From contig NZ_CP058670.1 of assembly GCF_013414345.1 (NCBI RefSeq), positions 1,922,001-1,986,000 of the forward strand: 64,000 nucleotides of DNA, read 5' to 3'. Of the stretch, positions 1 to 64,000 are shown in pieces. Position 1 is the stretch's first letter, and every line of letters begins with the position of its first letter. Source of the stretch: Microcella indica (GTDB lineage Bacteria; Actinomycetota; Actinomycetes; Actinomycetales; Microbacteriaceae). The notes beneath the pieces were generated by a model, which made no database searches, was not told where the DNA came from, and worked only from the letters and a program-made list of their open reading frames with translations. A program made the translations under genes and the position numbers.

Positions 1-721
1 GCGGATTCCCCTCAACATCGACGCCGCCGACGAAAACGCCGCCGTCGATCCACCGGCGAGATCCCACTGCGACGACGCGGTCGACGAAAATACCTGGGGT
101 GACGACTGTCTCGGGGTCAAGCGACCCGAGTTCCACGATCTCATCGACCTGCGCGATGGTCGTCACCGCGGCGGTCGCCATGATGGGGCCGAAGTTCCGA
201 GCGGTCTCGCGGAACACCAGATTGCCCCAACGATCTCCCCGCAGCGCCGAGATGAGTGCGAAGTCCGCCTTGATCGGATACTCCAGCACGTACGCACGGC
301 CATCGATCTCACGCGCCTCTTTGCCCTCGGCGAGCACGGTGCCCACCCCCGTAGGGGAGAAGAACGCACCGATGCCGGCCCCCGCCGCGCGGATGCGCTC
401 GGCGAGATTCCCCTGGGGCACCAGTTCGAGTTCGATCTTCCCGGCGCGGTACAAGTCGTCGAACACCCACGAGTCGTGCTGCCGCGGGAACGAGCAGATG
501 ATCTTGCGCACACGCCCCTTCGCGAGCAGCGCGGCCAGCCCGGTATCACCATTGCCAGCGTTGTTGTTGACGATCGTCAGGTCGCTCGCTCCCTGCTCGA
601 TCAGCGCGTCGATGAGCTCGACGGGCTGACCGGCCCGGCCAAAACCGCCGATCATGATGGTGCACCCGTCGCCGATGCCCGCAACGGCAGCCTCGACGTC
701 CGAGACAGTCTTGTCGATCAC
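1..721 (-). CDS. pcaI: 3-oxoacid/3-oxoadipate CoA-transferase subunit A (partial, C-terminus off the left edge)
   Basis: Alpha subunit of a two-subunit CoA-transferase that moves CoA from succinyl-CoA to 3-oxoadipate or acetoacetate. About 240 residues are visible. The family glycine motif GGFGRAGQP lies at residues 25-33, NNNAGNG at 52-58 and VVTPGIFVDRVV further on, all typical of PcaI/ScoA. The GTG start at 721 is preceded by GGGAG about 6 nt upstream. The beta subunit (PcaJ/ScoB), which normally follows, would lie beyond the left edge. Motif wording fits PcaI best, but PcaI and ScoA cannot be separated without the partner gene. A short palindrome at 748-763 lies just upstream and could be its operator. 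Confidence 0.85.
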   Translation of the reverse strand, partial: MIDKTVSDVEAAVAGIGDGCTIMIGGFGRAGQPVELIDALIEQGASDLTIVNNNAGNGDTGLAALLAKGRVRKIICSFPRQHDSWVFDDLYRAGKIELELVPQGNLAERIRAAGAGIGAFFSPTGVGTVLAEGKEAREIDGRAYVLEYPIKADFALISALRGDRWGNLVFRETARNFGPIMATAAVTTIAQVDEIVELGSLDPETVVTPGIFVDRVVAVGSRRWIDGGVFVGGVDVEGNP

Positions 722-747
722 GTCAACTCCCGTCGTATGTTCGCTAC

Positions 748-763
748 GCGCACATGTGTGCGC
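748..763. promoter_or_regulatory. Palindrome upstream of the CoA-transferase gene, possible operator
   Basis: GCGCACA-TG-TGTGCGC: two perfect 7-bp arms around a 2-bp centre, 27-42 bp upstream of the GTG start at 721. The position suits a repressor or activator site at the pcaI promoter (IclR-type regulators often control pca genes), but no regulator gene is visible nearby and the regulator class is a guess. Confidence 0.35.
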
Positions 764-856
764 ATGGTGCCATCTTACGCGATCTTACGTGGCATCGAGG
801 TCGACGGCGGCATAGGGATCGCCCTCACCCTCGCGTTGTTCCCGCGGCCGCGCCGG

Positions 857-879
857 TTCGCCAACGACCCGTTGGCGAA
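857..879. promoter_or_regulatory. Inverted repeat with core CAACGACCCGTTG (copy 1)
   Basis: Arms TTCGCCAACG (857-866) and CGTTGGCGAA (870-879) are perfectly complementary around ACC. The 13-bp core CAACGACCCGTTG recurs at 2124-2138, upstream of the convergent DUF6221 gene. The repeat lies about 80 bp upstream of the metallophosphoesterase start, where an operator or regulator site would be expected. See findings. Confidence 0.5.
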
Positions 880-915
880 TTGAGCGTCCCCCTGACTGCC
901 CGGTCTGATAGGTTG

Positions 916-943
916 CTCTGCTCGGCATGCGCGCCGAGCAGAG
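916..943 (+). promoter_or_regulatory. Leader hairpin touching the ribosome-binding site of the metallophosphoesterase gene
   Basis: CTCTGCTCGGC (916-926) pairs perfectly with GCCGAGCAGAG (933-943) around a 6-nt loop. The 3' arm runs into the Shine-Dalgarno stretch GAGAGGAG (941-948), about 8 nt before the GTG start at 956. If transcribed, the stem would hide the first bases of the ribosome-binding site, so it could temper translation. It could also be a dyad operator in DNA. Confidence 0.4.
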
Positions 944-955
944 AGGAGTCTCCCG

Positions 956-1690
956 GTGCTCCATGAGTATCCGACGTTCGACTACGACCAGGTCGACTAC
1001 ATCACCTCGGACACCCACTTCAGCCACGCGCGGATCAGCGAGCTCGCTGCCCGCCCCTTCGGATCGGCCGGCGAGATGGACGCCGAGCTGATCCGCCGCT
1101 GGAACCAGACCGTCGCCCCCGCAGACGTCGTCCTGCACCTCGGCGACGTCGCGCTCGGACCGATCGCCGAGTCCCTGCCGCTGACCGCGCAGCTCCACGG
1201 GCGCAAGTTCCTCGTCCCCGGCAACCACGACCGCGTCTCACCCGCGACACAGTCCCGCCGCGCGATCGAGCGATTCGCTCCGCTCTACGAGCAGGCCGGC
1301 TGGATCATGCTCCCTGAGATCATTCAAGGCACCCGTCGCGGCACCCTTCTCCTCGCGTCCCACTACCCCTACTCCGGCGACACCCAGGACGCGGACCGGC
1401 ACACCTCACATCGTCCGGTCGACCGCGGCGCTCCGCTGCTGCACGGCCACACCCATGATCGGGAGAATGGGCCGGTCGGTCACCAGTTCCATGTCGGTGT
1501 CGACGCCTTCGGATACGCGCCCATCCCATTCACGCTCATCGACGCCTGGCTCGACGACCTCCGCCGGGAGGAGGAAGAGATCGCCGCGATCGTCCGTGAA
1601 CGCACAGCGATGGGCGAGAGCACGCCGCTCTCGGAACTGGCCGAGAAGCTCGGAATCGACCTCGCGGCCCTCGGTGACACGCCGGAGTGA
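956..1690 (+). CDS. Calcineurin-like metallophosphoesterase
   Basis: Predicted cytoplasmic dinuclear-metal phosphoesterase of 244 residues. Metal-binding motifs appear in the canonical order: D19 and H21 in SDTHFSH, GD at 63-64, GNHD at 89-92, H136 in SHYPYSG and HGHTH at 163-167. This is the compact form common in phages and bacterial accessory regions; the substrate cannot be told from sequence. GTG start at 956 with GAGAGGAG upstream. The C-terminal 50 residues are charged and helical. It converges on a DUF6221 gene, and a shared dyad at 1704-1742 separates the two. Its location beside a broken comM suggests accessory DNA. Confidence 0.85.
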   Translation: MLHEYPTFDYDQVDYITSDTHFSHARISELAARPFGSAGEMDAELIRRWNQTVAPADVVLHLGDVALGPIAESLPLTAQLHGRKFLVPGNHDRVSPATQSRRAIERFAPLYEQAGWIMLPEIIQGTRRGTLLLASHYPYSGDTQDADRHTSHRPVDRGAPLLHGHTHDRENGPVGHQFHVGVDAFGYAPIPFTLIDAWLDDLRREEEEIAAIVRERTAMGESTPLSELAEKLGIDLAALGDTPE

Positions 1691-1703
1691 GGCGATCGGA
1701 CCC

Positions 1704-1742
1704 GCGAAGTCTAGGGAAACGCTAGACATCCCTAGACTTCGC
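1704..1742. terminator. Palindromic bidirectional terminator candidate between convergent genes
   Basis: GCGAAGTCTAGGGA (1704-1717) and TCCCTAGACTTCGC (1729-1742) form a perfect 14-bp inverted repeat with an 11-nt spacer that itself contains CTAG. It starts 13 bp after the metallophosphoesterase stop and touches the stop codon of the minus-strand DUF6221 gene. No T-run follows, as is common in actinobacterial intrinsic terminators. A recombination or protein-binding site is an alternative. Confidence 0.55.
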
Positions 1743-2074
1743 TAGATTCGCCAGTCGTCCCGGTAGTCGTCGTGATCTGCATGAGCAGACGCGAGCTCCC
1801 GCAGCACCGTCTCCAGCGTCTCGGCCGTCGTGGTCGAGGGTTCTGCGGCACGGAACGCGTCGATGATCCGGCGCTTCGCGGCGCACTCCGCGCGCACGCG
1901 CTGATAGTCGATCGCGACGATCATCCGCTCTGGGTCGAACGCGAACTGCGTCGCCCACACGCAGAACCCGGTATCGGTCGTCGGCGATTCCGACTCGACA
2001 AGCCACGCGATCCGCTCATCCTCCTCGATCCGGGCAAGCAGGAACTCCACCAGCACCGCCGACTCATCCGTCAT
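1742..2074 (-). CDS. DUF6221 family protein
   Basis: Small acidic protein of 110 residues matching the DUF6221 pattern: N-terminal LVEFLLARIEEDERIAW, a central basic segment ending AKRRIIDAF, and a C-terminal HADHDDYRDDWRI tail. The family is widespread in actinobacteria and actinophages with no known biochemical role. The ATG at 2074 has a strong GAGGAGGTGG ribosome-binding site immediately upstream. The gene converges on the metallophosphoesterase, and its upstream region carries copy 2 of the CAACGACCCGTTG repeat. No catalytic motif is visible. Confidence 0.75.
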   Translation of the reverse strand: MTDESAVLVEFLLARIEEDERIAWLVESESPTTDTGFCVWATQFAFDPERMIVAIDYQRVRAECAAKRRIIDAFRAAEPSTTTAETLETVLRELASAHADHDDYRDDWRI

Positions 2075-2121
2075 GGCCACCTCCTCGAGAGCAACCTGCC
2101 AGCATCGCACACATCGAGATT

Positions 2122-2140
2122 GTGCAACGACCCGTTGCAC
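2122..2140. promoter_or_regulatory. Inverted repeat with core CAACGACCCGTTG (copy 2)
   Basis: GTGCAACG (2122-2129) and CGTTGCAC (2133-2140) pair perfectly around ACC. The core is identical to copy 1 at 857-879 while the flanking arm bases differ but remain complementary, which favours a conserved protein-binding dyad over chance. It lies about 50 bp upstream of the DUF6221 ATG. Confidence 0.5.
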
Positions 2141-2184
2141 CAATGACCCCGCGAGTCGAGCCTGTCTAGATCGGAGCAGGAGTC

Positions 2185-2208
2185 GTCCGATCCTGGCAGG
2201 GATCGGAC
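2185..2208. terminator. Hairpin downstream of the broken comM, possible terminator
   Basis: GTCCGATCC (2185-2193) and GGATCGGAC (2200-2208) form a perfect 9-bp stem with a 6-nt loop, about 150 bp past the stop of the truncated comM frame. Besides this and the operator-like repeat, the 2075-2355 stretch holds no gene I can support: the two overlapping frames here have no recognisable features. Confidence 0.35.
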
Positions 2209-2355
2209 TCGACCATCGCATCCGATCGAACTTGCCAGGACTCGACATCCCCTGCACCGCAGCAAAGCGGAGTCCGGATCGGTTGAGGATGAATCACGGC
2301 GGCATCAATCGCGGCAAGCACATTCAACTCGCCGAAGCGCCCGTCCTCGCGCGGC

Positions 2356-3489
2356 TCATGCATCTGGACGGATCTCGCTCGATGCCCATGAGCCTCGTTC
2401 GCGAACGCAGGAGATTGAGTGGACACTATCCAGTCGTACACAACGGGCGACGAGTTGGAACCGCGCGGGGAAGCGAGCCACGGCTCGCGCACGGTGGATG
2501 GTGATCTGGCCGGTCTCGAGCGGCTGGCGCAGAGCATCCAGCACGGCGGCGCTGAATTCGGGCGCCTCGTCGAGGAAGAGGACTCCGTGGGCAGCGCGCG
2601 AGATCGCGCCGGGCCGCACGAGCCCGCTGCCGCCCCCGATGAGGGAGGCCATCGTCGCGCTGTGGTGGGGACTCTCGACCGGTGGGCGCGTCACGAGGGC
2701 GGAACCGACGGGCAGGCCGGCGAGCGAGCGGACGGAGGAGACCTCCACCGCGGCGTCGGGCTCGAGGTCGGGCAGCAGCCCGGCCAGTCGCGTCGCGAGC
2801 AGCGTCTTGCCGGCACCGGGAGGGCCGAGCATCATGAGGTGATGGCCGCCCGCGGCGGCGACCTGCAGCGCTTCGACGGCCTCCGGATGCCCGACGACGT
2901 CGCTCAGGTCTCCCTCCTCCCCTGCCGGTTCCTCCGCGGTCGCCCCGACGAGCGGGTCAACAGGCACGGCCTCGAGCTCGGCACCATGATGGATGAGCAC
3001 GTCCCGCAGGCTCGCCGCACCGACGATGCGGATTCCCGCGACGAGCCCCGCTTCGACGGCGTTGCCGCTCGGCACCACGACTGCTCTGGCCCCTGCGCGC
3101 CGGGCGGCCAGCACCGCAGGGAGCACCCCGGCGACGGGTCGCAGTCTGCCGTCGAGGCTCAGCTCGCCGAGGTGCACAACGCCCTCGAGCGCCTCCGCTG
3201 TCACCACGCCGGTCGTCGCGAGAGCAGCGACGGCGATTCCGAGGTCGAAGCCCGAGCCGTGCTTGGGCAGGGATGCTGGTGAGAGGTTGACGGTGACCTT
3301 GCGGTTCGGCAGGTCGCACCCCGAGTTGCTCGCTGCGGACCGCACGCGATCCTTCGCCTCGCCGAGCGCGGCGTCGGGCAGGCCGATGATCGTGAACGCG
3401 GGGAGTCCGTTCGCGAGATCGGCCTCGATCTCGACGAGCGCCCCGTCGACCCCGTGCAGGGCGACCGCGAGCGTGCGGGCGACGGGCAT
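2356..3489 (-). pseudogene. comM: comM/yifB Mg-chelatase-like AAA+ ATPase, truncated after about residue 347
   Basis: ComM/YifB family helicase-like ATPase that promotes branch migration during natural transformation; full-length members have about 500 residues. The N-terminal S5-fold segment is intact (AFTIIGLPDAALGEAKDRV near 31-49), Walker A GPPGAGKT is at 222-229 and Walker B LFLDE at 304-308. Family similarity stops at ARFPARFQLV (residue 347, base about 2449), where members continue with a cysteine-containing AANPCPCG segment. Here an unrelated 30-residue tail runs to the stop at 2356. The sensor/arginine-finger and C-terminal parts are gone, so it is probably non-functional. ATG at 3489 shares one base with the yraN stop. 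The usual downstream dprA is absent. Confidence 0.85.
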
Positions 3490-3839
3490 CAGCACACCTG
3501 CCGCACGTGCTCGATGACGACGCCGTCGCGGTCGGCGACCACCGAGATGGCGTCGACCCGCAGGCGGTCCACCGGGCCGTGCGCCTCGCACCACGCCGCC
3601 GCCAGCCGACGCAGCCGCGCGAGCTTGACGGGCGTGATCGCCGCCAGCGGATGCCCGAACCCGGCCCCCGACCGCGTCTTGACCTCCACGACCACTGTCG
3701 TCGCGCCCTCTCGGGCGACGATGTCGACCTCACCGATCGAGCACCGCCAGTTGCGGTCGAGGATCGTGAAGCCCTGGGCCTCGAGGTGGTCGACCGCGAG
3801 GTCCTCCCCGCTGCGCCCGAGCGCTTGCGTGCGTGTCAT
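3489..3839 (-). CDS. yraN: UPF0102 (YraN-like) nuclease-fold protein
   Basis: Small restriction-endonuclease-fold protein of unproven function, regularly found next to rnhB and comM. The core pattern is clear: ALGRSGEDLAVDHL, ILDRNWRCSIGEVDIVA and VVVEVKTRSGAGFGHP, with the conserved E-D-EVK residues of the PD-(D/E)xK fold. I chose the ATG at 3839 (116 aa) because the family starts just before the G-x-x-GE motif. Its GGAGG lies only 1 nt upstream, however, and an in-frame ATG at 3905 (138 aa) with GAGG at better spacing is possible. The stop overlaps the comM start by one base, indicating co-transcription. Confidence 0.85.
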   Translation of the reverse strand: MTRTQALGRSGEDLAVDHLEAQGFTILDRNWRCSIGEVDIVAREGATTVVVEVKTRSGAGFGHPLAAITPVKLARLRRLAAAWCEAHGPVDRLRVDAISVVADRDGVVIEHVRQVC

Positions 3840-3938
3840 GCCTCCGAGAATGCCGAGCGCGCGGGCGCCGGGGGCGTCCTCGAGACGACCCGGGGCATCC
3901 CCCACCCCTCACGGGGCTGTGAGGGAGACGCCGCAACC

Positions 3939-6900
3939 TCAGCGCGGGGCGGACTCCTTCTGCGCGCCCCCGGGCTCGGCACCCTCCGGCTCGGCACCGT
4001 CGTCGTCCGCGTGCCGGTCGGGGTTCGTGTAATGCAGCACCGCCCACAGCGCGAGCGTGACGACCGCGAACGCGACGAGCACGACGAACCACGTTCCCAC
4101 GTTCGAGATCTCGTCGATGCCGTCCTCCGTCGGCAGCACGAGCAGCGCGAACAGGGTCGCCGTCACGAGGAAGGCGCCGACCCACAGTGCCTTGGACCGC
4201 TGGAAGATCTCGCGACCCTCGAGGAAACCGAGGGGCAGGATCGCGACCGCCGCCGCCGTGAGGCCCTCCGCCGTTGCCGCCGCGAGGGAGTCGAGCACGA
4301 GCGCCGTGACCCAGTCGAGGCCGCCGGCCGTCGCCTCGGTGAGGATCGAGTAGCCGACCCACGCGAGCACCGAGATGCCGACCATCACGCCGAGCTGGGT
4401 GAGCACGGCGCGCAGGCGGTGCGGCGCGCCCACGCGCGTGACGATCTCGAGGCCGATGACGAGCCCGATGAGGAAGCCGGGCGAGAACTCGAGGAGGCGC
4501 GCGATGACGACGCCGATGAGCGCGAAGACGAGCGCGGCAGGCTGCAGCCCGATGCTCGTCTCGATGCGCCACGCGCGCCAGATGATCGCCCCGCTGATCC
4601 ACGACGACACGTAGGTGACGAGGAAAAGGCCGATCGCGAGCGCGAGGGTCAGTCTCAGCGAGACGGCGTCGAACCCGAACGACGGGTCCATGAACCCGAA
4701 GATGACGCTCGTAAGCACGATCAGCACGGCGGCGGCCGCGGCGCGCGTGCGCGTGACCGCGGCGAACCAGTCGGTCACGCGATCGACGCCGCGCTCGAAG
4801 GCGGCGAAGCCCCGCCCGAACCGGCGCGTGTTCGCCGAGAGGGTCGAGTTGAGCAGCTCGGTCGGGAACGCCACGAGCAGGAGGATCGCGAGCGCGAGAC
4901 CTCCCGCGGTCACCGTGATGATGGGGCTGCGGAAGATCTCGGCGGCCGTGGGAATCGCATTCGTCAATTCAGACGGTGCGGCGGGGTCGTCGCGAGCGAT
5001 CGATCCGGATGCTCCGCCAGCGCGCTCGCCGACGCCAGAGTTCTCCTCCACCTCCTCGTCGACACCCTCCTCGAGCGGCTGCCCCGCAGGATCCAGAGGC
5101 GGCTCGACCATGACCGGGGTCGAGATCTCCGAGGGGCTGCCCCCCGGCGGCGTCGCGGTCGCGACGAGCGTGTGCTCACCCGGCTCGAGATCCTCCGGCA
5201 CGACCACGTCGAGGGCGAAGAGCCCGCTCGCGTCCGCCACCGAGGTGCCGAGGGTGCGCGGCGTCGAGAAGATCTGGATCGTGACGGATGTGCCGGGAGG
5301 CAGCCCGCGCGCGGAGAGCGACAGCTGCTGCCCGGGTCTCAGGTTCTGCCCGTCGAAGCCCTCGAGCGTCCACGAGAACGGAGCCGGGGTGACGGCCGGC
5401 GTCGGCGTGGGAATGGGCGCGGGCGGCGCGGCGGGGCCGGCCACGACGACCTCGACAGGGGCGGTGTATGCCGAGAATCCGTCGAAGGAGTCGCCGAGGC
5501 CTTCGTAGTAGAAGCCGGGATCGGCGACGAAGCCCTGAGACTGCTGCTGGGCGCGCACGAGAGTGCGGCCCGATGCGCCCGAGAACGAGCAGCTCCACGC
5601 GCCCTCGGTGTCGACGATGGCACTGCAGGCCCCTGGCCCGCCGAGCTCGCGCACGAGCACGCGGAATCCGGGCTCGCCCTCGCCACTCGCGAGAACCCGG
5701 CCGTTCGAGCCCGGGGCGGCCGAGAAGGTCGGAACCTCGGGAATGAGCACGAAGTCGTCCTGGTACTCGCTCTGCTCGAAGTAGTACGACTGGACGGCGT
5801 AGAAGTTCCAGATGCCCGGCTCGAGGTCGTCGAACACGCACTCCTCGACGGTCGCGGGCGACAAGGGCGCGGACTCGGGTTCGAAGCCGCCTCCGCCTTC
5901 GCCCTCGGGCGCATCGCCGCACGAGGCCACCGGGAAGCCGAACGAGTAGCCGCCCTCGCCGTCGGGCTCGACGTCGTAGACCTCGACCCCGACCCTCGAG
6001 CCCTCGAGACCCTCGGCCGTGACTCCCACCGAGGCAGCGCCGAACTCGTACGTCATGGTGGGAGGCGGCGGCACCACGCCGGGGGAGATGGTGGCGGCGA
6101 CCGGTGCTGAGGCAGTCGAGATGCCGTCCCAGTAGTCGACAACCTGGCCGGGCACCCCGGGATCGTCGGAGAACCCGACGCTCTGGGCCACGGCGGTGTA
6201 GACCTCCCCGCCCGGAGCGAGAGGCGTGGTGCACGACCATTGACCCGTGACGGCATCGGCGACGGCAGAGCACGCGAAGGTCGACTCCGAGTCTCGGACG
6301 ACGACCTCGACGTAGTCCAGCAGAGTGCTCGACTCCACGAGCTCCTCGGCGAGCAGGTCGATCGAGCCGCTGAAGATCGCGCCGCCGGGCACCGGCTCGA
6401 CGGTCATCGTGGGCGTCGCCGGCACGTACACGGCATCGCCCCGGTCGCTCGAGTACGTCTCGTTGATGAACTGCACGGACGAGAACAGGTGGATGCCCGG
6501 GGGCACGCTCTCCACGAGGCAGACGACCGACGGGCCGTCCGTCGGAGGCACCTCGTAGTCGCCCGTCCACCCGGCCGGGCACCGCTCGCCGAGGGAACCA
6601 GCGCCGAACCAGTCCACGATGAAGCTCACGGAGACGTCGGTCTCGGTCAAGCCCGTCGCGGTCGCGGTGAGCGAACCCGGGGCGGTGGCGATCGACAACC
6701 CGTTCTGCGGCGGGGCGACGTTCACGGCGATAGCGTCAGGCTCGCCCCCCGGCCGTTCTGCCGTGCCGCCCTCCAGGTCGGTGGCCACGACCCGCACGGC
6801 CCACACACCGTAGTCCCCGAAGGGCACCGTGCACGAGAAGGCGCCAGACGCCGGCACACCGGAGAAGCAGAGAGACGTCTCGCTGCCGATGCCGACGTCG

Positions 6901-7412
6901 ACTCGGTAGGCGAAGACCTCGACCGTGCCGAGCGCGGGCCCCGTGCCCGTGACCTCAGCGGAGAGGGTCGGGATCGTGAAGGCGTCGAGGTCGAACGGTG
7001 ACGCGAGAGAGAGGTCGCTCGCCGGTGACCCGTAGCTCACCGTGACCCTGTTGCTCTCCGGGCTCGTGCCGTCGACGTCAGTCGACGTCGCGAAGAGCTC
7101 GTAGTCGCCGTACTGGCCTGCGGGCAGCGTCGCGACGCAGTCGCGGTCGACCGTGTCGGTGAAGACGCATCCCTCGGTCACGACGCCTGTCTCGACGAAC
7201 TCGGCCCACACCGTCACCGTCTGCTCGATGCCATCCTCAACGTCGACCGAAACCGAGACGGAGCCGGTGATGTCGGTCGCGGCGGCGGAGATGACGGGGG
7301 CGAGAGGAGCGGCCTGCGCCGCGGAGCTCACCGCAACGACGCTCGCCGCCGCGAAGGCGGCCACGAGCACACTGGCGAGGCCTGCGCGGGCGCCGCGAGA
7401 ACGGGTGGTCAC
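3939..7412 (-). CDS. Large exported Ig-like-repeat protein with a C-terminal multi-helix membrane domain
   Basis: Protein of 1157 residues that I do not recognise. A signal peptide with positively charged start and AQA-A cleavage site ends near residue 34. Residues about 40-780 form beta-rich repeats, each with paired cysteines and segments such as VTVSYG, GxYGDYELFA and GAWSCSFSG, resembling bacterial Ig-like domains. A Pro/Ala/Thr linker and acidic stretch follow, and then from about residue 825 roughly nine predicted membrane helices ending in a charged tail. It would display a long extracellular stalk from a polytopic anchor. GTG start at 7412 with GAGGAG upstream. It sits inside the conserved yraN-rnhB neighbourhood, 33 bp upstream of the alternative yraN start. 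Confidence 0.7.
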   Translation of the reverse strand: MTTRSRGARAGLASVLVAAFAAASVVAVSSAAQAAPLAPVISAAATDITGSVSVSVDVEDGIEQTVTVWAEFVETGVVTEGCVFTDTVDRDCVATLPAGQYGDYELFATSTDVDGTSPESNRVTVSYGSPASDLSLASPFDLDAFTIPTLSAEVTGTGPALGTVEVFAYRVDVGIGSETSLCFSGVPASGAFSCTVPFGDYGVWAVRVVATDLEGGTAERPGGEPDAIAVNVAPPQNGLSIATAPGSLTATATGLTETDVSVSFIVDWFGAGSLGERCPAGWTGDYEVPPTDGPSVVCLVESVPPGIHLFSSVQFINETYSSDRGDAVYVPATPTMTVEPVPGGAIFSGSIDLLAEELVESSTLLDYVEVVVRDSESTFACSAVADAVTGQWSCTTPLAPGGEVYTAVAQSVGFSDDPGVPGQVVDYWDGISTASAPVAATISPGVVPPPPTMTYEFGAASVGVTAEGLEGSRVGVEVYDVEPDGEGGYSFGFPVASCGDAPEGEGGGGFEPESAPLSPATVEECVFDDLEPGIWNFYAVQSYYFEQSEYQDDFVLIPEVPTFSAAPGSNGRVLASGEGEPGFRVLVRELGGPGACSAIVDTEGAWSCSFSGASGRTLVRAQQQSQGFVADPGFYYEGLGDSFDGFSAYTAPVEVVVAGPAAPPAPIPTPTPAVTPAPFSWTLEGFDGQNLRPGQQLSLSARGLPPGTSVTIQIFSTPRTLGTSVADASGLFALDVVVPEDLEPGEHTLVATATPPGGSPSEISTPVMVEPPLDPAGQPLEEGVDEEVEENSGVGERAGGASGSIARDDPAAPSELTNAIPTAAEIFRSPIITVTAGGLALAILLLVAFPTELLNSTLSANTRRFGRGFAAFERGVDRVTDWFAAVTRTRAAAAAVLIVLTSVIFGFMDPSFGFDAVSLRLTLALAIGLFLVTYVSSWISGAIIWRAWRIETSIGLQPAALVFALIGVVIARLLEFSPGFLIGLVIGLEIVTRVGAPHRLRAVLTQLGVMVGISVLAWVGYSILTEATAGGLDWVTALVLDSLAAATAEGLTAAAVAILPLGFLEGREIFQRSKALWVGAFLVTATLFALLVLPTEDGIDEISNVGTWFVVLVAFAVVTLALWAVLHYTNPDRHADDDGAEPEGAEPGGAQKESAPR

Positions 7413-7541
7413 AGCGATGTGCTCCTCGGGTAGGAGGACGGAGGTGACGCTCGTTCGGGTCAGCGTCTAGATCACAGTACGCCGGATCTGTTTCGCGCGG
7501 GTTAACTGTTCTTGGGGGGCGCGGGGCGCATCCCGATACCG

Positions 7542-7865
7542 CTACTCGTCGATCGCGAGCTCACGGGGCAGCTTGAGGTCCTTCTTGCCGAGCTCCTCCA
7601 CATTGACGTCCTTGAACGTCAGCACGCGCACGCTCTTGACGAAGCGGTCGGCGCGGTAGACGTCCCACACCCACACGTCGGTGAGGGTCAGCTCGAAGTA
7701 GAAGTCTCCCGCGACCTCGCGCACGACCTGCTCGACCTCGTTGGCCAGGTAGAACCGTCGCTCGGTCTCCACCACGTACTGGAACTGCGACACCACGTCG
7801 CGGTACTCCCGGTACAGGGCGAGCTCGACCTCGCGGTCGTAGTCGTCAAAATCGTCGTCGTCCAT
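7542..7865 (-). CDS. DUF2469 family protein
   Basis: Acidic protein of 107 residues matching DUF2469, an actinobacterial family usually found between lepB/rnhB and yraN. It shows the MDDDDFDDYDREVELALYREYRDV-type start (described in part only), the central ERRFYLANEVE segment and the VWVWDVYRADRFVKSV strand. No enzyme motif is visible and the function is unknown. The ATG at 7865 lies 10 bp downstream of the rnhB stop, so it is very likely in the rnhB-lepB operon. Confidence 0.85.
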   Translation of the reverse strand: MDDDDFDDYDREVELALYREYRDVVSQFQYVVETERRFYLANEVEQVVREVAGDFYFELTLTDVWVWDVYRADRFVKSVRVLTFKDVNVEELGKKDLKLPRELAIDE

Positions 7866-7875
7866 CGGGTGCAGT

Positions 7876-8550
7876 CTAGACCGTCGCGTCGGGCGCGCCG
7901 TCGGCCGTCGCGGGGAGCTTGAGCCACGTGACCCGATGCCGGGGGCTCGGCCCGAACTCCGCGACCGCGGCGAGGTGCGCGGGGCTTCCATAGCCCTTGT
8001 TGCCGTCCCAGCCGAACTGCGGCCACCGCGTCGCATCAGCGACCATGAGCGAATCCCGATGCACCTTCGCGACGACCGACGCGCCCGCCACCGAGGCGCA
8101 GTCACGATCCGCCTTCGGCCTGACCCGGATGCTCGGTGGCGAGGTGAGCGCCGGCGTGAGCCAATCGTGGCTGCCGTCGAGCAGCACCGTCGAGGCACCC
8201 ACGTCGATGCCCGCCTCGTGCAGGGCGATGAGGCCGCGGCGGGCGGCGAGGCCCAGGGCCGCGATGATGCCGTGCGCGTCCACCTCGCCCGGCTCGGCCT
8301 CCCCCACCGCGACCGCGGTTGCCCACGCGTGCACGAGGGGAGCGAGCAGCTCGCGCTTGGCGGGGCTGAGCAGCTTGGAGTCGCGCAGGCCCGCGGGAGG
8401 AGCATCCCCGCCGGGGACGATCGCGCACACGCCCACGGCCACGACACCCGCGATGGCACCGCGACCGACCTCGTCGCAGCCGATCACGACGGGGGCGCCC
8501 TCGGCGAAGAGCGCTCTCTCGACCTCGAGAGTGGGGTCGGCGACGGTCAC
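7876..8550 (-). CDS. rnhB: Ribonuclease HII
   Basis: Cleaves the RNA strand of RNA-DNA hybrids and single ribonucleotides in DNA. At 224 residues it has the family motifs: CDEVGRG with catalytic D26 and E27, DSKLLSPAKRE, LLDGSHD, and KADRDCASVAGASVVAKV with the remaining acidic ligand. The usual DEAGRG is DEVGRG here, a common variant. The GTG start at 8550 overlaps the lepB stop by 4 bp (GTGA), so translation is probably coupled. Confidence 0.95.
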   Translation of the reverse strand: MTVADPTLEVERALFAEGAPVVIGCDEVGRGAIAGVVAVGVCAIVPGGDAPPAGLRDSKLLSPAKRELLAPLVHAWATAVAVGEAEPGEVDAHGIIAALGLAARRGLIALHEAGIDVGASTVLLDGSHDWLTPALTSPPSIRVRPKADRDCASVAGASVVAKVHRDSLMVADATRWPQFGWDGNKGYGSPAHLAAVAEFGPSPRHRVTWLKLPATADGAPDATV

Positions 8551-9278
8551 GGCCGGGGGTCGACCCCGTCGAAGACGAGCGGGTAGTTGTCGAGCCAGCC
8601 CCAGCGGTCGAGGGGCCAGCTGATCACGAACGCGCGCCCCACGACGTCGTCGATCGGCACGGGGCCGTTGACGCGCGAGTCGCTCGAGTCGTAGCGGTTG
8701 TCGCCCATGACCCACAGCTGGCCCGCCGGGACGTCCTGCTGGAAGTCGCTGCCGCTCACATCGACGCGCCCCTCGGGCAGCACGACGTAGGGTTCGTCGA
8801 GCGGCACCCCGTTGATGCTCAACTGGCCCAGATCGTTGCAGCAGACGATGCGGTCGCCCGGCAGCCCGATGACGCGCTTGACGAGGTGCTCGTCGCTGTC
8901 GGAGGCGCTCAGGCCCACCAGGGTGAGGATCGTGTCGACACCCTCCTCGAGGGGCGAGCGCGGCTGCTCGGGCGCGGGCGTGAGCCAGCTGCCGGGGTCG
9001 CGGAACACGATCACGTCGCCGCGCTCGACGGCAACGAGGTCGGGAACCAGCTGGTTGACGATGATGCGGTCGTCGACGAGAAGAGTGCTCTCCATCGACT
9101 CGCTCGGAATGTAGAACGACCGGATGAGGAATGTCTTGATGAGGAACGAGATGATGAGCGCCGCCGCGACGATGACGACGACGTCGCGCAGGAAAAGCAG
9201 CGCGCTGCGCTGGCGCGAGCGCGGGCGCTCAGGCGCAGGATCGGATGCCGCTGCCGGCGGCGCTGTGTGCTCGGTCAT
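8547..9278 (-). CDS. lepB: Signal peptidase I
   Basis: Membrane-bound serine/lysine protease that removes signal peptides from exported proteins. The 243 residues comprise a Pro/Arg-rich cytoplasmic start, one membrane helix (about 31-48), box B IPSESMESTL with catalytic Ser61, and KRVIGLPGD with catalytic Lys134. The MGDNRYDSSDSR box follows near residue 190 and the C-terminus has WPLDRWGW. One loop between the boxes (about 94-130) is longer than usual, as in other actinobacteria. It is the first gene after the rplS terminator and is coupled to rnhB. Confidence 0.95.
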   Translation of the reverse strand: MTEHTAPPAAASDPAPERPRSRQRSALLFLRDVVVIVAAALIISFLIKTFLIRSFYIPSESMESTLLVDDRIIVNQLVPDLVAVERGDVIVFRDPGSWLTPAPEQPRSPLEEGVDTILTLVGLSASDSDEHLVKRVIGLPGDRIVCCNDLGQLSINGVPLDEPYVVLPEGRVDVSGSDFQQDVPAGQLWVMGDNRYDSSDSRVNGPVPIDDVVGRAFVISWPLDRWGWLDNYPLVFDGVDPRP

Positions 9279-9324
9279 TGCTCCCCAGGGTCGGGCTCCA
9301 GTCTAGGCACCGCCCGGTCGCAGA

Positions 9325-9366
9325 ACGACGAAGGCCCCGCCGAGAGATCGGCGGGGCCTTCGTCGT
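9325..9366 (-). terminator. Strong hairpin terminator after rplS
   Basis: An 18-bp perfect stem (9325-9342 with 9349-9366) and 6-nt loop lie immediately after the rplS stop and upstream of lepB. The stem is GC-rich with an AAGGCCCCGCCG-type arm and no clear T-run, typical of actinobacterial terminators. It separates the ribosomal gene from the lepB operon. Confidence 0.85.
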
Positions 9367-9379
9367 GAGGAGCGGGAGC

Positions 9380-9727
9380 TCAGCTCTCGCGCTTCTCCTT
9401 GATCTTGGCCTTCTTGCCGCGCAGAGCGCGCAGGTAGTAGAGCTTGGCGCGACGCACGTCGCCGCGGGTGACGACCTCGATGTGGTCGATGACCGGGGAG
9501 TGCACGGGGAAGGTGCGCTCGACGCCGACCTGGAAGCTCACCTTGCGGACGGTGAAGGTCTCACGGATGCCCTCGTTGGAGCGGCCGATGACGACGCCTT
9601 GGAACACCTGGATGCGCGAGCGGCTGCCTTCCACGATGTTGACGTGCACCTTGACGGTGTCACCGGGGCGGAAGTCGGGGATGTCGGAGCGAAGAGACGC
9701 TGCGTCGACGTGATCGAGAATGTGCAT
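9380..9727 (-). CDS. rplS: 50S ribosomal protein L19
   Basis: Large-subunit ribosomal protein of 115 residues, normal length. Diagnostic segments include [38 protein letters not shown] and the basic C-terminal [23 protein letters not shown] at 9727 was chosen because it gives the family N-terminus; an upstream in-frame extension has no homology. It is separated from rpsP-trmD here by the TetR and map genes, though in many bacteria it follows trmD directly. Confidence 0.97.
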
Positions 9728-9922
9728 GATGCATCGCTTTCTGCAACCGCCACAGGTCGAGTGCGGGGAGTAAGAGGGAGTCGTACCGGTGCTGCAGCCT
9801 CGCAGGATGACGGCTCCCCTGTGGCAGAACCGTGCCGAGGCACAATCGCTCATCATGCCATATGGGGGTACGCCCAGCCAACTTTCTGCGAGAATACCGA
9901 CGGGGAATCACTGCACGGCCGT

Positions 9923-9928
9923 TACACT
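9923..9928 (+). promoter_or_regulatory. Putative -10 element of the tetR-map operon
   Basis: TACACT lies about 34 bp upstream of the ATG at 9962, in the 234-bp gap between divergent rplS and this operon, and matches the actinobacterial TAnnnT -10 pattern. No convincing -35 is seen at 16-18 bp spacing. The rest of the gap shows nothing else. Confidence 0.35.
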
Positions 9929-9961
9929 CGCGCCACACCGCTTCTCGGGGGGAGAGCACTC

Positions 9962-10612
9962 ATGACTACAACCACCACCACCGCGCTCGCGACCGACAAG
10001 GTCGTCATGCGCACCGAGCCCATCCAGCGCCGCAGCTCGGAGAGGATCGAGCTGCTGCTGGACGCCGCCGCCGCACTCATCGACGACCACGGCATCGATG
10101 GCGTCACGACGAGCGCCGTCGCGAAGCGCTCGTCGTCCTCCGTCGGCGTCGTCTACCGGTACTTCCCGAACATCCAGACACTGCTGCGCGCGCTTGCCGC
10201 CCGCAACCTCGAGCGCTACCTCGCCAAGGTGTGGCACGGCATCGAGAACTCGGGGCCCGAGCCCTGGTCGTCGTTCGACTCGACGCTCGACGTGTTCGTG
10301 GAGCTCGTCCGCACCGAGCCCGGCTTTCGCGCTCTGCGCTTCGGCGACGTCATCGACCAGCGGTTCATCAACCCCGAGCTGAGCAACAACTCGATCCTCG
10401 CCCGCCGCTTCGCCGAGCAGACCGGTGCCACCTACGGCTTCGAACCAGACGATCAGCTCGTGTTCCACTACGAAGTCGCGGTCGAGATGGCGAGCGGGCT
10501 CCTCACTCGAGCGTTCCAATTGGACAAGAATGGTGACGCGCGCTTCATCGAGGCGACCCGCGCCCTGTGCGGCGACTACCTGCGCACCCACGTCCCCCTA
10601 CCCAGGAGCTGA
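9962..10612 (+). CDS. TetR family transcriptional regulator
   Basis: DNA-binding repressor-type protein of 216 residues. The N-terminal helix-turn-helix is clear: ERIELLLDAAAALIDDHG, GVTTSAVAKRSSSSVGVVYRYF and LLRALAARNLERY at about 22-75. The C-terminal ligand domain is all-helical and ends in a membrane-free tail. ATG at 9962 follows a GGGGGGAG ribosome-binding site; an initial run of six threonines after Met is unusual. The stop is directly followed by the map ATG (TGAATG), so the two are co-transcribed. The effector is unknown. Confidence 0.85.
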   Translation: MTTTTTTALATDKVVMRTEPIQRRSSERIELLLDAAAALIDDHGIDGVTTSAVAKRSSSSVGVVYRYFPNIQTLLRALAARNLERYLAKVWHGIENSGPEPWSSFDSTLDVFVELVRTEPGFRALRFGDVIDQRFINPELSNNSILARRFAEQTGATYGFEPDDQLVFHYEVAVEMASGLLTRAFQLDKNGDARFIEATRALCGDYLRTHVPLPRS

Positions 10613-11380
10613 ATGATCGAGCTACGCACCCCGGCCGAGATCGACGAGATGCGGCCAGCGGGTCGCTTCGTGGCGAGCGTGCTGACGGCGACGCGCGCCG
10701 CCGCCGACGTCGGGGTCAACCTGCTCGACCTGGACGCACTCGCGCACGACATGATTCGCGCCGAGGGCGCGGAGAGCTGCTACATCGACTACCACCCCTC
10801 GTTCGGCGCCTCGCCGTTCGGGAAAGTGATCTGCACGTCGGTCAATGACGCGGCCCTGCACGGCCTCCCGCACGACTACGCTCTGCGCGACGGCGACCTG
10901 CTGACGCTCGATTTCGCCGCCTCCGTCAACGGCTGGGTGAGCGACTCGGCGATCAGCTTCGTCGTCGGGGAACCGCGCCCGGGCGACCTCGAGCTCATCG
11001 CGACCGCGGAGCGGGCCCTCGCCGCCGGCATCGAGCAGGCGCGCGTCGGCCGCCGTCTGGGTGACATCTCGAGCGCGATCGGCGACGTCGCGCACGATGC
11101 CGGGATGCCCGTCAACCTCGATTTCGGCGGTCACAGCGTGGGCCGCACGATGCACGGAGACCTGCATCTGCCGAATGACGGTCGAGCGGGGCGCGGCCTC
11201 AAGCTGCGAGCGGGGCTCGTCATGGCTATCGAGCCGTGGTTCATCCCCGACACCGACGAGATCTACACCGACCCCGACGGGTGGACCCTGCGCTCGCGCA
11301 CGGGCTCCCGCGCCGCGCACGCCGAGCACACCGTCGCGATCACGCCCGAAGGGCCCCTCGTGCTCACGGCGCGCGACTGA
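10613..11380 (+). CDS. map: Type I methionine aminopeptidase
   Basis: Removes the initiator methionine from nascent proteins. The 255 residues carry the pita-bread metal ligands in order: D100 (LTLDFAAS), D111 (WVSDSAISF), H174 (GGHSVGR), E207 (MAIEPWF) and E238 (AAHAEHT), with a substrate-binding His near 83 (ALHGLP). It begins at the base after the tetR stop. A second map copy is usually present elsewhere in actinobacteria (near secY), so this may be the accessory paralogue under TetR control. Confidence 0.93.
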   Translation: MIELRTPAEIDEMRPAGRFVASVLTATRAAADVGVNLLDLDALAHDMIRAEGAESCYIDYHPSFGASPFGKVICTSVNDAALHGLPHDYALRDGDLLTLDFAASVNGWVSDSAISFVVGEPRPGDLELIATAERALAAGIEQARVGRRLGDISSAIGDVAHDAGMPVNLDFGGHSVGRTMHGDLHLPNDGRAGRGLKLRAGLVMAIEPWFIPDTDEIYTDPDGWTLRSRTGSRAAHAEHTVAITPEGPLVLTARD

Positions 11381-11405
11381 GCACCGCAGCCGCACTCTCG
11401 GGGCG

Positions 11406-11870
11406 TCAGCGCGCCGAGGAATCGACGAGCGGCACCTCGTCGGTCGTGGGTCCGAGCGGAGAGGTCCACTGCTCGCCGCGCCGGTCGGCGCGCGTCGTGC
11501 GCACCATGGTGACGCATGCCGACACCGCCGCGACGATGAGCAGGGGCCACAGCAGGTAGCCGAGCAGGAGCGCCGCCGGGTCGAGCGAGGTCGCGACGAC
11601 GATGATCGCGAGCGCGTACTGGGCGACGAGCAGCAGCTTCTCTCCGCTCGTGAGGATCGGCACGGCACGACGCAGCACGATGACGTGGTTGAGGGCGAGG
11701 GAGACCGCAAGCCCAGGGAGCACGAAGGTGCCGGTGACGACGCTCTGCACCGAGGGCAGCAGCGCGTACTGGTCGACTGCCTGCAGGATCCACGCCGCGA
11801 CACCCGCGAGCAGCGCGATCGCGGCGACGAGAGGCTGCGACCACAGCCACCAGCGCTCGCCCGTGGTCAC
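11406..11870 (-). CDS. Hypothetical small integral membrane protein
   Basis: Unrecognised 154-residue protein with about four hydrophobic segments (near residues 12-30, 42-60, 76-92 and 98-118), then a charged tail. The GTG at 11870 ([10 protein letters not shown]) has GGGGGAGG upstream and overlaps the trmD stop by 4 bp, so it was preferred over an upstream ATG at 11951 that would encode a Pro/Arg-rich extension inside trmD. It belongs to the rpsP-khpA-rimM-trmD operon by position. No functional motif is seen. Confidence 0.7.
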
Positions 11871-12568
11871 GTCGCCTCCCCCGAACGGTCGGGTGCCAGA
11901 AGGTCGGGGCGTACCCGCCGGGTGCGGTCGAGCTGCTGCTCGTGGCGCCACTGCGCGACAGCGCCGTGATGGCCGCTCAGCAGCACGGCCGGCACTGCCC
12001 GATCGCGCCAGACAGCGGGCTTGGTGTAGCTGGGGTACTCGAGCAGTCCATCCTCATGGCTCTCCTCGGTGAGGCTCTCCGGGTTGCCCACGACGCCGGG
12101 GACGAGTCGGCCGACCGCTTCGATGATCGCCATCGCCGCCACCTCCCCTCCGTTGAGCACGTAGTCGCCGAGACTGATCTCGCGCACCTCGTTGCGGTCA
12201 GCGTAGTGGTCGATGACGCGCTGGTCGATGCCTTCGTAGCGACCGCACGCGAAAACGAGGTGCTCGCGGGTGGAGAGCTCTCGTGCCTCACGCTGCGTGA
12301 AGGGATGCCCCGCAGGGCTCGGAACGACAATGATGCTGTCGTCGCGCACGACGCTGTCGAGCGCCTCGCCCCACGGTTCGGGCTTCATGACCATGCCAGC
12401 GCCGCCGCCGTACGGAGTGTCGTCGACCGTGCGGTGACGATCATGCGTGAAGTCGCGAAGGTCGTGCACGCCGACCTCGATCACTCCCGCCTGCCGGGCC
12501 CTGCCCAGCAGCGACACGTCGAGGGCCCCGAAGAATTCGGGGAAGATCGTGACGATGTCGAAGCGCAC
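11867..12568 (-). CDS. trmD: tRNA (guanine-37-N1)-methyltransferase
   Basis: Uses S-adenosylmethionine to methylate G37 next to the anticodon, preventing frameshifts. The 233 residues begin [13 protein letters not shown] and contain [27 protein letters not shown] and the SPOUT-knot segment [17 protein letters not shown], all diagnostic. The catalytic Asp lies in the [16 protein letters not shown] region. It lies 9 bp after rimM and overlaps the following membrane-protein gene by 4 bp. Confidence 0.97.
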
Positions 12569-12577
12569 AGCCCCAGC

Positions 12578-13174
12578 CTAGGCGGGTGCATCCTTCGACT
12601 CGTCCTCCGCGGGTGCGTCGTCGGGCGCGTCGGGCAGCTCCTCGAAGAGACCGAGGGGCGGAGTGAGGGTCACGGTGCCGCCCGCGATGTCGACGACCGG
12701 CACGATCGCACCGACGAAAGGCACGAGAACCTCACCCTGCGGCGTGCGCACGGCGAGGAGGTCCTGCGCGGGCAGGTGGTCGACGCGCACGATCGTGCCC
12801 ACCTCGACCCCGTCGCGCAGGGCGCGCAGGCCGACGAGCTGGAAGTCGTACCAGGCGTCGTCCTCGGCCGGCTCGTCGTCGACCTGGTCGATCCACAGGA
12901 TCGCCTTGACGAGCGACTCGGCCGCCGTGCGATCGTCGACGCCCTCGAAGAACGCGACCGGCTGCGCGTTGTACCAGCGCAGCTCGGTCAGGGTGAGGGT
13001 CTTGCCGTGCCACTCGGACGACTCGGGCACCTGTAACGAGAAGCTCGCGCCCGGCGTGAAGCGACGCTCGGGCGCGTCGGTGTAGAGCTCGAGCTTGAGG
13101 GCGCCCTTGAGCCCGTGAGCCTTGACGAGCCGACCGACCCGGAGTTGTGGACGCTCTGAGGTGGGCGCGTTCAC
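12578..13174 (-). CDS. rimM: 16S rRNA processing protein RimM
   Basis: Assembly factor for the 30S head that binds ribosomal protein S19. The 198 residues show the RimM N-domain VGRLVKAHGLKGALKLELYT, the PRC-barrel part WYDFQLVGLRA and the closing VTLTPPLGLFEEL. A C-terminal acidic Asp/Glu/Ala tail of about 20 residues is an extension. The GTG at 13174 overlaps the khpA stop by 4 bp (GTGA), consistent with coupled translation in the rpsP operon. Confidence 0.95.
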   Translation of the reverse strand: MNAPTSERPQLRVGRLVKAHGLKGALKLELYTDAPERRFTPGASFSLQVPESSEWHGKTLTLTELRWYNAQPVAFFEGVDDRTAAESLVKAILWIDQVDDEPAEDDAWYDFQLVGLRALRDGVEVGTIVRVDHLPAQDLLAVRTPQGEVLVPFVGAIVPVVDIAGGTVTLTPPLGLFEELPDAPDDAPAEDESKDAPA

Positions 13175-13407
13175 TGATCGGTGTCGACGACGTCGACGCG
13201 CACTCGGCGGCCGTCGGCGAGCGACGAGATCACCGTGCGCAGGGCCTTGGCGGTGCGACCGCCGCGGCCGATGACGCGGCCGAGGTCCTCGGGGTGCACA
13301 CGCACCTCGAGGACCTCGCCGCGCGCAGAGCTCTGCGCGACGACCTCGACGTCGTCCGGGTGATCGACGATCCCCTTGACGAGGTGTTCGAGAGTGTCAG
13401 CGAGCAC
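13171..13407 (-). CDS. khpA: KH-domain RNA-binding protein KhpA
   Basis: Small RNA-binding protein of 78 residues (UPF0109), conserved between rpsP and rimM in Gram-positive bacteria. A single KH domain with the GxxG loop in VIGRGGRTAKALRTVI is clear. KhpA partners with KhpB in RNA binding linked to cell envelope growth in other species; that role here is inference. GTG start at 13407, 6 bp after the rpsP stop. Confidence 0.93.
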   Translation of the reverse strand: MLADTLEHLVKGIVDHPDDVEVVAQSSARGEVLEVRVHPEDLGRVIGRGGRTAKALRTVISSLADGRRVRVDVVDTDQ

Positions 13408-13413
13408 GAGTCA

Positions 13414-13926
13414 CTAGGCCTTGTCGGCCTCGGCCGCGGGGGCCTCGTCGGCGGCGGGGGCCTCGGCGGGAGCATCCTCAGCCTTGGCCTCCTCGGCGGG
13501 CGCCTCGGCAGCGGGAGCATCCTCGACGGGCGCCTCAGCAGCAGGCGCCTCCTCGGCGGGCTTCTCCGCAGGCTTCTCGGCCTTGGGCTTGAGCACAGGC
13601 TTCTTCTTCTCGTCGACGCTGAAGGCCGCCTTCGGCTCGGGCGACTTGACGGTGCTCGTCGCGCCCTTCTCGCCCTTGAAGGTGCCCCAGTCGCCCGTGA
13701 GCTTGAGGATCGCGAGCACCTGAGGGCTCGGCTGGGCGCCGACGCTCAGCCAGTACTGGGCGCGCTCGGACTGCACCTCGATGAACGAGGGCTCCTCGGT
13801 GGGGTGGTACTTGCCGATCTCCTCGATCACGCGGCCGTCGCGCTTTTTGCGCGAGTCGGCCACGACGATGCGGTAGAACGGTGCACGGACCTTGCCCATG
13901 CGCTTGAGACGAATCTTGACAGCCAC
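13414..13926 (-). CDS. rpsP: 30S ribosomal protein S16 with long acidic Ala/Pro tail
   Basis: Small-subunit protein, 170 residues. The core [30 protein letters not shown] and IEEIGKYHP is standard, but S16 is usually 80-115 residues. Here a tail of roughly 60 residues of EAPAAEAP-type low-complexity repeats follows a Lys-rich linker, as in several actinobacteria. The GTG at 13926 follows GGAGAAAC and gives the exact family start. First gene of the rpsP-khpA-rimM-trmD operon. Confidence 0.95.
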
Positions 13927-14096
13927 GTTTCTCCGAAATGTGTGAAGGAAGTGAGTCGCAGCCGGTTGCGTGGGGCACACTCGGCGCGGAAGCTCGTGAT
14001 GGTTTCTCGCAGCGTCTGATTAGAGGGTCGGACGCGCGAGCACTCGACCGCCTATTCTGGCAGATTTTCGCGGCGTCTGTGACCGCGACGGGATGC

Positions 14097-14885
14097 TCAG
14101 CGCTGGTCGTCCCGCCAGGCAAGCCACTCGCGCACCTTCGCGAGGTCGTAGCGGGGCCCCGTGATGCCCAGCGTGAAGAGGCTCGCGCCCATCGCCCGCA
14201 GTTCGTCCGCCTCCGCCATCGTGCGGCTGCGCACCTCGACCGATGTCTCGATCTCGCTCGTGTCGCGGCCCACCGTGCGCCCGTGCTCGGCGAGGACGCC
14301 GAGCTTGCGCTCGAGCGTGGGCGCGTCGCTGAACGAGTGCCAGATGTCGGCGTGCTCGGCCACGATGCGGAGAGTCTTCTTCTCGCCGCCCCCACCGATG
14401 AGGATGGGGATCTCGCGCGTGGGCTGCGGGTTCAGGGCCTGCCAGCGCGACCGGATGATCGGCAGGTCTCGCGCGAGAGCATCCAGTCGCTCCCCCACCG
14501 TGCCGAATTCGAAGCCGTACTCGACGTAGTCGCGCTCGAACCAGCCCGAACCCGTGCCGAAGAGGAAGCGGCCCGTGCCGCCCTTCGCGCTGATGTGGTC
14601 GATCGTGCGGGCCATGTCGGCCTGCAGGCTCGGATTGCGGTAGCTGTTGCAGTTCACGAGCGCGCCGAGCTCGACGCGGCTGGTCTGCTCGGCGAGGGCT
14701 GCGAGCATCGTCCACGACTCGAAGTGCAGGCCGTCGGGCTCGCCGCTGAGCGGGAAGAAGTGGTCCCAGGTGAAGAGGATGTCGACGCCGAGCTCCTCGA
14801 GCTCGGTCGCCGTGTCGCGGATGAGTTCGTAGGGCGCGTGCTGCGGGGCGAGCTGCACGCCGAGGCGCACGGGTCGAGTCGTCAT
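14097..14885 (-). CDS. LLM-class (luciferase-like) F420-dependent oxidoreductase
   Basis: TIM-barrel luciferase-like protein of 262 residues. Recognisable parts are VDILFTWDHFFPL, RVELGALVNCNSYRNP, GTGSGWFERDYVEYGF (the F420/flavin-binding glycine region) and IPILIGGGGEKKTLRIVAE. This pattern fits actinobacterial F420-dependent reductases rather than flavin monooxygenases. The substrate is not predictable. It is transcribed toward rpsP with a 170-bp gap in which I see no gene or clear promoter. The F420 biosynthesis genes at 62617-64000 fit use of that cofactor. Confidence 0.8.
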   Translation of the reverse strand: MTTRPVRLGVQLAPQHAPYELIRDTATELEELGVDILFTWDHFFPLSGEPDGLHFESWTMLAALAEQTSRVELGALVNCNSYRNPSLQADMARTIDHISAKGGTGRFLFGTGSGWFERDYVEYGFEFGTVGERLDALARDLPIIRSRWQALNPQPTREIPILIGGGGEKKTLRIVAEHADIWHSFSDAPTLERKLGVLAEHGRTVGRDTSEIETSVEVRSRTMAEADELRAMGASLFTLGITGPRYDLAKVREWLAWRDDQR

Positions 14886-14918
14886 GCCCTCAGCCTAGGA
14901 CTGTCGCGCGGGCCGCTC

Positions 14919-16511
14919 TCAGCGGCCGAGGAACTTCTGCAGGGCCTCGAGCTCCTCCGGCGTCGGCTGCTTCTCGCCGGTCGCGGCCCCGCCGCCGAGG
15001 CCGAAGCTGCTGCCGGATGCGCCCGTGCCACCACCGGCACTCAGCCCCTGCGCGCGAGCGGCCTCCTCCGCCGCCCGCTTCGCGGGGTTGCCCGACCGCG
15101 ACTTGCCCTTGCCCTTCTTCTTGGCCGCGGCCTTGCGGGCCGTCGCCGCTCCCCCGCCGCCGCCCATGCCGGGCATGGGGCCCATGCCCGGCATCTGGGG
15201 CATGCCGCCCTTCGCCATCGTCTTCATCATCTTCGCGGCCTGCTCGAAGCGGTTCACGAGGGCGTTGACCTCGGTCACCGTCGTTCCAGAACCGCGAGCG
15301 ATGCGCAAGCGGCGCGAGCCGTTGAGGAGCTTGGGCAGCTGGCGCTCCTTCGGTGTCATCGACTGGATGATCGCTTCCGTGCGCGTGAGCTCCCCCTCGT
15401 CGAAGTTCTCCAGCTGATCCTTCATGCCCCGCGCACCGGGCAGCATGCCGAGCATGCCCTTGAGGGACCCCATCGACTTGAGCTGCTGCATCTGCGCAAG
15501 GAAGTCTTCGAGCGTGAAGCTGTCGGTCGCGAACTTCTCCGCCGTGCGCTTCGCGTCCTCCTCGTCGAAGGACTTCTGCGCCTGCTCGATGAGCGTGAGG
15601 ATGTCACCGAGGTCGAGGATGCGGCTCGCCATGCGATCCGGGTGGAACGGCTCGAAGTCGTCGAGGCCCTCACCGGTGGAGGCGAACATGATGGGGCGGC
15701 CCGTGATGCTCGCGACGCTCAGCGCGGCGCCGCCGCGCGCGTCGCCATCCAGCTTCGACAGCACGACGCCCGTGAAGTCGACGCCCTCCTGGAACGCCTT
15801 CGCCGTGCTCACCGCGTCTTGACCGATCATCGCGTCGATGACGAAGAGCACCTCGTCGGGGTCGACGGCCTTGCGGATGTTCGCCGCCTGCTTCATGAGC
15901 TCGGCGTCGACACCGAGACGACCGGCGGTGTCGACGATCACGACATCGTGCTGCTTGTCTCGAGCGTGCTTGATCGCGTTCTTCGCAACCTTCACCGGGT
16001 CGCCGACCCCGTTGCCGGGCTCGGGAGCGTAGACCGCGACACCCGCCTGCTCGCCCACAACCTGCAGCTGCTGCACGGCGTTCGGGCGCTGGAGGTCGGC
16101 CGCGACGAGGATCGGCGTGTGACCGTCGGCCTTGAGCCACTTAGCGAGCTTGCCCGCGAGCGTCGTCTTGCCCGCCCCCTGGAGGCCCGCGAGCATGATC
16201 ACCGTCGGCGGGGTCTTCGCGAACTGCAGGCGGCGCTGCTCGCCGCCGAGGATGCCGACGAGCTCGTCATTGACGATCTGCACGACCTGCTGCGCCGGGT
16301 TGAGCGCCTTGTTGACCTCGTCGCCGAGAGCGCGCTCGCGCACCGCAGCGGTGAAGTCTTTGACGACCGGGAGAGCGACATCGGCATCGAGCAGAGCTCG
16401 ACGGATTTCGCGCACAGTGCCGTCGACGTCGGCCGGGCTGAGCTTGCCCTTCGTGCGCAAAGCGCTGAAGGTCGAGGTGAGCCGGTCGGAGAGCGTGCCG
16501 AAAGTTGCCAT
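14919..16511 (-). CDS. ffh: Signal recognition particle protein Ffh (SRP54)
   Basis: GTPase of the signal recognition particle that binds signal sequences and 4.5S RNA for co-translational membrane targeting. The 530 residues contain the N domain, G domain with GLQGAGKTT (109-117), DTAGRL, SKLDGDARGG and the Met-rich M domain (MPQMPGMGPMPGMGGGG). A C-terminal Lys/Ala/Gly-rich tail follows. ATG at 16511 gives the conserved MATFGTLSDRL start. The receptor gene ftsY is nearby at 17251, separated by a divergent carbonic-anhydrase gene. Confidence 0.97.
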   Translation of the reverse strand: MATFGTLSDRLTSTFSALRTKGKLSPADVDGTVREIRRALLDADVALPVVKDFTAAVRERALGDEVNKALNPAQQVVQIVNDELVGILGGEQRRLQFAKTPPTVIMLAGLQGAGKTTLAGKLAKWLKADGHTPILVAADLQRPNAVQQLQVVGEQAGVAVYAPEPGNGVGDPVKVAKNAIKHARDKQHDVVIVDTAGRLGVDAELMKQAANIRKAVDPDEVLFVIDAMIGQDAVSTAKAFQEGVDFTGVVLSKLDGDARGGAALSVASITGRPIMFASTGEGLDDFEPFHPDRMASRILDLGDILTLIEQAQKSFDEEDAKRTAEKFATDSFTLEDFLAQMQQLKSMGSLKGMLGMLPGARGMKDQLENFDEGELTRTEAIIQSMTPKERQLPKLLNGSRRLRIARGSGTTVTEVNALVNRFEQAAKMMKTMAKGGMPQMPGMGPMPGMGGGGGAATARKAAAKKKGKGKSRSGNPAKRAAEEAARAQGLSAGGGTGASGSSFGLGGGAATGEKQPTPEELEALQKFLGR

Positions 16512-16602
16512 GGTGCCCCCATTGTAGGTGCGGCGACTCTGCTTGACTGGGGTGCGGTCGGGCCGAACCCGGCATCGGCCGCTGAGCAGTCGAGGAGCAC
16601 CC

Positions 16603-17121
16603 ATGCGCCGCACGATCTTCGGCTACACGCCCGAGGTGGCCCCCACCGCTTTCATCGCCGACAACGCGACCCTCGTCGGCGATGTGCACGTGCACGCGCA
16701 CGCCGTCATCATGTACGGCGCTGTGCTGCGCGCCGACCGCGCCCGCATCGAGCTCGGCGAGGGCTCCAACCTGCAAGACAACGTGTCGGTGCACGGCGAT
16801 CCCGGCAAGCCCACGATCGTCGGTCGCGGCGTGAGCGTGGGTCACGCCGCGATGCTGCACGGGTGCACGATCGAGGACGACTGTCTCATCGGGATGAGCG
16901 CGACCGTGCTCAACGGCGCCGTCATCGGCCGCGAGTCGCTCGTCGCCGCCGGCACCGTCGTGCTCGAGGGCACGACGGTGCCGCCTCGCTCACTCGTCGC
17001 CGGCGTGCCCGGCAAGGTTCGTCGCGAGCTGACGGACGACGAGGTGGCGGCGATCCGCGCCAACGCCGACACGTACCGGATGCTCGGCACCGAGCACGCC
17101 GCCGCCCGCGACGCCGAGTAG
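16603..17121 (+). CDS. Gamma-class carbonic anhydrase-like hexapeptide-repeat protein
   Basis: Left-handed beta-helix protein of 172 residues. It has repeated hexapeptides (for example AFIADNATLVGDVHVH) and the three zinc-binding histidines of gamma carbonic anhydrases in NVSVHGDPGKP and VGHAAMLHG. Homologues include YrdA/PaaY-type proteins, so enzymatic hydration of carbon dioxide is likely but unproven. The ATG at 16603 follows CGAGGAGCACCC; a longer in-frame start at 16528 lies inside the ffh upstream region and is less likely. Divergent from ffh. Confidence 0.85.
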   Translation: MRRTIFGYTPEVAPTAFIADNATLVGDVHVHAHAVIMYGAVLRADRARIELGEGSNLQDNVSVHGDPGKPTIVGRGVSVGHAAMLHGCTIEDDCLIGMSATVLNGAVIGRESLVAAGTVVLEGTTVPPRSLVAGVPGKVRRELTDDEVAAIRANADTYRMLGTEHAAARDAE

Positions 17122-17163
17122 CCCCACCAGGGCGCGCTGCGGCACACGCCGCCGTGCCCACTC

Positions 17164-17230
17164 GTGCCAGATCTGGCACGAAAGGGCGCTTGAGCCTGGA
17201 CGCGAGCGCCCTCTCGCGCCAGATCTGGCG
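17164..17230. repeat. Intergenic palindromic repeat, copy 1
   Basis: A 67-bp element with both ends carrying GCCAGATCTGGC and inner arms GAAAGGGCGCTT and AGCGCCCTCTCG, so the whole unit folds on itself. It lies between the gamma-carbonic anhydrase and ftsY genes. The first 29 bases share a common consensus with copies at 18176-18240 and 19300-19364. Confidence 0.7.
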
Positions 17231-17250
17231 GAAGGCGGTGCCCGCGACGG

Positions 17251-18129
17251 CTACGGGACGAGGCTCGCCGCGAAGACGTGGGGGGTGAAGCCCGTCAGGT
17301 CGCCGATGCCCTCGCCCTGCCCGATGAGCTTGATCGGGATGCCCGTCTGCTGCTGCACGCGCAGCACGAAGCCGCCCTTGGCCGAACCGTCGAGCTTCGT
17401 CACGACCAGGCCCGTGACGCCCGCGTGCTCGATGAACGCCTCCGCCTGAGCGACCCCGTTCTGACCCGTCGTGCCGTCGAGCACGAGGAGCACCTCGGCG
17501 ATGGGGCCGAGCTTCTCGACGACGCGGCGAACTTTGGCCAGTTCATCCATGAGGCCCGATTTGGTCTGCAGCCTGCCCGCCGTGTCGATGATCGCGATGT
17601 CGGTGCCGGTGCGAGTCGCGTGGTCGACGGTCTGGTAGGCGACGCTCGCCGGATCCTGGCCCTGCTGCTGGGGGCGCACGACGTCGGCTCCCGCACGCTC
17701 GGCCCATGTCGCGAGCTGGTCGACCGCCGCGGCGCGGAAGGTGTCGGCCGCACCGACGACGACACTGCGACCCCTGCTGGTGAGAAACTGGGCGAACTTG
17801 CCGATCGTCGTGGTCTTGCCGACCCCGTTGACGCCGACCACCAGCACGACGGCGGGGCGGTCGCTGAGCGTGAGGGTGGGGTCGAAGGCGGCGAGACGCT
17901 CCTCGAGAGCCTCACGCAGCATCCGCTTCAGGTCGGCCGGGTGCGTCGTGCGGAACCGGTTCACCTGCTCCTGGAGCTGGTCCAGGATCTCGTCGGTCAC
18001 GTCAGGGCCGAAATCGGCGCCGATGAGCGCCGTCTCGAGGTCGTCCCACGTGCCCTCGTCGATGGTCGGGCGCGTGAACAGCCCGCGCATCGCTCCCCCG
18101 AGCCGCCAACCACCCGCACTCTCCGCCAT
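17251..18129 (-). CDS. ftsY: Signal recognition particle receptor FtsY
   Basis: SRP receptor GTPase, 292 residues. GVNGVGKTT (99-107), AADTFRAAAVDQL, DTAGRLQTKSGLMDEL, LDGTTGQN and TKLDGSAKGG are diagnostic. It is a minimal form: only about 30 residues precede the N domain, so the acidic A domain and any N-terminal membrane helix found in many actinobacterial FtsY proteins are missing. Membrane binding would depend on the short GGWRLGGAMRGLFTR amphipathic segment. ATG at 18129 was chosen as the family start; a longer in-frame start at 18219 would run into repeat copy 2. Confidence 0.93.
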   Translation of the reverse strand: MAESAGGWRLGGAMRGLFTRPTIDEGTWDDLETALIGADFGPDVTDEILDQLQEQVNRFRTTHPADLKRMLREALEERLAAFDPTLTLSDRPAVVLVVGVNGVGKTTTIGKFAQFLTSRGRSVVVGAADTFRAAAVDQLATWAERAGADVVRPQQQGQDPASVAYQTVDHATRTGTDIAIIDTAGRLQTKSGLMDELAKVRRVVEKLGPIAEVLLVLDGTTGQNGVAQAEAFIEHAGVTGLVVTKLDGSAKGGFVLRVQQQTGIPIKLIGQGEGIGDLTGFTPHVFAASLVP

Positions 18130-18175
18130 GCCCCCAGGGTACCGGGGCGCCGGGTCTGCCCGCAGACCCTTCACG

Positions 18176-18240
18176 GTGCCAGATCTGGGGCGTATCGGCG
18201 CTTGAGCGTGCGGCTGCACCCACTTTGAGGCGAATCTGGG
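18176..18240. repeat. Intergenic repeat, copy 2 (left bracket of the DUF559 gene)
   Basis: A 65-bp element starting GTGCCAGATCTGG and ending GGCGAATCTGGG. It aligns without gaps to the reverse complement of copy 3, with about 40 of 65 positions identical by eye. It lies between ftsY and the 3' end of the DUF559 gene. Confidence 0.65.
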
Positions 18241-18272
18241 AGCGTTGGCGTCGTCGCGGGGAGTCGTGCGAG

Positions 18273-19247
18273 CTACGGGATGGCGATCGGGGCGGGGAGC
18301 GGACGCACTGGCCCTCTCGACCGCCAGCCCGCAGCGCGCAGCCGACGTGCCGCCGTCGAGACGATCCGACGAGAATCCAGGTACACATCGTCCTTCGTCG
18401 CACGAATCGACTGCCAGCCGGCGTCGGCAAAGGCATCGAAGCGTGCGAGATCGAAGGCGAACTGGCGCGCGTCCGTCCTGTGGTGGTCACCCTCGTACTC
18501 CACGAGCACGCGGAACTCTGGCCACGCGAGATCCGGGTGCAGCTCACCGAGCGGCGTAACGACGGCGGGCGCTACGCAGGCACGAGGCAACCCGGCCGCG
18601 GCGAGCACCAGCCGAAGGTGGGTCTCGGCTCTCGAACGCACGCCGGCCTCAGATAGCGCCCGTGCCCGACGCAGCGCCGCGGCGCCCGCGCGTCGAGAAC
18701 TGTGCGCGAGCATCCGATCGATGTCGGTCAAGGCCGAGGGCTCGTCGACCAGCCGTAGCGCGTCGACGAGTGCGACCAGATCGGGAAGCGCGAGAAGCGA
18801 CGCCGTCGTGAGTGCCACCGCACCCGGGGACGCGACCCGCAGCGGTACGAGCTCGCCAGCGCTCGTGGGCACGAAGCGCGTTGACCATGAGGGCTCGGGC
18901 AACCCGCGCTGGTGACCGACGACACCCGCGCCTCGCGGAGCGCGCGAACCCCGATCTACCGTGACGTGCAGCGGCCCCTGCTCGCGAGAGCGCGGCAGAG
19001 GCAGGCCCAGCAGGAGCGCCGCCGTCGAGTGGGAGAACCACCCGCTCGCGGGCATCACCTGGGTGTACGCCCACGCGCGGTCGACGATCGACCGAGGTCG
19101 ACCTCCCGTCATGACGACACCGTGAAAGGGGTGAACCACATCGGCGCGGCGCAGCCGGTCGACGGCCACACCGCGGGCAAGGGCTTCCGCCGTGGACATC
19201 GTCTCGTTGCGGACGTGATCGGGCAGGGGCCGCGCGGGTCGGGTCAT
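18273..19247 (-). CDS. DUF559/AbiEi-like endonuclease-fold protein
   Basis: Protein of 324 residues of a type abundant in actinobacteria. The N-terminal part (about 15-60, AEALARGVAVDRLRRADVV, FHGVVM) resembles AbiEi-type winged-helix antitoxin segments. The C-terminal part has the DUF559 nuclease-like core, ELHPDLAWPEFRVLVEYEGDHH, with D, E and E-x-D positions of a Vsr-like PD-(D/E)xK fold, and AFADAGWQSIRATKDDVY. No partner toxin is adjacent. ATG at 19247 has a poor ribosome-binding site; ATG at 19199 is an alternative. The gene is bracketed by inverted repeat copies 2 and 3. Confidence 0.7.
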   Translation of the reverse strand: MTRPARPLPDHVRNETMSTAEALARGVAVDRLRRADVVHPFHGVVMTGGRPRSIVDRAWAYTQVMPASGWFSHSTAALLLGLPLPRSREQGPLHVTVDRGSRAPRGAGVVGHQRGLPEPSWSTRFVPTSAGELVPLRVASPGAVALTTASLLALPDLVALVDALRLVDEPSALTDIDRMLAHSSRRAGAAALRRARALSEAGVRSRAETHLRLVLAAAGLPRACVAPAVVTPLGELHPDLAWPEFRVLVEYEGDHHRTDARQFAFDLARFDAFADAGWQSIRATKDDVYLDSRRIVSTAARRLRAAGWRSRGPVRPLPAPIAIP

Positions 19248-19299
19248 GCACGAGATGGTGCAGGACAGGGATGCTCGCACACGACCTGCGCGCAGTCTC

Positions 19300-19364
19300 G
19301 TCAAATTCGCCGCACATGGGGCCGACTGTGGAGGACGAGCGCCCTTTCGCGCCAGATCTGGCAC
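19300..19364. repeat. Intergenic repeat, copy 3 (right bracket of the DUF559 gene, inverted)
   Basis: Inverted copy of the 65-bp element: it begins GTCAAATTCGCC and ends GCGCCAGATCTGGCAC. It lies just upstream of the DUF559 start and faces copy 2, so the outer ends of the 18176-19364 segment are inverted GTGCCAGATCTGG sequences. Confidence 0.65.
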
Positions 19365-19383
19365 ACCGCACCGCACCGCACCG

Positions 19384-19440
19384 CGGGGCGGGGCGGGCGG
19401 GGTGGGTGGGCGGGGGCGGGGGCGGGGCGGGGCGGGCGGG
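19384..19440. repeat. G-rich low-complexity tract
   Basis: About 57 bases of near-continuous GGGG(C/T) units on the plus strand, preceded by CCGCA repeats and ending at the DUF3039 stop codon. There are many runs of three or more G, so it is a potential G-quadruplex on the plus strand and a C-rich 3' end on the DUF3039 transcript. Confidence 0.6.
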
Positions 19441-19710
19441 CTACTCGTCGCGCATGCGCTCGTAGATCTTCTTGCAGTCGGGGCAGATCGGGAACTTCTC
19501 GGGGTCGCGCCCCGGAGTCCACTTCTTGCCGCACAGCGCCCGCACGGGCTTGCCGGTGAGCGCGGATTCGAGAATCTTATCCTTCGGCACGTAGTGCGAG
19601 AAGCGCTCGTGGTCGCCGTCGTCGAGCTGCCGGTCCTCCAGCAGCTTCTCGAGCTCGCGGTCGAGAACGTCGGTGCCGCCGCCCTGGCCGGGCTCGTCGA
19701 GTGTCGCCAT
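19441..19710 (-). CDS. DUF3039 family protein
   Basis: Protein of 89 residues in an actinobacterial family of unknown function. It has the RFSHYVPKDKI and PVRALCGKKWTP motifs and a C-terminal CPDC pair; together the cysteines suggest a small zinc ribbon. ATG at 19710 gives the family start. The gene ends against the G-rich tract, which leaves no room for a normal terminator. A role cannot be inferred beyond possible nucleic-acid or metal binding. Confidence 0.85.
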   Translation of the reverse strand: MATLDEPGQGGGTDVLDRELEKLLEDRQLDDGDHERFSHYVPKDKILESALTGKPVRALCGKKWTPGRDPEKFPICPDCKKIYERMRDE

Positions 19711-19744
19711 GAGGGTCAGTCTACGACGGCGGAGCGGGCTGCGC

Positions 19745-21298
19745 TCAGGTGCGCATGAGGAGGCCGAGGAGCTCCGGTGCGCGGCGGCGGAAGACGAAGC
19801 CCCCGATGAGGATGCCCAGCACGAGCATCCCGAACCCCGTCGCCCCACCGGCCCACCCTGCCAGTTCGAGCATCTCGGGGTCCTCGTCGAGCAGGCCAAT
19901 GACGGCGAGCGTCAGGGAGGGCGCCATGAACGCGAGGATCGCGAGCAGGGTGAACGACTGGACCCATCCCGCGGCGGCGCCGAGGAGCGGTGGTTGATCC
20001 CACGGGCCCGCGCCGGGACGCGCGGCCGGGTAGGGGGTCAGCGCGGAGGAGACGCTCGACACTCCGAGCCCCGTGAGCAGCAGGCCGAGACCGGTGCCGA
20101 CGACGGCGGGATGCACGTCGGGCACCTCCGACCACAGCGCCGCGAGCGGCGAGGCGAGCAGGATGAGCGGCGTGCCGATGAGGAGCGGCGGCACCACGCG
20201 CCCCCAGCGGTCGGAGAACCCGCGAAGAGGTGCGGCCACGTGCATCCACATCGCCGAGTGGTCGTAGGCGACGTCGTTGTGGCCGAACCAGCCGAGGAAG
20301 AGGGCGAACACCGGCACGGGGATGAGCCACAGCAGCGGCACGGGGGCCCCCGCGACGGCGAGCGCGACCATCATGAGCGCGGGGGCGACGGGCAGGGCGA
20401 TGATGACCGCGCAGTACCGCGCGTCGCGCGTCCAGTAGAGCAGGCTGCGCGCGGCGATCGCGGACGACGCCGTCGCGGGCACGAGATCGAACCAGCCGAG
20501 CCCGCGGATGGCGGGTGCCGATCGGATGCGCTGCGGCGCCTCCACGATGCGGCTCACGACCCACGGCCAGGCGGCGACCATGACAGCGACCGCGACGGCT
20601 CCCCCGAACAGTCGCCACGCGATCTCGGCGTCGACACCGTCGGGTGCAGCCCACAGGAAGCCCAGGGGCGTGGCCGCGACCACGCTGGCGACCTCGATGA
20701 GCCCCTCGGTGTCCTCGCCGCTCTGCACGAGAACGACGGCCATCGCTGCGGCACCGAGGGCCAGTGCGATCGTGAGTCGCGCCGCCGCCGTGATCATGCG
20801 CACGGCCGCGCTCGAGACCGCGAGCTGCGCGGTGGCCGCGACGAGGTACTGGGCGGCCATGACGAGGACGATCGCTCCGATGACCCCCGCGAGAATCGCG
20901 AGGCCGGCCTTGTCGGTGTCGGCCCAGGCGATCTCGAACGCGATGCCGAGCGTGACGGCGAGGGCCCCGGGAACGCCCACGACTCCGGCGAGCATGAGGC
21001 CGAGGGCGAGCCGACCGCGGGGCACGGGGAACGCCGCGAAGCGTCGCGGCTCCAGAGCGGAGCCCAGCCCCGCACTCAGCGGTGCCACGACGATGCCCAG
21101 TGCGATCGCCGAGGCCACGATGATGAGCGCCGCGCGATGATCGGCGCGCTCCACCTGCACCTCGCGCGCGAGGAGGATGAGGGCCGTGCCGACGCCTCCC
21201 GCCAGGACCAGGACGAGAAGGGCGCGCATGGCGCTCGCAGCCCCCCGGAAGGCCGAGCCGAGCAGCGCGAGCTTCAGTCGGAGAATGTGGTCAACCAC
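19745..21298 (-). CDS. ABC-2-like exporter membrane protein
   Basis: Polytopic protein of 517 residues with about 12-14 hydrophobic segments arranged in two similar halves. It follows its ATPase gene with a 25-bp overlap, so the pair forms an ABC transporter, probably an exporter of unknown substrate. The GTG at 21298 (VVDHILRLKLALL) was chosen because upstream sequence is the C-terminus of the ATPase. An NDVAYDHSAMWMHVAAPL segment in the middle is a recognisable conserved stretch of such permeases. No substrate clue exists in the neighbours. Confidence 0.75.
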   Translation of the reverse strand: MVDHILRLKLALLGSAFRGAASAMRALLVLVLAGGVGTALILLAREVQVERADHRAALIIVASAIALGIVVAPLSAGLGSALEPRRFAAFPVPRGRLALGLMLAGVVGVPGALAVTLGIAFEIAWADTDKAGLAILAGVIGAIVLVMAAQYLVAATAQLAVSSAAVRMITAAARLTIALALGAAAMAVVLVQSGEDTEGLIEVASVVAATPLGFLWAAPDGVDAEIAWRLFGGAVAVAVMVAAWPWVVSRIVEAPQRIRSAPAIRGLGWFDLVPATASSAIAARSLLYWTRDARYCAVIIALPVAPALMMVALAVAGAPVPLLWLIPVPVFALFLGWFGHNDVAYDHSAMWMHVAAPLRGFSDRWGRVVPPLLIGTPLILLASPLAALWSEVPDVHPAVVGTGLGLLLTGLGVSSVSSALTPYPAARPGAGPWDQPPLLGAAAGWVQSFTLLAILAFMAPSLTLAVIGLLDEDPEMLELAGWAGGATGFGMLVLGILIGGFVFRRRAPELLGLLMRT

Positions 21299-22254
21299 TC
21301 GAGACCCTCCACCGCGACGCGACCGCCGGCGAGCTCGACGAAGCGCTCCTCGAGCGACTGCTTCCCGCGCACCTCGTCGAGCGTGCCGACGGCGAGCACG
21401 GAGCCGTCGACGATGACGGCGACGCTGTCGCACACGCGCTCGACGAGCGCCATGTTGTGGCTCGACAGCAGCACCGTGCCCCCGCTGGCCGTATACCGCC
21501 GCAGCAGATCGATCGCCTGCGAGGTCGACACGGGGTCGACCGACTCGAAGGGCTCGTCGAGCACGAGGACGCGCGGAGAGTGGATCATCGCTGCGGCGAG
21601 CGAGATCTTCTTGACCATGCCGATGGAGTAGTCGCGCACCGGTCGGTTGAGGGAGCCCTCGATACCGAGCGCGATGCCGAGGTCCTCCGTGCGCGAGGAC
21701 GCCGTCGAGCGATCGAGACCGTGCAGCATGCCGCAGTAGTACAGCAGCTGCGCTCCGGTGAGTCGGTCGAAGAGCCGCATGCGGTCGGGCAGGACCCCGG
21801 TGACCCTCTTGGCGGCGATCGGGTCGCGCCAGACGTCGGAGTCGGCGACGAGCACAGTGCCGGAGTCGGGCCGCAGCAGCCCCGTGATCATGGACAGCGT
21901 CGTGGTCTTGCCCGCGCCGTTAGGCCCGACGACCCCGAACATCGAGCCGCGACGCACCGTGAGGTCGATGTCGTCGACGGCGATCGTGGAGCCGTAGGTC
22001 TTGCGCAGGGATGTCACCTCGACGACGACCGGTGGCGGTTCGGGCTTCGAACGAGAAGCCCGCTGAGCCCTCGGCGCTGTCGTCGACGGGGCGGCCTTCT
22101 TCGCACGCGGCTTCGCCCCGGCCGGCTTCTTCGGGCCGGGCGTCGCGACTTCGGGCTTCTCGGTGCGCCGCGATGCGGGCTTCACCGGCTTCGCGGGCTT
22201 CGCGGGCTTGCGGGACGAGCTCGAGCCCTGAGCGGCCGGCGACGAGGATTCCAC
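21274..22254 (-). CDS. ABC transporter ATP-binding protein with Lys/Ala/Pro-rich N-terminal extension
   Basis: ATPase subunit of 326 residues. Walker A GPNGAGKTT, a degenerate signature DYSIGMVKKI, Walker B VLVLDEPFE and the H-loop SSHN are all present, as in ABC-2 export ATPases. The first 75 residues are a KPAKPAKPVKPASRR-type basic, disordered extension not needed for the fold. It overlaps the permease gene by 25 bp. Its promoter lies in the 22255-22437 gap shared with the divergent cytidylyltransferase gene. Confidence 0.88.
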   Translation of the reverse strand: MESSSPAAQGSSSSRKPAKPAKPVKPASRRTEKPEVATPGPKKPAGAKPRAKKAAPSTTAPRAQRASRSKPEPPPVVVEVTSLRKTYGSTIAVDDIDLTVRRGSMFGVVGPNGAGKTTTLSMITGLLRPDSGTVLVADSDVWRDPIAAKRVTGVLPDRMRLFDRLTGAQLLYYCGMLHGLDRSTASSRTEDLGIALGIEGSLNRPVRDYSIGMVKKISLAAAMIHSPRVLVLDEPFESVDPVSTSQAIDLLRRYTASGGTVLLSSHNMALVERVCDSVAVIVDGSVLAVGTLDEVRGKQSLEERFVELAGGRVAVEGLEWLTTFSD

Positions 22255-22357
22255 GGCTCAACGCTACCAACGCGGGGCACAACCCCACACACCCACCCAT
22301 CAGGTGAATCTCGTTCATCGCTCCCGTCACGATTGGGAAACAAAAGGTAAACGGGGC

Positions 22358-22386
22358 GTGACGATTCAGCGTCGCGCAGCTAAAAT
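22358..22386 (+). promoter_or_regulatory. Promoter of the cytidylyltransferase gene
   Basis: A -35 like GTGACG (22358-22363), 17-bp spacer and a -10 TAAAAT (22381-22386) are well placed upstream of the ATG at 22438, predicting a leader of about 45 nt. This is one of the clearest sigma-70-like promoters in the window. Confidence 0.55.
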
Positions 22387-22437
22387 CGCAGGGTGCACAA
22401 CGGTGTGTCCCCTTCGACTACACCAGGAGCATCTTTC

Positions 22438-23130
22438 ATGACCACTCAGATCGTCATTCTCGCCGCGGGCATGGGCAGCCGCCTCGGCCGCGAGCTTCCC
22501 AAGCCGCTCACCAAGCTCAGCGACGGCCGCACCATCATGGGCCAGCAGCACGACAACATTCGTGCCGCGTTCGGCACGGACGTGACCATCACGACCGTCG
22601 TCGGCTACAAGCTCGAGCACATCATCGATGCGTTCCCCGACGTCGAGTACGTCTACAACGAGCAGTACGACCAGACCAACACCTCCAAGAGCCTGCTGCG
22701 CGCCCTTAAGGCGACCGGCAAGCACGGCGTGCTGTGGATGAACGGCGATGTCGTCTTCGACCCGCAGGCTCTCGTCCGCTCGGCTGAGCTCGTGCACGCC
22801 GACCGCTCCTTCGTGAGCGTCAACACCTCCACGGTGAGCGACGAGGAGGTCAAGTACACTGTCGACGCCGAGGGCTTCATCGAGAAGCTCTCCAAGACCG
22901 TCGTCGGCGGGCTCGGCGAGGCCGTGGGCATCAACTACGTCTCGAGCCGCGACAAGGCCGCGCTCGTGCACCACCTCACTCGCTGCGCCGATCAGGACTA
23001 CTTCGAGCGCGGCATCGAGCTCGCGATCGAGCACGACCGCGTGCGTATCGAGCCGGTCGACATCAGCGACCTGTACGCGGTCGAGGTCGACTTCGCCGAA
23101 GACCTCGAGCGGGCCAACCTCTTCGTCTGA
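22438..23130 (+). CDS. Sugar-phosphate/choline-phosphate-type nucleotidyltransferase
   Basis: Rossmann-fold nucleotidyltransferase of 230 residues resembling LicC-type CTP:phosphocholine cytidylyltransferases. ILAAGMGSRLG binds nucleotide, followed by LPKPLTKL, and LWMNGDVVFD and VDFAEDLERA supply metal-binding acids. It would make a CDP-activated alcohol or sugar. Genes for a polymer exporter and CDP-glycerol transferases follow, so an activated precursor for a teichoic-acid-like polymer is the likely product; choline, glycerol or ribitol cannot be told apart. Confidence 0.75.
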   Translation: MTTQIVILAAGMGSRLGRELPKPLTKLSDGRTIMGQQHDNIRAAFGTDVTITTVVGYKLEHIIDAFPDVEYVYNEQYDQTNTSKSLLRALKATGKHGVLWMNGDVVFDPQALVRSAELVHADRSFVSVNTSTVSDEEVKYTVDAEGFIEKLSKTVVGGLGEAVGINYVSSRDKAALVHHLTRCADQDYFERGIELAIEHDRVRIEPVDISDLYAVEVDFAEDLERANLFV

Positions 23131-23200
23131 GCGATCGGGGCCGCCGTCCGGTCCACCCGCCGCCGGCGGCGCCCTCCACCGCAGTGCGCGGTGGTACGAC

Positions 23201-23206
23201 TACCGT
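23201..23206 (+). promoter_or_regulatory. Candidate leaderless-type -10 before the polymer-export permease
   Basis: TACCGT (TAnnnT) lies 7 nt upstream of the GTG at 23214, with no Shine-Dalgarno between. This spacing is what leaderless actinobacterial transcripts show, but it could be chance. Confidence 0.3.
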
Positions 23207-23213
23207 TGACCGC

Positions 23214-24011
23214 GTGACCACCGCCCTCCCCCCGCGCCGCGCGCGTTCGCGCTTCGATGCGTACCGCCAGTCGCTCTGGCTGCTGACGAGCCGCGACCTG
23301 CGCGTGCGGTACTCGACGTCATTCCTGGGCTACTTCTGGTCGGTGCTCGAGCCGCTCGTCATGGCGGTCATCTACTGGTTCGTCTTCACGCAGATCGTGC
23401 AGCGCACGATCGGTGCCGAGCCCTACATCGTGTTCCTGCTCGCGGGCCTGCTGCCGTGGATGTGGTTCAACGGCGCCGTCGGCGACTCGACGCGCGCCTT
23501 CATCAAGGACGCGAAGCTCGTGCGCTCGACGCGCATCCCTCGCACCGTCTGGATCAACCGGATCGTGCTCGCGAAGGGCATCGAGTTCCTCGCGAGCATC
23601 CCCGTCATCGTCGTGTTCGCCATCATCTTCGGTGCCACGCTCACGTGGGGTGTGCTGTGGCTGCCGCTCGCGGTGGTGCTGCAGACGGTGCTCACGGTCG
23701 GGCTCGCCATGATGATCGCGCCGCTCGTCGTGTTCTTCCGCGACCTCGAGCGCGCGGTCAAGCTCATCCTGCGCTTCCTGTTCTACGGCTCGCCCATCAT
23801 CTACGGCCTCTCCGACCTGCCAGACGGGCTGGAGCTCTGGGCCTCGTTCAATCCGCTCGCGGGCATCATCTCGCTCTACCGGGCGAGCTTCTTCCCCGAC
23901 CAGGTCGATGCGACCGCCGTGCTCATCGCGGCCGCGATGAGTCTCCTCTTCCTGGGTGCGGGCATCCTCGTCTTCCGGCGCATGGTGCGCTCGGTGCTCA
24001 AGGAGATCTGA
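23214..24011 (+). CDS. Polymer-export ABC transporter permease (TagG/Wzm type)
   Basis: Inner-membrane protein of 265 residues with six predicted helices and the ABC-2 family start LLTSRDLRVRYSTSFLGYFWSVLEPL. Later it shows FYGSPIIYGLSDLP and WASFNPLAGIISLYR, typical of teichoic acid and O-antigen exporters. GTG at 23214 was taken as the start since upstream codons give no family match. It overlaps the ATPase gene by one base (TGATG), forming an export pair for a wall polymer. Confidence 0.88.
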   Translation: MTTALPPRRARSRFDAYRQSLWLLTSRDLRVRYSTSFLGYFWSVLEPLVMAVIYWFVFTQIVQRTIGAEPYIVFLLAGLLPWMWFNGAVGDSTRAFIKDAKLVRSTRIPRTVWINRIVLAKGIEFLASIPVIVVFAIIFGATLTWGVLWLPLAVVLQTVLTVGLAMMIAPLVVFFRDLERAVKLILRFLFYGSPIIYGLSDLPDGLELWASFNPLAGIISLYRASFFPDQVDATAVLIAAAMSLLFLGAGILVFRRMVRSVLKEI

Positions 24012-24772
24012 TGGCGACGACCGAGCCGAGGAGCGCACCCGTCATCCGGGCCAGCGGAGCGGGAATCCGGTTCCGGCGCAATCGCACGGGACGGCGATCG
24101 TTCAAGGACCTGTTCGCGGGGCGGGACCGCCGCGCGCGCCCCGGTGAGTTCTGGGCGCTGCGCGGCATCGACGTCACCGTGCACGAGGGAGAGGCCATCG
24201 GCGTGGTCGGCCGCAACGGCCAGGGCAAGTCGACGCTGCTCAAGCTCGTGGCGGGCGTCATGCTGCCCGACGAGGGCACCGTGGAGGTGCACGGCGGTGT
24301 CGCGCCCCTCATCGAGATCACGGGCGGCTTCGTCGACGACCTGACGGTGCGCGAGAACGTCTTCCTCACGGCGGGACTGCACGGGATGCCCCGGGCCGAG
24401 ATCGTCGCCCGCTACGACGAGATCATCGACTTCGCCGAGCTGCGCGACTTCGTCGGCACCCCGTACAAGCACCTGTCGAGCGGCATGAAGGTGCGGCTCG
24501 CGTTCGCGGTCATCTCGCGGCTCGAAGAGCCGATCCTGCTCGTGGACGAGGTGCTCGCCGTGGGCGACAAGGCCTTCCGCGCCAAGTGCTATCGGCGCAT
24601 CGACGAGCTGCTCTCCGCCGGCCGCACCCTCTTCTTCGTGTCGCACAACGAGCGCGACCTGAAGCGGTTCTGCGCGCGCGGGCTCTACCTCGACAAGGGC
24701 GAGCTCAAGCTCGACGGCCCGATCGGTGAGGTTCTCGCCGCCTACGACGCCGACTACGGGAGCGTGACGTGA
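24011..24772 (+). CDS. Polymer-export ABC transporter ATPase (TagH/Wzt type)
   Basis: ATPase of 253 residues. Walker A GRNGQGKST, the Tag/Wzt-specific PLIEITGGF stretch, signature HLSSGMKVRLAFA, Walker B ILLVDEVLAVGD and FVSHN are clear. The GMKVRLAF signature is the polysaccharide/teichoic acid export type. It follows the permease with one shared base and overlaps the next gene by 4 bp. No C-terminal substrate-binding domain as in long Wzt is present. Confidence 0.9.
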   Translation: MATTEPRSAPVIRASGAGIRFRRNRTGRRSFKDLFAGRDRRARPGEFWALRGIDVTVHEGEAIGVVGRNGQGKSTLLKLVAGVMLPDEGTVEVHGGVAPLIEITGGFVDDLTVRENVFLTAGLHGMPRAEIVARYDEIIDFAELRDFVGTPYKHLSSGMKVRLAFAVISRLEEPILLVDEVLAVGDKAFRAKCYRRIDELLSAGRTLFFVSHNERDLKRFCARGLYLDKGELKLDGPIGEVLAAYDADYGSVT

Positions 24773-25548
24773 GCCTGACACCGCACGAGGGCGAGCCCGG
24801 GGCTCCCGCCGACCCCGCGCTGATTCGCGGTCTGCGAGCGGCCATGTCGGCGCAGCGGCCCGCGGTGCTCGCGCACATCCGCAGCATCCGCCGCCAGCAC
24901 CCCACCGCGTCGCCCGAGCAGGTCGTGCGCATTCTCGAGAAGCGGTTCCTCGCGAGCGTCACCCTCAGCGGCGCCGGCAGCGGCGGAGCCTCGGTCATTC
25001 CCGGGGTCGGCACCGCGATCACCCTCACCGTCATCGGCGCCGAGACTGTGCTGTTCTTCGAGATGACGGCGCTGTTCGCCCAGTCGGTCGCCGAGATTCA
25101 CGGCATCGTCGTCGACGACGAGGAGCGCGCCCACACCCTCGTCATGGCACTGCTGCTGGGTGGGCCGGGCAAGGAGCTTCTCGAGCAGTTCATGCGCCAC
25201 GCCGGGACGCGCAGCGGCGACCGAGTCGAGTACTGGGGAGAGACGATCACCGCGACCATGCCGAAGGCGGTCACGAGCTACCTCAACAGGGCGTTGCGCG
25301 AGCAACTGGCCAAGCGCTTCGCCGTGGCGCAGGGGGCCGGCATGGCCGGCCGCCTCATCCCGTTCGGCATCGGCGCGGTCATCGGCGGCACGAGCAATCG
25401 CATCATCGGCGGTCGCGTCGTCACCGCCGCGCGTCAGGCGTTCGGGCCAGCCCCGCTGACCTGGATGGCCGAACTCGAGGCGATCAGTCCTCGCCGGGAA
25501 CGGCGTCTTCGTCTTCCTCGTCGTCGAGGGGGTCGGACTCGCTCGTGA
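24769..25548 (+). CDS. Hypothetical protein, possibly EcsC-like
   Basis: Unrecognised 259-residue protein. A glycine-rich hydrophobic stretch (about 68-110, GSGGASVIPGVGTAITLT and FFEMTALFAQ) and a second near residues 188-210 suggest membrane association; the layout vaguely recalls EcsC-family proteins. The GTG start overlaps the ATPase stop by 4 bp, so it is co-transcribed with the exporter. The last 65 bp overlap the 3' end of the opposite-strand glycerophosphotransferase gene, and its C-terminus (arginine-rich after residue 240) looks like an antisense read-through. Confidence 0.6.
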   Translation: MSLTPHEGEPGAPADPALIRGLRAAMSAQRPAVLAHIRSIRRQHPTASPEQVVRILEKRFLASVTLSGAGSGGASVIPGVGTAITLTVIGAETVLFFEMTALFAQSVAEIHGIVVDDEERAHTLVMALLLGGPGKELLEQFMRHAGTRSGDRVEYWGETITATMPKAVTSYLNRALREQLAKRFAVAQGAGMAGRLIPFGIGAVIGGTSNRIIGGRVVTAARQAFGPAPLTWMAELEAISPRRERRLRLPRRRGGRTRS

Positions 25549-26782
25549 TCGGGTCGGCGGCGTGCGCCGCCGCCGCACGCTCCCACTCCTCGAAGAGGGT
25601 CTCCACCGCGGCATGGAACCGCGCCGTCGCCGCACCCGGCGTCGTGTCGCCGAAGTAGCGTGTGACCCAGGCCGTGAGTGCATCGTGCGCCTCGGTGCTC
25701 GTGAGCACGTGGTCGACGAGCGGCACGATCTGATCGGCCTGCTCGGCGCTCAGCCACTCGCACGCACTCAGGTAGCCGGACTCGTCGATCTCGGCGTCCG
25801 CCGACGCCGGCCGCGCGACGATGAGCGGCTTGCCGGTCGCGAGCCGGTCGTAGATCATCGCCGAGATGTCAGTGATGGCGACGTCCGCCGCGACGAGCTG
25901 CCAGCCGAGCGACGAGCCCGAATCGTAGAGGTGGTGGGCGGCGGGGTCGGCGGCGTTCGCCTGCGCGAGGGCGGCGACGATGCGGTGGTGCGCCGCGCGG
26001 TACCCGCGGTCGACGACACCGCTGCGCGGGTGCGGCCGGTAGATGACGCGGTGGCGGCCGGTCGCGAGCAGAGCATCCACGAGTCGCTCCCCGTGGCTCG
26101 CGATCGAGCCGTACGCGGCGGCAGGGCGGTCGCCCTCCCAGGTGGGCGCGTAGAGGACGACTGTGCGGTCGTCGGGGGTGAACGGCAGCTCGCCGGCGAA
26201 GTGGTCGGCCTGCGGCCGCCCGATCTCGAGCACGCGCCGGTCGAGGTCGTAGTTCCACAGCTTGCGCGCGAGGCGATCCTTGGCGGCCTGACCGGCGACG
26301 AACGCGTAGTCGTATGCCTTGTACTGGTTCGTCGTCATGTACATCTTGTCCGACTCGCCGTGGTTGACGAACACGTGCCACATGCGGCTGTACCGGAACA
26401 TCTGGAAGTTCTTGGTGTTCTGGTTGACGTAGAAGACGAGGCGCAGCGGCTGCTCGGCGACGAAGCGCTCGAGGTCGGTCACCCTGCGCAGGTAGACGGC
26501 AGGCACGGGCGCCTCATCGAGGAGCGTCATCATCGTGCCGGGGCTGCGACTGATGATGGCGACCGGATGCTCGCGCGCGAGCTCGGCGAGCGGCGCGTAC
26601 CACTGCCTGATCTGGTACAGGTTCACGCGCGTGTCGGCGAAGTACACGGCGATCTCGATCGACCCGGGGTCGGGAGGCGTCACGCCCTCGAGCCGCTCGG
26701 CGAGCAGGGCGCGGTTGCGGCGCGAGCGCAGAAGGTTGCGCGCGATGCGCCGCGCTGCCTTTGCCTGCCCCCAGAGCCCCAT
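25484..26782 (-). CDS. CDP-glycerol:poly(glycerophosphate) glycerophosphotransferase family protein
   Basis: GT-B-like enzyme of 432 residues that transfers glycerol-phosphate (or a related alditol phosphate) to a wall polymer. Features are the HVFVNHGESDK motif with His141, VVLYAPTWEGD, VIYRPHPRSG and the donor-binding ADVAITDISAMIYDRLATGKPL. The acidic DDEEDEDAVPGED-type C-terminus overlaps the opposite-strand gene. ATG at 26782 has GGGAGG upstream. It probably works with the tandem transferase on the other side of the divergent promoter region. Confidence 0.85.
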   Translation of the reverse strand: MGLWGQAKAARRIARNLLRSRRNRALLAERLEGVTPPDPGSIEIAVYFADTRVNLYQIRQWYAPLAELAREHPVAIISRSPGTMMTLLDEAPVPAVYLRRVTDLERFVAEQPLRLVFYVNQNTKNFQMFRYSRMWHVFVNHGESDKMYMTTNQYKAYDYAFVAGQAAKDRLARKLWNYDLDRRVLEIGRPQADHFAGELPFTPDDRTVVLYAPTWEGDRPAAAYGSIASHGERLVDALLATGRHRVIYRPHPRSGVVDRGYRAAHHRIVAALAQANAADPAAHHLYDSGSSLGWQLVAADVAITDISAMIYDRLATGKPLIVARPASADAEIDESGYLSACEWLSAEQADQIVPLVDHVLTSTEAHDALTAWVTRYFGDTTPGAATARFHAAVETLFEEWERAAAAHAADPITSESDPLDDEEDEDAVPGED

Positions 26783-26892
26783 GAGTCCATCCTCCCAGCG
26801 CCTCTGCAGCGCCCTTGACGATTCGGCCACACCGTTACCGACTTGTTCGCAACTGTGCCCGGCGCGGGCGCGAGGTGACAGAATCTCTCGGG

Positions 26893-29673
26893 ATGGCCCG
26901 CTTCACGTTCAGCGCCGGCAACGCGCGCGTGCTCGCCCGCGCCCCGCTCTACGCGCTCGGGGCGCTCGTCGCCGTCCTCGTGCCGCGCAGCCCCCGCCAG
27001 TGGGTGCTCGGCTCGGGAGCCGGTCTCGGCGAGGGTGCGCTCGCGCTGCACGACCTCGCGCGCGAGCGCCAGCCCGAGCGGCGGCTCACGTGGCTCGCGT
27101 CGAGTCGCGCTGAGCTCGACGCGGCGCGGGCGCGCGGCATGCGCGCCCTGCCCAAGCGCGGGCCGCGCGGCCTGTGGGCGACGCTGCGCGCGGGTGTCGC
27201 TGTCGTGACCCACGGCTTTGGAGACGTCAACCGCTTCGGGGTGAGCGGCGCGCGCGTCGTGCAGCTGTGGCACGGCATCCCGCTCAAGAGGCTCCACCTC
27301 GATTCGGCGGCCGCTCTGCGCTTGCCGCTCATCGGGTCCCTGCCCGGGGTCGGCCGCCTCATGCGCGCGCTGTACCGCCGGGCCGGGGCGCAGATCGCGC
27401 TCTTCCCGGTCGCGTCGGCGCTCGTGGCGGGCCGCATCCGCAGCGCGTTCGGGCTCGCCGCGGCGCGCATCCTCGTCTCGGGCGACCCGCGTGACGACGT
27501 GCTGCTGCGCGGCACGGCCGCCGAGCGCCGCGTGCGCGCCCGCGCGACGGTCGCCGACGCCTGCGGTGCACTGCCCGAGGAGGGCCCGGTCGTGCTGTAC
27601 GCGCCGACGTGGCGGGACGGCGATGAGGATGCCGCGATCCCCACCCGCGACGAGTGGCAGGCCATCGCGGCCTGGGCCGACCGTGCCGGCGCCGTGCTGC
27701 TCATCCGCTCCCACCCGCTCGGGGCGGGCTCGTACGCGGCGGGGGCGCAGCAGTCGCCGCGCATCCGCCTGCTCGGCAGCGACGTGCTCACCGAGGTGAC
27801 CCCCGTGCTGGCCGCCGTCGACGTGGTCGTGACCGACTACTCGTCGATCGCCTTCGATGCGGCGATCGGCGGTGTGCCGACGGTGTTCTTCGCGCCGGAT
27901 CTCGCCCGCTACCTGGCGACGCGCGGGCTGTACACGCCGTACCGCGAGTTCAGCGGCGGGGACCCGGCCACAACGTGGGTGGAGGTGCTCGAGCGACTGG
28001 ACTCCGCACTCGGCGATGGACGGGCCGCAGCGCTCGCGCACGCGGCCTGGTTGCGCGACGAGCACGTCGATCTGCTCGACGGTCGGGCGACCGAGCGCGT
28101 GCTCGACGCGGTGCTGGCGCTGCTCGGTGAGCACGCCACCGACACTGCGACCCCCGCCGTCGTCACCGAGCGTCGCATCGTGGTCGAGGAGGCGACGCTC
28201 CGCGACGACGCGAAGGGTGCACCGTGCCTGCGCGTGCGGGGACGCTCCGCGACGAGGATGCTCGACCTCGCGCTCGCGGGCTCCCGCCACACGATCGCGG
28301 GCACGGTCGAGCAGTCGGGCACCGCGTTCACGGCGACGTTCCCGCTGCTCGGGGAGCGCTGGGGGACGGCGAGCCTGGCGCCGCGGTCGGGCGACTACCG
28401 GCTCGAGACCGTGCTCGAGGGCTCCCCGCGCACGGCCCGCGCGGCGGTGCACGCCGAGCTGCCGCCGCCGCTCGACCATGAGCGGCTGCGCGCTCGGCTG
28501 CTCGCCGAGGGCGGCACCCTGCTGCTGCGTGTCGAGCCTCCGCTGCGGGATGACGAGCGCGGTGCATCCGCTCAGAAGCGCCTCGAGCGCGACTACCGAC
28601 GCCGCGCAGCTCGCCCGGAGAACGCCCTGTTCTTCGAGAGCTTCTACAGCCAGACGGTCGCGTGCAATCCGCTCGCGATCGACCGCGAGCTCGCGCGCGC
28701 ACGGCCCGACGTCACGCGCTACTGGTCGGTCGTCGACCGCTCGATCGCCGTGCCCGAGGGGGCGGTGCCGATCGTCGAGGGCTCGGCCGAGTGGTGGCGG
28801 GTGCGCGCGGACGCGCGGCTGCTCGTCGTCAACGACTGGCTGCGCAAGCGGTGGATGCCCCGACCGCACCAGACCGTGCTGCAGACGTGGCACGGCACGA
28901 TGCTCAAGCGCCTCGCCCTCGACCGCGACGGTGTGGGACTGCGCACGCGCATCGCGGTGCGGCGCGAGAGCGCCCGGTGGAGCATTCTGCTCGCCCAGAA
29001 CGACTATGCGGCGCGCATCCTGCGTCGGGCATACGCGTTCCGCGGGCCGCTGTGGGTGGAGGGCTACCCGCGCAGCGACACGCTCGTCGTCGGCGACCGC
29101 GCGACGGTGCGCGCCCGTCTGGGCCTGCGGGCACAGGACCGCGCCGTGCTGTACGCGCCGACCTGGCGCGACGACCGCACCGAGCTCGTCGACTACCTCG
29201 ACCTGCCGAGCTTCGCCGCCGAGCTGCGGGAGCGCGACCCGCGTGCAGTGCTCGTCGTGCGCGGCCACAGTCGCACGCTCCGGTTCGGCCGCGACCTGGA
29301 GGGCGCGGGCATCGTCGACGCGACGACCTACCCCGATGTGGCGGATCTGCTGCTCGCCGCCGACGTCGTCGTCACCGACTACTCGTCGATCATGTTCGAC
29401 CTCGCGGCCACCGACACCCCGGTCATCCTCTTCACGCCCGACCTCGACCGGTACGCCGACGAGCTGCGCGGCTTCTACTTCGACGTCACGACCGACGCCC
29501 CCGGCCCCGTCGTGGCGTCACGGGATGCTCTGCTCGACGCGATCGACGCGAGCAGCGCTGCCGCGCTGCCGGCGCAGCGCGCCGTGTGGCACGAGCGCTT
29601 CACGCCCCTCGACGACGGCCGCGCGGGCGAGCGGGTCGTGGCGCGCATCCTCGCCGAAGGCCTCCTCGACTGA
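26893..29673 (+). CDS. Tandem CDP-glycerol glycerophosphotransferase (two catalytic domains fused)
   Basis: Protein of 926 residues containing two complete glycerophosphotransferase domains. Domain 1 has VVQLWHGIPLKRL with His127 and VVVTDYSSIAFD near 310; domain 2 has VLQTWHGTMLKRLALDRDG with His667 and VVVTDYSSIMFD near 826. APTWRD motifs occur in both. A beta-rich linker (about 430-560) joins them. Most TagF-type enzymes have one such domain, so this could be a bifunctional primase-polymerase. ATG at 26893 matches the compact start; an in-frame GTG at 26875 is possible. Confidence 0.85.
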   Translation: MARFTFSAGNARVLARAPLYALGALVAVLVPRSPRQWVLGSGAGLGEGALALHDLARERQPERRLTWLASSRAELDAARARGMRALPKRGPRGLWATLRAGVAVVTHGFGDVNRFGVSGARVVQLWHGIPLKRLHLDSAAALRLPLIGSLPGVGRLMRALYRRAGAQIALFPVASALVAGRIRSAFGLAAARILVSGDPRDDVLLRGTAAERRVRARATVADACGALPEEGPVVLYAPTWRDGDEDAAIPTRDEWQAIAAWADRAGAVLLIRSHPLGAGSYAAGAQQSPRIRLLGSDVLTEVTPVLAAVDVVVTDYSSIAFDAAIGGVPTVFFAPDLARYLATRGLYTPYREFSGGDPATTWVEVLERLDSALGDGRAAALAHAAWLRDEHVDLLDGRATERVLDAVLALLGEHATDTATPAVVTERRIVVEEATLRDDAKGAPCLRVRGRSATRMLDLALAGSRHTIAGTVEQSGTAFTATFPLLGERWGTASLAPRSGDYRLETVLEGSPRTARAAVHAELPPPLDHERLRARLLAEGGTLLLRVEPPLRDDERGASAQKRLERDYRRRAARPENALFFESFYSQTVACNPLAIDRELARARPDVTRYWSVVDRSIAVPEGAVPIVEGSAEWWRVRADARLLVVNDWLRKRWMPRPHQTVLQTWHGTMLKRLALDRDGVGLRTRIAVRRESARWSILLAQNDYAARILRRAYAFRGPLWVEGYPRSDTLVVGDRATVRARLGLRAQDRAVLYAPTWRDDRTELVDYLDLPSFAAELRERDPRAVLVVRGHSRTLRFGRDLEGAGIVDATTYPDVADLLLAADVVVTDYSSIMFDLAATDTPVILFTPDLDRYADELRGFYFDVTTDAPGPVVASRDALLDAIDASSAAALPAQRAVWHERFTPLDDGRAGERVVARILAEGLLD

Positions 29674-29706
29674 GCGCGCAGGCGGCCCCCGCGTCGACGT
29701 GCGCTC

Positions 29707-30756
29707 CTACGACTCGATGCGGGAGCGGTCGACGGCATCGCGCGCCCCGAGGAGCACACCGCGCAGGAAGCCCGCGGCCCAGCTGTAGTGCATGACGGCG
29801 ATGACGGCGGCGAAGGTGGCGCGGTCGCGCAGCCGTTCGCCGCTCGATCGGAGGAGCAGCAGGGTCAGCAGCAGGGCCGTGTAGAGAACGGGCGCGAGGT
29901 ACACGAGGGAGAGGACGAGGGCGAGCGGCCCCGTCAGAACCCTGGTCAGCTCGAGCACGAGCAGCACGAGGCTCAGCGCGCTCGCGACGAGGAGCGCAGG
30001 CGGGGCGAAGTACCGCAGCGGGTGACGGCCTCCCGCGCGACGCACGAGCTCGCCGCGCCAGATTCCCGTGGCAGTGAACTGCCTGGCGAGCTTCCCCCAG
30101 GTGTCGCGAGGCCAGTACACGACCTGCAGCTGCGGGTCGAGCCACACGAGGTGGCCTGCTCGGCGCAGGCGCAGGTTGAGCTCCCAGTCTTCCCCGCGCT
30201 TGAGGCCCTCGTCGTACAACCCGACCGCGTCGAGCGGCTCGCGGCGCATGAGACCGAGGTAGGCGCTCTCGGCGGGGCCCTCGGAGGCGCCACCGTGGTA
30301 GGGGCCGCCGCCCAGACCGAGTCGGCTGTTGTAGGCGCGCGCGATCGCCGACTGCAGTCGCCCGCGCCCGGTCGCGACCATGACCCCGCCGACGCTCGCC
30401 GCTCGCGTGCGCTCGAGGGTCGCCACTCCCACGGCCGTGTAGAGGGGGTCGAGCTCGGTGTGGGCGTCGACGCGCACGATGATGTCGTGGCGCGCGGCAC
30501 GGATAGCGCGATTGAGACCGATGGGGATGGCCATCTCGGGGTTCTTGACGATGCGGATGCGGGCATCCTGCTCGGCGAGGGCGCGCACGCGCTCGCTCGT
30601 GCCGTCCGTCGACGGGCCAAGCGCGATGACGAGCTCCTGCTCACCCTCGTACTGCTGGGCGAGCACGCTCGTCACCGCGTCGTCGATGTAGGCGGCCTCG
30701 TTGAATACCGGCATGACGTAGCTCACGCCGGGGGGTGCGGTGTCGAGGGGCGCCAT
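29707..30756 (-). CDS. Family 2 glycosyltransferase, membrane-anchored
   Basis: GT-A glycosyltransferase of 349 residues. It starts VSYVMPVFNEAAYIDDAV, has the metal-binding RVDAHTELD motif, GLYDEGLKRGEDWELNLRLRRAG for acceptor recognition and three or four C-terminal membrane helices (about 245-330). This resembles membrane GT2 enzymes of polysaccharide synthesis. It converges on the tandem transferase gene with 33 bp between, and likely decorates or extends the same polymer, though that is inferred from position only. Confidence 0.85.
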   Translation of the reverse strand: MAPLDTAPPGVSYVMPVFNEAAYIDDAVTSVLAQQYEGEQELVIALGPSTDGTSERVRALAEQDARIRIVKNPEMAIPIGLNRAIRAARHDIIVRVDAHTELDPLYTAVGVATLERTRAASVGGVMVATGRGRLQSAIARAYNSRLGLGGGPYHGGASEGPAESAYLGLMRREPLDAVGLYDEGLKRGEDWELNLRLRRAGHLVWLDPQLQVVYWPRDTWGKLARQFTATGIWRGELVRRAGGRHPLRYFAPPALLVASALSLVLLVLELTRVLTGPLALVLSLVYLAPVLYTALLLTLLLLRSSGERLRDRATFAAVIAVMHYSWAAGFLRGVLLGARDAVDRSRIES

Positions 30757-30775
30757 AGCTCCCGAGGCTAGCGGG

Positions 30776-32167
30776 TCAGGCGAGCTCGCCGAGCGTGACG
30801 GTCACCTCGTCGGCGACACCGTCGCGCACGTAGACGAGCGTCGTGGTCTCTCCGCCGGCGAGTACGCGAACCTGAGCGGTGAGGTCGATCTGGTCGGTGA
30901 TCGGCACGCCGTTGAAGACTGTGATGACGTCGCCAGCGCGCAGGCCGGCGCGCTCAGCGGCGCCGTCCGGCGAAACACCGTCGATGAGTGCTCCGACGAC
31001 GTCGCTGTCGGAGGACGTCGCCGCGCTCGTCACCGTCGCCCCGAGCAGCCCGTGGCTCGCGGTGCCGGTGGCGATGAGCTCCGTCGCGATGCGCTGCGCG
31101 TAGTTCGCGGGAATCGAGAAGCCCACACCGATGCTGCCGGCCTGGCTCCCCGAGCCTCCTGCCGTGGCGATGGCGACGTTGATGCCGATGAGCTGGCCTT
31201 CGTCGTTGAGGAGCGCGCCTCCCGAGTTGCCGGGGTTGATGGCGGCGTCGGTCTGGATGACCGGCAGCGAGATCGTGGACGACTGGCGCTGCGGCGGCAG
31301 TTCCTGGCCGTCGGGGTCGCCGGGGCTGTCGAAGTTCCAGAAGTCGAAGGGGGCATCCTCGCCGTCGGGCAGCGAGTCGCCAGGCGCCTCAGGCACAGCC
31401 GACGACTGCACCGTGATGGAGCGGTTGAGGGCCGAGATGATGCCGTTCGTGACCGTGTTGGAGAGCCCGAGGGGCGCGCCGATGGCGATTGCGTTGTCGC
31501 CGACGTTGAGGGCGTCGGAGTCGGCGAACTCGATCGGCACGAGGCCGTCGGTCTCGCTGACCTGGATGACGGCGAGGTCGGCGAGCGGGTCGGCGCCGAC
31601 GAGCGTCGCGTCGACGATGCGGCCGTCGCTCAGGGTCACCCGCAGGTCGGGGTCGGAGGTCGCGCCGTCGAGAGTGGCGACGTGCGAGTTGGTGATGATG
31701 TAGCCGTCGTCGCTGAGGATGACCCCCGAGCCGCTGCCGCTCGCTCCGCCGCCGGCCACCTGGATGGTCACGATGGAGGGCAGCGCGGTCGCGGCGACGC
31801 TCGTGACGAGCGTGGCATTGCCGGGGTCGTTGACGCTGATGCTCAAGGGTGTGCCGGTGACGCCGGAGACGACCGTGGGAGTGTTCGACATGACTGCCGC
31901 GACGACGCCGCCGCCCGCGGCACCACCGATGAGGGCACCCACCGCGAGGGCCGCGACGAGCGGAGCGCCCGAGCGCTTGGGAGCGGGCTGCTGAGCCGCG
32001 ACCTGCTGGGGTGCGGGCTGCTGGGGTATGGACTGCTCCGGGGCCGCGTGCTCAGGGGCGGCGGGCGCGGACTGCGGCGCGGCGCCGGCGGTCGGTGCGC
32101 CCGTGGGTTCGGCCGTGCGGGAGTCGTCGGGGGTTCCGGGTGCAGCGCCGTATGGCGTGGAGTTCAT
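30776..32167 (-). CDS. HtrA/DegP-like membrane-anchored serine protease with PDZ domain
   Basis: Envelope quality-control protease of 463 residues. A Pro/Ala/Gln-rich cytoplasmic segment (1-65), one membrane helix (about 68-92), a trypsin-like domain with His162 (TNSHV), Asp197 (DPLADLAV) and Ser315 (INPGNSGGAL), and a C-terminal PDZ domain (about 370-460, GAAERAGLRAGDVITVFNG). All catalytic residues are intact. An insertion near 255-300, rich in Asp and Pro, is unusual. ATG at 32167 follows AAAGGATC. It is a single-gene unit. Confidence 0.93.
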   Translation of the reverse strand: MNSTPYGAAPGTPDDSRTAEPTGAPTAGAAPQSAPAAPEHAAPEQSIPQQPAPQQVAAQQPAPKRSGAPLVAALAVGALIGGAAGGGVVAAVMSNTPTVVSGVTGTPLSISVNDPGNATLVTSVAATALPSIVTIQVAGGGASGSGSGVILSDDGYIITNSHVATLDGATSDPDLRVTLSDGRIVDATLVGADPLADLAVIQVSETDGLVPIEFADSDALNVGDNAIAIGAPLGLSNTVTNGIISALNRSITVQSSAVPEAPGDSLPDGEDAPFDFWNFDSPGDPDGQELPPQRQSSTISLPVIQTDAAINPGNSGGALLNDEGQLIGINVAIATAGGSGSQAGSIGVGFSIPANYAQRIATELIATGTASHGLLGATVTSAATSSDSDVVGALIDGVSPDGAAERAGLRAGDVITVFNGVPITDQIDLTAQVRVLAGGETTTLVYVRDGVADEVTVTLGELA

Positions 32168-32301
32168 GAGCTAGATCCTTTCAGCTTTGCCCAGCGTGCT
32201 CCGCCAACCTGTGCGTCGCATTTACGCGGCCTGAACGCGACCCGGCGCTTCGCACTGCGCCTCCACAGCGCGCGGCGACGCGTGCGGGGTGCTGCGCGGT
32301 C

Positions 32302-33117
32302 TCAGCAGCCGGGGCCGCTCGGCGCGGTCGCGCAGTCTCGGTCGACGAGCACGGTCACGGCGTCGCCCGCCGTCGCGGTGAGGCGGTTGGCGGGCAGCCG
32401 CAACGTGCCCGGAATGCGCTGCCATGCCCCGTCGCGAATCCGATACTCCGCGGTGTAGTCGACGTCGAGATCGATGACGTAGGTGCCGGATGCTCGGTAG
32501 ATGTGGCTCGTCGCCGTCGCGTCGAACTCCCGCAGCCCGAGGGTGCTCCACGGTGCACCCCGCGTGGAGAGCACGGCACTCGAGCCGTCGCCGTAGCGCC
32601 AGCGGTAGGAGAACGGTGTGAAGCGCACGGTCGCCGCGAGCCCCAGCAGTTCACCGTCCACGGTGTGCGCCGACGTGGTCGTGTAGAAGTTCGTCGGCAG
32701 GCCGACGACCATCCAGCCGTCGGGCTGCATGAACTGCACGGGCGGGGTGGGGCGGAACGCTTCGATGTCACTCAGCGTGATCGGGTCGGCAGCCGCACCA
32801 CCTTCCGGGCCACCCGGACGGATCCCGTCGCAATAACCCTCGAAGACGTCGATGCACGGCGCCACGAGATGCGGGACGCCCCCGCTCACGTCGGGGCGAC
32901 CACTACCGCTGCCGCCGCCCCCGCCACTGCCCCCGCTGCCCGGATCGTCGAAGTCGCCCACCAGCAGCGCCTCGTCGTCACCGAGCTCGCCGCCGATGTT
33001 CGGGCAATCGCCGAGAATGCTGCCCAGTTCTGCACAGGCACCCTGGACTGCACTAGCAGGCGTGGCCACCAACGAAGCAAGAACTGCAACGACACCAGCA
33101 GCTAGGAGTCTCCACAT
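32302..33117 (-). CDS. Exported PKD-like protein
   Basis: Secreted protein of 271 residues. Signal peptide MWRLLAAGVVAVLASLVATPASA, then a low-complexity Gly/Ser segment (about 55-80), and a C-terminal PKD-like beta-sandwich (VRFTPFSYRWRYGDGSSAVLS, SHIYRASGTYVIDLDVDY). Such proteins occur in Microbacteriaceae near the cell surface with no known role. ATG at 33117 fits the signal peptide and has GGGAG about 11 nt upstream; an upstream ATG at 33135 is possible. Its 5' end overlaps the preceding lipoprotein gene by 16 bp. Confidence 0.65.
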   Translation of the reverse strand: MWRLLAAGVVAVLASLVATPASAVQGACAELGSILGDCPNIGGELGDDEALLVGDFDDPGSGGSGGGGGSGSGRPDVSGGVPHLVAPCIDVFEGYCDGIRPGGPEGGAAADPITLSDIEAFRPTPPVQFMQPDGWMVVGLPTNFYTTTSAHTVDGELLGLAATVRFTPFSYRWRYGDGSSAVLSTRGAPWSTLGLREFDATATSHIYRASGTYVIDLDVDYTAEYRIRDGAWQRIPGTLRLPANRLTATAGDAVTVLVDRDCATAPSGPGC

Positions 33118-33659
33118 ACCGACTCGGTCTCCCATATGGACTTGGAATTGAGAGTTAGATGTCCATCTTGATCACTGACGAACCCGGCTTCGAACGCCAG
33201 GTGTGATGGGCGATCCGGGTCAACCAACGACGTCCCGTTAGAGTCGGAAACGTCGGTCGCCGAAACGTCAACACAGACGTAGATGATCACTTCGGCAAGA
33301 CCCGCTGCGCCGGAAATGTGCTGCTGCAACTGTGTATCGGTAGCAATCGACGAACCTGACACACTTAAATCCCGAGAGTCCACTTCAGTGAACCCCTCGA
33401 GTTCGGTCTCGTACACCTCATCAGAGACGAGAGGGAGGAGCCGCTCCGGATCACGCCCACCGTCCTGCAGTATCTGGCTGGAGACGGCGAGGAACTCCTC
33501 GTACGCCTCGGTCGCTGCGGCGAGCGCCTCCTCGTCACTCGCGAAGAGAGGAGCCTCCTCACTCGGAGGGCTCGCCGGCGGGAGGGCGGTGGTCGGGGTG
33601 CAGCCGACCATCGCGAGCACGAGCAGGGGCGCGACCAGGGCGTGGGGGCGTCTCGGCAT
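33102..33659 (-). CDS. Putative lipoprotein
   Basis: Unrecognised 185-residue protein with a Sec lipoprotein signal: MPRRPHALVAPLLVLAMVGC, the last Cys being the predicted lipid anchor. The mature part is acidic with no known domain. The second half uses more AT-rich codons than its neighbours. ATG at 33659 was selected since the ORF can extend upstream but the lipobox fits only this start. It overlaps the exported PKD-like protein gene, so the two are probably co-expressed and may act together at the surface. Confidence 0.65.
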   Translation of the reverse strand: MPRRPHALVAPLLVLAMVGCTPTTALPPASPPSEEAPLFASDEEALAAATEAYEEFLAVSSQILQDGGRDPERLLPLVSDEVYETELEGFTEVDSRDLSVSGSSIATDTQLQQHISGAAGLAEVIIYVCVDVSATDVSDSNGTSLVDPDRPSHLAFEAGFVSDQDGHLTLNSKSIWETESVCGDS

Positions 33660-33816
33660 GGCGCTCACGGTAGGCGCGAGCGCAGCATCCGGCCCCGAAT
33701 TCTCCACATGCCGCACCCGAATAGGGGTGTACGCACCTGTCTGTCGCTCCACGTACACTCAGACTGTGCTCCACCCCGAATCACCCTCCTGACCCCCGAA
33801 CCGTGATGAGTACTCG

Positions 33817-34464
33817 ATGACCCACCCCCCTGTCACCGACATCGACCAGATCCTCTCCGCTGCCGCCGACCTGATCATGCACGACGGCTACAGCGCGGTC
33901 ACGTTCCCGGCGCTCGCCGAGCGCTCCGGCGCCCCGCGCGACGAGATCGCGAGCCTCTTCGAGACCCCCAACGATGTTCTCGTGAGCATGCTGAACCGCG
34001 AGTTCAGCCTCATGTATGCGAGCATCGTCGACCACGCGGAGCGCGATCCTCGCGGCGGCCTGCTCTCGCGCATGTACACCTACATCCTGTCGTCGGTGTA
34101 CGAGCGTCCGCTCGCCCGCACCCTGTTCGTCATCGATCGGGATGCCCTGCACCAGATCATGCGCAACGCCAACGGCTTCGTCTACATACCCAATGTGGGC
34201 GTGCGCGCCGACCTCATCGAGAATCTGCAGAACGTGGGCATGGTGCGGCCGGATATCGACGCGCGCATGGTGTCGAGCGTGCTCTCGGTCTGCTCGGCCG
34301 GGCTCGCCATCACGGCACCGCACGACGACCTCGACACGACGATCCGCGCCATCGCCGACCTGCTGCACCGCTCTGTCGACGCCGACGTCGCCGACACCTC
34401 CCCCGGCAAGGGCGTGTTCTACGAGTGGGCGACGAGCCTCACGCTGCCCAAGTCGAGCAGCTGA
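33817..34464 (+). CDS. TetR-like regulator
   Basis: Protein of 215 residues with a TetR-type N-terminal helix-turn-helix: DQILSAAADLIMHDGYSAVTF, PALAERSGAPRDEIASLF and NDVLVSMLNREF at about 8-65. It is divergent at the turn (normally GVSxGTLYRHF), so it may be a degenerate or specialised member. The C-terminal half is helical. ATG at 33817 is the family start. It is followed 38 bp later by an aminotransferase gene on the same strand. The ligand is unknown. Confidence 0.75.
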   Translation: MTHPPVTDIDQILSAAADLIMHDGYSAVTFPALAERSGAPRDEIASLFETPNDVLVSMLNREFSLMYASIVDHAERDPRGGLLSRMYTYILSSVYERPLARTLFVIDRDALHQIMRNANGFVYIPNVGVRADLIENLQNVGMVRPDIDARMVSSVLSVCSAGLAITAPHDDLDTTIRAIADLLHRSVDADVADTSPGKGVFYEWATSLTLPKSSS

Positions 34465-34502
34465 CGCCGCGCCGGCTGGCGTCCGGTGATTACGGTGAAG
34501 TG

Positions 34503-35723
34503 ATGAGCACCCCACCGCCGTGGCTGCGCACCGTCGACGCGGCCGGTCTCGTCGACGCGGCCGGTCTCGTCGACGCGGCCGGCACGGTGCGCTCCACCAT
34601 CTTCGCCGAGATCTCCGCCCTCGCCACCGAGCACGGCGCCGTCAATCTGGGGCAGGGATTCCCCGACGAGGATGCTCCGCGCGAGGTGCTCGACGCGGCC
34701 ATCGAGGCGATCAACGCGGGAGTCAACCAGTACCCGCCGGGCCGGGGCATGCCCGTGCTGCGCCAGGCGATCGCCGAGCACCGCGAGCGCTTCTGGGGCG
34801 ACACGGTCGACCCTGACACCGAGGTGATCGCGACGACGGGGGCCACAGAGGGCATCGCCGTCGCCCTACTCGCCCTCGCAGGGGCTGGCGACGAAGTCGT
34901 GACCCTCGAGCCGTACTACGACTCCTACGCGGCCGTGATCGGCCTGAGCGGCGCCACGCACCGCACCATCCCGTTGCGCGGCGACGACTTCCAGCCGGAG
35001 CCTGCCGAGATCGACGCCGCCATCGGGCCCCGCACGCGGGTCGTGCTGCTCAACAACCCGCACAACCCGACCGGCTCGGTGATCCGCCCCGACCTGCTCG
35101 AGCGCATCGTCGCGCGCGCCGCCGCCCACGACGCCGTCATCGTGAGCGACGAGGTGTACGAGCATCTCGTGTACGACGACGCGCCGTTCACGCCGGCGGC
35201 GCTCATCCCGGGAGCGCGCGAGCGCACCCTGACCATCTCGAGCGCCGCGAAGACGTTCCGCGTCACCGGCTGGAAGATCGGCTGGATGACCGGCCCCGCC
35301 GACCTCATCGACCACGTGCTCGCCGTCAAGCAGTTCACGACCTACGTCAACGGGGCCCCCTTCCAGCCCGCCGTCGCGGTCGGCCTCGGCCTGCCCGACA
35401 GCTATTTCGACGAGCAGCGGCGCTCGCTGCAGTCTCGACGCGACCTGCTCAGCGACGGGCTTCGCGCCGCCGGCTTCCGCGTGAGCCCGTCGAGCGGCTC
35501 CTACTTCGTCGTCGCCGACGCTGCCCCGCTCGGCATCACCGACGGTGCCGTCGCCGCGCGCGAGCTCACGCTCGACCCTGGCGTCGCCTCGATTCCCCTG
35601 CAGGCCTTCGCTCCGCGCTCGAACGACCCCGTCGTGCGCTCCTCGCTGCGCTTCGCGTTCTGCCGCACCGAAGCCGCGATCGCCGACGCGAGCGAGCGGC
35701 TGCGCGCCTTCGCCGCCCGGTAG
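34503..35723 (+). CDS. Class I/II PLP-dependent aminotransferase
   Basis: Aspartate-aminotransferase-fold enzyme of 406 residues. It has NLGQGFPD, NNPHNPTGSV, SDEVYEHL and the PLP lysine K250 in SSAAKTFRVTGWKIGW. The family includes kynurenine/glutamine aminotransferases (KAT/YbdL) and succinyldiaminopimelate aminotransferases, and the sequence resembles the former. ATG at 34503 was used. The N-terminus encodes VDAAGLVDAAGLVDAAG from an 18-bp tandem repeat (34533-34582). It faces a C-N hydrolase gene that could act as omega-amidase on the oxo-acid products. Confidence 0.85.
   Translation: MSTPPPWLRTVDAAGLVDAAGLVDAAGTVRSTIFAEISALATEHGAVNLGQGFPDEDAPREVLDAAIEAINAGVNQYPPGRGMPVLRQAIAEHRERFWGDTVDPDTEVIATTGATEGIAVALLALAGAGDEVVTLEPYYDSYAAVIGLSGATHRTIPLRGDDFQPEPAEIDAAIGPRTRVVLLNNPHNPTGSVIRPDLLERIVARAAAHDAVIVSDEVYEHLVYDDAPFTPAALIPGARERTLTISSAAKTFRVTGWKIGWMTGPADLIDHVLAVKQFTTYVNGAPFQPAVAVGLGLPDSYFDEQRRSLQSRRDLLSDGLRAAGFRVSPSSGSYFVVADAAPLGITDGAVAARELTLDPGVASIPLQAFAPRSNDPVVRSSLRFAFCRTEAAIADASERLRAFAAR
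34533..34582 (+). repeat. 18-bp tandem repeat, 2.8 copies, inside the aminotransferase
   Basis: GTCGACGCGGCCGGTCTC occurs perfectly at 34533-34550 and 34551-34568 and in part at 34569-34582, encoding VDAAGL-VDAAGL-VDAAG. The in-frame unit of six codons allows length change by slippage without frameshift. Confidence 0.85.
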
Positions 35724-35733
35724 CGGTCGATCG

Positions 35734-36540
35734 TCAGAGCGGTGCGACCCCGAACCGGCGCAGCTGCAGGGCGGGGTTGATGCGGCGCACCTCGTCGAGG
35801 TGGGCCCGATCGGGCGTGGCGACCGCGACATCCACCTCGTCGTCGAGGTAGGCGAGCTGCGCGCCCAGCGGGTCGACGATGAGGCTCGCCCCCGCCCCGA
35901 TGGGCGGCGGGTGGTCAGCGCCGGCGAGGTACACGGTGTTCTCGATCGCCCGCGCCGCGGCGAGCGTCACCCACGCGTGCCTCTTGCCCGGGCCGGCAAC
36001 CCACTCCGCGGGCACGAGCACGAGATCGGCGCCCGCGTCGGCGAGACGACGCGTCACCTCCGGGAATCGCAGGTCGTAGCAGGTCTGGATGCCCACCCGC
36101 AGCCCCGCGAACTCGAACAGCTGCGGCTCGCCGATCTCGCCGGGCTCGACCCACCGCGACTCCTGGGCCCCGAACGCGTCATACAGGTGCAGCTTGGGCG
36201 AGGTCGCGAGCAGCGCGCCATCGGTGCCGACGGCGACGATCGTGTTGCGGCACTTCTCGGGCTGCGACGACTGCTCCAGGAGCCCCGCCACGATGATGAC
36301 CTCGAGCTCCGCGGCGATCGCCGAGAGCGCCGAGACGAAGGGACCGTCGAGCGGCTCGGCGTTCGCGACCCACCCCTCGTCAGGCCGGGGCGTGAAGTAG
36401 GCCGAGTACTCGGGAAACACGACGAGCCCCGCGCCCAGATCGACGGCTTTCTGGGCGAGCTCGCGCAGCTCGGCGAGGTTCACGTCCCGGTCGGCTCCCG
36501 GGCCCCACTGGGCGACGGCGACGGCGGTGCGAGTGCTCAT
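35734..36540 (-). CDS. Carbon-nitrogen hydrolase (Nit/omega-amidase type)
   Basis: Nitrilase-fold amidohydrolase of 268 residues with the Glu-Lys-Cys triad: E44 in VVFPEYS, K116 in SPKLHLYDAFG and C154 in IQTCYDLRFPE. CYDLRFPE and KLHLYD are hallmarks of the Nit1/omega-amidase branch, which hydrolyses alpha-keto acid amides or deaminated glutathione. It converges with the aminotransferase gene 10 bp away, which fits an aminotransferase/omega-amidase pair. ATG at 36540. Confidence 0.88.
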   Translation of the reverse strand: MSTRTAVAVAQWGPGADRDVNLAELRELAQKAVDLGAGLVVFPEYSAYFTPRPDEGWVANAEPLDGPFVSALSAIAAELEVIIVAGLLEQSSQPEKCRNTIVAVGTDGALLATSPKLHLYDAFGAQESRWVEPGEIGEPQLFEFAGLRVGIQTCYDLRFPEVTRRLADAGADLVLVPAEWVAGPGKRHAWVTLAAARAIENTVYLAGADHPPPIGAGASLIVDPLGAQLAYLDDEVDVAVATPDRAHLDEVRRINPALQLRRFGVAPL

Positions 36541-36593
36541 GCGACCAGCCTACGACCAGCCCTTCGCCGGGAGGCAGTGCCAGACTGTGCGCC

Positions 36594-37103
36594 ATGCGCG
36601 ACCCCTCCGCTCCCCCCGCCAGCACCGCCCCGACCGACCCGGTCACCCCGCGACCGTCCGGTGCGTCCTGGCCGCAGCGCCTCGCGCGCTGGCTGCTCGG
36701 CGCCGCACTGCTGCTCGCCGGGCTCAGCCACCTCACCGTCGGCCGCGAGGAGTTCCTCGCGCAGGTGCCGCCGTGGCTGCCTCTCGACGGCGACATCGTG
36801 GTCGTCGCGTCCGGCATCGTCGAGATCGCCCTCGGCCTCGCGCTCCTGGCGCTCGGCCGGTGGCGCGTGCCCGTCGGCTGGCTCGTCGCCCTGTTCTTCC
36901 TCGCCATCTTCCCCGGCAACATCGCGCAGTTCACCGAGGGCCGCGACGGATTCGGCCTCACGAACGACGTGGCCAGGGGCATCCGGCTGCTGTTCCAACC
37001 TCTCCTCGTGGCGTGGGCACTGTGGTCGACGGGAGCCTGGGCTGCCTACCGCTCGTGGCGCGCTGGTCGCCGCCGCGACCCCTCTGGCACGATGAGGGGA
37101 TGA
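36594..37103 (+). CDS. DoxX-like small membrane protein
   Basis: Protein of 169 residues with a Pro/Ser-rich start and four predicted helices (about 30-48, 65-84, 91-105, 123-145). The LLLAGLSHLTVGREEF and GIVEIALGLALLAL segments match the DoxX/DUF4267-like membrane family. Function unknown. ATG at 36594. Its stop overlaps the ribokinase start by 4 bp (ATGA), so the two are co-transcribed; divergent from the C-N hydrolase. Confidence 0.75.
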   Translation: MRDPSAPPASTAPTDPVTPRPSGASWPQRLARWLLGAALLLAGLSHLTVGREEFLAQVPPWLPLDGDIVVVASGIVEIALGLALLALGRWRVPVGWLVALFFLAIFPGNIAQFTEGRDGFGLTNDVARGIRLLFQPLLVAWALWSTGAWAAYRSWRAGRRRDPSGTMRG

Positions 37104-38062
37104 CCGCGACCCTCATCGTTCTCGGCTCGGCGAACACCGACTTCACGGTGCTCGTGGAGCGCCACCCGCAGCCCGGCGAGACCCTCATGGGGGGTGACCT
37201 CGTCACGGCGACGGGCGGCAAGGGCGCCAACCAGGCTCTCGCCGCCGCACGATCGGGTGCTCTGCCCGTCTTCCTCGGTGCGGTCGGCGCTGATGCGAAC
37301 GGTCACGCCATGCTCGACGCCCTCGGCTCGGGCGGCGTCGACGTCTCCCGCACGCTCACCCTCGAGGATGCGCCCACCGGTGTGGCGCTCATCACCGTCT
37401 CGCGCGACGGCGAGAACACCATCGTCGTGGCGCCCGGCGCCAACGGCCGGCTGAGCGTCGAGGCGATCGCGCCGATCGTGCGCGAGCTCGCGGGCCCCCG
37501 CACCGTCCTGCTGGCCCAGCTCGAGATTCCCCTCGACGTCGTGATCGCCGCGGCCGACGCGGTCGACGCGGCGGGCGGTCGCGTGGTGCTCAACCTCTCC
37601 CCCAGCAGGCGAATTCCGGATGCTCTGCTCGCCCTGTGCGATCCGCTCGTCGTGAACGAGTCAGAGGCGCACGACCTCAGCGGGCTGACCGTCGACTCCG
37701 TCGACGACGCGACCGCTGCCGCCACCGCGCTGCTCGACCGCTGCCGCAGCGTCATCATCACCCTCGGCGGGGACGGCGCCGTGTTCGCGAGCCCCACCGG
37801 TGCGGGTCATCTGCCCGCACCGCGCGTGACCGTCGTCGACACGACGGGGGCCGGTGACGCCTTCGTGGGCGCCGTCTGCGCGGAGCTCGCCGAGGGCGAG
37901 TCCCTCGAGGCCGCGGTCGAGCGCGGCGTCGCGGCGGGCGCCGCGGCCGTGCAGTGGCTCGGCGCTCAGCCGCCGCGCAGGTGCGGCTCTCGCGCTGACG
38001 CGCGGCGGTCGCGCAGAGCGAGGGCGAGCACGACGACGGCGGGCCACAGCGACTCGAGGTAG
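37100..38062 (+). CDS. Ribokinase-like PfkB carbohydrate kinase
   Basis: PfkB-family sugar kinase that phosphorylates ribose or a similar sugar or nucleoside. GSANTDFTVLVERHPQPGET and GGKGANQALAAARSG form the substrate site; VVDTTGAGDAFVGA is the ATP/anion-hole motif with catalytic Asp. ATG at 37100 overlaps the DoxX-like stop. The family normally ends near WLGAQPP (about residue 290); here an Arg/Thr-rich tail of about 30 residues runs 97 bp into the opposite-strand DUF998 gene, which suggests the stop was lost or shifted. Confidence 0.88.
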   Translation: MTATLIVLGSANTDFTVLVERHPQPGETLMGGDLVTATGGKGANQALAAARSGALPVFLGAVGADANGHAMLDALGSGGVDVSRTLTLEDAPTGVALITVSRDGENTIVVAPGANGRLSVEAIAPIVRELAGPRTVLLAQLEIPLDVVIAAADAVDAAGGRVVLNLSPSRRIPDALLALCDPLVVNESEAHDLSGLTVDSVDDATAAATALLDRCRSVIITLGGDGAVFASPTGAGHLPAPRVTVVDTTGAGDAFVGAVCAELAEGESLEAAVERGVAAGAAAVQWLGAQPPRRCGSRADARRSRRARASTTTAGHSDSR

Positions 38063-38613
38063 GCGGCGATCCGTTCGGCGAGACCGATGAGAGCCGGGTC
38101 GGGCGACGCCTCGATCCACGCGAACGCCACGCAGGCGGCGCCGACCGCGAGGGTGCTCAAGGTCGCCCCGACCGGGCGCACGAGCCACGGGTACCGGCGT
38201 GAGAGGCGCATGCTCAGCACGGGCCACAGGGCCAGCAGCACGAACCCGGCCATGGCCGAGTAGCGGTGCTCGGGGCTCGACTCGCCGACCGCGGGCAGCG
38301 GGAACGCCGCGACCGCGAAGAGCGCGACGCCCGCGAGCGCCAGGGCGGCGCGGCCGGGCCACGCGAGGCCTCGCGCGAACGCCGCGGTGACGAGGTGGCA
38401 CGCGCCGGTCAGCACAAACATGAGGGTCATGAAGACCCGCGTGGGGGCATCCCCCGCCGCCAGCTCACTGATGGTCATCGCGACCGGATCGAATCCCGGC
38501 CAGGACAGCTCGGCGACGATCGTGCCGCCGATGAAGAACACCGGGGCGAGGAGCGACGAGACGAGCGCGGGCCGGCTCACCAGTCGACGGTCGGGTCGCG
38601 TCGTGTCTGTCAC
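37966..38613 (-). CDS. DUF998 family membrane protein
   Basis: Integral membrane protein of 215 residues with six predicted helices, matching DUF998: PVFFIGGTIVAELSWPGFDP and an MTISELAAGDAP segment, then MLMFVLTGA-like helices. No known function. The GTG at 38613 has GGTGAGAAC upstream and is preferred to an earlier ATG at 38634. Its 3' end lies antisense to the ribokinase tail. Confidence 0.75.
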   Translation of the reverse strand: MTDTTRPDRRLVSRPALVSSLLAPVFFIGGTIVAELSWPGFDPVAMTISELAAGDAPTRVFMTLMFVLTGACHLVTAAFARGLAWPGRAALALAGVALFAVAAFPLPAVGESSPEHRYSAMAGFVLLALWPVLSMRLSRRYPWLVRPVGATLSTLAVGAACVAFAWIEASPDPALIGLAERIAAYLESLWPAVVVLALALRDRRASAREPHLRGG

Positions 38614-38709
38614 GTTCTCACCGTAGCGGGACACGGCTGGGTCGGCGCCTGCTGGCGTCTGCGCCTGCTAGCGTCAGCCCCGAACCCGCCCGGCCCGAAG
38701 GAGCGCACC

Positions 38710-39513
38710 ATGGCGAAGAAGACCTACACCCCCGACCAGCAGATCGACCGGCTGCGGGTCTACAACCTCGTCGCCGGCAGTCTGCACCTGCTGCAGGCGA
38801 TCGGCTTCGCGATCGTGCTCACGATGCTCAGCACGCAGGTGCTGTTCGCCGTCACCGCCGACTACCTCGCCGGCCCTCCCGGCGTGCCTCTGCCGCCGGA
38901 GCGCGTGACCCTGTTCGAGGTGAACATCGGCATCGGCGTCGTGGCGTTCCTCGCCCTGAGCGCCTTCTTCCACTTCCTCATCTCGAGCCCGTGGTTCTTC
39001 GGCCGCTACAAGAGCGGGCTTCTCGCGAACCGCAACTACTTCCGCTGGGCGGAGTACTCGCTCAGCTCGTCGATCATGATCTGGCTCATCCTCGCCATCA
39101 ACGGCGTGACCGACATCGGTGCCCTGTTCGCGGTCTTCGCCGTCAACGCAGCGATGATCCTGTTCGGCGCATTGCAGGAGAAGTACGAGCAGCCCGGCTC
39201 CGGCGGCATGCTTCCCTTCATCTTCGGCTCGATGGTCGGCATCGTGCCGTGGATCCTGGTGCTCATCTACTTCCTGCGCCCCGGCAGTGAGAGCGAGGTC
39301 GCCGCCCCCGACTTCGTCGTCGGCATCGTCATCTCGCTCTTCGTGTTCTTCAACACCTTCGCCGTCAACCAGTGGCTGCAGTACAAGCAAGTCGGCAAGT
39401 GGAAGAGCTACCTGCAGGGCGAGCGCACGTACATCACGCTCAGCCTCGTGGCCAAGACGGCTCTTGCGTGGCAGGTGTTCTCCGGCGCGATCATTCCCGC
39501 GATCGCGAGCTGA
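38710..39513 (+). CDS. Heliorhodopsin
   Basis: Seven-helix retinal protein of 267 residues, a light sensor-like rhodopsin family with inverted membrane topology. I recognise it from the close match to known heliorhodopsins: RWAEYSLSSSIMIWLI with Glu115 as the counterion, ILFGALQEKYEQP, GIVPWI, and the helix-7 motif SLVAKTALAWQVFSG with the retinal-binding Lys249. His26 and His88 match the internal histidines. ATG at 38710 follows AAGGAG. It is an isolated gene; no carotenoid oxygenase (blh) or carotene genes are in the window, so retinal supply is encoded elsewhere. Confidence 0.95.
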   Translation: MAKKTYTPDQQIDRLRVYNLVAGSLHLLQAIGFAIVLTMLSTQVLFAVTADYLAGPPGVPLPPERVTLFEVNIGIGVVAFLALSAFFHFLISSPWFFGRYKSGLLANRNYFRWAEYSLSSSIMIWLILAINGVTDIGALFAVFAVNAAMILFGALQEKYEQPGSGGMLPFIFGSMVGIVPWILVLIYFLRPGSESEVAAPDFVVGIVISLFVFFNTFAVNQWLQYKQVGKWKSYLQGERTYITLSLVAKTALAWQVFSGAIIPAIAS

Positions 39514-39543
39514 GGGCCGCGGGGCGGTCGCAGACACAGAGGT

Positions 39544-39586
39544 GGCCGATGTTCAGCCAGAACCCGAATCCGTCTGAACATCGGCC
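39544..39586 (+). terminator. Hairpin downstream of the heliorhodopsin gene
   Basis: GGCCGATGTTCAG (39544-39556) and CTGAACATCGGCC (39574-39586) pair perfectly over 13 bp with a 17-nt loop, 30 bp after the stop. No T-run follows. It is the only structure in the 161-bp gap before the convergent PAP2 gene, so a terminator for both strands is likely. Confidence 0.6.
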
Positions 39587-39674
39587 GGCCGGGGTGCTGG
39601 CGACACATGATCCTGAAGGGGGGCGTCGACAGCGGAGGCGGGCCCTCGTTCCCCGGCCCTCCTATCGTGGCGGA

Positions 39675-40967
39675 TCAGGCGATCTCCGGGGGCTCACGCC
39701 ACGCGCGCGTGTGCGCATTGCGAATGCTGACCGCCCGTTCCCGTCCGCTCCCGGGCCCCGGCCCCGGTCCCGGGCGGATGACGCGCCAGCACGCGGCAAG
39801 CCACACCACGGCGAACACGACGCTCGCGAGCGTGTCCGTGGCGAAGTGCAAGCCCCAGTACAGGCGGGCCAGCACGACGCCGGCGACGAGCAGCACGGCG
39901 ACGGGGACCACCGCGTACCGCCATCGGCTGCGCGACCACGCGAGGACGAGAAGAGCGATCGCGCCGTAGGTGACCACGGTCGCGGCCACGTGGCCTGAGG
40001 GGTAGCTGGAGGTCGGCGGCACCATCATCGACAGGTGGTCGACCTCGGGCCGCGCGCGGCCCACGAGCGCGCCCGCGACGAGGTAGACCGCGGTCTCCCC
40101 CACGACGGCGGTGACGAGAAGCACCGCAGGAGCGCGCCTCCGCGTCAGGGCGAGAGCGATCGGCACTGCGGCAAGCTGCACCGCGATGATGCCGGGCGTG
40201 TTGCCGGCAGCATCGAGCACCGTCGCGAGCGCGGAGAGGCCGTCAGAGCGGATGCTCACGAACCAGTCGATGATGCGGTCATCGACCTCCTGCACGGCGG
40301 CGGAGGGAACGATGACGAAGCTGCCGATCGCGGCCACCGTGCCCGCGAGGAGCACGAGGACGGCACCGAGCGCCGCGACTGCGCGCGCCAGGGACGGCGA
40401 GGGGCTGCCGCGCTCGGGCGCCAGGCGGAGGCGGTCGCTGTGCCCGACCGCCATCGTGAGCCAGCCAGCTGCGTGCGCTCCCGACTGATCCGACACCCAC
40501 CGCCGCGACAGGAGGCCGACCGTCCCGGCCCAGAGCACTCCGATCGCCCCCGCGGAGAGCACGACCGCGAGTGACGCCGACCCCGACGCGACCGCGGCGG
40601 TTCCGAACCCGACGACGAGCAGCGCAGTCCCCAGCACCCACCACCTCTTCGCCGGAAGGACGGGCTGGAACACCATGAGAAGGAGGGCCGAGGTCACCGT
40701 GAGGCCGAGCACGTCGTCGAAGAATGCCAGGTTCATGCCGCCCTCGCCGGTCGACAGCCACACGGCCACGAGGAGCGGCACGACCGCGGCGAGGAGAGCG
40801 CCGCCGAGGCCACCGAGCGCGAGGACGACCGCCGCCCTCGGCAGTCGACGCACGAGCAGGAAGACCACGGTGGCGGGCAGAAGGGCCCAGCCGGCCTGTC
40901 GCCCGATGTCGGCGACGAACGCGAACCCGCCGAGCACCCCCGCCAGGACATCGGTCAGCACCCCCAT
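39675..40967 (-). CDS. PAP2-family phosphatase with membrane N-terminal domain
   Basis: Polytopic protein of 430 residues. The C-terminal part has the PAP2 acid-phosphatase signature in three pieces: GRARPEVDH, YPSGHVAATV and ARLYWGLHFATD, with the catalytic His residues. The N-terminal 200 residues add about six further helices, a longer layout than simple PAP2 enzymes. It probably dephosphorylates undecaprenyl pyrophosphate or phosphatidic acid at the membrane. A GPGPGPGSGRE stretch marks the cytoplasmic tail. ATG at 40967. Confidence 0.85.
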   Translation of the reverse strand: MGVLTDVLAGVLGGFAFVADIGRQAGWALLPATVVFLLVRRLPRAAVVLALGGLGGALLAAVVPLLVAVWLSTGEGGMNLAFFDDVLGLTVTSALLLMVFQPVLPAKRWWVLGTALLVVGFGTAAVASGSASLAVVLSAGAIGVLWAGTVGLLSRRWVSDQSGAHAAGWLTMAVGHSDRLRLAPERGSPSPSLARAVAALGAVLVLLAGTVAAIGSFVIVPSAAVQEVDDRIIDWFVSIRSDGLSALATVLDAAGNTPGIIAVQLAAVPIALALTRRRAPAVLLVTAVVGETAVYLVAGALVGRARPEVDHLSMMVPPTSSYPSGHVAATVVTYGAIALLVLAWSRSRWRYAVVPVAVLLVAGVVLARLYWGLHFATDTLASVVFAVVWLAACWRVIRPGPGPGPGSGRERAVSIRNAHTRAWREPPEIA

Positions 40968-41037
40968 GTCGTGAACCTTCCCGGCCGCCGGGCGCGTCAG
41001 GCTCGTCGCGGTGGTTCAGAGCACCACGCACAAGCAC

Positions 41038-41069
41038 GAAGCCCCCGAACCAGACGATTCGGGGGCTTC
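41038..41069 (-). terminator. Terminator of the initiator tRNA gene
   Basis: GAAGCCCCCGAA (41038-41049) and TTCGGGGGCTTC (41058-41069) form a perfect 12-bp stem with an 8-nt loop, about 25 nt past the 3' end of the tRNA gene on the minus strand. Confidence 0.8.
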
Positions 41070-41094
41070 CACCGTCCTTCGTGGAGGACGACCG

Positions 41095-41168
41095 TTGCGG
41101 GGGCAGGATTTGAACCTACGACCTCTGGGTTATGAGCCCAGCGAGCTACCGAACTGCTCCACCCCGCG
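41095..41168 (-). tRNA. Initiator tRNA-fMet (CAT anticodon)
   Basis: A 74-nt tRNA gene without encoded CCA. The minus-strand product starts CGCGGGG and ends CCCCGCAA, giving the C1-A72 mismatch that marks initiator tRNAs. The anticodon loop reads CTCATAA between stems GGG and CCC, the three G-C pairs required for initiation. The T-arm GGTTCAAATCC is standard. A promoter and terminator flank it, so it is a stand-alone gene. Confidence 0.97.
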
Positions 41169-41179
41169 GCGAAGCCCCC

Positions 41180-41208
41180 AGTCTAGCAGTCGCCCCCGGC
41201 GCGGTCGA
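41180..41208 (-). promoter_or_regulatory. Promoter of the initiator tRNA gene
   Basis: On the minus strand TCGACC (41208-41203) acts as -35, with a 17-bp spacer and -10 TAGACT (41185-41180), placing the start about 5 nt before the mature 5' end. The hexamers match 4 and 5 of 6 consensus positions. The remaining sequence to 41250 holds nothing else. Confidence 0.65.
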
Positions 41209-41250
41209 ATCGAGCCCGGCATCATCGCGTGCCCTCCCCGACCGGGCGGC

Positions 41251-42579
41251 CTATGCCGGGGTCGCGAGCAGCTCGCGACGCAGCTCGGCCGGCGAGGTCG
41301 GCGCATCCTGCGACACCGCAGGGTGCGCGACGCGGCCCCCGTCGCTGAAGATCGCACCCCAGATCGTGCTCTGCGCCGCCGTCGCGAGCTTGCGCAGCAC
41401 CGAGAGGTCGGTGGGGGTCGTGATGTTGCGCGGCCGCGAGTCGATGACGCACAGCGCCCCGAAGTACCGACCCTGAGGGTCCTGCAGCGGCGTGCCCGCG
41501 TAGTAGCGAATGCCGTCGACATCCGTGACGAGCGGGTTCGCGGCGAAGCGCGGGTCATGCGGAGCATCCGGCACAACAAGCGTCTCCTCGTTGCGCACCG
41601 CGATCGCGCAGAAAGACTGCTCGATCGGTACCCCCTCGAGGTCGATGCCGTAGCGCGCCACGTGCCACTGCTTGTCGGGCCCGAGCACCGTCAGCAGCGC
41701 CGTGGGTACGTTCATCGCCGCCGCCGCCATCGTGACGATCTTGTCGAGCGAGGCCTGCGCGCCGTGCAGCAGCTTCACGAGCTCGGGAGCATCGGCGATG
41801 CCCGACGTCATGCGGTCCACGGCGCGCGTGCGGCGCCGACCCTCGACCGAGTCGTGTGCTGAGTAGGCGAGGTCGAGCGGCGAGGCCAGCTCGTGCGCGA
41901 TGACCGCCGCCCACGCGGCATAGTCGGCCGGGGTGTGCCGACCGGAGGCGCCTTCCGGGCTCGGCACGGCCGGCAGAGGCAGCGTGCGAACGGTGGGCAA
42001 CGGGTCGGCCAACCGGTCGGTGATCTCGTTGAGACGACGCACGAGCACGTCGGCGAACCATCCACCACCGCCCACGAAGGTCGGGATGGTCGTGATCGAG
42101 GTCATCCCGACCATGAGCAGGAGGTTGCCCTGCGCGACCCGATTGCGCCAGATCTCGAGCGCCAGGCGAATGTTGCGCCGCCACACTCGAGGCGACGTCC
42201 CGGCGAGTGCGTCATTGATGCCGACCGTCGTCACGACGGCGTCGTAGTCGCTCAGCCGCGCTCCTCCGATGATGGGCGCGAGATTGGCCGACGTCATCTC
42301 GGAGTTCGCAATGACGTCGACGATCACACCACGCCCCGTCATCGAGCGCAGAGCACGCGCGAGAGAGCCGGCGAGGGCGAGATCGTGGGAGGCGACACCC
42401 CAGCCGACAGCGGGGCCGGAGCCGATGATGAGCACACGGTCGGCGGAGGGTCCGTCAGCGACAGCGTGCGGCGCGCCCGTGGGACGCGGCATCCAGGACA
42501 GATCCTGCTGACGCCACGACGCCCACAGTCGCATGAGCGGCCTGACGAGGAACACTGCAGCGGCGAGTAGTGCCGACAC
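41251..42579 (-). CDS. SGNH-hydrolase-like domain fused to a GAF domain
   Basis: Protein of 442 residues with an N-terminal membrane helix (about 3-18), an SGNH/GDSL-like alpha/beta domain (about 45-235) and a C-terminal GAF domain (about 265-405). In the SGNH part, block I reads IIGSGPAVGWG (Ser54 in place of the usual GDS context), block III is VVTTVGINDAL, and the final Asp-His block is unclear. The GAF part shows EQSFCAIAVRNEETLVVPDA and YYAGTPLQDPQGRYFGALCVID. The combination is uncommon: a ligand-sensing domain on an esterase-like domain. No other partner is nearby. Confidence 0.7.
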   Translation of the reverse strand: MSALLAAAVFLVRPLMRLWASWRQQDLSWMPRPTGAPHAVADGPSADRVLIIGSGPAVGWGVASHDLALAGSLARALRSMTGRGVIVDVIANSEMTSANLAPIIGGARLSDYDAVVTTVGINDALAGTSPRVWRRNIRLALEIWRNRVAQGNLLLMVGMTSITTIPTFVGGGGWFADVLVRRLNEITDRLADPLPTVRTLPLPAVPSPEGASGRHTPADYAAWAAVIAHELASPLDLAYSAHDSVEGRRRTRAVDRMTSGIADAPELVKLLHGAQASLDKIVTMAAAAMNVPTALLTVLGPDKQWHVARYGIDLEGVPIEQSFCAIAVRNEETLVVPDAPHDPRFAANPLVTDVDGIRYYAGTPLQDPQGRYFGALCVIDSRPRNITTPTDLSVLRKLATAAQSTIWGAIFSDGGRVAHPAVSQDAPTSPAELRRELLATPA

Positions 42580-42704
42580 GATGGGCTTCCTTCCAAGCCC
42601 CCCTTCGCTGAGCGAGACTAGGGCGCCCTTTCTGCCCCCGCCATCCCCCGAGCGCGGGAGCCCTGCTCGGGGGACAGACGGATGGGTCTACTGTTCGTTG
42701 CCGC

Positions 42705-45599
42705 CTAGTCGCTCAGAGCGATGGCCCGCTCGATGGCGTCCTGCAGCCGCTCGTCGGCTTCAGCCGCCGCCACGAGATCGTTGGCCGCGTAGGCCGCCTG
42801 GCGGTCCTGGAGCGCCTGGCGGGCGTCCTCGAGCGCGGCCTGCAGGTCGCCCGTGGGCGGTGTGCTCGGCTCGGTCGGCTCCTCGGGCGCCTCGGGGTCG
42901 GTCGGCGCCTCCGGCTCCACCTCGGGCAGCGCGGGGTCGACGTCGCCGTCGCCCGCATCGGCACCCGAGTCGCCGCCGAAGAGCGCGTCGAGAGCCTGGT
43001 CGAGGGTGTCCTCGAAGGCGATCGAGTCACCGAACGACACGAGCACCTTGCGCAGCAGCGGGTAGCTGGTCTCACCCGTCGACTGCACGTAGACCGGCTG
43101 CACGTAGAGGAACCCGCCGCCGACCGGGAGGGTCAGCAGGTTGCCGCGGAGCACCTCGGTCTCGCCGCGCTGCAGGAGCGCGAGCTGGTTCGCGACCTCG
43201 GTGTCGGAGTTGAACTGGTTCTGCACCTGACCGGGGCCCGGAATCGTCTGCGAGGGCAGGGTCAGCAACGTGAGCTTGCCGTAGTCGTCACCGGGGTCGG
43301 AGTTCGCGGCGAGATAGCCGGTCAGCACATTGCGCTCGTTGTCGCTCGCGGTGCGCGGGATGAAGGTCGAGTACAGCGTGAAGCCGGGCTCGTCCTCCCC
43401 GGGAACCTGCATCGTGAGGTAGTACGGCGGCTGCGTCGTCGGCGCGGCGGCAGACGAGATCGGGTCGTTCGGGGTGACCCACTCGTCGTCCGTCGAGAAG
43501 AACGAGCCAGGGTCGGTCACGTGGTAGGCGCCGAGGATGTTGCGCTGCACCTTGAACAGGTCGGAGGGGTAGCGCACGTGGTCGAGCAGCTGCTGGCTCA
43601 TGTCGTCGACCGAGCGCAGAGTCGTCGGGAAGACCTTCTGCCAGGTCTTCAGAATCGGGTCCTCCTCGTCCCAGGCGTAGAGCGTCACCTCGCCGTCGTA
43701 CGCGTTGACGGTGGCCTTGACCGAGTTGCGGATGTAGTTGATGTCGTCGACCGGGAACTGCGGCGACGGCGTGTACGTGTCGGCGACGGCGGCCGAGAGC
43801 GGCACCGAGGTCGAGTACGGGTAGCTCGACGTCGTCGTGTAGCCGTCGACGATCCAGACGATCTCGCCGTCCACGACCGCCGGGTAGGGGTCAGAGTCGA
43901 GTCGCAGGTACGGGGCGGCCTTCTGCACCCGGTCGAGCGGGTTGCGGTCATAGAGGATCTGCGAGTCATCGGTCACCGCCTCGGAGAGGAAGATCTGCTC
44001 AGACTGGAACTTGATCGCGTACAGCAGGCGCTTGAACACGTTGTCGAGCGCGGGCCCGCCCTCACCCTCGAAGGTGTACGTCGCGTTGCCCGCGGCATCC
44101 TCGCCCGCCCCGTCGGAGGGGAAGTCGAGCTCGAGGTTCTCGCCGCCGCCGACGATGGAGTACAGGGGCGAGAACTCGCCGAAGTAGACACGCGGCTCGT
44201 ACTCGCCGAGCGCCTCGGTGAGCGCGCCGTCGACAGGGATGCCCGACTCGAGGAAGAGCGGCTGGCCGTCGTCGGCGCGCTGGTTGCCGTAGGCCGCGAC
44301 GACGCCGTAGCCGTGGGTGAACACGATGGTGTTGTTGTACCAGTTCTGCGAGGTCTGCCCGTCGGGGTTGAGCTCGCGCAGGGAGAGCACCGTGTCTTGC
44401 GTCTGGCCGCCGATCTCGTAGCGGTCGACGTCGAGGAACTCGGGGAACTGGTAGTACTGGCGGAACTGCTCGAGCTGGGCGAAGGCTTCGGTGACGAGAG
44501 CCGGGTCGATGAGGCGGATGTTCGCGGTCGTCTCCGCATCCTCGCGCAGAGCGCCCTCGGTCGCGTCCGTTTTCGCGTCGTAGGAGATCTCGACGAGCTC
44601 GTCGACACCGTAGGCCGCTCGAGTGGCGTCGATGTTGCGCTCGATGAACGGCGCCTCGATCGTGCGCGCGCTCGGGTCGACCTGGAAGCGCTGCACGATC
44701 CACGGGTAGACGCTGCCGATGAGCAGACCGCTCACGAGCAGCAGGGCCGTGCCGACGATCGGCAGGCGCCAGCGCCCGACGATCGCCGTGATGATGAAGA
44801 GCACGGCGACGAGCGCCGCGATGCCGGCGAGGATCGCCCTGCTGGGAATGGTCGCGTTGACCTCGGCGAAACCAGCACCAGCGGGCAGGAAGCCCTCGCT
44901 CGGCGCGATGACGGCCGCGTACTGGTCGAACCAGATGCTCACGCCCTGGAGCGCGATGTAGACGGCACCCGTGATCGCGAGCTGGATGCGCGCGGTGCGG
45001 GAGATGCGGATCTCACGGCCGTTGACGCGCAGTGCGCCGTACAGGTAGCTCGTCGCGAGGGCCGCGAGCAGCGAGAGCAGCACGGCGGCGGAGGCGAAGG
45101 CGATGATGCCGCGGTAGAAGGGCAGCTCGTAGACGAAGAAGCCGATGTCGAAGCCGAACTGAGCGTCGGTCGTGCCGAAGGGCGTCCGGTTGAAGAACTG
45201 CAGCACCTGGGTCCATTGCGCCGAGGTCGTGACGCCCGCGAAGAGGCCGAGCACGGCGGGGATGCCGATCATGGCGGCGCGGCGCAGAGGCTCGATGGCC
45301 TCCTGGTAGCGGTCGAGCTGCGAGTTGAGCTTGGCGTAGACCGGCCGGGAGCGGTAGGCGATCTGCAGGCTCGCCCACACGGGCAGGAACATGCCCACGA
45401 ATCCGACGAGGAACATGACGCCCGTGGCGATCCACTGCGTCGCGAGCACGGGCAGGTACCCGAGCTGGTCGAACCAGAGGATGTCGGTGTAGACGTTCGC
45501 GAAGACGAAGAACAGCGCCACGAGAACACCCACGACGATGGCCGTGATGATGAGGGCTGAGCGCGATCGGTTGGTCGGCTGCGAGGTGGTGGTCGACAC
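42705..45599 (-). CDS. UPF0182 family membrane protein
   Basis: Conserved actinobacterial protein of 964 residues. About seven N-terminal helices (20-310) are followed by a large extracytoplasmic domain with the family phrases DILWFDQLGY, NNTIVFTHGYGVVAAYGN and PGEDEPGFTLYSTFIP. The C-terminus is a Glu/Pro-rich linker plus a helical segment of about 50 residues. Function unknown. GTG start at 45599 has AGGAG upstream. The 122-bp gap to smc contains no gene or obvious structure. Confidence 0.9.
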   Translation of the reverse strand: MSTTTSQPTNRSRSALIITAIVVGVLVALFFVFANVYTDILWFDQLGYLPVLATQWIATGVMFLVGFVGMFLPVWASLQIAYRSRPVYAKLNSQLDRYQEAIEPLRRAAMIGIPAVLGLFAGVTTSAQWTQVLQFFNRTPFGTTDAQFGFDIGFFVYELPFYRGIIAFASAAVLLSLLAALATSYLYGALRVNGREIRISRTARIQLAITGAVYIALQGVSIWFDQYAAVIAPSEGFLPAGAGFAEVNATIPSRAILAGIAALVAVLFIITAIVGRWRLPIVGTALLLVSGLLIGSVYPWIVQRFQVDPSARTIEAPFIERNIDATRAAYGVDELVEISYDAKTDATEGALREDAETTANIRLIDPALVTEAFAQLEQFRQYYQFPEFLDVDRYEIGGQTQDTVLSLRELNPDGQTSQNWYNNTIVFTHGYGVVAAYGNQRADDGQPLFLESGIPVDGALTEALGEYEPRVYFGEFSPLYSIVGGGENLELDFPSDGAGEDAAGNATYTFEGEGGPALDNVFKRLLYAIKFQSEQIFLSEAVTDDSQILYDRNPLDRVQKAAPYLRLDSDPYPAVVDGEIVWIVDGYTTTSSYPYSTSVPLSAAVADTYTPSPQFPVDDINYIRNSVKATVNAYDGEVTLYAWDEEDPILKTWQKVFPTTLRSVDDMSQQLLDHVRYPSDLFKVQRNILGAYHVTDPGSFFSTDDEWVTPNDPISSAAAPTTQPPYYLTMQVPGEDEPGFTLYSTFIPRTASDNERNVLTGYLAANSDPGDDYGKLTLLTLPSQTIPGPGQVQNQFNSDTEVANQLALLQRGETEVLRGNLLTLPVGGGFLYVQPVYVQSTGETSYPLLRKVLVSFGDSIAFEDTLDQALDALFGGDSGADAGDGDVDPALPEVEPEAPTDPEAPEEPTEPSTPPTGDLQAALEDARQALQDRQAAYAANDLVAAAEADERLQDAIERAIALSD

Positions 45600-45721
45600 T
45601 GAAATGGCTCCTGAGGTCGTCGGGCGAACTTCCCCAGACTAGCGGGCCGTGCCTGGCATCGGGCCGGTCGCACCCCTAACGTTCGCCGCGAGCGCAGTCG
45701 TCGACGCGGACTGCGTCGGGC

Positions 45722-48700
45722 TCAGCTGGCGAGCTCGTCCGGATTCTGCACGCGCTGCCCGACGACGGCGCTCACGCCGTCCTGCCTCATGCTGACCCCG
45801 TAGAGGGCATCCGCGATCTCCATCGTGCGCTTCTGGTGCGTGATGATGATGAGCTGGGATGCCGCTCTCAAGTCGCGGAAGATCGTGAGAAGGCGGCCGA
45901 GGTTGGCGTCGTCGAGCGCTGCCTCCACCTCGTCCATGATGTAGAACGGGCTCGGCCGGGCCTTGAAGATCGCGATGAGGAGGGCGACCGCGGCGAGGGA
46001 CCGCTCGCCGCCGCTCAGGAGGCTCAGCCGCTCGATCTTCTTGCCTGCGGGTTTGACGGTCACCTCGATGCCCGTCGTGAGCATGCTCTCCGGGTCGGTG
46101 AGGTGCAGGCTGCCCGTGCCGCCGGGGAACAGGATCGGGAACACCGTGTCGAAGGCGGCCTGCGTGTCGGCGAACGCGGACGAGAAGATGTGCTGCATCG
46201 TCTCGTCGAGCTCGTCGATGATCGTCAGCAGGTCGCGGCGGGTGTTCGCGAGGTCGGTGAGCTGCTCGGTGAGGAACTTGTGCCGCTGCTCGAGCGCGGC
46301 GAACTCCTCGAGGGCGAGCGGGTTCACCCGGCCGAGCTGGCCGAGCTTGCGCTCCGCTCGCGCGAGCCGCGTCTGCTGCTCGGCGCGGTCGAACGGCTTG
46401 CCGCTCGGTTCTGCCGTTCGGAACTCAGGCTGTGCGTGCTCAGGTGCGTGCGAACCGGGCACATCGGTCGCTTCTGCCTGAGTCGCGAACGCGCGCGCGG
46501 CGGCGTCGGCGACGAGTGCGGCGGTGCGGGCCGCGTCGTCGTCAGTGGTCGGGTCGGGCTCGGGCTCGCGGCCGACCTCGGGCGCATCGGGATCGGGGTC
46601 GACGCGCGCGGCAGCCTGCGCAGCGATCGCATCGGCCGCCGCTCGGGCGGCCGCGGTGAGGGCATCGTCGTCCGGCACGGGCACGTGCGGGCCGTACTCG
46701 TCGACGAGGACCTCCTCGACGAGCCCGAGCTCCTCCCCCGCGCGTTCGAGCAGCTGGCCCAGGTGCAGCTTCTTCTCGTAGATCTGCAGCTCGAGACCGT
46801 GCACGTTCTCGGTGATGCCCGCGAGCCGCTCGCGCAGAGCGGACTCGCTGCGGCGCAGCTCGAGAAGCTCCTCGTTCTGCGCGGTGCGCTGCGCCTCCGC
46901 CTGGGCGAGCGAGACGCGCGCCTCGGCGACCGACGCGTCGACGGCCGCGAGCACGGCGGGCAGGGACGCGGCGACGCGCGTCGCGCGCTCGACCTGGCGC
47001 TGCCGCAGTACAGCGCGGCGGGCGGCCTCATCGGCGGCGGCACGCTCGGCCTGGCGGCGGCGCTCGAGCTGCTCGGCACCGTCGCGTGCGGCGCGCACCC
47101 GCTCGCGCGCCGTCTCGAGCTCGATGCGCCGCTCCAGCTCAGCCGCACGCGCGGCCTCGAGGTCGCTCAGCAGCTGGTCGCGGGCGGAGGCATCGAGCAT
47201 GGGGCGCGGGCGACCCGCGAAGTCGGCGTGCTCCGCCTCAGACCGCTCGACCGCGCGCTCCGCCTCGACGACGGACTCCTGGGCGCGCTCGAGGGCGCTC
47301 GTGAGGCGCGCGGCCTCCGCCTCGGCGGCCTCCGCCTGCGCTCGGGCCCGGGAGACCTGCTCGCTGCGAGCCGCGCGCTGAGCATCCTGATCGCGCACCG
47401 CGGCGAGCGCCGCGGTGGCCGCCGCCTTCGCCTCGGTGAGCGCGGTGCGCGACGCATCGAGGGCGTACCGCGCGCGCTCGATGCCCGTCGTGACGTCGCT
47501 CAGCCGATCACGGGCGGTGTCGCGCTCGGCAGCGAGCTCGAGTCGACTGCGACCCTCCCCCGACCCGCCGCGCAGCACGGAGCGCGTGAGCACCTCGCCC
47601 TGCCGCGTGACGATGCTCACGCTCGCCGCGCCGTCGCCGCGCTTCTCGAGGGCGGGCCACGCGGCGCGTGCAGCGTCGAGGTCGTCGGCGATGAGGGTGC
47701 GCGCGAGCAGGTCGAGCACACCGGCGGGAGCCGTGACCACGTCGACCGCGGGGGTGAGCCCCGTACCGCCCGCGAGGTCGCTCGTGTCGGAGCCCGCGCT
47801 CGAGAGCTCGGCGAGCACGACCTCTACCCGGCCGGCATCGCTGCCGCGCGCGCTCTCGAGGGCGCGCAGCGCCGCGTCGAGGTCGTCGGCGAGCGCCGCC
47901 TCCGCGAGCGAGCCGAGCGCCGCGGCGATCGCGGCCTCGAACCCGCCTCTCACCTGCAGGTGGTCGGCGACGAGGCCGCGCACGCCGGCCGTGCCGACCA
48001 GGCCGGATGCCCCGTGAGGCGCATCCACCGCCTGCGAGAGCGCGCTGACCCGCGCCGCGAGGGCGTCGCGCTCGCGCTCGAGGGCGTGCAGGGCATCCCG
48101 TTCGCCGTCGATGCGCGCGGTGGTGTCGGTGACCGCGGTGTCGGCGGCCTCGAGGGCGGCGTCGAGCTCGGCGTCGCGCCCGGAGGCCTCCTCGAGGGCG
48201 GGCAGGGCGTCGAGCTCGGCGCGCGTGCTCGACTGGCGCTCGCGCGCCGCCTCGAGGGCCGACTCCTGCCGCAGCAGCTCGCCGCGCGCAGCCGCGAGAG
48301 TGGAGCGCGCGACCTCGACGCGACCGGCGAGGGCGGCGAGCTGCAGGTCGTGCTGCGAGACGAGGGCGCTCTGCGCGGCGATCTCCTCGTCGAGGGCGTC
48401 GAGCGCCGCGCGGGCGGTGGCCGTGCGGGCGGCCGCCTCGCCGACTGTGCGCTCGGCGGCGTCGACCTCGGCGCCGAGGGACTCGGCCTCGGCCCGGGCC
48501 TCCGCCACCTGCGCCGGCGTGATGGTCGACGACAGGCCCGGCAGCTCAGACTGCTGACTGAGCAGGGTGAGCTTCTGCTGGGCGAGCGAGTAGAGGCTGC
48601 GCAGGCGCTCCTGCACCTGCTCGAGCTCGAACGCGAGGCGGCGCGCGCCGTCGACCGCGTCTCCGACCTGCTCCGCTTCGAGACGCTGCACGCGCACGCG

Positions 48701-49495
48701 AGCCTGGTCGAGCTGGCTCTGCAGCACGAGCCGCTCGCTCGAACGCTCCGACTCGGTGCGCTGGTGGTCGGCGAGGCTCTCGCGCAGGGCGACGACCTCG
48801 TCGGCGAGGATTCTGGCCCGGGCATCCCGCACGATCGCGGCGATCGTCTGCGCTTCGCGCGCGATCTCCGCCTGGCGACCCAGTGGCGTCAGCTGGCGGC
48901 GAATCTCGCCGGCGAGGTCGTTCAGACGCGTCAGGTTCGCCTGCATGCCCTCGAGCTTGCGCACCGTCTTCTCCTTGCGACGACGATGCTTGAGGATGCC
49001 CGCTGCCTCCTCGATGAAACCGCGACGCTCCTCGGGGCTCGCGTGCAGCACGGCGTCGAGCTGGCCCTGCCCGACGATCACGTGCATCTCGCGGCCGAGC
49101 CCGCTGTCGCTCAGCAGCTCCTGCACGTCGAGCAGGCGGCAGGCTGTGCCGTTGATCGCGTACTCGCTGCCGCCGTTGCGGAAGAGCGTGCGCGAGATCG
49201 TGACCTCGGCGTACTCAATGGGGAGCATCCCGTCGGAGTTGTCGATCGTCAGCAGCACTTCGGCGCGGCCGAGCGGGCCGCGCGTCGCCGTGCCCGCGAA
49301 GATGACGTCAGACATGGTGCCGCCCCGCAGCGTCTTCGCGCCCTGCTCGCCCATGACCCAGGCGAGGGCGTCGACGACGTTCGACTTGCCCGAGCCGTTG
49401 GGGCCGACCACGCACGTCACGCCCGGCTCGAACTGGAAGGTGGTCGGCTGCGCGAACGACTTGAAGCCCTTGAGGGTGAGCGACTTGAGGTGCAC
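45722..49495 (-). CDS. smc: Chromosome segregation SMC ATPase
   Basis: Condensin subunit that organises and segregates chromosomes with ScpA/ScpB. The 1257 residues show Walker A GPNGSGKSNV (31-40), long coiled coils around a hinge near 500-620, the C-terminal signature RLSLLSGGERSLAAVALL and Walker B FYIMDEVEAALDD. An acidic insertion near residues 970-1040 (EVGREPEPDPTTDDDAAR) is unusual, breaking the second coiled coil near the head. The GTG at 49495 gives the exact family start MHLKSLTLKGFKSF. Confidence 0.96.
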   Translation of the reverse strand: MHLKSLTLKGFKSFAQPTTFQFEPGVTCVVGPNGSGKSNVVDALAWVMGEQGAKTLRGGTMSDVIFAGTATRGPLGRAEVLLTIDNSDGMLPIEYAEVTISRTLFRNGGSEYAINGTACRLLDVQELLSDSGLGREMHVIVGQGQLDAVLHASPEERRGFIEEAAGILKHRRRKEKTVRKLEGMQANLTRLNDLAGEIRRQLTPLGRQAEIAREAQTIAAIVRDARARILADEVVALRESLADHQRTESERSSERLVLQSQLDQARVRVQRLEAEQVGDAVDGARRLAFELEQVQERLRSLYSLAQQKLTLLSQQSELPGLSSTITPAQVAEARAEAESLGAEVDAAERTVGEAAARTATARAALDALDEEIAAQSALVSQHDLQLAALAGRVEVARSTLAAARGELLRQESALEAARERQSSTRAELDALPALEEASGRDAELDAALEAADTAVTDTTARIDGERDALHALERERDALAARVSALSQAVDAPHGASGLVGTAGVRGLVADHLQVRGGFEAAIAAALGSLAEAALADDLDAALRALESARGSDAGRVEVVLAELSSAGSDTSDLAGGTGLTPAVDVVTAPAGVLDLLARTLIADDLDAARAAWPALEKRGDGAASVSIVTRQGEVLTRSVLRGGSGEGRSRLELAAERDTARDRLSDVTTGIERARYALDASRTALTEAKAAATAALAAVRDQDAQRAARSEQVSRARAQAEAAEAEAARLTSALERAQESVVEAERAVERSEAEHADFAGRPRPMLDASARDQLLSDLEAARAAELERRIELETARERVRAARDGAEQLERRRQAERAAADEAARRAVLRQRQVERATRVAASLPAVLAAVDASVAEARVSLAQAEAQRTAQNEELLELRRSESALRERLAGITENVHGLELQIYEKKLHLGQLLERAGEELGLVEEVLVDEYGPHVPVPDDDALTAAARAAADAIAAQAAARVDPDPDAPEVGREPEPDPTTDDDAARTAALVADAAARAFATQAEATDVPGSHAPEHAQPEFRTAEPSGKPFDRAEQQTRLARAERKLGQLGRVNPLALEEFAALEQRHKFLTEQLTDLANTRRDLLTIIDELDETMQHIFSSAFADTQAAFDTVFPILFPGGTGSLHLTDPESMLTTGIEVTVKPAGKKIERLSLLSGGERSLAAVALLIAIFKARPSPFYIMDEVEAALDDANLGRLLTIFRDLRAASQLIIITHQKRTMEIADALYGVSMRQDGVSAVVGQRVQNPDELAS

Positions 49496-49575
49496 GCTGC
49501 CCTCCCTCGGCTGCTGTCGCGCGGGCTGGCGCGCGGACTGATCGGTCAGGGCTACCGTACCGGGTGGCGCGCGCG

Positions 49576-49581
49576 TATTCT
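49576..49581 (+). promoter_or_regulatory. Putative -10 of the double-GNAT gene
   Basis: TATTCT (TAnnnT) 31 bp upstream of the ATG at 49612, in the 116-bp divergent region with smc. A weak minus-strand TACGGT at 49559-49554 could serve smc. No good -35 is seen for either. Confidence 0.35.
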
Positions 49582-49611
49582 GGCGGGCTGGCCTGCGAGC
49601 GAGGAGCCGTC

Positions 49612-50688
49612 ATGGGTGGGGTCGATTTCAGCGAGGTGGTCATCCCCGCGCGGATCGACGCGCCTGACGCGGCCGACTTCGTCGCCGCGATCGGGGTCCG
49701 CAATGCGGTCAACGAGCACGACTCGGGCACGCGCGATGACGTGCGGCCGGCCGAGGAGCTGCTGCCGGGGTGGCGCAAGCAGGAATTCGAACCGATGCGG
49801 ATGCTCGTCGCGAGGCTCGACGGGCGCATCGTGTGCCGGGGCATCGCCGAGTTCCGGCTCGGCGATGCGGCCGACACGGCGTGGCTGCACGTCGAGGTGC
49901 TGCCCGAGGTGCGCGGCCGCGGGCTCGGCCGCGCGATGGCCGAGCGACTCGAGCTCTTGGCGCTCGCCGAGGGTCGCACCAAGGCGATCGTGTACGCACC
50001 GTCGTGGCGGGCCGGCGGCGAGCGCCTGGCGGCTCCGACCGGGTTCGGAGACGTGCCCGCCGACACCCGGGAGACGCGGCTGCTGCTCGCTCTCGGCTAC
50101 CGGCTCGAGCAGGTCGAGCGGGGCAGCCGACTGCCGCTGCCTGTCGACCCCGCCCGAATGGATGCTCTGCTCGAGCAGGCGAGCGCCGCGGCGGGCCCCG
50201 ACTACCGCGTGCACCTCTGGGGCCGGCACACACCCCCCGAGTGGCGGGAGGACATCTGCCGACTGCTCACCCGCATGAGCACCGATGCGCCGACCGCCGG
50301 CCTCGAAGAGCCCGAGGACGAGTGGAAGGTCGAGCGTCTGCTCGCCGACGAGCGCGAGGAGGCGGACAGCCCCCGCACCCCGTTCGTCGCGGCCGTCGAG
50401 CACGTGCCCTCGGGGCGACTCGTCGGCTTCACCGAGCTCGTCGCGCCCGCCGAGCGCGGGCGACCTGTCGACCAGGAGGACACGATCGTGCTCATCGAGC
50501 ACCGCGGGCACCGCCTGGGCATGCTGCTCAAGGCCGCGAACCTCGCGCAGCTCGAGCGACTGCGGCCCGGGCATCCCTCGATCGTGACCTACAACGCGGA
50601 GGAGAACCGGCACATGCTCGCGGTCAACGAGGCCCTCGGGTTCGAGCCCTTCGTGTACGAGGGCGCCTGGCGCAAGGACCTCGCGTAG
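49612..50688 (+). CDS. Double-GNAT-domain acetyltransferase
   Basis: Protein of 358 residues with two tandem GNAT folds. The first contains LHVEVLPEVRGRGLGRAMAE (acetyl-CoA binding R/Q-x-x-G-x-G/A), the second IVLIEHRGHRLGMLLKAAN and ENRHMLAVNEALGFEPF. This architecture resembles mycothiol synthase and related actinobacterial acetyltransferases, but the substrate is not predictable. ATG at 49612 follows GCGAGGAGCC. Divergent from smc. Confidence 0.8.
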   Translation: MGGVDFSEVVIPARIDAPDAADFVAAIGVRNAVNEHDSGTRDDVRPAEELLPGWRKQEFEPMRMLVARLDGRIVCRGIAEFRLGDAADTAWLHVEVLPEVRGRGLGRAMAERLELLALAEGRTKAIVYAPSWRAGGERLAAPTGFGDVPADTRETRLLLALGYRLEQVERGSRLPLPVDPARMDALLEQASAAAGPDYRVHLWGRHTPPEWREDICRLLTRMSTDAPTAGLEEPEDEWKVERLLADEREEADSPRTPFVAAVEHVPSGRLVGFTELVAPAERGRPVDQEDTIVLIEHRGHRLGMLLKAANLAQLERLRPGHPSIVTYNAEENRHMLAVNEALGFEPFVYEGAWRKDLA

Positions 50689-50727
50689 TCAGTCTGGATG
50701 CCGCCCCGTTCACTGGTCTCCTGCCTC

Positions 50728-51270
50728 TCATGGAAGCCTCTGAATCGCCGACCGAAGCGACGCCAGCCTCTGATCACGGTCACCCACAATCTCCGCCACG
50801 TGCGCGCACCCCGTGAGATGACGGTCGTCGGCGAGCTCAAGCAGAGACATGTTCATGGCATCGCGAAGCTCGCGATCCTCATCGTCACCGATCGATATCG
50901 CATCAACCCGGTTCAGGGGCAGCAGCACCAGCAGGTCGACCGTCGTCATGACCAGACGCGTGAGGTCGTATACCCACTCCGTGAGCTCCCGAGGAAGCGT
51001 CGAACGGCCTAGCGTCTCCATGGCGTGGAGGTAGGCAAGAAAATCAAGTGGCCCCCGCTCTGCAAGCAGGTGACCAGTGCTCGGCTCACGCATCCGAGCT
51101 GCGGCGATGCGCAGCTGCTCGATGAACAGCGGGACGCTGGGCTCACCAGCGTCGAGGTCAATGAACTCGTACGGATCGGGCAGGACCTCCCAGTCGGGGT
51201 GCGAAAGAGCGAAGTCGCTGATCAACGTGCTCTTGCCACTGCCATGAGACCCGGAGACGACAACGAGCAT
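50728..51270 (-). CDS. P-loop (AAA) ATPase of unknown role
   Basis: Small nucleotide-binding protein of 180 residues with Walker A GSHGSGKSTL at 7-16, a Walker B-like LLVLLPLNRVD and a thymidylate-kinase-like outline. It looks like AAA/kinase-type proteins that accompany phage or restriction genes. Base composition (more A/T) is unlike the flanking genes, and it breaks the mutM-GNAT neighbourhood, so transfer is likely. ATG at 51270 has GAGGAACC upstream. Confidence 0.7.
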   Translation of the reverse strand: MLVVVSGSHGSGKSTLISDFALSHPDWEVLPDPYEFIDLDAGEPSVPLFIEQLRIAAARMREPSTGHLLAERGPLDFLAYLHAMETLGRSTLPRELTEWVYDLTRLVMTTVDLLVLLPLNRVDAISIGDDEDRELRDAMNMSLLELADDRHLTGCAHVAEIVGDRDQRLASLRSAIQRLP

Positions 51271-51303
51271 GGTGGTTCCTCATAACGAGCAGTGGTGAGC
51301 ACG

Positions 51304-52236
51304 TCATCGTAGCGATGTCGTGGAGCGGATGCGCCGGATGCGCTGGCAGCGCGGGCAGAAGTGCGAGCCGCGGTTCATGAACTGCTCGCGCACGATGAGC
51401 CCGCCGCACCGCCCGCACGGCCGCCCCTGCTGGCCGTAGGCGCGCAGGGAGTGGCTGAAATACCCGCTCGCGCCGTTGACGTTGACGTACTGCGCGTCGG
51501 ACGAGGTGCCGCCCTCCTCGAGCGCGCGCCGCAGCACCTTGCGCACTTCGGCGAGGAGGGTGCGCGCGCGGCGAGGCCCGAGATGCTCGGTCGGCTGGTC
51601 GTAGTGCACGCGCGCCGCCCACAGCGCTTCGTCGGCGTAGATGTTGCCGATGCCGCTCACGAGGGTCTGGTCGAGCAGGGCTCGCTTGATGGTCGTGCGC
51701 CGCGCGGCGAGGCGCCGCAGGAAGAGGCGGTCGTCGAAGGCGTCATCGAGAGGGTCGCGCGCGATGTGCGCCACCTGGCTCGGGATGCTCGGCTGAGCGC
51801 TGCCGTACCCTCCCGCCGCGCCATCCGGCGTGGGCAGCAGTGCGTCGATCGCCATCGAGCCGAAGATGCGCTGGTCGACGAAGTTGAGGCGCAACGACCC
51901 GTGCTCGGGGTGCACGATGTCGAGCCGGATGCGCGTGAGTGGCCCGTCGTCGGCGTCGCGCTGCCGCAGCAGCACCTGGCCGCTCATGCCGAGGTGCACC
52001 ACGAGAGCCTCGGCAGGGTCGCCCTCCTCGTCGCGGAGGGGCAGCCACAGGAACTTGCCGCGGCGCACGGCAGAGTCGAGGCGAGCGCCCGTGAGCCGAT
52101 CGATGAAGTCCTCGGCCGGGCCGGTGTGACGGCGCAGCGACCGCTCGTCGTAGACCTCGATCGCCTCGATGGCGGCGCCGGTCACGGCGGGGGCGAGACC
52201 GTGACGCACGACCTCGACTTCAGGCAGCTCGGGCAC
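51304..52236 (-). CDS. mutM: Formamidopyrimidine-DNA glycosylase
   Basis: Bifunctional DNA glycosylase/AP lyase removing 8-oxoguanine. The 310 residues begin (V/M)PELPEVEVVR, giving the catalytic N-terminal Pro and Glu3, Lys61 in GKFLWLPL, the helix-two-turn-helix with GIGNIYADEALW, and the C-terminal zinc finger CGRCGGLIVREQ-CPRCQ. The GTG at 52236 is fixed by the need for PE at positions 2-3, and it starts 2 bp after the rnc stop, so the genes are coupled. Confidence 0.96.
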   Translation of the reverse strand: MPELPEVEVVRHGLAPAVTGAAIEAIEVYDERSLRRHTGPAEDFIDRLTGARLDSAVRRGKFLWLPLRDEEGDPAEALVVHLGMSGQVLLRQRDADDGPLTRIRLDIVHPEHGSLRLNFVDQRIFGSMAIDALLPTPDGAAGGYGSAQPSIPSQVAHIARDPLDDAFDDRLFLRRLAARRTTIKRALLDQTLVSGIGNIYADEALWAARVHYDQPTEHLGPRRARTLLAEVRKVLRRALEEGGTSSDAQYVNVNGASGYFSHSLRAYGQQGRPCGRCGGLIVREQFMNRGSHFCPRCQRIRRIRSTTSLR

Positions 52237-52238
52237 CG

Positions 52239-53000
52239 CTAGTGCCGGCCGCCCTGCTGCAGCACGGTCCACGCCTCGAGGGCGGCGCCCATCTCGGCGT
52301 GCTTCTTGCTCGTGCCCTCACCTGTCGCGATGGGCGCGCCGTCGAGCACGACGGTCGCGGTGAAGACCTTGGAGTGGTCGGGGCCGACGTCGCTGATCTC
52401 GTAGGTGGGCAGGCCCATGCCGAGGCGAGCTGCGAGCTCCTGCAACGACGTCTTGGGGTCCATGGCCGCGCCGAATCGATCGGGGTCGGCGAGGAGCGGC
52501 TCGATGAGGCGCAGCACGAGCGCCGTCGCCTCATCGGCGCCGCGGTCGAGGTAGGCGGCGCCGATGAGCGCTTCGACCGTGTCGGCGAGGATCGACGACT
52601 TGTCGCGGCCGCCCGTGAGCTCTTCGCCCTTGCCGAGCTTCACGTGCTGCCCGAGGTCGATCGTGGCGGCGACCTCAGCGAGCGCGACCGCGGAGACCAG
52701 GGAGGCCCGCCGCTTGGCGAGGTCGCCCTCGCTCAGATCGGGGTAGGTCGTGTAGAGCATGACCGTGACCGCCTGCCCGAGAATCGAGTCGCCGAGGAAT
52801 TCGAGCCGCTCGTTGGTCGGCCCACCGCCGTTCTCGTAGGCCCACGACCGGTGGGTGAGCGCCAGGTCGAGGAGCTCGGGCTCGATGACGACGCCGAGCG
52901 CGCGCGCGAGGGAGGAGCGATCCGCTCCTCCCGAGACGCCGATCGCCTCGCGACCGGTGTCGGTGCCGGCCCGCGCGGCACCCGTAGGCTCCGCGCTCAT
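52239..53000 (-). CDS. rnc: Ribonuclease III
   Basis: Double-strand-specific RNase for rRNA and mRNA processing. The 253 residues have catalytic motif NERLEFLGDSILG (E64, E67, D71), the second acidic site LADTVEALIGAAYLD and a dsRNA-binding domain (about 180-250, TSLQELAARLG, GEGTSKKHAEMGAA). An N-terminal 25-residue extension is disordered. ATG at 53000. It follows rpmF by 36 bp, within the usual YceD-rpmF-rnc-mutM order. Confidence 0.96.
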   Translation of the reverse strand: MSAEPTGAARAGTDTGREAIGVSGGADRSSLARALGVVIEPELLDLALTHRSWAYENGGGPTNERLEFLGDSILGQAVTVMLYTTYPDLSEGDLAKRRASLVSAVALAEVAATIDLGQHVKLGKGEELTGGRDKSSILADTVEALIGAAYLDRGADEATALVLRLIEPLLADPDRFGAAMDPKTSLQELAARLGMGLPTYEISDVGPDHSKVFTATVVLDGAPIATGEGTSKKHAEMGAALEAWTVLQQGGRH

Positions 53001-53036
53001 CGGCTCCGCGCTCTCATCGGCTCAGTAGCCGACGGA

Positions 53037-53240
53037 TCAGACGTCGGCGACCTTGCGGCCCTTGTACTCCATGTACAGGGGCGTGCCGGCGGAGTCTTCG
53101 ACGACCTTGGCACGGTGCGGGAGGCTGTAGACGACCTTGCCGTTCTCGATCGTCTTGACGAGCGTGGGAACCTGCGCCTTCCACTGCGACCGGCGCGAGT
53201 GGGTGTTGGAGCGGGACTTCTTCCGCTTGGGAACAGCCAT
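53037..53240 (-). CDS. rpmF: 50S ribosomal protein L32
   Basis: Ribosomal protein of 67 residues beginning [20 protein letters not shown], the family hallmark. It lacks the zinc-binding cysteine pairs found in some L32 proteins, so this is the zinc-free (C-minus) form. In actinobacteria, zinc-free paralogues can be induced by zinc shortage, though here the gene lies in the standard rpmF operon position, so it is probably the only copy. Confidence 0.95.
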
Positions 53241-53288
53241 GGTGTGTCTTCTCTCTCTCGTGTCGTAGCGCGTGCACGCGCTACGAGG

Positions 53289-53819
53289 TCAGTGCGGGGT
53301 GTCGTCGTCGGTGAGCAGGCCCTCGAGCGCCGCCCAGCGGGGATCGATCTCGTCGCGGGGCTCTCGCTCGGGTTGATCGGCCAGCTTCTCGCCGGTCTCG
53401 GGGTCGAGACCAGGGCAGTCAGCACGACAGACCGGTTGGAACGGCAGTGCGAGCACCACCGCATCCCGAACCACAGGTTCACAATCCACGTGATCATCGT
53501 GAACCGTGTAGTCGACAGCGTCCTCAGGAGAATACGCGAAAAGCTCCTGGAATTCGAGTTCGAGCGGCTCGGTGACCGGGTCGAGGCAGCGCACGCACTC
53601 CCCCGAGGCGACCGTGCGCACGTCGGCCGACACGAGAATGCCGTCGTGGAGCCCTTCGAGTCGCAGGTCGAGCTCGAGCGGCGCGCCCTGCTTGACCACC
53701 ATCGCGGCCGCGCCCAGCTGCTCGGGCACGGCGAACGACAGCGTCTTCTCGCGCATCTCGCCGGGGCGGTGCACGAGGTCGCGGACGTTGACGCGGTAGG
53801 GGGACTGGTCTGCAGGCAT
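53289..53819 (-). CDS. YceD/DUF177 family protein
   Basis: Protein of 176 residues preceding rpmF, as in most bacteria. It has the GECVRCLDPVTEPLELEFQELF motif with two Cys and a second pair (VCRADCPGL), which may form a metal site. YceD proteins are linked to 23S rRNA accumulation in plants and Escherichia coli; the precise role is unknown. ATG at 53819 was preferred to an upstream start at 53909 which lies in the aminotransferase. Confidence 0.9.
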   Translation of the reverse strand: MPADQSPYRVNVRDLVHRPGEMREKTLSFAVPEQLGAAAMVVKQGAPLELDLRLEGLHDGILVSADVRTVASGECVRCLDPVTEPLELEFQELFAYSPEDAVDYTVHDDHVDCEPVVRDAVVLALPFQPVCRADCPGLDPETGEKLADQPEREPRDEIDPRWAALEGLLTDDDTPH

Positions 53820-53830
53820 GGCGCCCGAGT

Positions 53831-55198
53831 CTACGCGGTCGCGACCGCCGTGAAGGCCGCGTCGTATGCTTCGAGCGCGGTGGCGACCTGCTCGGGGGTG
53901 ACGATGCACGGGGGCACGACGTGAATGCGGTTGTCGGCCGCGAACGGAATGACGCCGCGCGCGAGCAGCTCCTTCTTGAGAGCGCCGATCACCGCCGGTC
54001 CGACGGGCTCGCGCGTGCCCGCATCGGTCACGAGGTCGAGCGCCCAGAACACGCCGAGCCCGCGCACCTCTCCGATCATGGGGTGCTTCTCGGCGAGTGC
54101 CCGCAGGCCGGGGCCAAGGTGGTCGGCGCCGATCATGGCGGCGTTCTCGATGATGCCCTCCTCGGTCATGGCGTCGATCGAGGCCACGATGGACGCCATC
54201 GCGAGCGGGTGGCCTGAATAGGTGAGACCGCCGGGGAAGACGCGCTCGTCGAACTCCGCGGCGACCCGCGGCGACATGACGACGCCGCCCGCGGGCACGT
54301 AGCCCGAGTTGACGCCCTTCGCGAAGGCGATGAGTTCAGGTGTCGCGCGCGAGGGGTTGAGTGCCTCGCTCTGCCAGGCGAACCAGTCCCCCGTGCGGCC
54401 GAATCCCGCCATCACCTCGTCGGCGATCCACATGATGCCGAACTCGTCGGCGAGGGAGCGCACCCCCTCGAGGTAGCCGGGCGGGGGCAGCAACACGCCT
54501 GCTGTGCCCGGCACGCTCTCGAGCAGGATCGCGGCGATCGTGCCGGGCCCCTCGGCTTGGATGGTGCGGCGCAGGTGCTGCAGGGCACGCTCGGTCTCCT
54601 GCTCGGGAGTCTCGGAGTGGAACTCGCTGCGGTAGAGGAACGGGCCGAAGAAGTGCACGTGCCCGAATGCGTACTCGTTGGGCATGCGTCGCCAGTCACC
54701 GGTCGCGGCGATCGCCGCACCCGTGTTGCCGTGGTAGCTGCGGTAGGTGGAGAGCACTTTGTGGCGGCCGGTCGTGAGACGGGCCATCCTGATCGCATTC
54801 TCGATCGCGTCGGCGCCGCCGTTCGTGAAGAAGACCTTCGCGAAGCCCTCGCCCGCGCGCTCGACGATGCGCTTCGCGGCCTCGCCGCGGGCGAGGTTCG
54901 CGGTCGACGGGGCGACCGTCGCGAGCTCGGCCGCCTGGCGCTGGATCGCCTCGACGATGCGCGGGTGCGAGTGCCCGATGTTGGTGTTGACGAGCTGGCA
55001 CGAGAAGTCGAGCCACCTGGTGCCGTCGTAGTCCCAGACCTCGCAGCCTGCGGCTCCGGCGATGACGAGCGGTTGCAGGGCGGCCTGTGCGCTCCAGGAG
55101 TGGAAGACGTACTGCTTGTCGAGCGCGAGGGCGCGGGCGCCGTCGGCGGGGTCGAGGGCGGGGGCAACGGAGTGTGACCGGGTCTGCGTGTCGGTCAT
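53831..55198 (-). CDS. Class III aminotransferase (omega-amino acid:pyruvate type)
   Basis: PLP enzyme of 455 residues. It has the class III features FFTNGGADAIENAIRMAR, YRSYHGNT, WIADEVMAGFGRTG and the PLP lysine in LIAFAKGVNSGYVP. In this cluster the likely substrate is beta-alanine or beta-aminoisobutyrate, the product of pyrimidine ring breakdown, converted to malonate semialdehyde; that is inferred from neighbours. ATG at 55198. It is separated from the transporter gene by a hairpin at 55264-55292, so may have its own promoter. Confidence 0.88.
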   Translation of the reverse strand: MTDTQTRSHSVAPALDPADGARALALDKQYVFHSWSAQAALQPLVIAGAAGCEVWDYDGTRWLDFSCQLVNTNIGHSHPRIVEAIQRQAAELATVAPSTANLARGEAAKRIVERAGEGFAKVFFTNGGADAIENAIRMARLTTGRHKVLSTYRSYHGNTGAAIAATGDWRRMPNEYAFGHVHFFGPFLYRSEFHSETPEQETERALQHLRRTIQAEGPGTIAAILLESVPGTAGVLLPPPGYLEGVRSLADEFGIMWIADEVMAGFGRTGDWFAWQSEALNPSRATPELIAFAKGVNSGYVPAGGVVMSPRVAAEFDERVFPGGLTYSGHPLAMASIVASIDAMTEEGIIENAAMIGADHLGPGLRALAEKHPMIGEVRGLGVFWALDLVTDAGTREPVGPAVIGALKKELLARGVIPFAADNRIHVVPPCIVTPEQVATALEAYDAAFTAVATA

Positions 55199-55263
55199 GG
55201 CTATCGATTCCTTGATGTCGGCGGTGACGGTGGCGAGATCATTATCCTCCCGGGATGCCCGAA

Positions 55264-55292
55264 GCCGGGCCGCGCACTCGCGCGAGCCCGGC
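55264..55292 (-). terminator. Hairpin after the substrate-binding-protein gene
   Basis: GCCGGGC (55264-55270) pairs with GCCCGGC (55286-55292), continued inward by CGCGC/GCGCG with one bulge. It lies 17 bp past the substrate-binding-protein stop on the minus strand, between it and the aminotransferase start. No T-run. It may attenuate rather than fully stop transcription into the aminotransferase gene. Confidence 0.55.
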
Positions 55293-55309
55293 CTCGGACC
55301 GTGACGCGG

Positions 55310-56458
55310 CTAGTTGCCGCCCTCGAGCAGCTCGACCTCGATGGGCGTGAAGCTGTCACCCGTGAGGTCGAACCCTTCGGCCTCGAGCTCGGCGAGCGCC
55401 TGCTCGATGTACTCGTTGGTCCACGCGCTCGCCGGCGGCTCCTCGGTGATGAGGCTCGCGCCCGACTCGTTGACGGCGCTCAAGGCCGCCGCGACGGTCG
55501 CGTCGAAGGCGGCCTCATCGATATATCCGATGCCGTTCGGGGCCGGCCAGATGAGCTTGTTGGTCTCGTTCACCATCCACAGCTCGTGGCTCGGGCCCCA
55601 GCCGGAGCCCGCGTCGATCGTGATCTGCGCCGCCTCCTCGGGGCTCTCGGCCGCGAAGATCCAGCCCTTGATGACGGCCGTGAGGAAGGCGACGGTCGTC
55701 TCCTGGTACTCGGCATCGCTCTCGAGCCGCTCGGTGTCGGCCCAGATCGCGTCCTGCAGCATGGCACCCACGGTGTCCTCGTAGCTGATGACCGTGAAGT
55801 CGTCGGCCGTGTAGAGCTCACCGGTCTCGGGGTCGACCGCCTCGAGCAGCTGCGCGTACTCGTTGTAGGTCATCGCCTGGGCGGCATCTATGTCTCCCGC
55901 CAGGAAGGCGTTCATGTTGAAGTCCTGCGTGATGATCTCGACCGTGGAGGCGTCGAGGCCCTCCTCGGCCATGGCCGCGAAGATCTCCCACTCGTTGCCG
56001 AACCCCCACGAGCCGATCTTCTTGCCCTCGAAGTCGGCTACCGAGGAGATGTCGCCGTCGGCCCAGGCGACCTGGAGGGTGCCGGAGCGCTGGAAGATCT
56101 GCGCGATGTTGGTGACGTTCGCGCCGGCCTCGATCGAGCCGAGAACCTTGGGCACCCAGGCGATCGCGTAGTCGACGTCGCCGTTGGCGAGAGCGTCCTG
56201 CGGCACGATGTCACCACCCGACGGAATGATCTCGACATCGAGCCCGGCCTCCTCGAAGTAGCCCTGCTCCTGCGCGGCGAAGTAGCCCGCGAACTGGCCC
56301 TGAGGCAGCCACTGCAGCTGCAGCGTGACCGGAGTGAGCTCCTCGCCCGAGTCGGCCTCCGGGGCCTCCTCGGTCGTGGCGCAGGCGGTGAGCACGAGCG
56401 CGGCGCTGAGGCCGAGCGCGCTGGCCGTCGCGAGGCGACGGTGGCGATTGTTCATCAT
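55310..56458 (-). CDS. ABC transporter substrate-binding lipoprotein (NMT1/THI5-like)
   Basis: Periplasmic-type binding protein of 382 residues anchored by lipobox LVLTAC near residue 26. The NMT1/THI5-like core is clear: LQLQWLPQGQFAGYFAAQEQGYF, GGDIVPQDALANGDVDYAIAW and GSWGFGNEWEIFAAM. Members bind pyrimidines, riboflavin-like compounds or sulfonates. Next to dihydropyrimidinase and beta-ureidopropionase genes, a pyrimidine base or hydantoin is the most plausible ligand. Lies 83 bp after the first permease gene. Confidence 0.9.
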   Translation of the reverse strand: MMNNRHRRLATASALGLSAALVLTACATTEEAPEADSGEELTPVTLQLQWLPQGQFAGYFAAQEQGYFEEAGLDVEIIPSGGDIVPQDALANGDVDYAIAWVPKVLGSIEAGANVTNIAQIFQRSGTLQVAWADGDISSVADFEGKKIGSWGFGNEWEIFAAMAEEGLDASTVEIITQDFNMNAFLAGDIDAAQAMTYNEYAQLLEAVDPETGELYTADDFTVISYEDTVGAMLQDAIWADTERLESDAEYQETTVAFLTAVIKGWIFAAESPEEAAQITIDAGSGWGPSHELWMVNETNKLIWPAPNGIGYIDEAAFDATVAAALSAVNESGASLITEEPPASAWTNEYIEQALAELEAEGFDLTGDSFTPIEVELLEGGN

Positions 56459-56541
56459 GTGCTGTGTCCTTTCGTGTTCTCGACGGTGCTGGAGTGGTGC
56501 AGGGTCGGCCCCGACTGGGTCGGGGACCTCGTTGGGTCACG

Positions 56542-57351
56542 TCACCGTCGACGAGAGACCAGTCGTTCGAGCCCCGAGGCGACGAGCGAGAACGCCAGCC
56601 CGAGGACGATCGCGGCGACCACGTACGCCCAGGCGCGCGGATACGCGCTCGACGCGGCCGAGGTCGAGATGAGGCCGCCGAGACCGCCGCGCGGGCCACC
56701 GAAGTACTCGGCGACGAGGGCGGAGATCACGGCGAGGGAGGACGCGAGGCGGATGCCCGTGAAGGTGAAGGGCGCCGCCGTGCGCAGAGTGATCGTGCGC
56801 ATGATCTGCGCGTTGCTCGCGGCGTAGCTGCGCATGAGGTCCCGGTGCACGGGCTGCGTCTGCCGGAGCCCCCGCGCGGTGTTGAGGAACACGGGGACGA
56901 AGGCGGCGAGGGCGGCGATCAGCTGCCGGCCGGTCTGGGAATCCGCGCCGAACATCGTGTTGAGGACGGGAGCGAGCGCGACGATCGGGATGACGGCGAG
57001 CGCGGCGACGATGGGAGCGAGCATCCCGTCGAGGGATCGGCGCGTGGAGGCGAGCAGTGCCGCGACGATACCGATGACGGATCCCGCGACGAGACCGACG
57101 AGGGCGTTGAGGCCCGTGATCGCACCCGCGCTCACCATCGACGGCCAGAACTCGGCGATCTCGGCACCGATCGCGGCCGGGCTGGGCAGCAGGTACGCCT
57201 CGACGAGTCCGCTGCCCGCGATGAGCTGCCACACCGCGACGACCGTCACCCCGAGCAGGATCGGGGCAACCGCCCGCGCCGTCCCGCCGGAGCCCCACGC
57301 ATCGCCTCGGGGCCGCGCGCGAGGCGGTGAGATCGTGGTCGCCGCAGTCAT
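56542..57351 (-). CDS. ABC transporter permease (SsuC-like)
   Basis: Inner-membrane subunit of 269 residues with about six helices and the permease EAA-type loop MRSYAASNAQIMRTITLRTAAPFTFTG. It begins with a 28-residue Arg/Pro-rich cytoplasmic tail. ATG at 57351 overlaps the ATPase stop by 4 bp. The transporter has two different permease genes (this and 58169-59104), so the channel is probably a heterodimer. Confidence 0.9.
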   Translation of the reverse strand: MTAATTISPPRARPRGDAWGSGGTARAVAPILLGVTVVAVWQLIAGSGLVEAYLLPSPAAIGAEIAEFWPSMVSAGAITGLNALVGLVAGSVIGIVAALLASTRRSLDGMLAPIVAALAVIPIVALAPVLNTMFGADSQTGRQLIAALAAFVPVFLNTARGLRQTQPVHRDLMRSYAASNAQIMRTITLRTAAPFTFTGIRLASSLAVISALVAEYFGGPRGGLGGLISTSAASSAYPRAWAYVVAAIVLGLAFSLVASGLERLVSRRR

Positions 57352-58172
57352 CGGTTCTCCACGCCTCGGGCGCTCGACGTGGGCGCTCCCCCGTGCAGCG
57401 CCTCGCGCACCGCCGTGATCATCTCGAAGAACGCGCCGTCCTCGCGCAGGTCGTCTGCGCGGCTCGCGGTGCTGCCCAGCGCCATGGGCACGACTGCCGC
57501 GATGCGGCCTGGTCGAGGCGACATGACGACGACGCGGTCGCTCAGGTAGACCGCCTCGGGGATCGAGTGCGTGACGAACACCACGGCGGCACCGGTCTCG
57601 GCGCTGATGCGCAGCAGCTCCGTCTGCATGTACTCGCGCGTCATCTCGTCGAGGGCTCCGAAGGGCTCGTCCATGAGCAGCAGCTCGGGCTTCTTGGCGA
57701 GGGCGCGGGCGATCGCGACGCGCTGCTGCATGCCTCCGGAGAGCTCGTCCGGGTAGCGGTCGCCGAAGTCGTCGAGGCCGACGAGCGCGATGAGCTCAGC
57801 GACCCGCTCGCGAGTCTCGACGCTGCTCGAGCCGTGCAGCTCCAAGGGCAGGGCGATGTTCGCGGCGACCGAGCGCCAGGGCAGCAGCCCCGCCTGCTGG
57901 AACGCGATGCCGTACTTCTGGTCGACGCGTGCCTGATGGGCGCTCGTACCGAACACCTCCACTGAGCCGCTCGAGGGCGTGTCGAGGTCAGCGATGAGCC
58001 GCAGCAGGGTGCTCTTGCCGCAGCCGGAGGGGCCGATGAGCGAGACGAACTCGCCCGGCTCGACCACGAGATCGATGCCGGAGAGCGCGACGACCTGCCC
58101 AGCCGCCGCCTCGAAGACCTTGTCGACGGCCGTCACGGTCACGGCGTCGGTGGTGATCACTGACTCGGTCAT
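57348..58172 (-). CDS. ABC transporter ATP-binding protein (nitrate/sulfonate/pyrimidine type)
   Basis: ATPase subunit of 274 residues: Walker [11 protein letters not shown]-loop FQQAGLLPW, signature [16 protein letters not shown], Walker [13 protein letters not shown] and H-loop VTHSIPEAV. This is the SsuB/TauB-like importer type. It overlaps both permease genes by 4 bp (ATGA on each side), so the three are tightly co-translated. Confidence 0.93.
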
Positions 58173-59104
58173 GATGCGTCCTCTGTGCGTCGATAGTTGC
58201 GGGCGAGAGCGCCCATGAGCGCGACCGATCCGGCGGCGATGAGCCCGAGCGCGATCGCGCCGAGGATCGGCGCCCAGGCCTTGGCGGGGTCGCCGCTCGC
58301 CTGGCCGGCGTACTGGATGACGAGGCGCCCGATGCCGCCCTGCAGTCCCGTCGAGACCTCGGCCACGACGGCGCCGACGACGGCGTTCGCTGCGGCGAGA
58401 CGCAGTGCCGGCAGGAGGTACGGCACGGCGGCCGGTATGCGCAGGTAGCGCATCGTCTGCCACCAGCCGACCGAGTAGCTGCGCATGAGCTCAAGGTGCA
58501 GTCGGTCGGGCGACTGGAACCCCTTGAGGGCGCCGACAGCCACCGGGAAGAACGCGAGGTAGCTCGCGATGACGGCCACCGACATCCAGTCCTGCCACTC
58601 GAAGGCACCGATCTCGATGCGCGACCCCCAGCTCTTGACGACGGGGGCGAAGGCGATGAGCGGCACCGTCTGGCTGAGGATGATCCACGGCAGAGCGGCC
58701 GACTCGGCGAGGCGCCAGCGCTGCATGACGAGGGCGAGCAGCAGTCCGACCGTGACGCCGACGATCCACCCTGCCGCCGCGATGCCGAGCGTGAGACTTG
58801 CCGCGATCGCGACCTCGAGCCACAGCACGCGCGCGCCCTCGGCCCGCGTCACGGGCTCGAACAGGCGGCCGGCGGTCTCCCAGATGTGCGGCATGGCGAG
58901 GTCGCTCGTGCGCGGCAGCACGCGCACCTCGCCGATCACGAGGCCGTCGGCCGGCCCGAGGAACTTGTAGAGCTCCCAGAGCGCGGCGAGCGCGGCAAGC
59001 CCGAGCGCCCCGAAGCCCCACGCGCGAGCACGCGCCCGTGAGGCCGGGGGCGCCGTGCGCGTGCGTCGCGAGGGCGCACGTGCGACGGTGGCGGCCTGCA
59101 TCAT
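58169..59104 (-). CDS. ABC transporter permease, second subunit
   Basis: Membrane subunit of 311 residues with six predicted helices after a long Arg-rich cytoplasmic start (1-28). EAA-type loop ELMRSYSVGWWQTMRYLRIPAAVPYLLPALRLAAANA is present in part. ATG at 59104 overlaps the oxidoreductase stop by 4 bp (ATGA); a second ATG follows at 59101. It is longer than its partner by an insert (about 55-80) between the first two helices. Confidence 0.88.
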   Translation of the reverse strand: MMQAATVARAPSRRTRTAPPASRARARAWGFGALGLAALAALWELYKFLGPADGLVIGEVRVLPRTSDLAMPHIWETAGRLFEPVTRAEGARVLWLEVAIAASLTLGIAAAGWIVGVTVGLLLALVMQRWRLAESAALPWIILSQTVPLIAFAPVVKSWGSRIEIGAFEWQDWMSVAVIASYLAFFPVAVGALKGFQSPDRLHLELMRSYSVGWWQTMRYLRIPAAVPYLLPALRLAAANAVVGAVVAEVSTGLQGGIGRLVIQYAGQASGDPAKAWAPILGAIALGLIAAGSVALMGALARNYRRTEDAS

Positions 59105-60117
59105 ACCTTGGCCTGTTTGGAGCCGTTCACCGCCGGGATCACGTGCTCGCCGTAGACGCGCAGCGTCTCCTCCTTGTTGTCGTGCTGGAGGTAGCCCGCG
59201 AACTGGTCGACACCGAGCTCGCGCAGAGCCTCGAGCTTCTCGATGTGCTCCTTCGCGGTGCCGAGCACGCAGAAGCGGTCCACGATCTCGTCGGGCACGA
59301 AGTCGACGTGGTCGTTGCCCGCCTTGCCGTGCGAGTTGTAGTCGTAGCTCTCGCGGCCCGCGATGTAGTCGGTGAGTGCGGTGGGCACGGTCGACCCTGC
59401 CCCGTGCTTGGCGACGATGTCGGCGACGTGGTTGCCGACCATGCCGCCGAACCAGCGCACCTGGTTGCGCATGTGATCCCAGTCGTCCCCGATGTACATG
59501 GGAGCGGCCGCGCAGAACTTCACCGAGTAGGGGTCGCGGCCGGCGTTGTCGGCAGCGGTGCGCACCGACTCGATCATCCACTTCGCGATGTCGAGGTCGG
59601 CGAGCTGAAGGATGAAGCCGTCGCCGACCTCGCCCGTGAGCTTCAGCGCCAACGGCCCGTACGCCGCCACCCAGACCTCGAGCTCGCTGCCGTGGCTCCA
59701 CGGCAACTGCAGCGTCGAGCCGTTGTACTCCACGGGCCGCGAGTTGCCGAGCTCGCGGATGACGTGGATCGACTCACGCAGCTCGGCCAGCGTGGTGGGC
59801 TTGCCGTTCGTCACGCGCACGGCGGAGTCGCCTCGACCGATTCCGCACACCGTGCGATTGCCGTACATCTCGTTGAGCGTCGCGAAGACGCTCGCCGTGA
59901 CCGTCCAGTCGCGCGTCGCGGGGTTCGTGACGAACGGGCCGACCGTGATGCGGTTCGTCTCGGCCAGGATCGCCGAGTAGATCACGTAGGGCTCCTGCCA
60001 CAGGATGTGGCTGTCGAAGGTCCACACGTGACTGAACCCGTACTGCTCGGCGAGCTTGGCGAGGTGCACCGTGCGGCTGGCGGGCGGGTTGGTCTGCAGA
60101 ACAGCGCCGAAATCCAT
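59101..60117 (-). CDS. LLM-class oxidoreductase in the pyrimidine cluster
   Basis: Luciferase-like TIM-barrel protein of 338 residues: FGAVLQTNPPASRTVHLAK, FSHVWTFDSHILWQEPYVIYS, GIGRGDSAVRV (cofactor-binding region) and ALKLTGEVGDGFILQ. It resembles F420-dependent oxidoreductases that accompany hydantoinase/dihydropyrimidinase genes, not RutA. Sandwiched between dihydropyrimidinase and the importer with a 4-bp overlap to the latter, it probably acts on the imported pyrimidine-like compound, perhaps as the missing reductase. Proof is lacking. ATG at 60117 with GAGGAAGAG upstream. Confidence 0.82.
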   Translation of the reverse strand: MDFGAVLQTNPPASRTVHLAKLAEQYGFSHVWTFDSHILWQEPYVIYSAILAETNRITVGPFVTNPATRDWTVTASVFATLNEMYGNRTVCGIGRGDSAVRVTNGKPTTLAELRESIHVIRELGNSRPVEYNGSTLQLPWSHGSELEVWVAAYGPLALKLTGEVGDGFILQLADLDIAKWMIESVRTAADNAGRDPYSVKFCAAAPMYIGDDWDHMRNQVRWFGGMVGNHVADIVAKHGAGSTVPTALTDYIAGRESYDYNSHGKAGNDHVDFVPDEIVDRFCVLGTAKEHIEKLEALRELGVDQFAGYLQHDNKEETLRVYGEHVIPAVNGSKQAKV

Positions 60118-60146
60118 GGATGCTCTTCCTCTCGGTATTCCGGAAC

Positions 60147-61610
60147 TCAGACGAGGTACTGGCTCAGGCCGCGGCGCAGGTACTGCCCATGGCCGGCCCG
60201 CCCGTGGTAGGCGTCGTCCTGGATGACGACCGAGCCGCGGGAGATGACCGTGTCGACCTTCCCGTCGATCTCGAAGCCCTCCCACGCGGCGTGGTCCATG
60301 TTCATGTGGTGCTTCTTGCCCGTGGGGTTGCCGTCGTCGTCGACGTCCATGCCGATCGACGTGTGGCCGTTCGGGTCGTAGACGACGATGTCGGCGTCGG
60401 CGCCGGGAGCGATGACACCCTTCTTGCCGTAGAGGCCGAACATGCGCGCCGGCGTGGTCGAGGTGATCTCGACCCAGCGCTCGAGCGTGATCTGGCCGGT
60501 GACGACCCCCTGGTACATGAGGTCCATGCGGTGCTCGACCGAGCCGATGCCGTTGGGGATCTTCGAGAAGTTGCCGAGCCCGAGCTCCTTCTGGTCCTTC
60601 ATGCAGAACGGGCAGTGGTCGGTCGACACCATCTGGATGTCGTTGGTGCGCAACGACTGCCACATGTGGTCCTGGTGCCCCTCCGCCTTCGAGCGCAGCG
60701 GCGTCGAGCACACCCACTTGGCGCCCTCGAAGGCGCCGTACTTCTCGCTCACCGCCCCGAGCTGCTCCTCGAGCGAGAGGTAGAGGTACTGCGGGCACGT
60801 CTCGCCGAAGACGTTCTGCCCGTGGTCGCGGGCGGCGGCGAGCTGCTCGACGGCCTGCTTGGCGCTCACGTGCACGACGTAGAGGGGCGCTCCCGTGAGG
60901 TTGGCGAGCATGATGGCGCGGTGCGTCGCCTCCTCCTCCATCTGCCAGGCGCGGGCGACCCCGTGGAAGTACGGGTCGGTCTTGCCCTGCGCGAGCAGCT
61001 GCTCGACGAGCACGTCGATCGCTGGCCCGTTCTCGGCATGCATCATCGTCATGAGCCCGGTGTCGGCGGCGACCTGCATCGCGCGGAGGATCTGCGCGTC
61101 GTCGGCGTAGAAGACGCCGGGATACGCCATGAACATCTTGTAGCTCGTGATGCCCTCGTCGATGAGCTTCGGCAGGGCATCCAGAGCGTCGGCGTCGACG
61201 CCGCCCACGATCTGGTGGAACCCGTAGTCGATCGCGCAGTTGCCTGCCGCCTTCTCGTGCCAGGCCGCGAGCCCGTCGAAGACCTTCTGGCCGGCCGTCT
61301 GCACGGCGAAGTCGATGATGCTCGTGGTGCCACCCCAGGCGGCGGCGCGCGTGCCGGTCTCGAACGTGTCGATCGCCGCCGTGCCGCCGAACGGCAGCTC
61401 CATGTGCGTGTGGGCGTCGATGCCGCCGGGGATTACGTACTTGCCCGTCGCATCGATGACCGTGTCGACCGAGCCGGAAAGGTCGTGGCCGAGCAGGGTC
61501 GAGCCGGGGCTGAGGACGGCGACGATCGTCTCGCCGTCGACGAGGACGTCGGCCTGGCCGCGGCCCGTCGCGCTCACGACGGTGCCGCCGGTGATGAGTG
61601 TCGTCGTCAT
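60147..61610 (-). CDS. hydA: Dihydropyrimidinase (D-hydantoinase)
   Basis: Amidohydrolase of 487 residues that opens 5,6-dihydrouracil or hydantoin rings to N-carbamoyl-amino acids. The metal centre is complete: H67 and H69 in GGIDAHTHMELPF, carboxylated Lys158 in EGITSYKMFMAYPG, VVHVSAKQA and STDHCPF. The substrate-binding NGIGSVEHRM loop is typical of dihydropyrimidinases. ATG at 61610 overlaps the stop of the upstream amidohydrolase by 4 bp. Ends 29 bp before the oxidoreductase start. Confidence 0.95.
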   Translation of the reverse strand: MTTTLITGGTVVSATGRGQADVLVDGETIVAVLSPGSTLLGHDLSGSVDTVIDATGKYVIPGGIDAHTHMELPFGGTAAIDTFETGTRAAAWGGTTSIIDFAVQTAGQKVFDGLAAWHEKAAGNCAIDYGFHQIVGGVDADALDALPKLIDEGITSYKMFMAYPGVFYADDAQILRAMQVAADTGLMTMMHAENGPAIDVLVEQLLAQGKTDPYFHGVARAWQMEEEATHRAIMLANLTGAPLYVVHVSAKQAVEQLAAARDHGQNVFGETCPQYLYLSLEEQLGAVSEKYGAFEGAKWVCSTPLRSKAEGHQDHMWQSLRTNDIQMVSTDHCPFCMKDQKELGLGNFSKIPNGIGSVEHRMDLMYQGVVTGQITLERWVEITSTTPARMFGLYGKKGVIAPGADADIVVYDPNGHTSIGMDVDDDGNPTGKKHHMNMDHAAWEGFEIDGKVDTVISRGSVVIQDDAYHGRAGHGQYLRRGLSQYLV

Positions 61611-62455
61611 GGCTTCACCACCGCCGTGTAGGAGTCGGGCCGACGATCGCGGTAGAACTGCCAGTTGTCGCGCACCGTCTGGATGAGGTCGAGGTCGAGG
61701 TCGCGGATGAGCACCTCTTCGTGCTCGGAGGAGCCGAGGGCGCCCACGTAGTTGCCCTGCGGGTCGACGACCTGGCTCGTGCCGTAGAAGAACACGGCGT
61801 CGTCGCCGTACTCGTTGTCTTCGAGGCCGACGCGGTTGGGGGCGAGCACGTAGTACTGGTTGGCGACGGCGGCGGCGGGCTGCTCGATCTCCCACAGGCG
61901 GTTGGAGAGCCCTGGCTTGGTCGCGTTGGGGTTGAAGACCATCTCGGCGCCGTTCAGGCCGAGCTCGCGCCACCCTTCGGGGAAGTGCCGGTCGTAGCAG
62001 ATGTAGACGCCGACACGGCCGACGGCGGTGTCGAAGACGGGGTAGCCGAGGTTGCCGGGGCGGAAGTAGAACTTCTCCCAGAACTTGTCGAGGTGCGGGA
62101 TGTGGTGCTTGCGGTACGAGCCGAGGATGGTGCCGTCGGCGTCGACGACGACGGCGGTGTTGTAGTAGATGCCGGTGCCGTCCTCCTCGTAGATGGGCAG
62201 GATCATGACCATTTTCAGCTCTTTCGCGAGCGCGGCGAAGCGCTGCACGATGGGGCCGTCGGCGGGCTCGGCGTAGCGGTAGTACTTCGCATCCTGCGTG
62301 ATGCCGAAGTAGGGGCCGTAGAACAGCTCCTGGAAGCAGATGATCTGCGCTCCGTCGGCGGCCGCGTCGCGTGCGAACTGCTCGTGCTTGTCGAGCATCG
62401 ACTCCTTGTCACCCGTCCAGGTGGTCTGAGTGATGGCTGCCCGAATGGTGGTCAT
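61607..62455 (-). CDS. Beta-ureidopropionase / N-carbamoyl amidohydrolase (nitrilase superfamily)
   Basis: Enzyme of 282 residues that hydrolyses N-carbamoyl-beta-alanine to beta-alanine, ammonia and carbon dioxide. The Glu-Lys-Cys triad is E43 (FQELFYGPYF), K116 (YRKHHIPH) and C153 (YICYDRHFPE). The HHIPHLDKFWEKFYF segment is characteristic of beta-ureidopropionases and N-carbamoylputrescine amidases. First gene of the minus-strand cluster; ATG at 62455 follows AAAAGGGGAAG. Followed by hydA with a 4-bp overlap, which is the expected pathway partner. Confidence 0.9.
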   Translation of the reverse strand: MTTIRAAITQTTWTGDKESMLDKHEQFARDAAADGAQIICFQELFYGPYFGITQDAKYYRYAEPADGPIVQRFAALAKELKMVMILPIYEEDGTGIYYNTAVVVDADGTILGSYRKHHIPHLDKFWEKFYFRPGNLGYPVFDTAVGRVGVYICYDRHFPEGWRELGLNGAEMVFNPNATKPGLSNRLWEIEQPAAAVANQYYVLAPNRVGLEDNEYGDDAVFFYGTSQVVDPQGNYVGALGSSEHEEVLIRDLDLDLIQTVRDNWQFYRDRRPDSYTAVVKP

Positions 62456-62604
62456 GGGTGCTTCCCCTTTTCTTCGTCGAACTGGGGCCAGTGTGCGCCT
62501 CGAGCATTTCCGGCTCGTTTCGCCCAATGACGGATGCGTTACACGGTAGGCCGCAGGGCGCGTCTGGAGGCGGACGCGCGCAGATGAGCAGGGTCGTGCG
62601 CGGC

Positions 62605-62610
62605 TAGCGT
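62605..62610 (+). promoter_or_regulatory. Candidate leaderless-type -10 before fbiA
   Basis: TAGCGT (TAnnnT) ends 6 nt before the ATG at 62617. GGGGG lies between, too close for an ordinary Shine-Dalgarno, so a leaderless or very short-leader transcript is likely. Confidence 0.35.
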
Positions 62611-62616
62611 GGGGGC

Positions 62617-63603
62617 ATGAGGATCGTCGTGGTCGCCGGTGGTGTCGGGGGTGCGCGTTTCGTGCGCGGCGTGCGCGAGGAGGTGCAGCGCCACCGGCCG
62701 GGATCGACGGTCGACGTCATCGTCAACACGGGCGACGACTGGTGGCTGGCCGGCCTGCGCATCGCGCCCGACTTCGACTCGATGCTGTACACCCTGAGCG
62801 GGCAGAACGACGAGGAGCGCGGCTGGGGGCGGGTCGGGGAGAGCGAGCGCGTCTCGGCCGAACTGCACGCGTACGGCGTGGCGCCCGAGTGGTTCACGCT
62901 CGGTGACCTCGACCTGGGCACGCACATCGCGCGCTCGGCCTGGCTGCGGGCAGGTGCCACGCCCTCCGATGTCGCGCGGCGCCTGCAGGAGCGGTGGCCG
63001 CTCGGCGTGACGCTGCACCCCGCGACCGACGAGGAGGTCGACACGCACGTGCAGCTCGCGGGCGACTCGGCTGGTGAGGTGCGCGAGCTGCACTTCCAGG
63101 AGTGGTGGACGCGCTACCGCGCCGCCCTGCCTGCCGCGCGCTTCGTGCAGCACGGCATCGAGCGCGCGGTGCCGTCCCCCGGCGTTCTGGATGCCCTGCT
63201 CGACTGCGACACGATCCTCATCGCCCCGTCCAACCCCGTGGTGTCGATCGGCACCGTGCTCGCCGTGCCCGGCATGGTGGAGGCCCTCACGGCGGAGGCC
63301 GCGCCGATCGTGGGGGTCTCCCCGATCATCGGCGGGTCATCCGTGCGCGGCATGGCGGAGGCGTGCCTCTCGGCGATCGGGGTGCAGACGGATGCGGCCG
63401 CTGTCGCCCGCCACTACGGTCTGCGCCGGGACGGCGGTCTGCTCGACGGCTGGCTCGTGGGGCTCGAGGACGCAACGGCGGTCGACGCGCTCGAGTCTGA
63501 GGGGTTCGCGGCACGCGCCGTGCCGCTGTGGATGCGCGACCTCGACACCTCGGCGGCTCTCGCCGCCGAGGCGCTCGACCTCGCTCTGGCCTTGCGCCCC
63601 TGA
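62617..63603 (+). CDS. fbiA: 2-phospho-L-lactate / phosphoenolpyruvate transferase (F420 biosynthesis)
   Basis: CofD/FbiA enzyme that joins the phosphoenolpyruvyl- or lactyl-diphospho-guanosine donor to the deazaflavin Fo, giving (dehydro-)F420-0. The 328 residues start VVVAGGVGGARFVRGV, with VIVNTGDDWWLAGLRIAPD and APSNPVVSIGTVLAVPG, all diagnostic. Mycobacterial FbiA is the closest functional precedent. It is divergent from the pyrimidine cluster with 161 bp between them and precedes fbiC by 51 bp. Confidence 0.93.
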   Translation: MRIVVVAGGVGGARFVRGVREEVQRHRPGSTVDVIVNTGDDWWLAGLRIAPDFDSMLYTLSGQNDEERGWGRVGESERVSAELHAYGVAPEWFTLGDLDLGTHIARSAWLRAGATPSDVARRLQERWPLGVTLHPATDEEVDTHVQLAGDSAGEVRELHFQEWWTRYRAALPAARFVQHGIERAVPSPGVLDALLDCDTILIAPSNPVVSIGTVLAVPGMVEALTAEAAPIVGVSPIIGGSSVRGMAEACLSAIGVQTDAAAVARHYGLRRDGGLLDGWLVGLEDATAVDALESEGFAARAVPLWMRDLDTSAALAAEALDLALALRP

Positions 63604-63639
63604 GCCTCTTTGGCGCGAGAGGGAGCAGGTTTGCGGGCG

Positions 63640-63645
63640 TAGGCT
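63640..63645 (+). promoter_or_regulatory. Candidate -10 before fbiC
   Basis: TAGGCT (TAnnnT) lies 9 nt upstream of the GTG at 63655, with no Shine-Dalgarno in between. fbiC may thus have its own leaderless start in addition to read-through from fbiA. Confidence 0.3.
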
Positions 63646-63654
63646 GTGCGGACT

Positions 63655-64000
63655 GTGACTGCGTTCGACTTCACCCCCACGGCCTCGGCGCTGTCCCGCG
63701 CGCTCAAGCGCGCCGACTCTGGCGTGAGTCTGGATGCCACGGAGGCCGAGACGCTCCTGCACGCGCGCGGCGACGACCTCGACCGGCTCCTGACCGTCGC
63801 AAGCCGGGTGCGGGATGCCGGTCTCGAACGAGCGGGCCGCCCCGGCGTCATCACCTACTCGCGCAAAGTCTTCATCCCCCTCACCCACCTGTGCCGCGAC
63901 CGCTGCCACTACTGCGTCTTCGTGCAGACCCCGAACCAGCTGCAGGCGCAGGGGAAGGCGCCGTTCCTCTCCCCCGACGAGGTGCTCGAGATCGCTCGGC
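63655..64000 (+). CDS. fbiC: 7,8-didemethyl-8-hydroxy-5-deazariboflavin (Fo) synthase FbiC, N-terminus only
   Basis: Radical SAM enzyme making the Fo chromophore of F420. About 115 residues are visible and run off the right edge. The CofG-type start [22 protein letters not shown] with the C-x3-C-x2-C iron-sulfur motif is intact. In actinobacteria CofG and CofH are fused in a protein of about 850 residues, which I assume here. GTG at 63655 was chosen as the first codon in frame after fbiA. Confidence 0.9.

Follow-up and report, generated by a model that had tools for sequence, protein, structure and literature searches.

A Probable Pyrimidine-Catabolism Gene Cluster of Microcella indica with a Putative F420H2-Dependent Reductase in Place of Dihydropyrimidine Dehydrogenase

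Results

Organization of the Locus

The window, the whole stretch of 64,000 nucleotides that was analysed, ends in a minus-strand operon probably serving pyrimidine breakdown and uptake and two plus-strand genes for F420 biosynthesis (Table 1). All of the genes named in the initial annotation are present with open frames and on the strands given there, and profile matches confirm its grouping of a ureidopropionase, a dihydropyrimidinase (DHPase), an NMT1/THI5-type importer, and an omega-aminotransferase in one cluster. The DHPase, ureidopropionase, and aminotransferase of the reductive pyrimidine degradation (Pyd) pathway are all found together. The ureidopropionase stop overlaps the DHPase start (ATGA), and the stop of the LLM gene overlaps the start of permease A (ATGATG). 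Because of the latter overlap the translational coupling of the LLM gene to the importer, which had been asserted outright, is plausible. The importer genes together span 59104-55310. Upstream of the ureidopropionase, and divergent from the operon as had been noted for fbiA-fbiC, lie cofD and fbiC; the latter starts at about 63646, leaves the window, and ends at genome position 1988294.

Table 1. Features of the cluster and the profile matches that identify them
Feature	Position	Strand	Match
Beta-ureidopropionase-like carbon-nitrogen hydrolase, 282 aa	61607..62455	-	PF00795 216.8 bits
Dihydropyrimidinase (DHPase) / D-hydantoinase, 487 aa	60147..61610	-	TIGR02033 513 bits, cut-off 393
LLM oxidoreductase, proposed F420H2-dependent pyrimidine reductase, 338 aa	59101..60117	-	TIGR03842 579.5 bits, cut-off 295.45
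ABC importer permease A	58169..59104	-	PF00528
ABC importer ATPase	57348..58172	-	PF00005
ABC importer permease B	56542..57351	-	PF00528
NMT1/THI5-type substrate-binding lipoprotein	55310..56458	-	PF09084 132.8 bits
Class-III (omega) aminotransferase, 455 aa	53831..55198	-	NF004718 719 bits, cut-off 472
cofD/fbiA, F420 biosynthesis	62617..63603	+	TIGR01819 303.5 bits, cut-off 257
fbiC (CofGH), F420 biosynthesis	63646..64000, start only	+	L121:647-3295, NF006687 1463 bits, cut-off 1018

Among proteins of solved structure, the ureidopropionase is nearest to N-carbamoylputrescine amidohydrolase (5h8i), followed by 2vhh (CG3027-PA) and the beta-ureidopropionases 8pt4 and 6ftq. The nearest solved relatives of the DHPase are D-hydantoinases and dihydropyrimidinase 3sfw, and that of the aminotransferase is taurine:2-oxoglutarate aminotransferase (6jix). 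For the binding lipoprotein, the formylaminopyrimidine-binding protein 3ix1 comes second (E 2.5e-12).

The absence of dihydropyrimidine dehydrogenase (DPD) from the cluster, remarked upon in the initial annotation, extends to the whole genome, a single contig of 2.59 Mb. A search with PF01180 (DHO_dh) found no PydA or PreA there, the sole match being the quinone-dependent biosynthetic PyrD, and a DPD elsewhere in this genome was rejected on that basis. The same genome carries fbiC, cofD, cofE, and an F420 glucose-6-phosphate dehydrogenase; judged from its genes, the host makes or can obtain F420.

The LLM Protein

The LLM protein covers positions 1-329 of the 329 in the TIGR03842 profile (F420_CPS_4043, LLM class F420-dependent oxidoreductase) and is a full-length member of that family. 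TIGR03842 is a hypothetical equivalog whose name gives no reaction; the role considered here is proposed in this analysis. F420-dependent methylenetetrahydromethanopterin reductase (Mer) is the nearest solved relative both by sequence (8qpm, E 1.7e-33) and in Foldseek comparison of the predicted model (pLDDT 81.7, falling below 50 at residues 36-40, 96-105, and 264-266), where the identity is 22-30% and the first 14 matches are all F420 enzymes. Fold and cofactor class appear to be common to the two, but the substrate of Mer differs from that proposed for the LLM protein, which lies below the Mer cut-offs (139.9 versus 276 bits, and 136.5 versus 348.7 bits for TIGR03555). In sequence and modelled fold the protein is nearest to the F420 rather than the FMN members of the LLM class, in keeping with the F420-type features ascribed to it earlier. 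Across 139 LLM sequences, 80 residues are at least 98.5% conserved.

Identity with RutA (TIGR03612, cut-off 498.3 bits) was considered and rejected. The 24 NCBIfam families matched by the LLM protein at E 0.001 do not include RutA; five further TIGR03842 matches in the same genome fall to other NCBIfam families, and one alone of these five lists RutA, at 69.6 bits.

Conservation of the Neighbourhood

In close relatives the DHPase gene lies directly upstream of the LLM gene in 80 of the 80 best loci from the contig search and in all 30 best-scoring loci from the family search, 110 of 110 together; because adjacency is kept in both sets, it is not due to chance. An aminotransferase was found in 67 of the 80 best loci, some of which are truncated. 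The linkage of LLM and hydA recurs in other families of the phylum, for which neighbours were counted within 10 kb at 58 LLM loci. A DHPase or a ureidopropionase is present in 52 of these, an aminotransferase in 38, and a CoA-acylating semialdehyde dehydrogenase (MMSDH) in 14. An NCS1 gene occurs in 28 of the 58 loci. Twenty control regions at fixed coordinates contain no DHPase, neither kind of ureidopropionase, two aminotransferases, and one MMSDH. A neighbour cluster with an MMSDH representative (TIGR01722, 668 bits) occurs in 30 of 73 LLM loci. In six of the 58 loci neither DHPase nor ureidopropionase is present, and five of these lie no more than 3 kb from a contig end; at locus L201, with 9.8 kb of sequence on both sides of the LLM gene, MMSDH alone of the pathway genes was recognised.

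The ureidopropionase of these 58 loci is of the CN type in 31 and of the Zn type in 21, with both together in none; the two types are unrelated. Because the types of ureidopropionase and importer are exchanged between loci, linkage through descent of a single block is unlikely. No match to preA or preT was found among 141 LLM loci.

Availability of F420

Family and phylum labels of the surveyed genomes (Microbacteriaceae, Actinomycetota) were inferred from named matches. Of 150 family genomes, 72 carry both the LLM gene and cofE, none LLM without cofE, 12 cofE without LLM, and 66 neither; at one genome per genus the corresponding counts are 42, 0, 6, and 37 (cross-tables compiled by hand from the search tables, with totals matching the tallies). 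An F420 role requires this nesting of LLM inside cofE, but the nesting is not specific to it, since F420 genomes carry other F420 enzymes. Thirty of the 72 LLM genomes have fbiC and the other 42 have a putative F420-0 importer, over its cut-off in 40 and at 407-409 bits in 2. For fbiC the counting threshold was 147 bits, which gave 33 genomes, 10 of them above the curated 374-bit cut-off; G041, G070, and G135, at 19-31 bits, were excluded. The importer count comprises 44 genomes over the cut-off and a further 3 at 407-421 bits, the next score being 332. At these thresholds the two never occur together.

Fourteen LLM genomes without cofD had suggested an FMN enzyme with no need for F420. That reading was rejected because all 14 carry cofE and the importer over its cut-off. 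In the phylum survey three LLM genomes, assembled in 220-580 contigs, lack cofE.

PreA exceeds its cut-off in 2 of 296 phylum genomes, neither of which has the LLM gene. Exactly one PF01180 match was found in 59 of 72 family genomes with LLM versus 61 of 78 without it; the copy numbers showing no difference, DPD is simply rare here, with no anti-correlation. At least two PF01180 matches occur in 12 LLM genomes; in G080 and G069 the additional copy is a strong one, at 198.8 and 180.9 bits, respectively.

Islands in Alphaproteobacteria

An island carried on Leisingera plasmids unites F420 synthesis, the LLM gene, and other steps of the pathway, so that the linkage of LLM, hydA, and F420 genes is also found outside the phylum. 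It comprises an NCS1 nucleobase symporter, hydA (DHPase), a Zn hydrolase, an omega-aminotransferase of the AptA type, a transhydrogenase, cofGHDCE, npdG (F420:NADPH reductase), and LLM. The DHPase scores 615 bits as a dihydropyrimidinase (cut-off 393) and 233 bits, below the cut-off of 358, as an allantoinase. For the Zn hydrolase, the top-scoring model, allantoate amidohydrolase by name, gives 695.7 bits against a cut-off of 452. The nearest solved relative of NCS1 is the hydantoin permease Mhp1; the runner-up among its NCBIfam models, allantoin permease, reaches 275 bits, under the cut-off of 620. In Paracoccus an F420 operon and LLM are present, with no DHPase within 12 kb.

Discussion

These observations suggest a pathway in which a pyrimidine base would be taken up by the importer and its C5=C6 bond reduced with F420H2 by the TIGR03842 protein, standing in for DPD. 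Dihydropyrimidinase would then open the ring, and ureidopropionase would strip the carbamoyl group. The omega-aminotransferase, assigned by homology, would take the amino group from beta-alanine or beta-aminoisobutyrate, and MMSDH, found in the cluster of part of the relatives, could perform the final step. We think it likely that the cluster, which is widespread among bacteria, serves reductive catabolism of uracil and thymine with a non-homologous, F420H2-dependent LLM protein as its first enzyme, the reaction and exact substrate being what we infer. The initial annotation had proposed such a reductase in place of DPD, and it was probably right. Its proposal has gained from the absence of pydA and preA, the linkage, the cofE nesting, the F420-like fold, and the Leisingera island; we rate it as partly supported because the reduction of uracil or thymine by F420H2 is itself deduced.

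It is possible, though unlikely, that the substrate of the LLM protein, also reduced with F420, is an unsaturated cyclic ureide of another kind, such as a modified pyrimidine, an unsaturated hydantoin, or an imidazolone, and that the remaining genes form a hydantoinase-carbamoylase route. The affinity of the window's DHPase to D-hydantoinases and of its ureidopropionase to N-carbamoylputrescine amidohydrolase would fit such a route, as would the resemblance of NCS1 to Mhp1 and, beneath the cut-off, to allantoin permease, and the passing of the allantoate amidohydrolase model by the Leisingera Zn hydrolase. Yet the omega-aminotransferase and MMSDH suit beta-alanine and beta-aminoisobutyrate, whereas hydantoins would yield alpha-amino acids; the Leisingera DHPase passes as a dihydropyrimidinase and fails as an allantoinase, and the neighbour-cluster representatives that were annotated, part of all neighbours, include no recognisable hydantoin racemase. 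A late role, as F420 reductase of malonate or methylmalonate semialdehyde in a cell fed with dihydropyrimidines, is improbable. Some Pyd pathways, as described in sections of PMC7332683, do finish with a semialdehyde reductase, PydE, and the LLM fold includes an F420 alcohol dehydrogenase (1rhc). Such a role would leave step 1 without an enzyme, however, and MMSDH could fill the late step in the 30 of 73 and 14 of 58 loci that have it; LLM moreover stays beside DHPase even where an aminotransferase was not found (80 of 80 versus 67 of 80, some loci being incomplete).

RutA is an LLM-class protein that acts on uracil, and an FMN-dependent, RutA-like monooxygenase could open the ring oxidatively. 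We find this hard to credit: RutA is missing from the 24 families matched, the best matches of the LLM protein are F420 reductases, its presence is nested inside F420 availability, and a ring-opening oxygenase would presumably leave DHPase without a role. That the LLM protein is a passenger, with an unrecognised enzyme elsewhere performing step 1, has some room in that the genome search covered step-1 enzymes of the PF01180 type, but linkage that persists when ureidopropionase and importer give way to non-orthologous types, and that is seen in two phyla, makes it scarcely believable.

An F420H2-dependent reductase would share with the Pyd pathway its DHPase, ureidopropionase, aminotransferase, semialdehyde dehydrogenase, and overall logic. 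It would differ in the first enzyme, PydA/PreTA dihydropyrimidine dehydrogenase being replaced by an unrelated LLM-fold protein, with F420 as the proposed cofactor. The known DPD variants, as presented in the sections of PMC7332683 consulted, are FMN/Fe-S proteins supplied by either NAD(P)H or ferredoxin. Excerpts of PMC12507026 describe, as a bioinformatic proposal, a putative F420 LLM "yanthine reductase" in uric-acid clusters of Chloroflexota. It would likewise take the place of a PydA-like reductase in the reductive breakdown of an N-heterocycle, but in a purine route with SsnA, in another phylum and on another substrate; the likeness is one of proposed role. SSGG-03002/NpsU of mureidomycin and napsamycin biosynthesis, a putative F420/FMN oxidoreductase, is reported in extracts of PMC10714638 to have a part in the reduction of the uracil C5=C6 bond, on genetic and NMR evidence, and to have shown no activity in vitro. 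The likeness, drawn from its described function, is to F420/FMN-type reduction of a uracil ring, although there it serves antibiotic tailoring and not catabolism. Excerpts retrieved from the open-licence PMC literature contained no report of an F420 uracil reductase in catabolism.

If the proposal holds, dihydropyrimidine dehydrogenases would include a new class with no relation to PydA, represented by the LLM protein; a reaction would be assigned to a large orphan family of F420 proteins, and the rare cofactor F420 would gain a new task in nutrient recycling. Exchange of F420 precursors between bacteria would then be tied to nitrogen recycling from nucleobases. We see about equal grounds for believing and doubting that F420H2 uracil/thymine reductase is common in Actinomycetota, that it has spread to Alphaproteobacteria as a plasmid island with its own F420 synthesis, and that it partly explains the import of the precursor by many Microbacteriaceae in which F420 synthesis was lost. 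The purpose of F420 in Proteobacteria is named as an unanswered question in passages of a 2021 review (PMC8498797), and the Leisingera island suggests a direct answer to why they make it.

The Operon and Its Oxidoreductase

All of the genes named in the initial annotation are present and open in the window sequence, and its observation as a whole (genes, order, and strands) is confirmed. Overlaps of a few bases join ureidopropionase to dihydropyrimidinase and the oxidoreductase to the importer permease; translational coupling at these two junctions is therefore plausible. The F420 biosynthesis gene cofD (fbiA) lies upstream of the minus-strand operon and is divergent from it, and fbiC, next after cofD, extends past the window end. 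The host genome, a single 2,585,348-base contig with a completeness rating of 100%, is closest among named genomes to Microcella and further Microbacteriaceae, and from these matches the family and phylum of the compared genomes were inferred.

Genes of the pyrimidine operon (window positions)
Gene	Position	Strand	Place in operon
Ureidopropionase	62455-61607	minus	first
Dihydropyrimidinase	61610-60147	minus	second
LLM oxidoreductase	60117-59101	minus	third
ABC importer	59104-55310	minus	after LLM
Class-III aminotransferase	55198-53831	minus	last

The LLM protein is a full-length member of TIGR03842 (NCBIfam; 579.5 bits, cut-off 295.45), a family of hypothetical-equivalog type whose name states no reaction. 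Its closest solved structures are F420-dependent methylenetetrahydromethanopterin reductases (8qpm, E = 1.7e-33). When an AlphaFold2 model based on 32 sequences (mean pLDDT 81.7, three low-confidence loops) is compared with known structures, the top match is this reductase with F420. Next come F420 dehydrogenases for alcohols, hydroxymycolic acids, and sugars, and the highest-placed FMN monooxygenase ranks 15th.

Absence of the Usual First Enzyme

Known dihydropyrimidine dehydrogenases have their active site in the PF01180 domain. The initial annotation, finding no such enzyme in the cluster, had called for a search of the genome, and neither pydA nor preA occurs there: the lone PF01180 match is the quinone-dependent dihydroorotate dehydrogenase. 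Six host proteins match TIGR03842, namely this LLM, a glucose-6-phosphate dehydrogenase, and members of other LLM groups; RutA was not found among them, its single listed score, 69.6 bits, falling far short of the 498-bit cut-off.

Among 150 family genomes, exactly one PF01180 match is found in 59 of the 72 that carry the LLM (LLM+) and in 61 of the 78 that do not. Twelve of the other 13 LLM+ genomes have two to four matches, with strong second copies in G080 (198.8 bits) and G069 (180.9 bits), and one, an assembly of 290 contigs that is 77% complete, has none. Since copy number is alike in the two groups, dihydropyrimidine dehydrogenase appears to be rare throughout, with no anti-correlation with the LLM. 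Within the phylum sample of 296 genomes, PreA exceeds its cut-off in two, both lacking the LLM, which itself occurs in 62. E. coli PreA and PreT have no match in 141 LLM loci.

Linkage to Pyrimidine Catabolism

The LLM–dihydropyrimidinase linkage recurs in close relatives. In the best 80 of at least 570 relatives confirmed by a search of genome contigs, dihydropyrimidinase is immediately upstream of the LLM at all 80 loci, and ureidopropionase (78), aminotransferase (67), importer binding protein (61), and cofD (31) lie nearby, some loci ending at contig ends. Dihydropyrimidinase holds the same place in all of the 30 best-scoring loci (about 4 kb each) from the 72 LLM+ family genomes, a set that may share species with the 80. 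In 73 loci longer than 12 kb, neighbor clusters named from one scanned representative each as CoA-acylating methylmalonate-semialdehyde dehydrogenase and MocR-type regulator occur in 30 and 44, respectively.

Outside the family, stretches of about 4 kb around 30 phylum loci contained dihydropyrimidinase in only four, but larger stretches altered the picture. Of the 62 LLM+ genomes, 58 supplied up to 20 kb each around the LLM; the four left out were the host genome itself, two others from its family (G079 and G142), and G247, in which the match falls at a contig end. Dihydropyrimidinase or ureidopropionase lies within 10 kb of the LLM at 52 of the 58 loci, and both at 42; in five of the remaining six a contig ends no more than 3 kb away, and the sixth is L201. 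Aminotransferase is found in 38 and semialdehyde dehydrogenase in 14. Twenty fixed-coordinate control regions from 20 LLM+ genomes (14 of the 58, six from the family) gave no dihydropyrimidinase, no ureidopropionase, two aminotransferases, and one semialdehyde dehydrogenase. The ureidopropionase is a carbon–nitrogen hydrolase in 31 loci and an unrelated zinc type in 21, never the two together, and an NCS1-type symporter is present in 28 (counting one short end fragment) and absent from the LLM loci of close relatives searched alongside. Because linkage persists while ureidopropionase and transporter types differ, the LLM goes with the pathway rather than with a single inherited gene block.

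At L201, a locus of genome G194, methylmalonate-semialdehyde dehydrogenase is the sole pathway gene nearby, dihydropyrimidinase being absent within about 10 kb. Five loci (L195, L197–L200) of one large-genome genus, probably Streptomyces, have two ureidopropionase-type carbon–nitrogen hydrolases per cluster with an aminotransferase between them.

Dependence on F420

In the 150 family genomes, the LLM (72) is nested within cofE (84): 72 genomes have both, none the LLM only, 12 cofE only, and 66 neither. Reduced to a single genome for each genus, the counts are 42, 0, 6, and 37. In the phylum sample cofE occurs in 59 of 62 LLM+ genomes versus 104 of 234 others, and in the three exceptions the assembly consists of 220 to 580 contigs. 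The absence of cofD from 14 LLM+ family genomes might be taken as counter-evidence, but all 14 encode the putative F420-0 permease TIGR03869 above cut-off. At a threshold of 147 bits, which we set below the curated cut-off, fbiC is present in 30 of the 72 LLM+ genomes (10 above the curated value); the transporter is found in the remaining 42, of which 40 score above cut-off and two at 407–409 bits. At these thresholds no family genome has both, and every transporter genome also has cofE. Roughly half of the F420-using family thus seems to import an F420 precursor through the putative transporter. The association gives P = 2.5e-30 with cofE and P = 4e-34 with fbiC or transporter, phylogeny being ignored in both. 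Since F420 genomes hold other F420 enzymes, this nesting reflects the F420 dependence of the lineage and is no proof for the LLM alone.

Across the family, fbiC totals 33 genomes (at least 147 bits) and the transporter 47, three of them just under cut-off. In several transporter genomes, such as G025, cofD is retained without fbiC, a pattern that would match uptake of FO instead of F420-0. In G079, which was counted as LLM+ and has cofE and the F420-0 transporter, the LLM gene (G079:C1:2193491-2194476) lies in two frames (profile 1–66 and 64–329), either because the gene is disrupted or through an error of assembly.

Proposed Reaction and Precedents

Sequence establishes the gene content, family membership, linkage, nesting in F420 availability, and PydA absence. 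On such grounds F420H2-dependent reduction of uracil or thymine by the LLM, as suggested initially, is the best-supported reading of the first step and quite probably the right one. F420H2 would donate a hydride to C5=C6 of the base, and the reduced pyrimidine would then feed dihydropyrimidinase. What doubt is left concerns mostly the exact substrate, uracil or thymine versus another cyclic ureide.

Known variants of the pathway employ a PydA-type protein with NAD(P)H or ferredoxin (PMC7332683), whereas the present cluster would employ an LLM with F420H2. An F420 LLM has been proposed to reduce yanthine in Chloroflexota (PMC12507026). In mureidomycins, reduction of uracil C5=C6 involves a putative F420/FMN oxidoreductase according to genetic and NMR data, although its in vitro assay failed (PMC10714638). 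No word starting "uracil" occurs in a 2021 F420 review, which counts the reason for having F420 in Proteobacteria among the questions still to be answered (PMC8498797). Within the open-licence literature as sampled, we found no report of a catabolic F420 uracil reductase.

The LLM also occurs in a second phylum, on alphaproteobacterial plasmids. One arm of a Leisingera plasmid island, examined in two of ten Leisingera records, encodes an NCS1 nucleobase symporter, dihydropyrimidinase, a zinc hydrolase, an aminotransferase of AptA type (749.9 bits, cut-off 500), and transhydrogenase alpha and beta; the divergent arm encodes cofG, cofH, cofD, cofC, cofE, npdG, and the LLM. The zinc hydrolase scores above cut-off for two models, one labeled allantoate amidohydrolase and one for the broader hydantoinase/carbamoylase family. 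Together the genes of the Leisingera island suggest an electron route from NADH through NADPH and F420H2 to substrate, which would be the reductive direction. The same F420 operon recurs with the LLM in Paracoccus alcaliphilus, there together with an ABC importer, but no dihydropyrimidinase lies within 12 kb. In the Leisingera (L119, L238, L239) and Paracoccus (L118) stretches alike, a plasmid-borne F420 operon with npdG adjoins the LLM, and on the Leisingera plasmids the two lie directly beside nucleobase catabolism genes.
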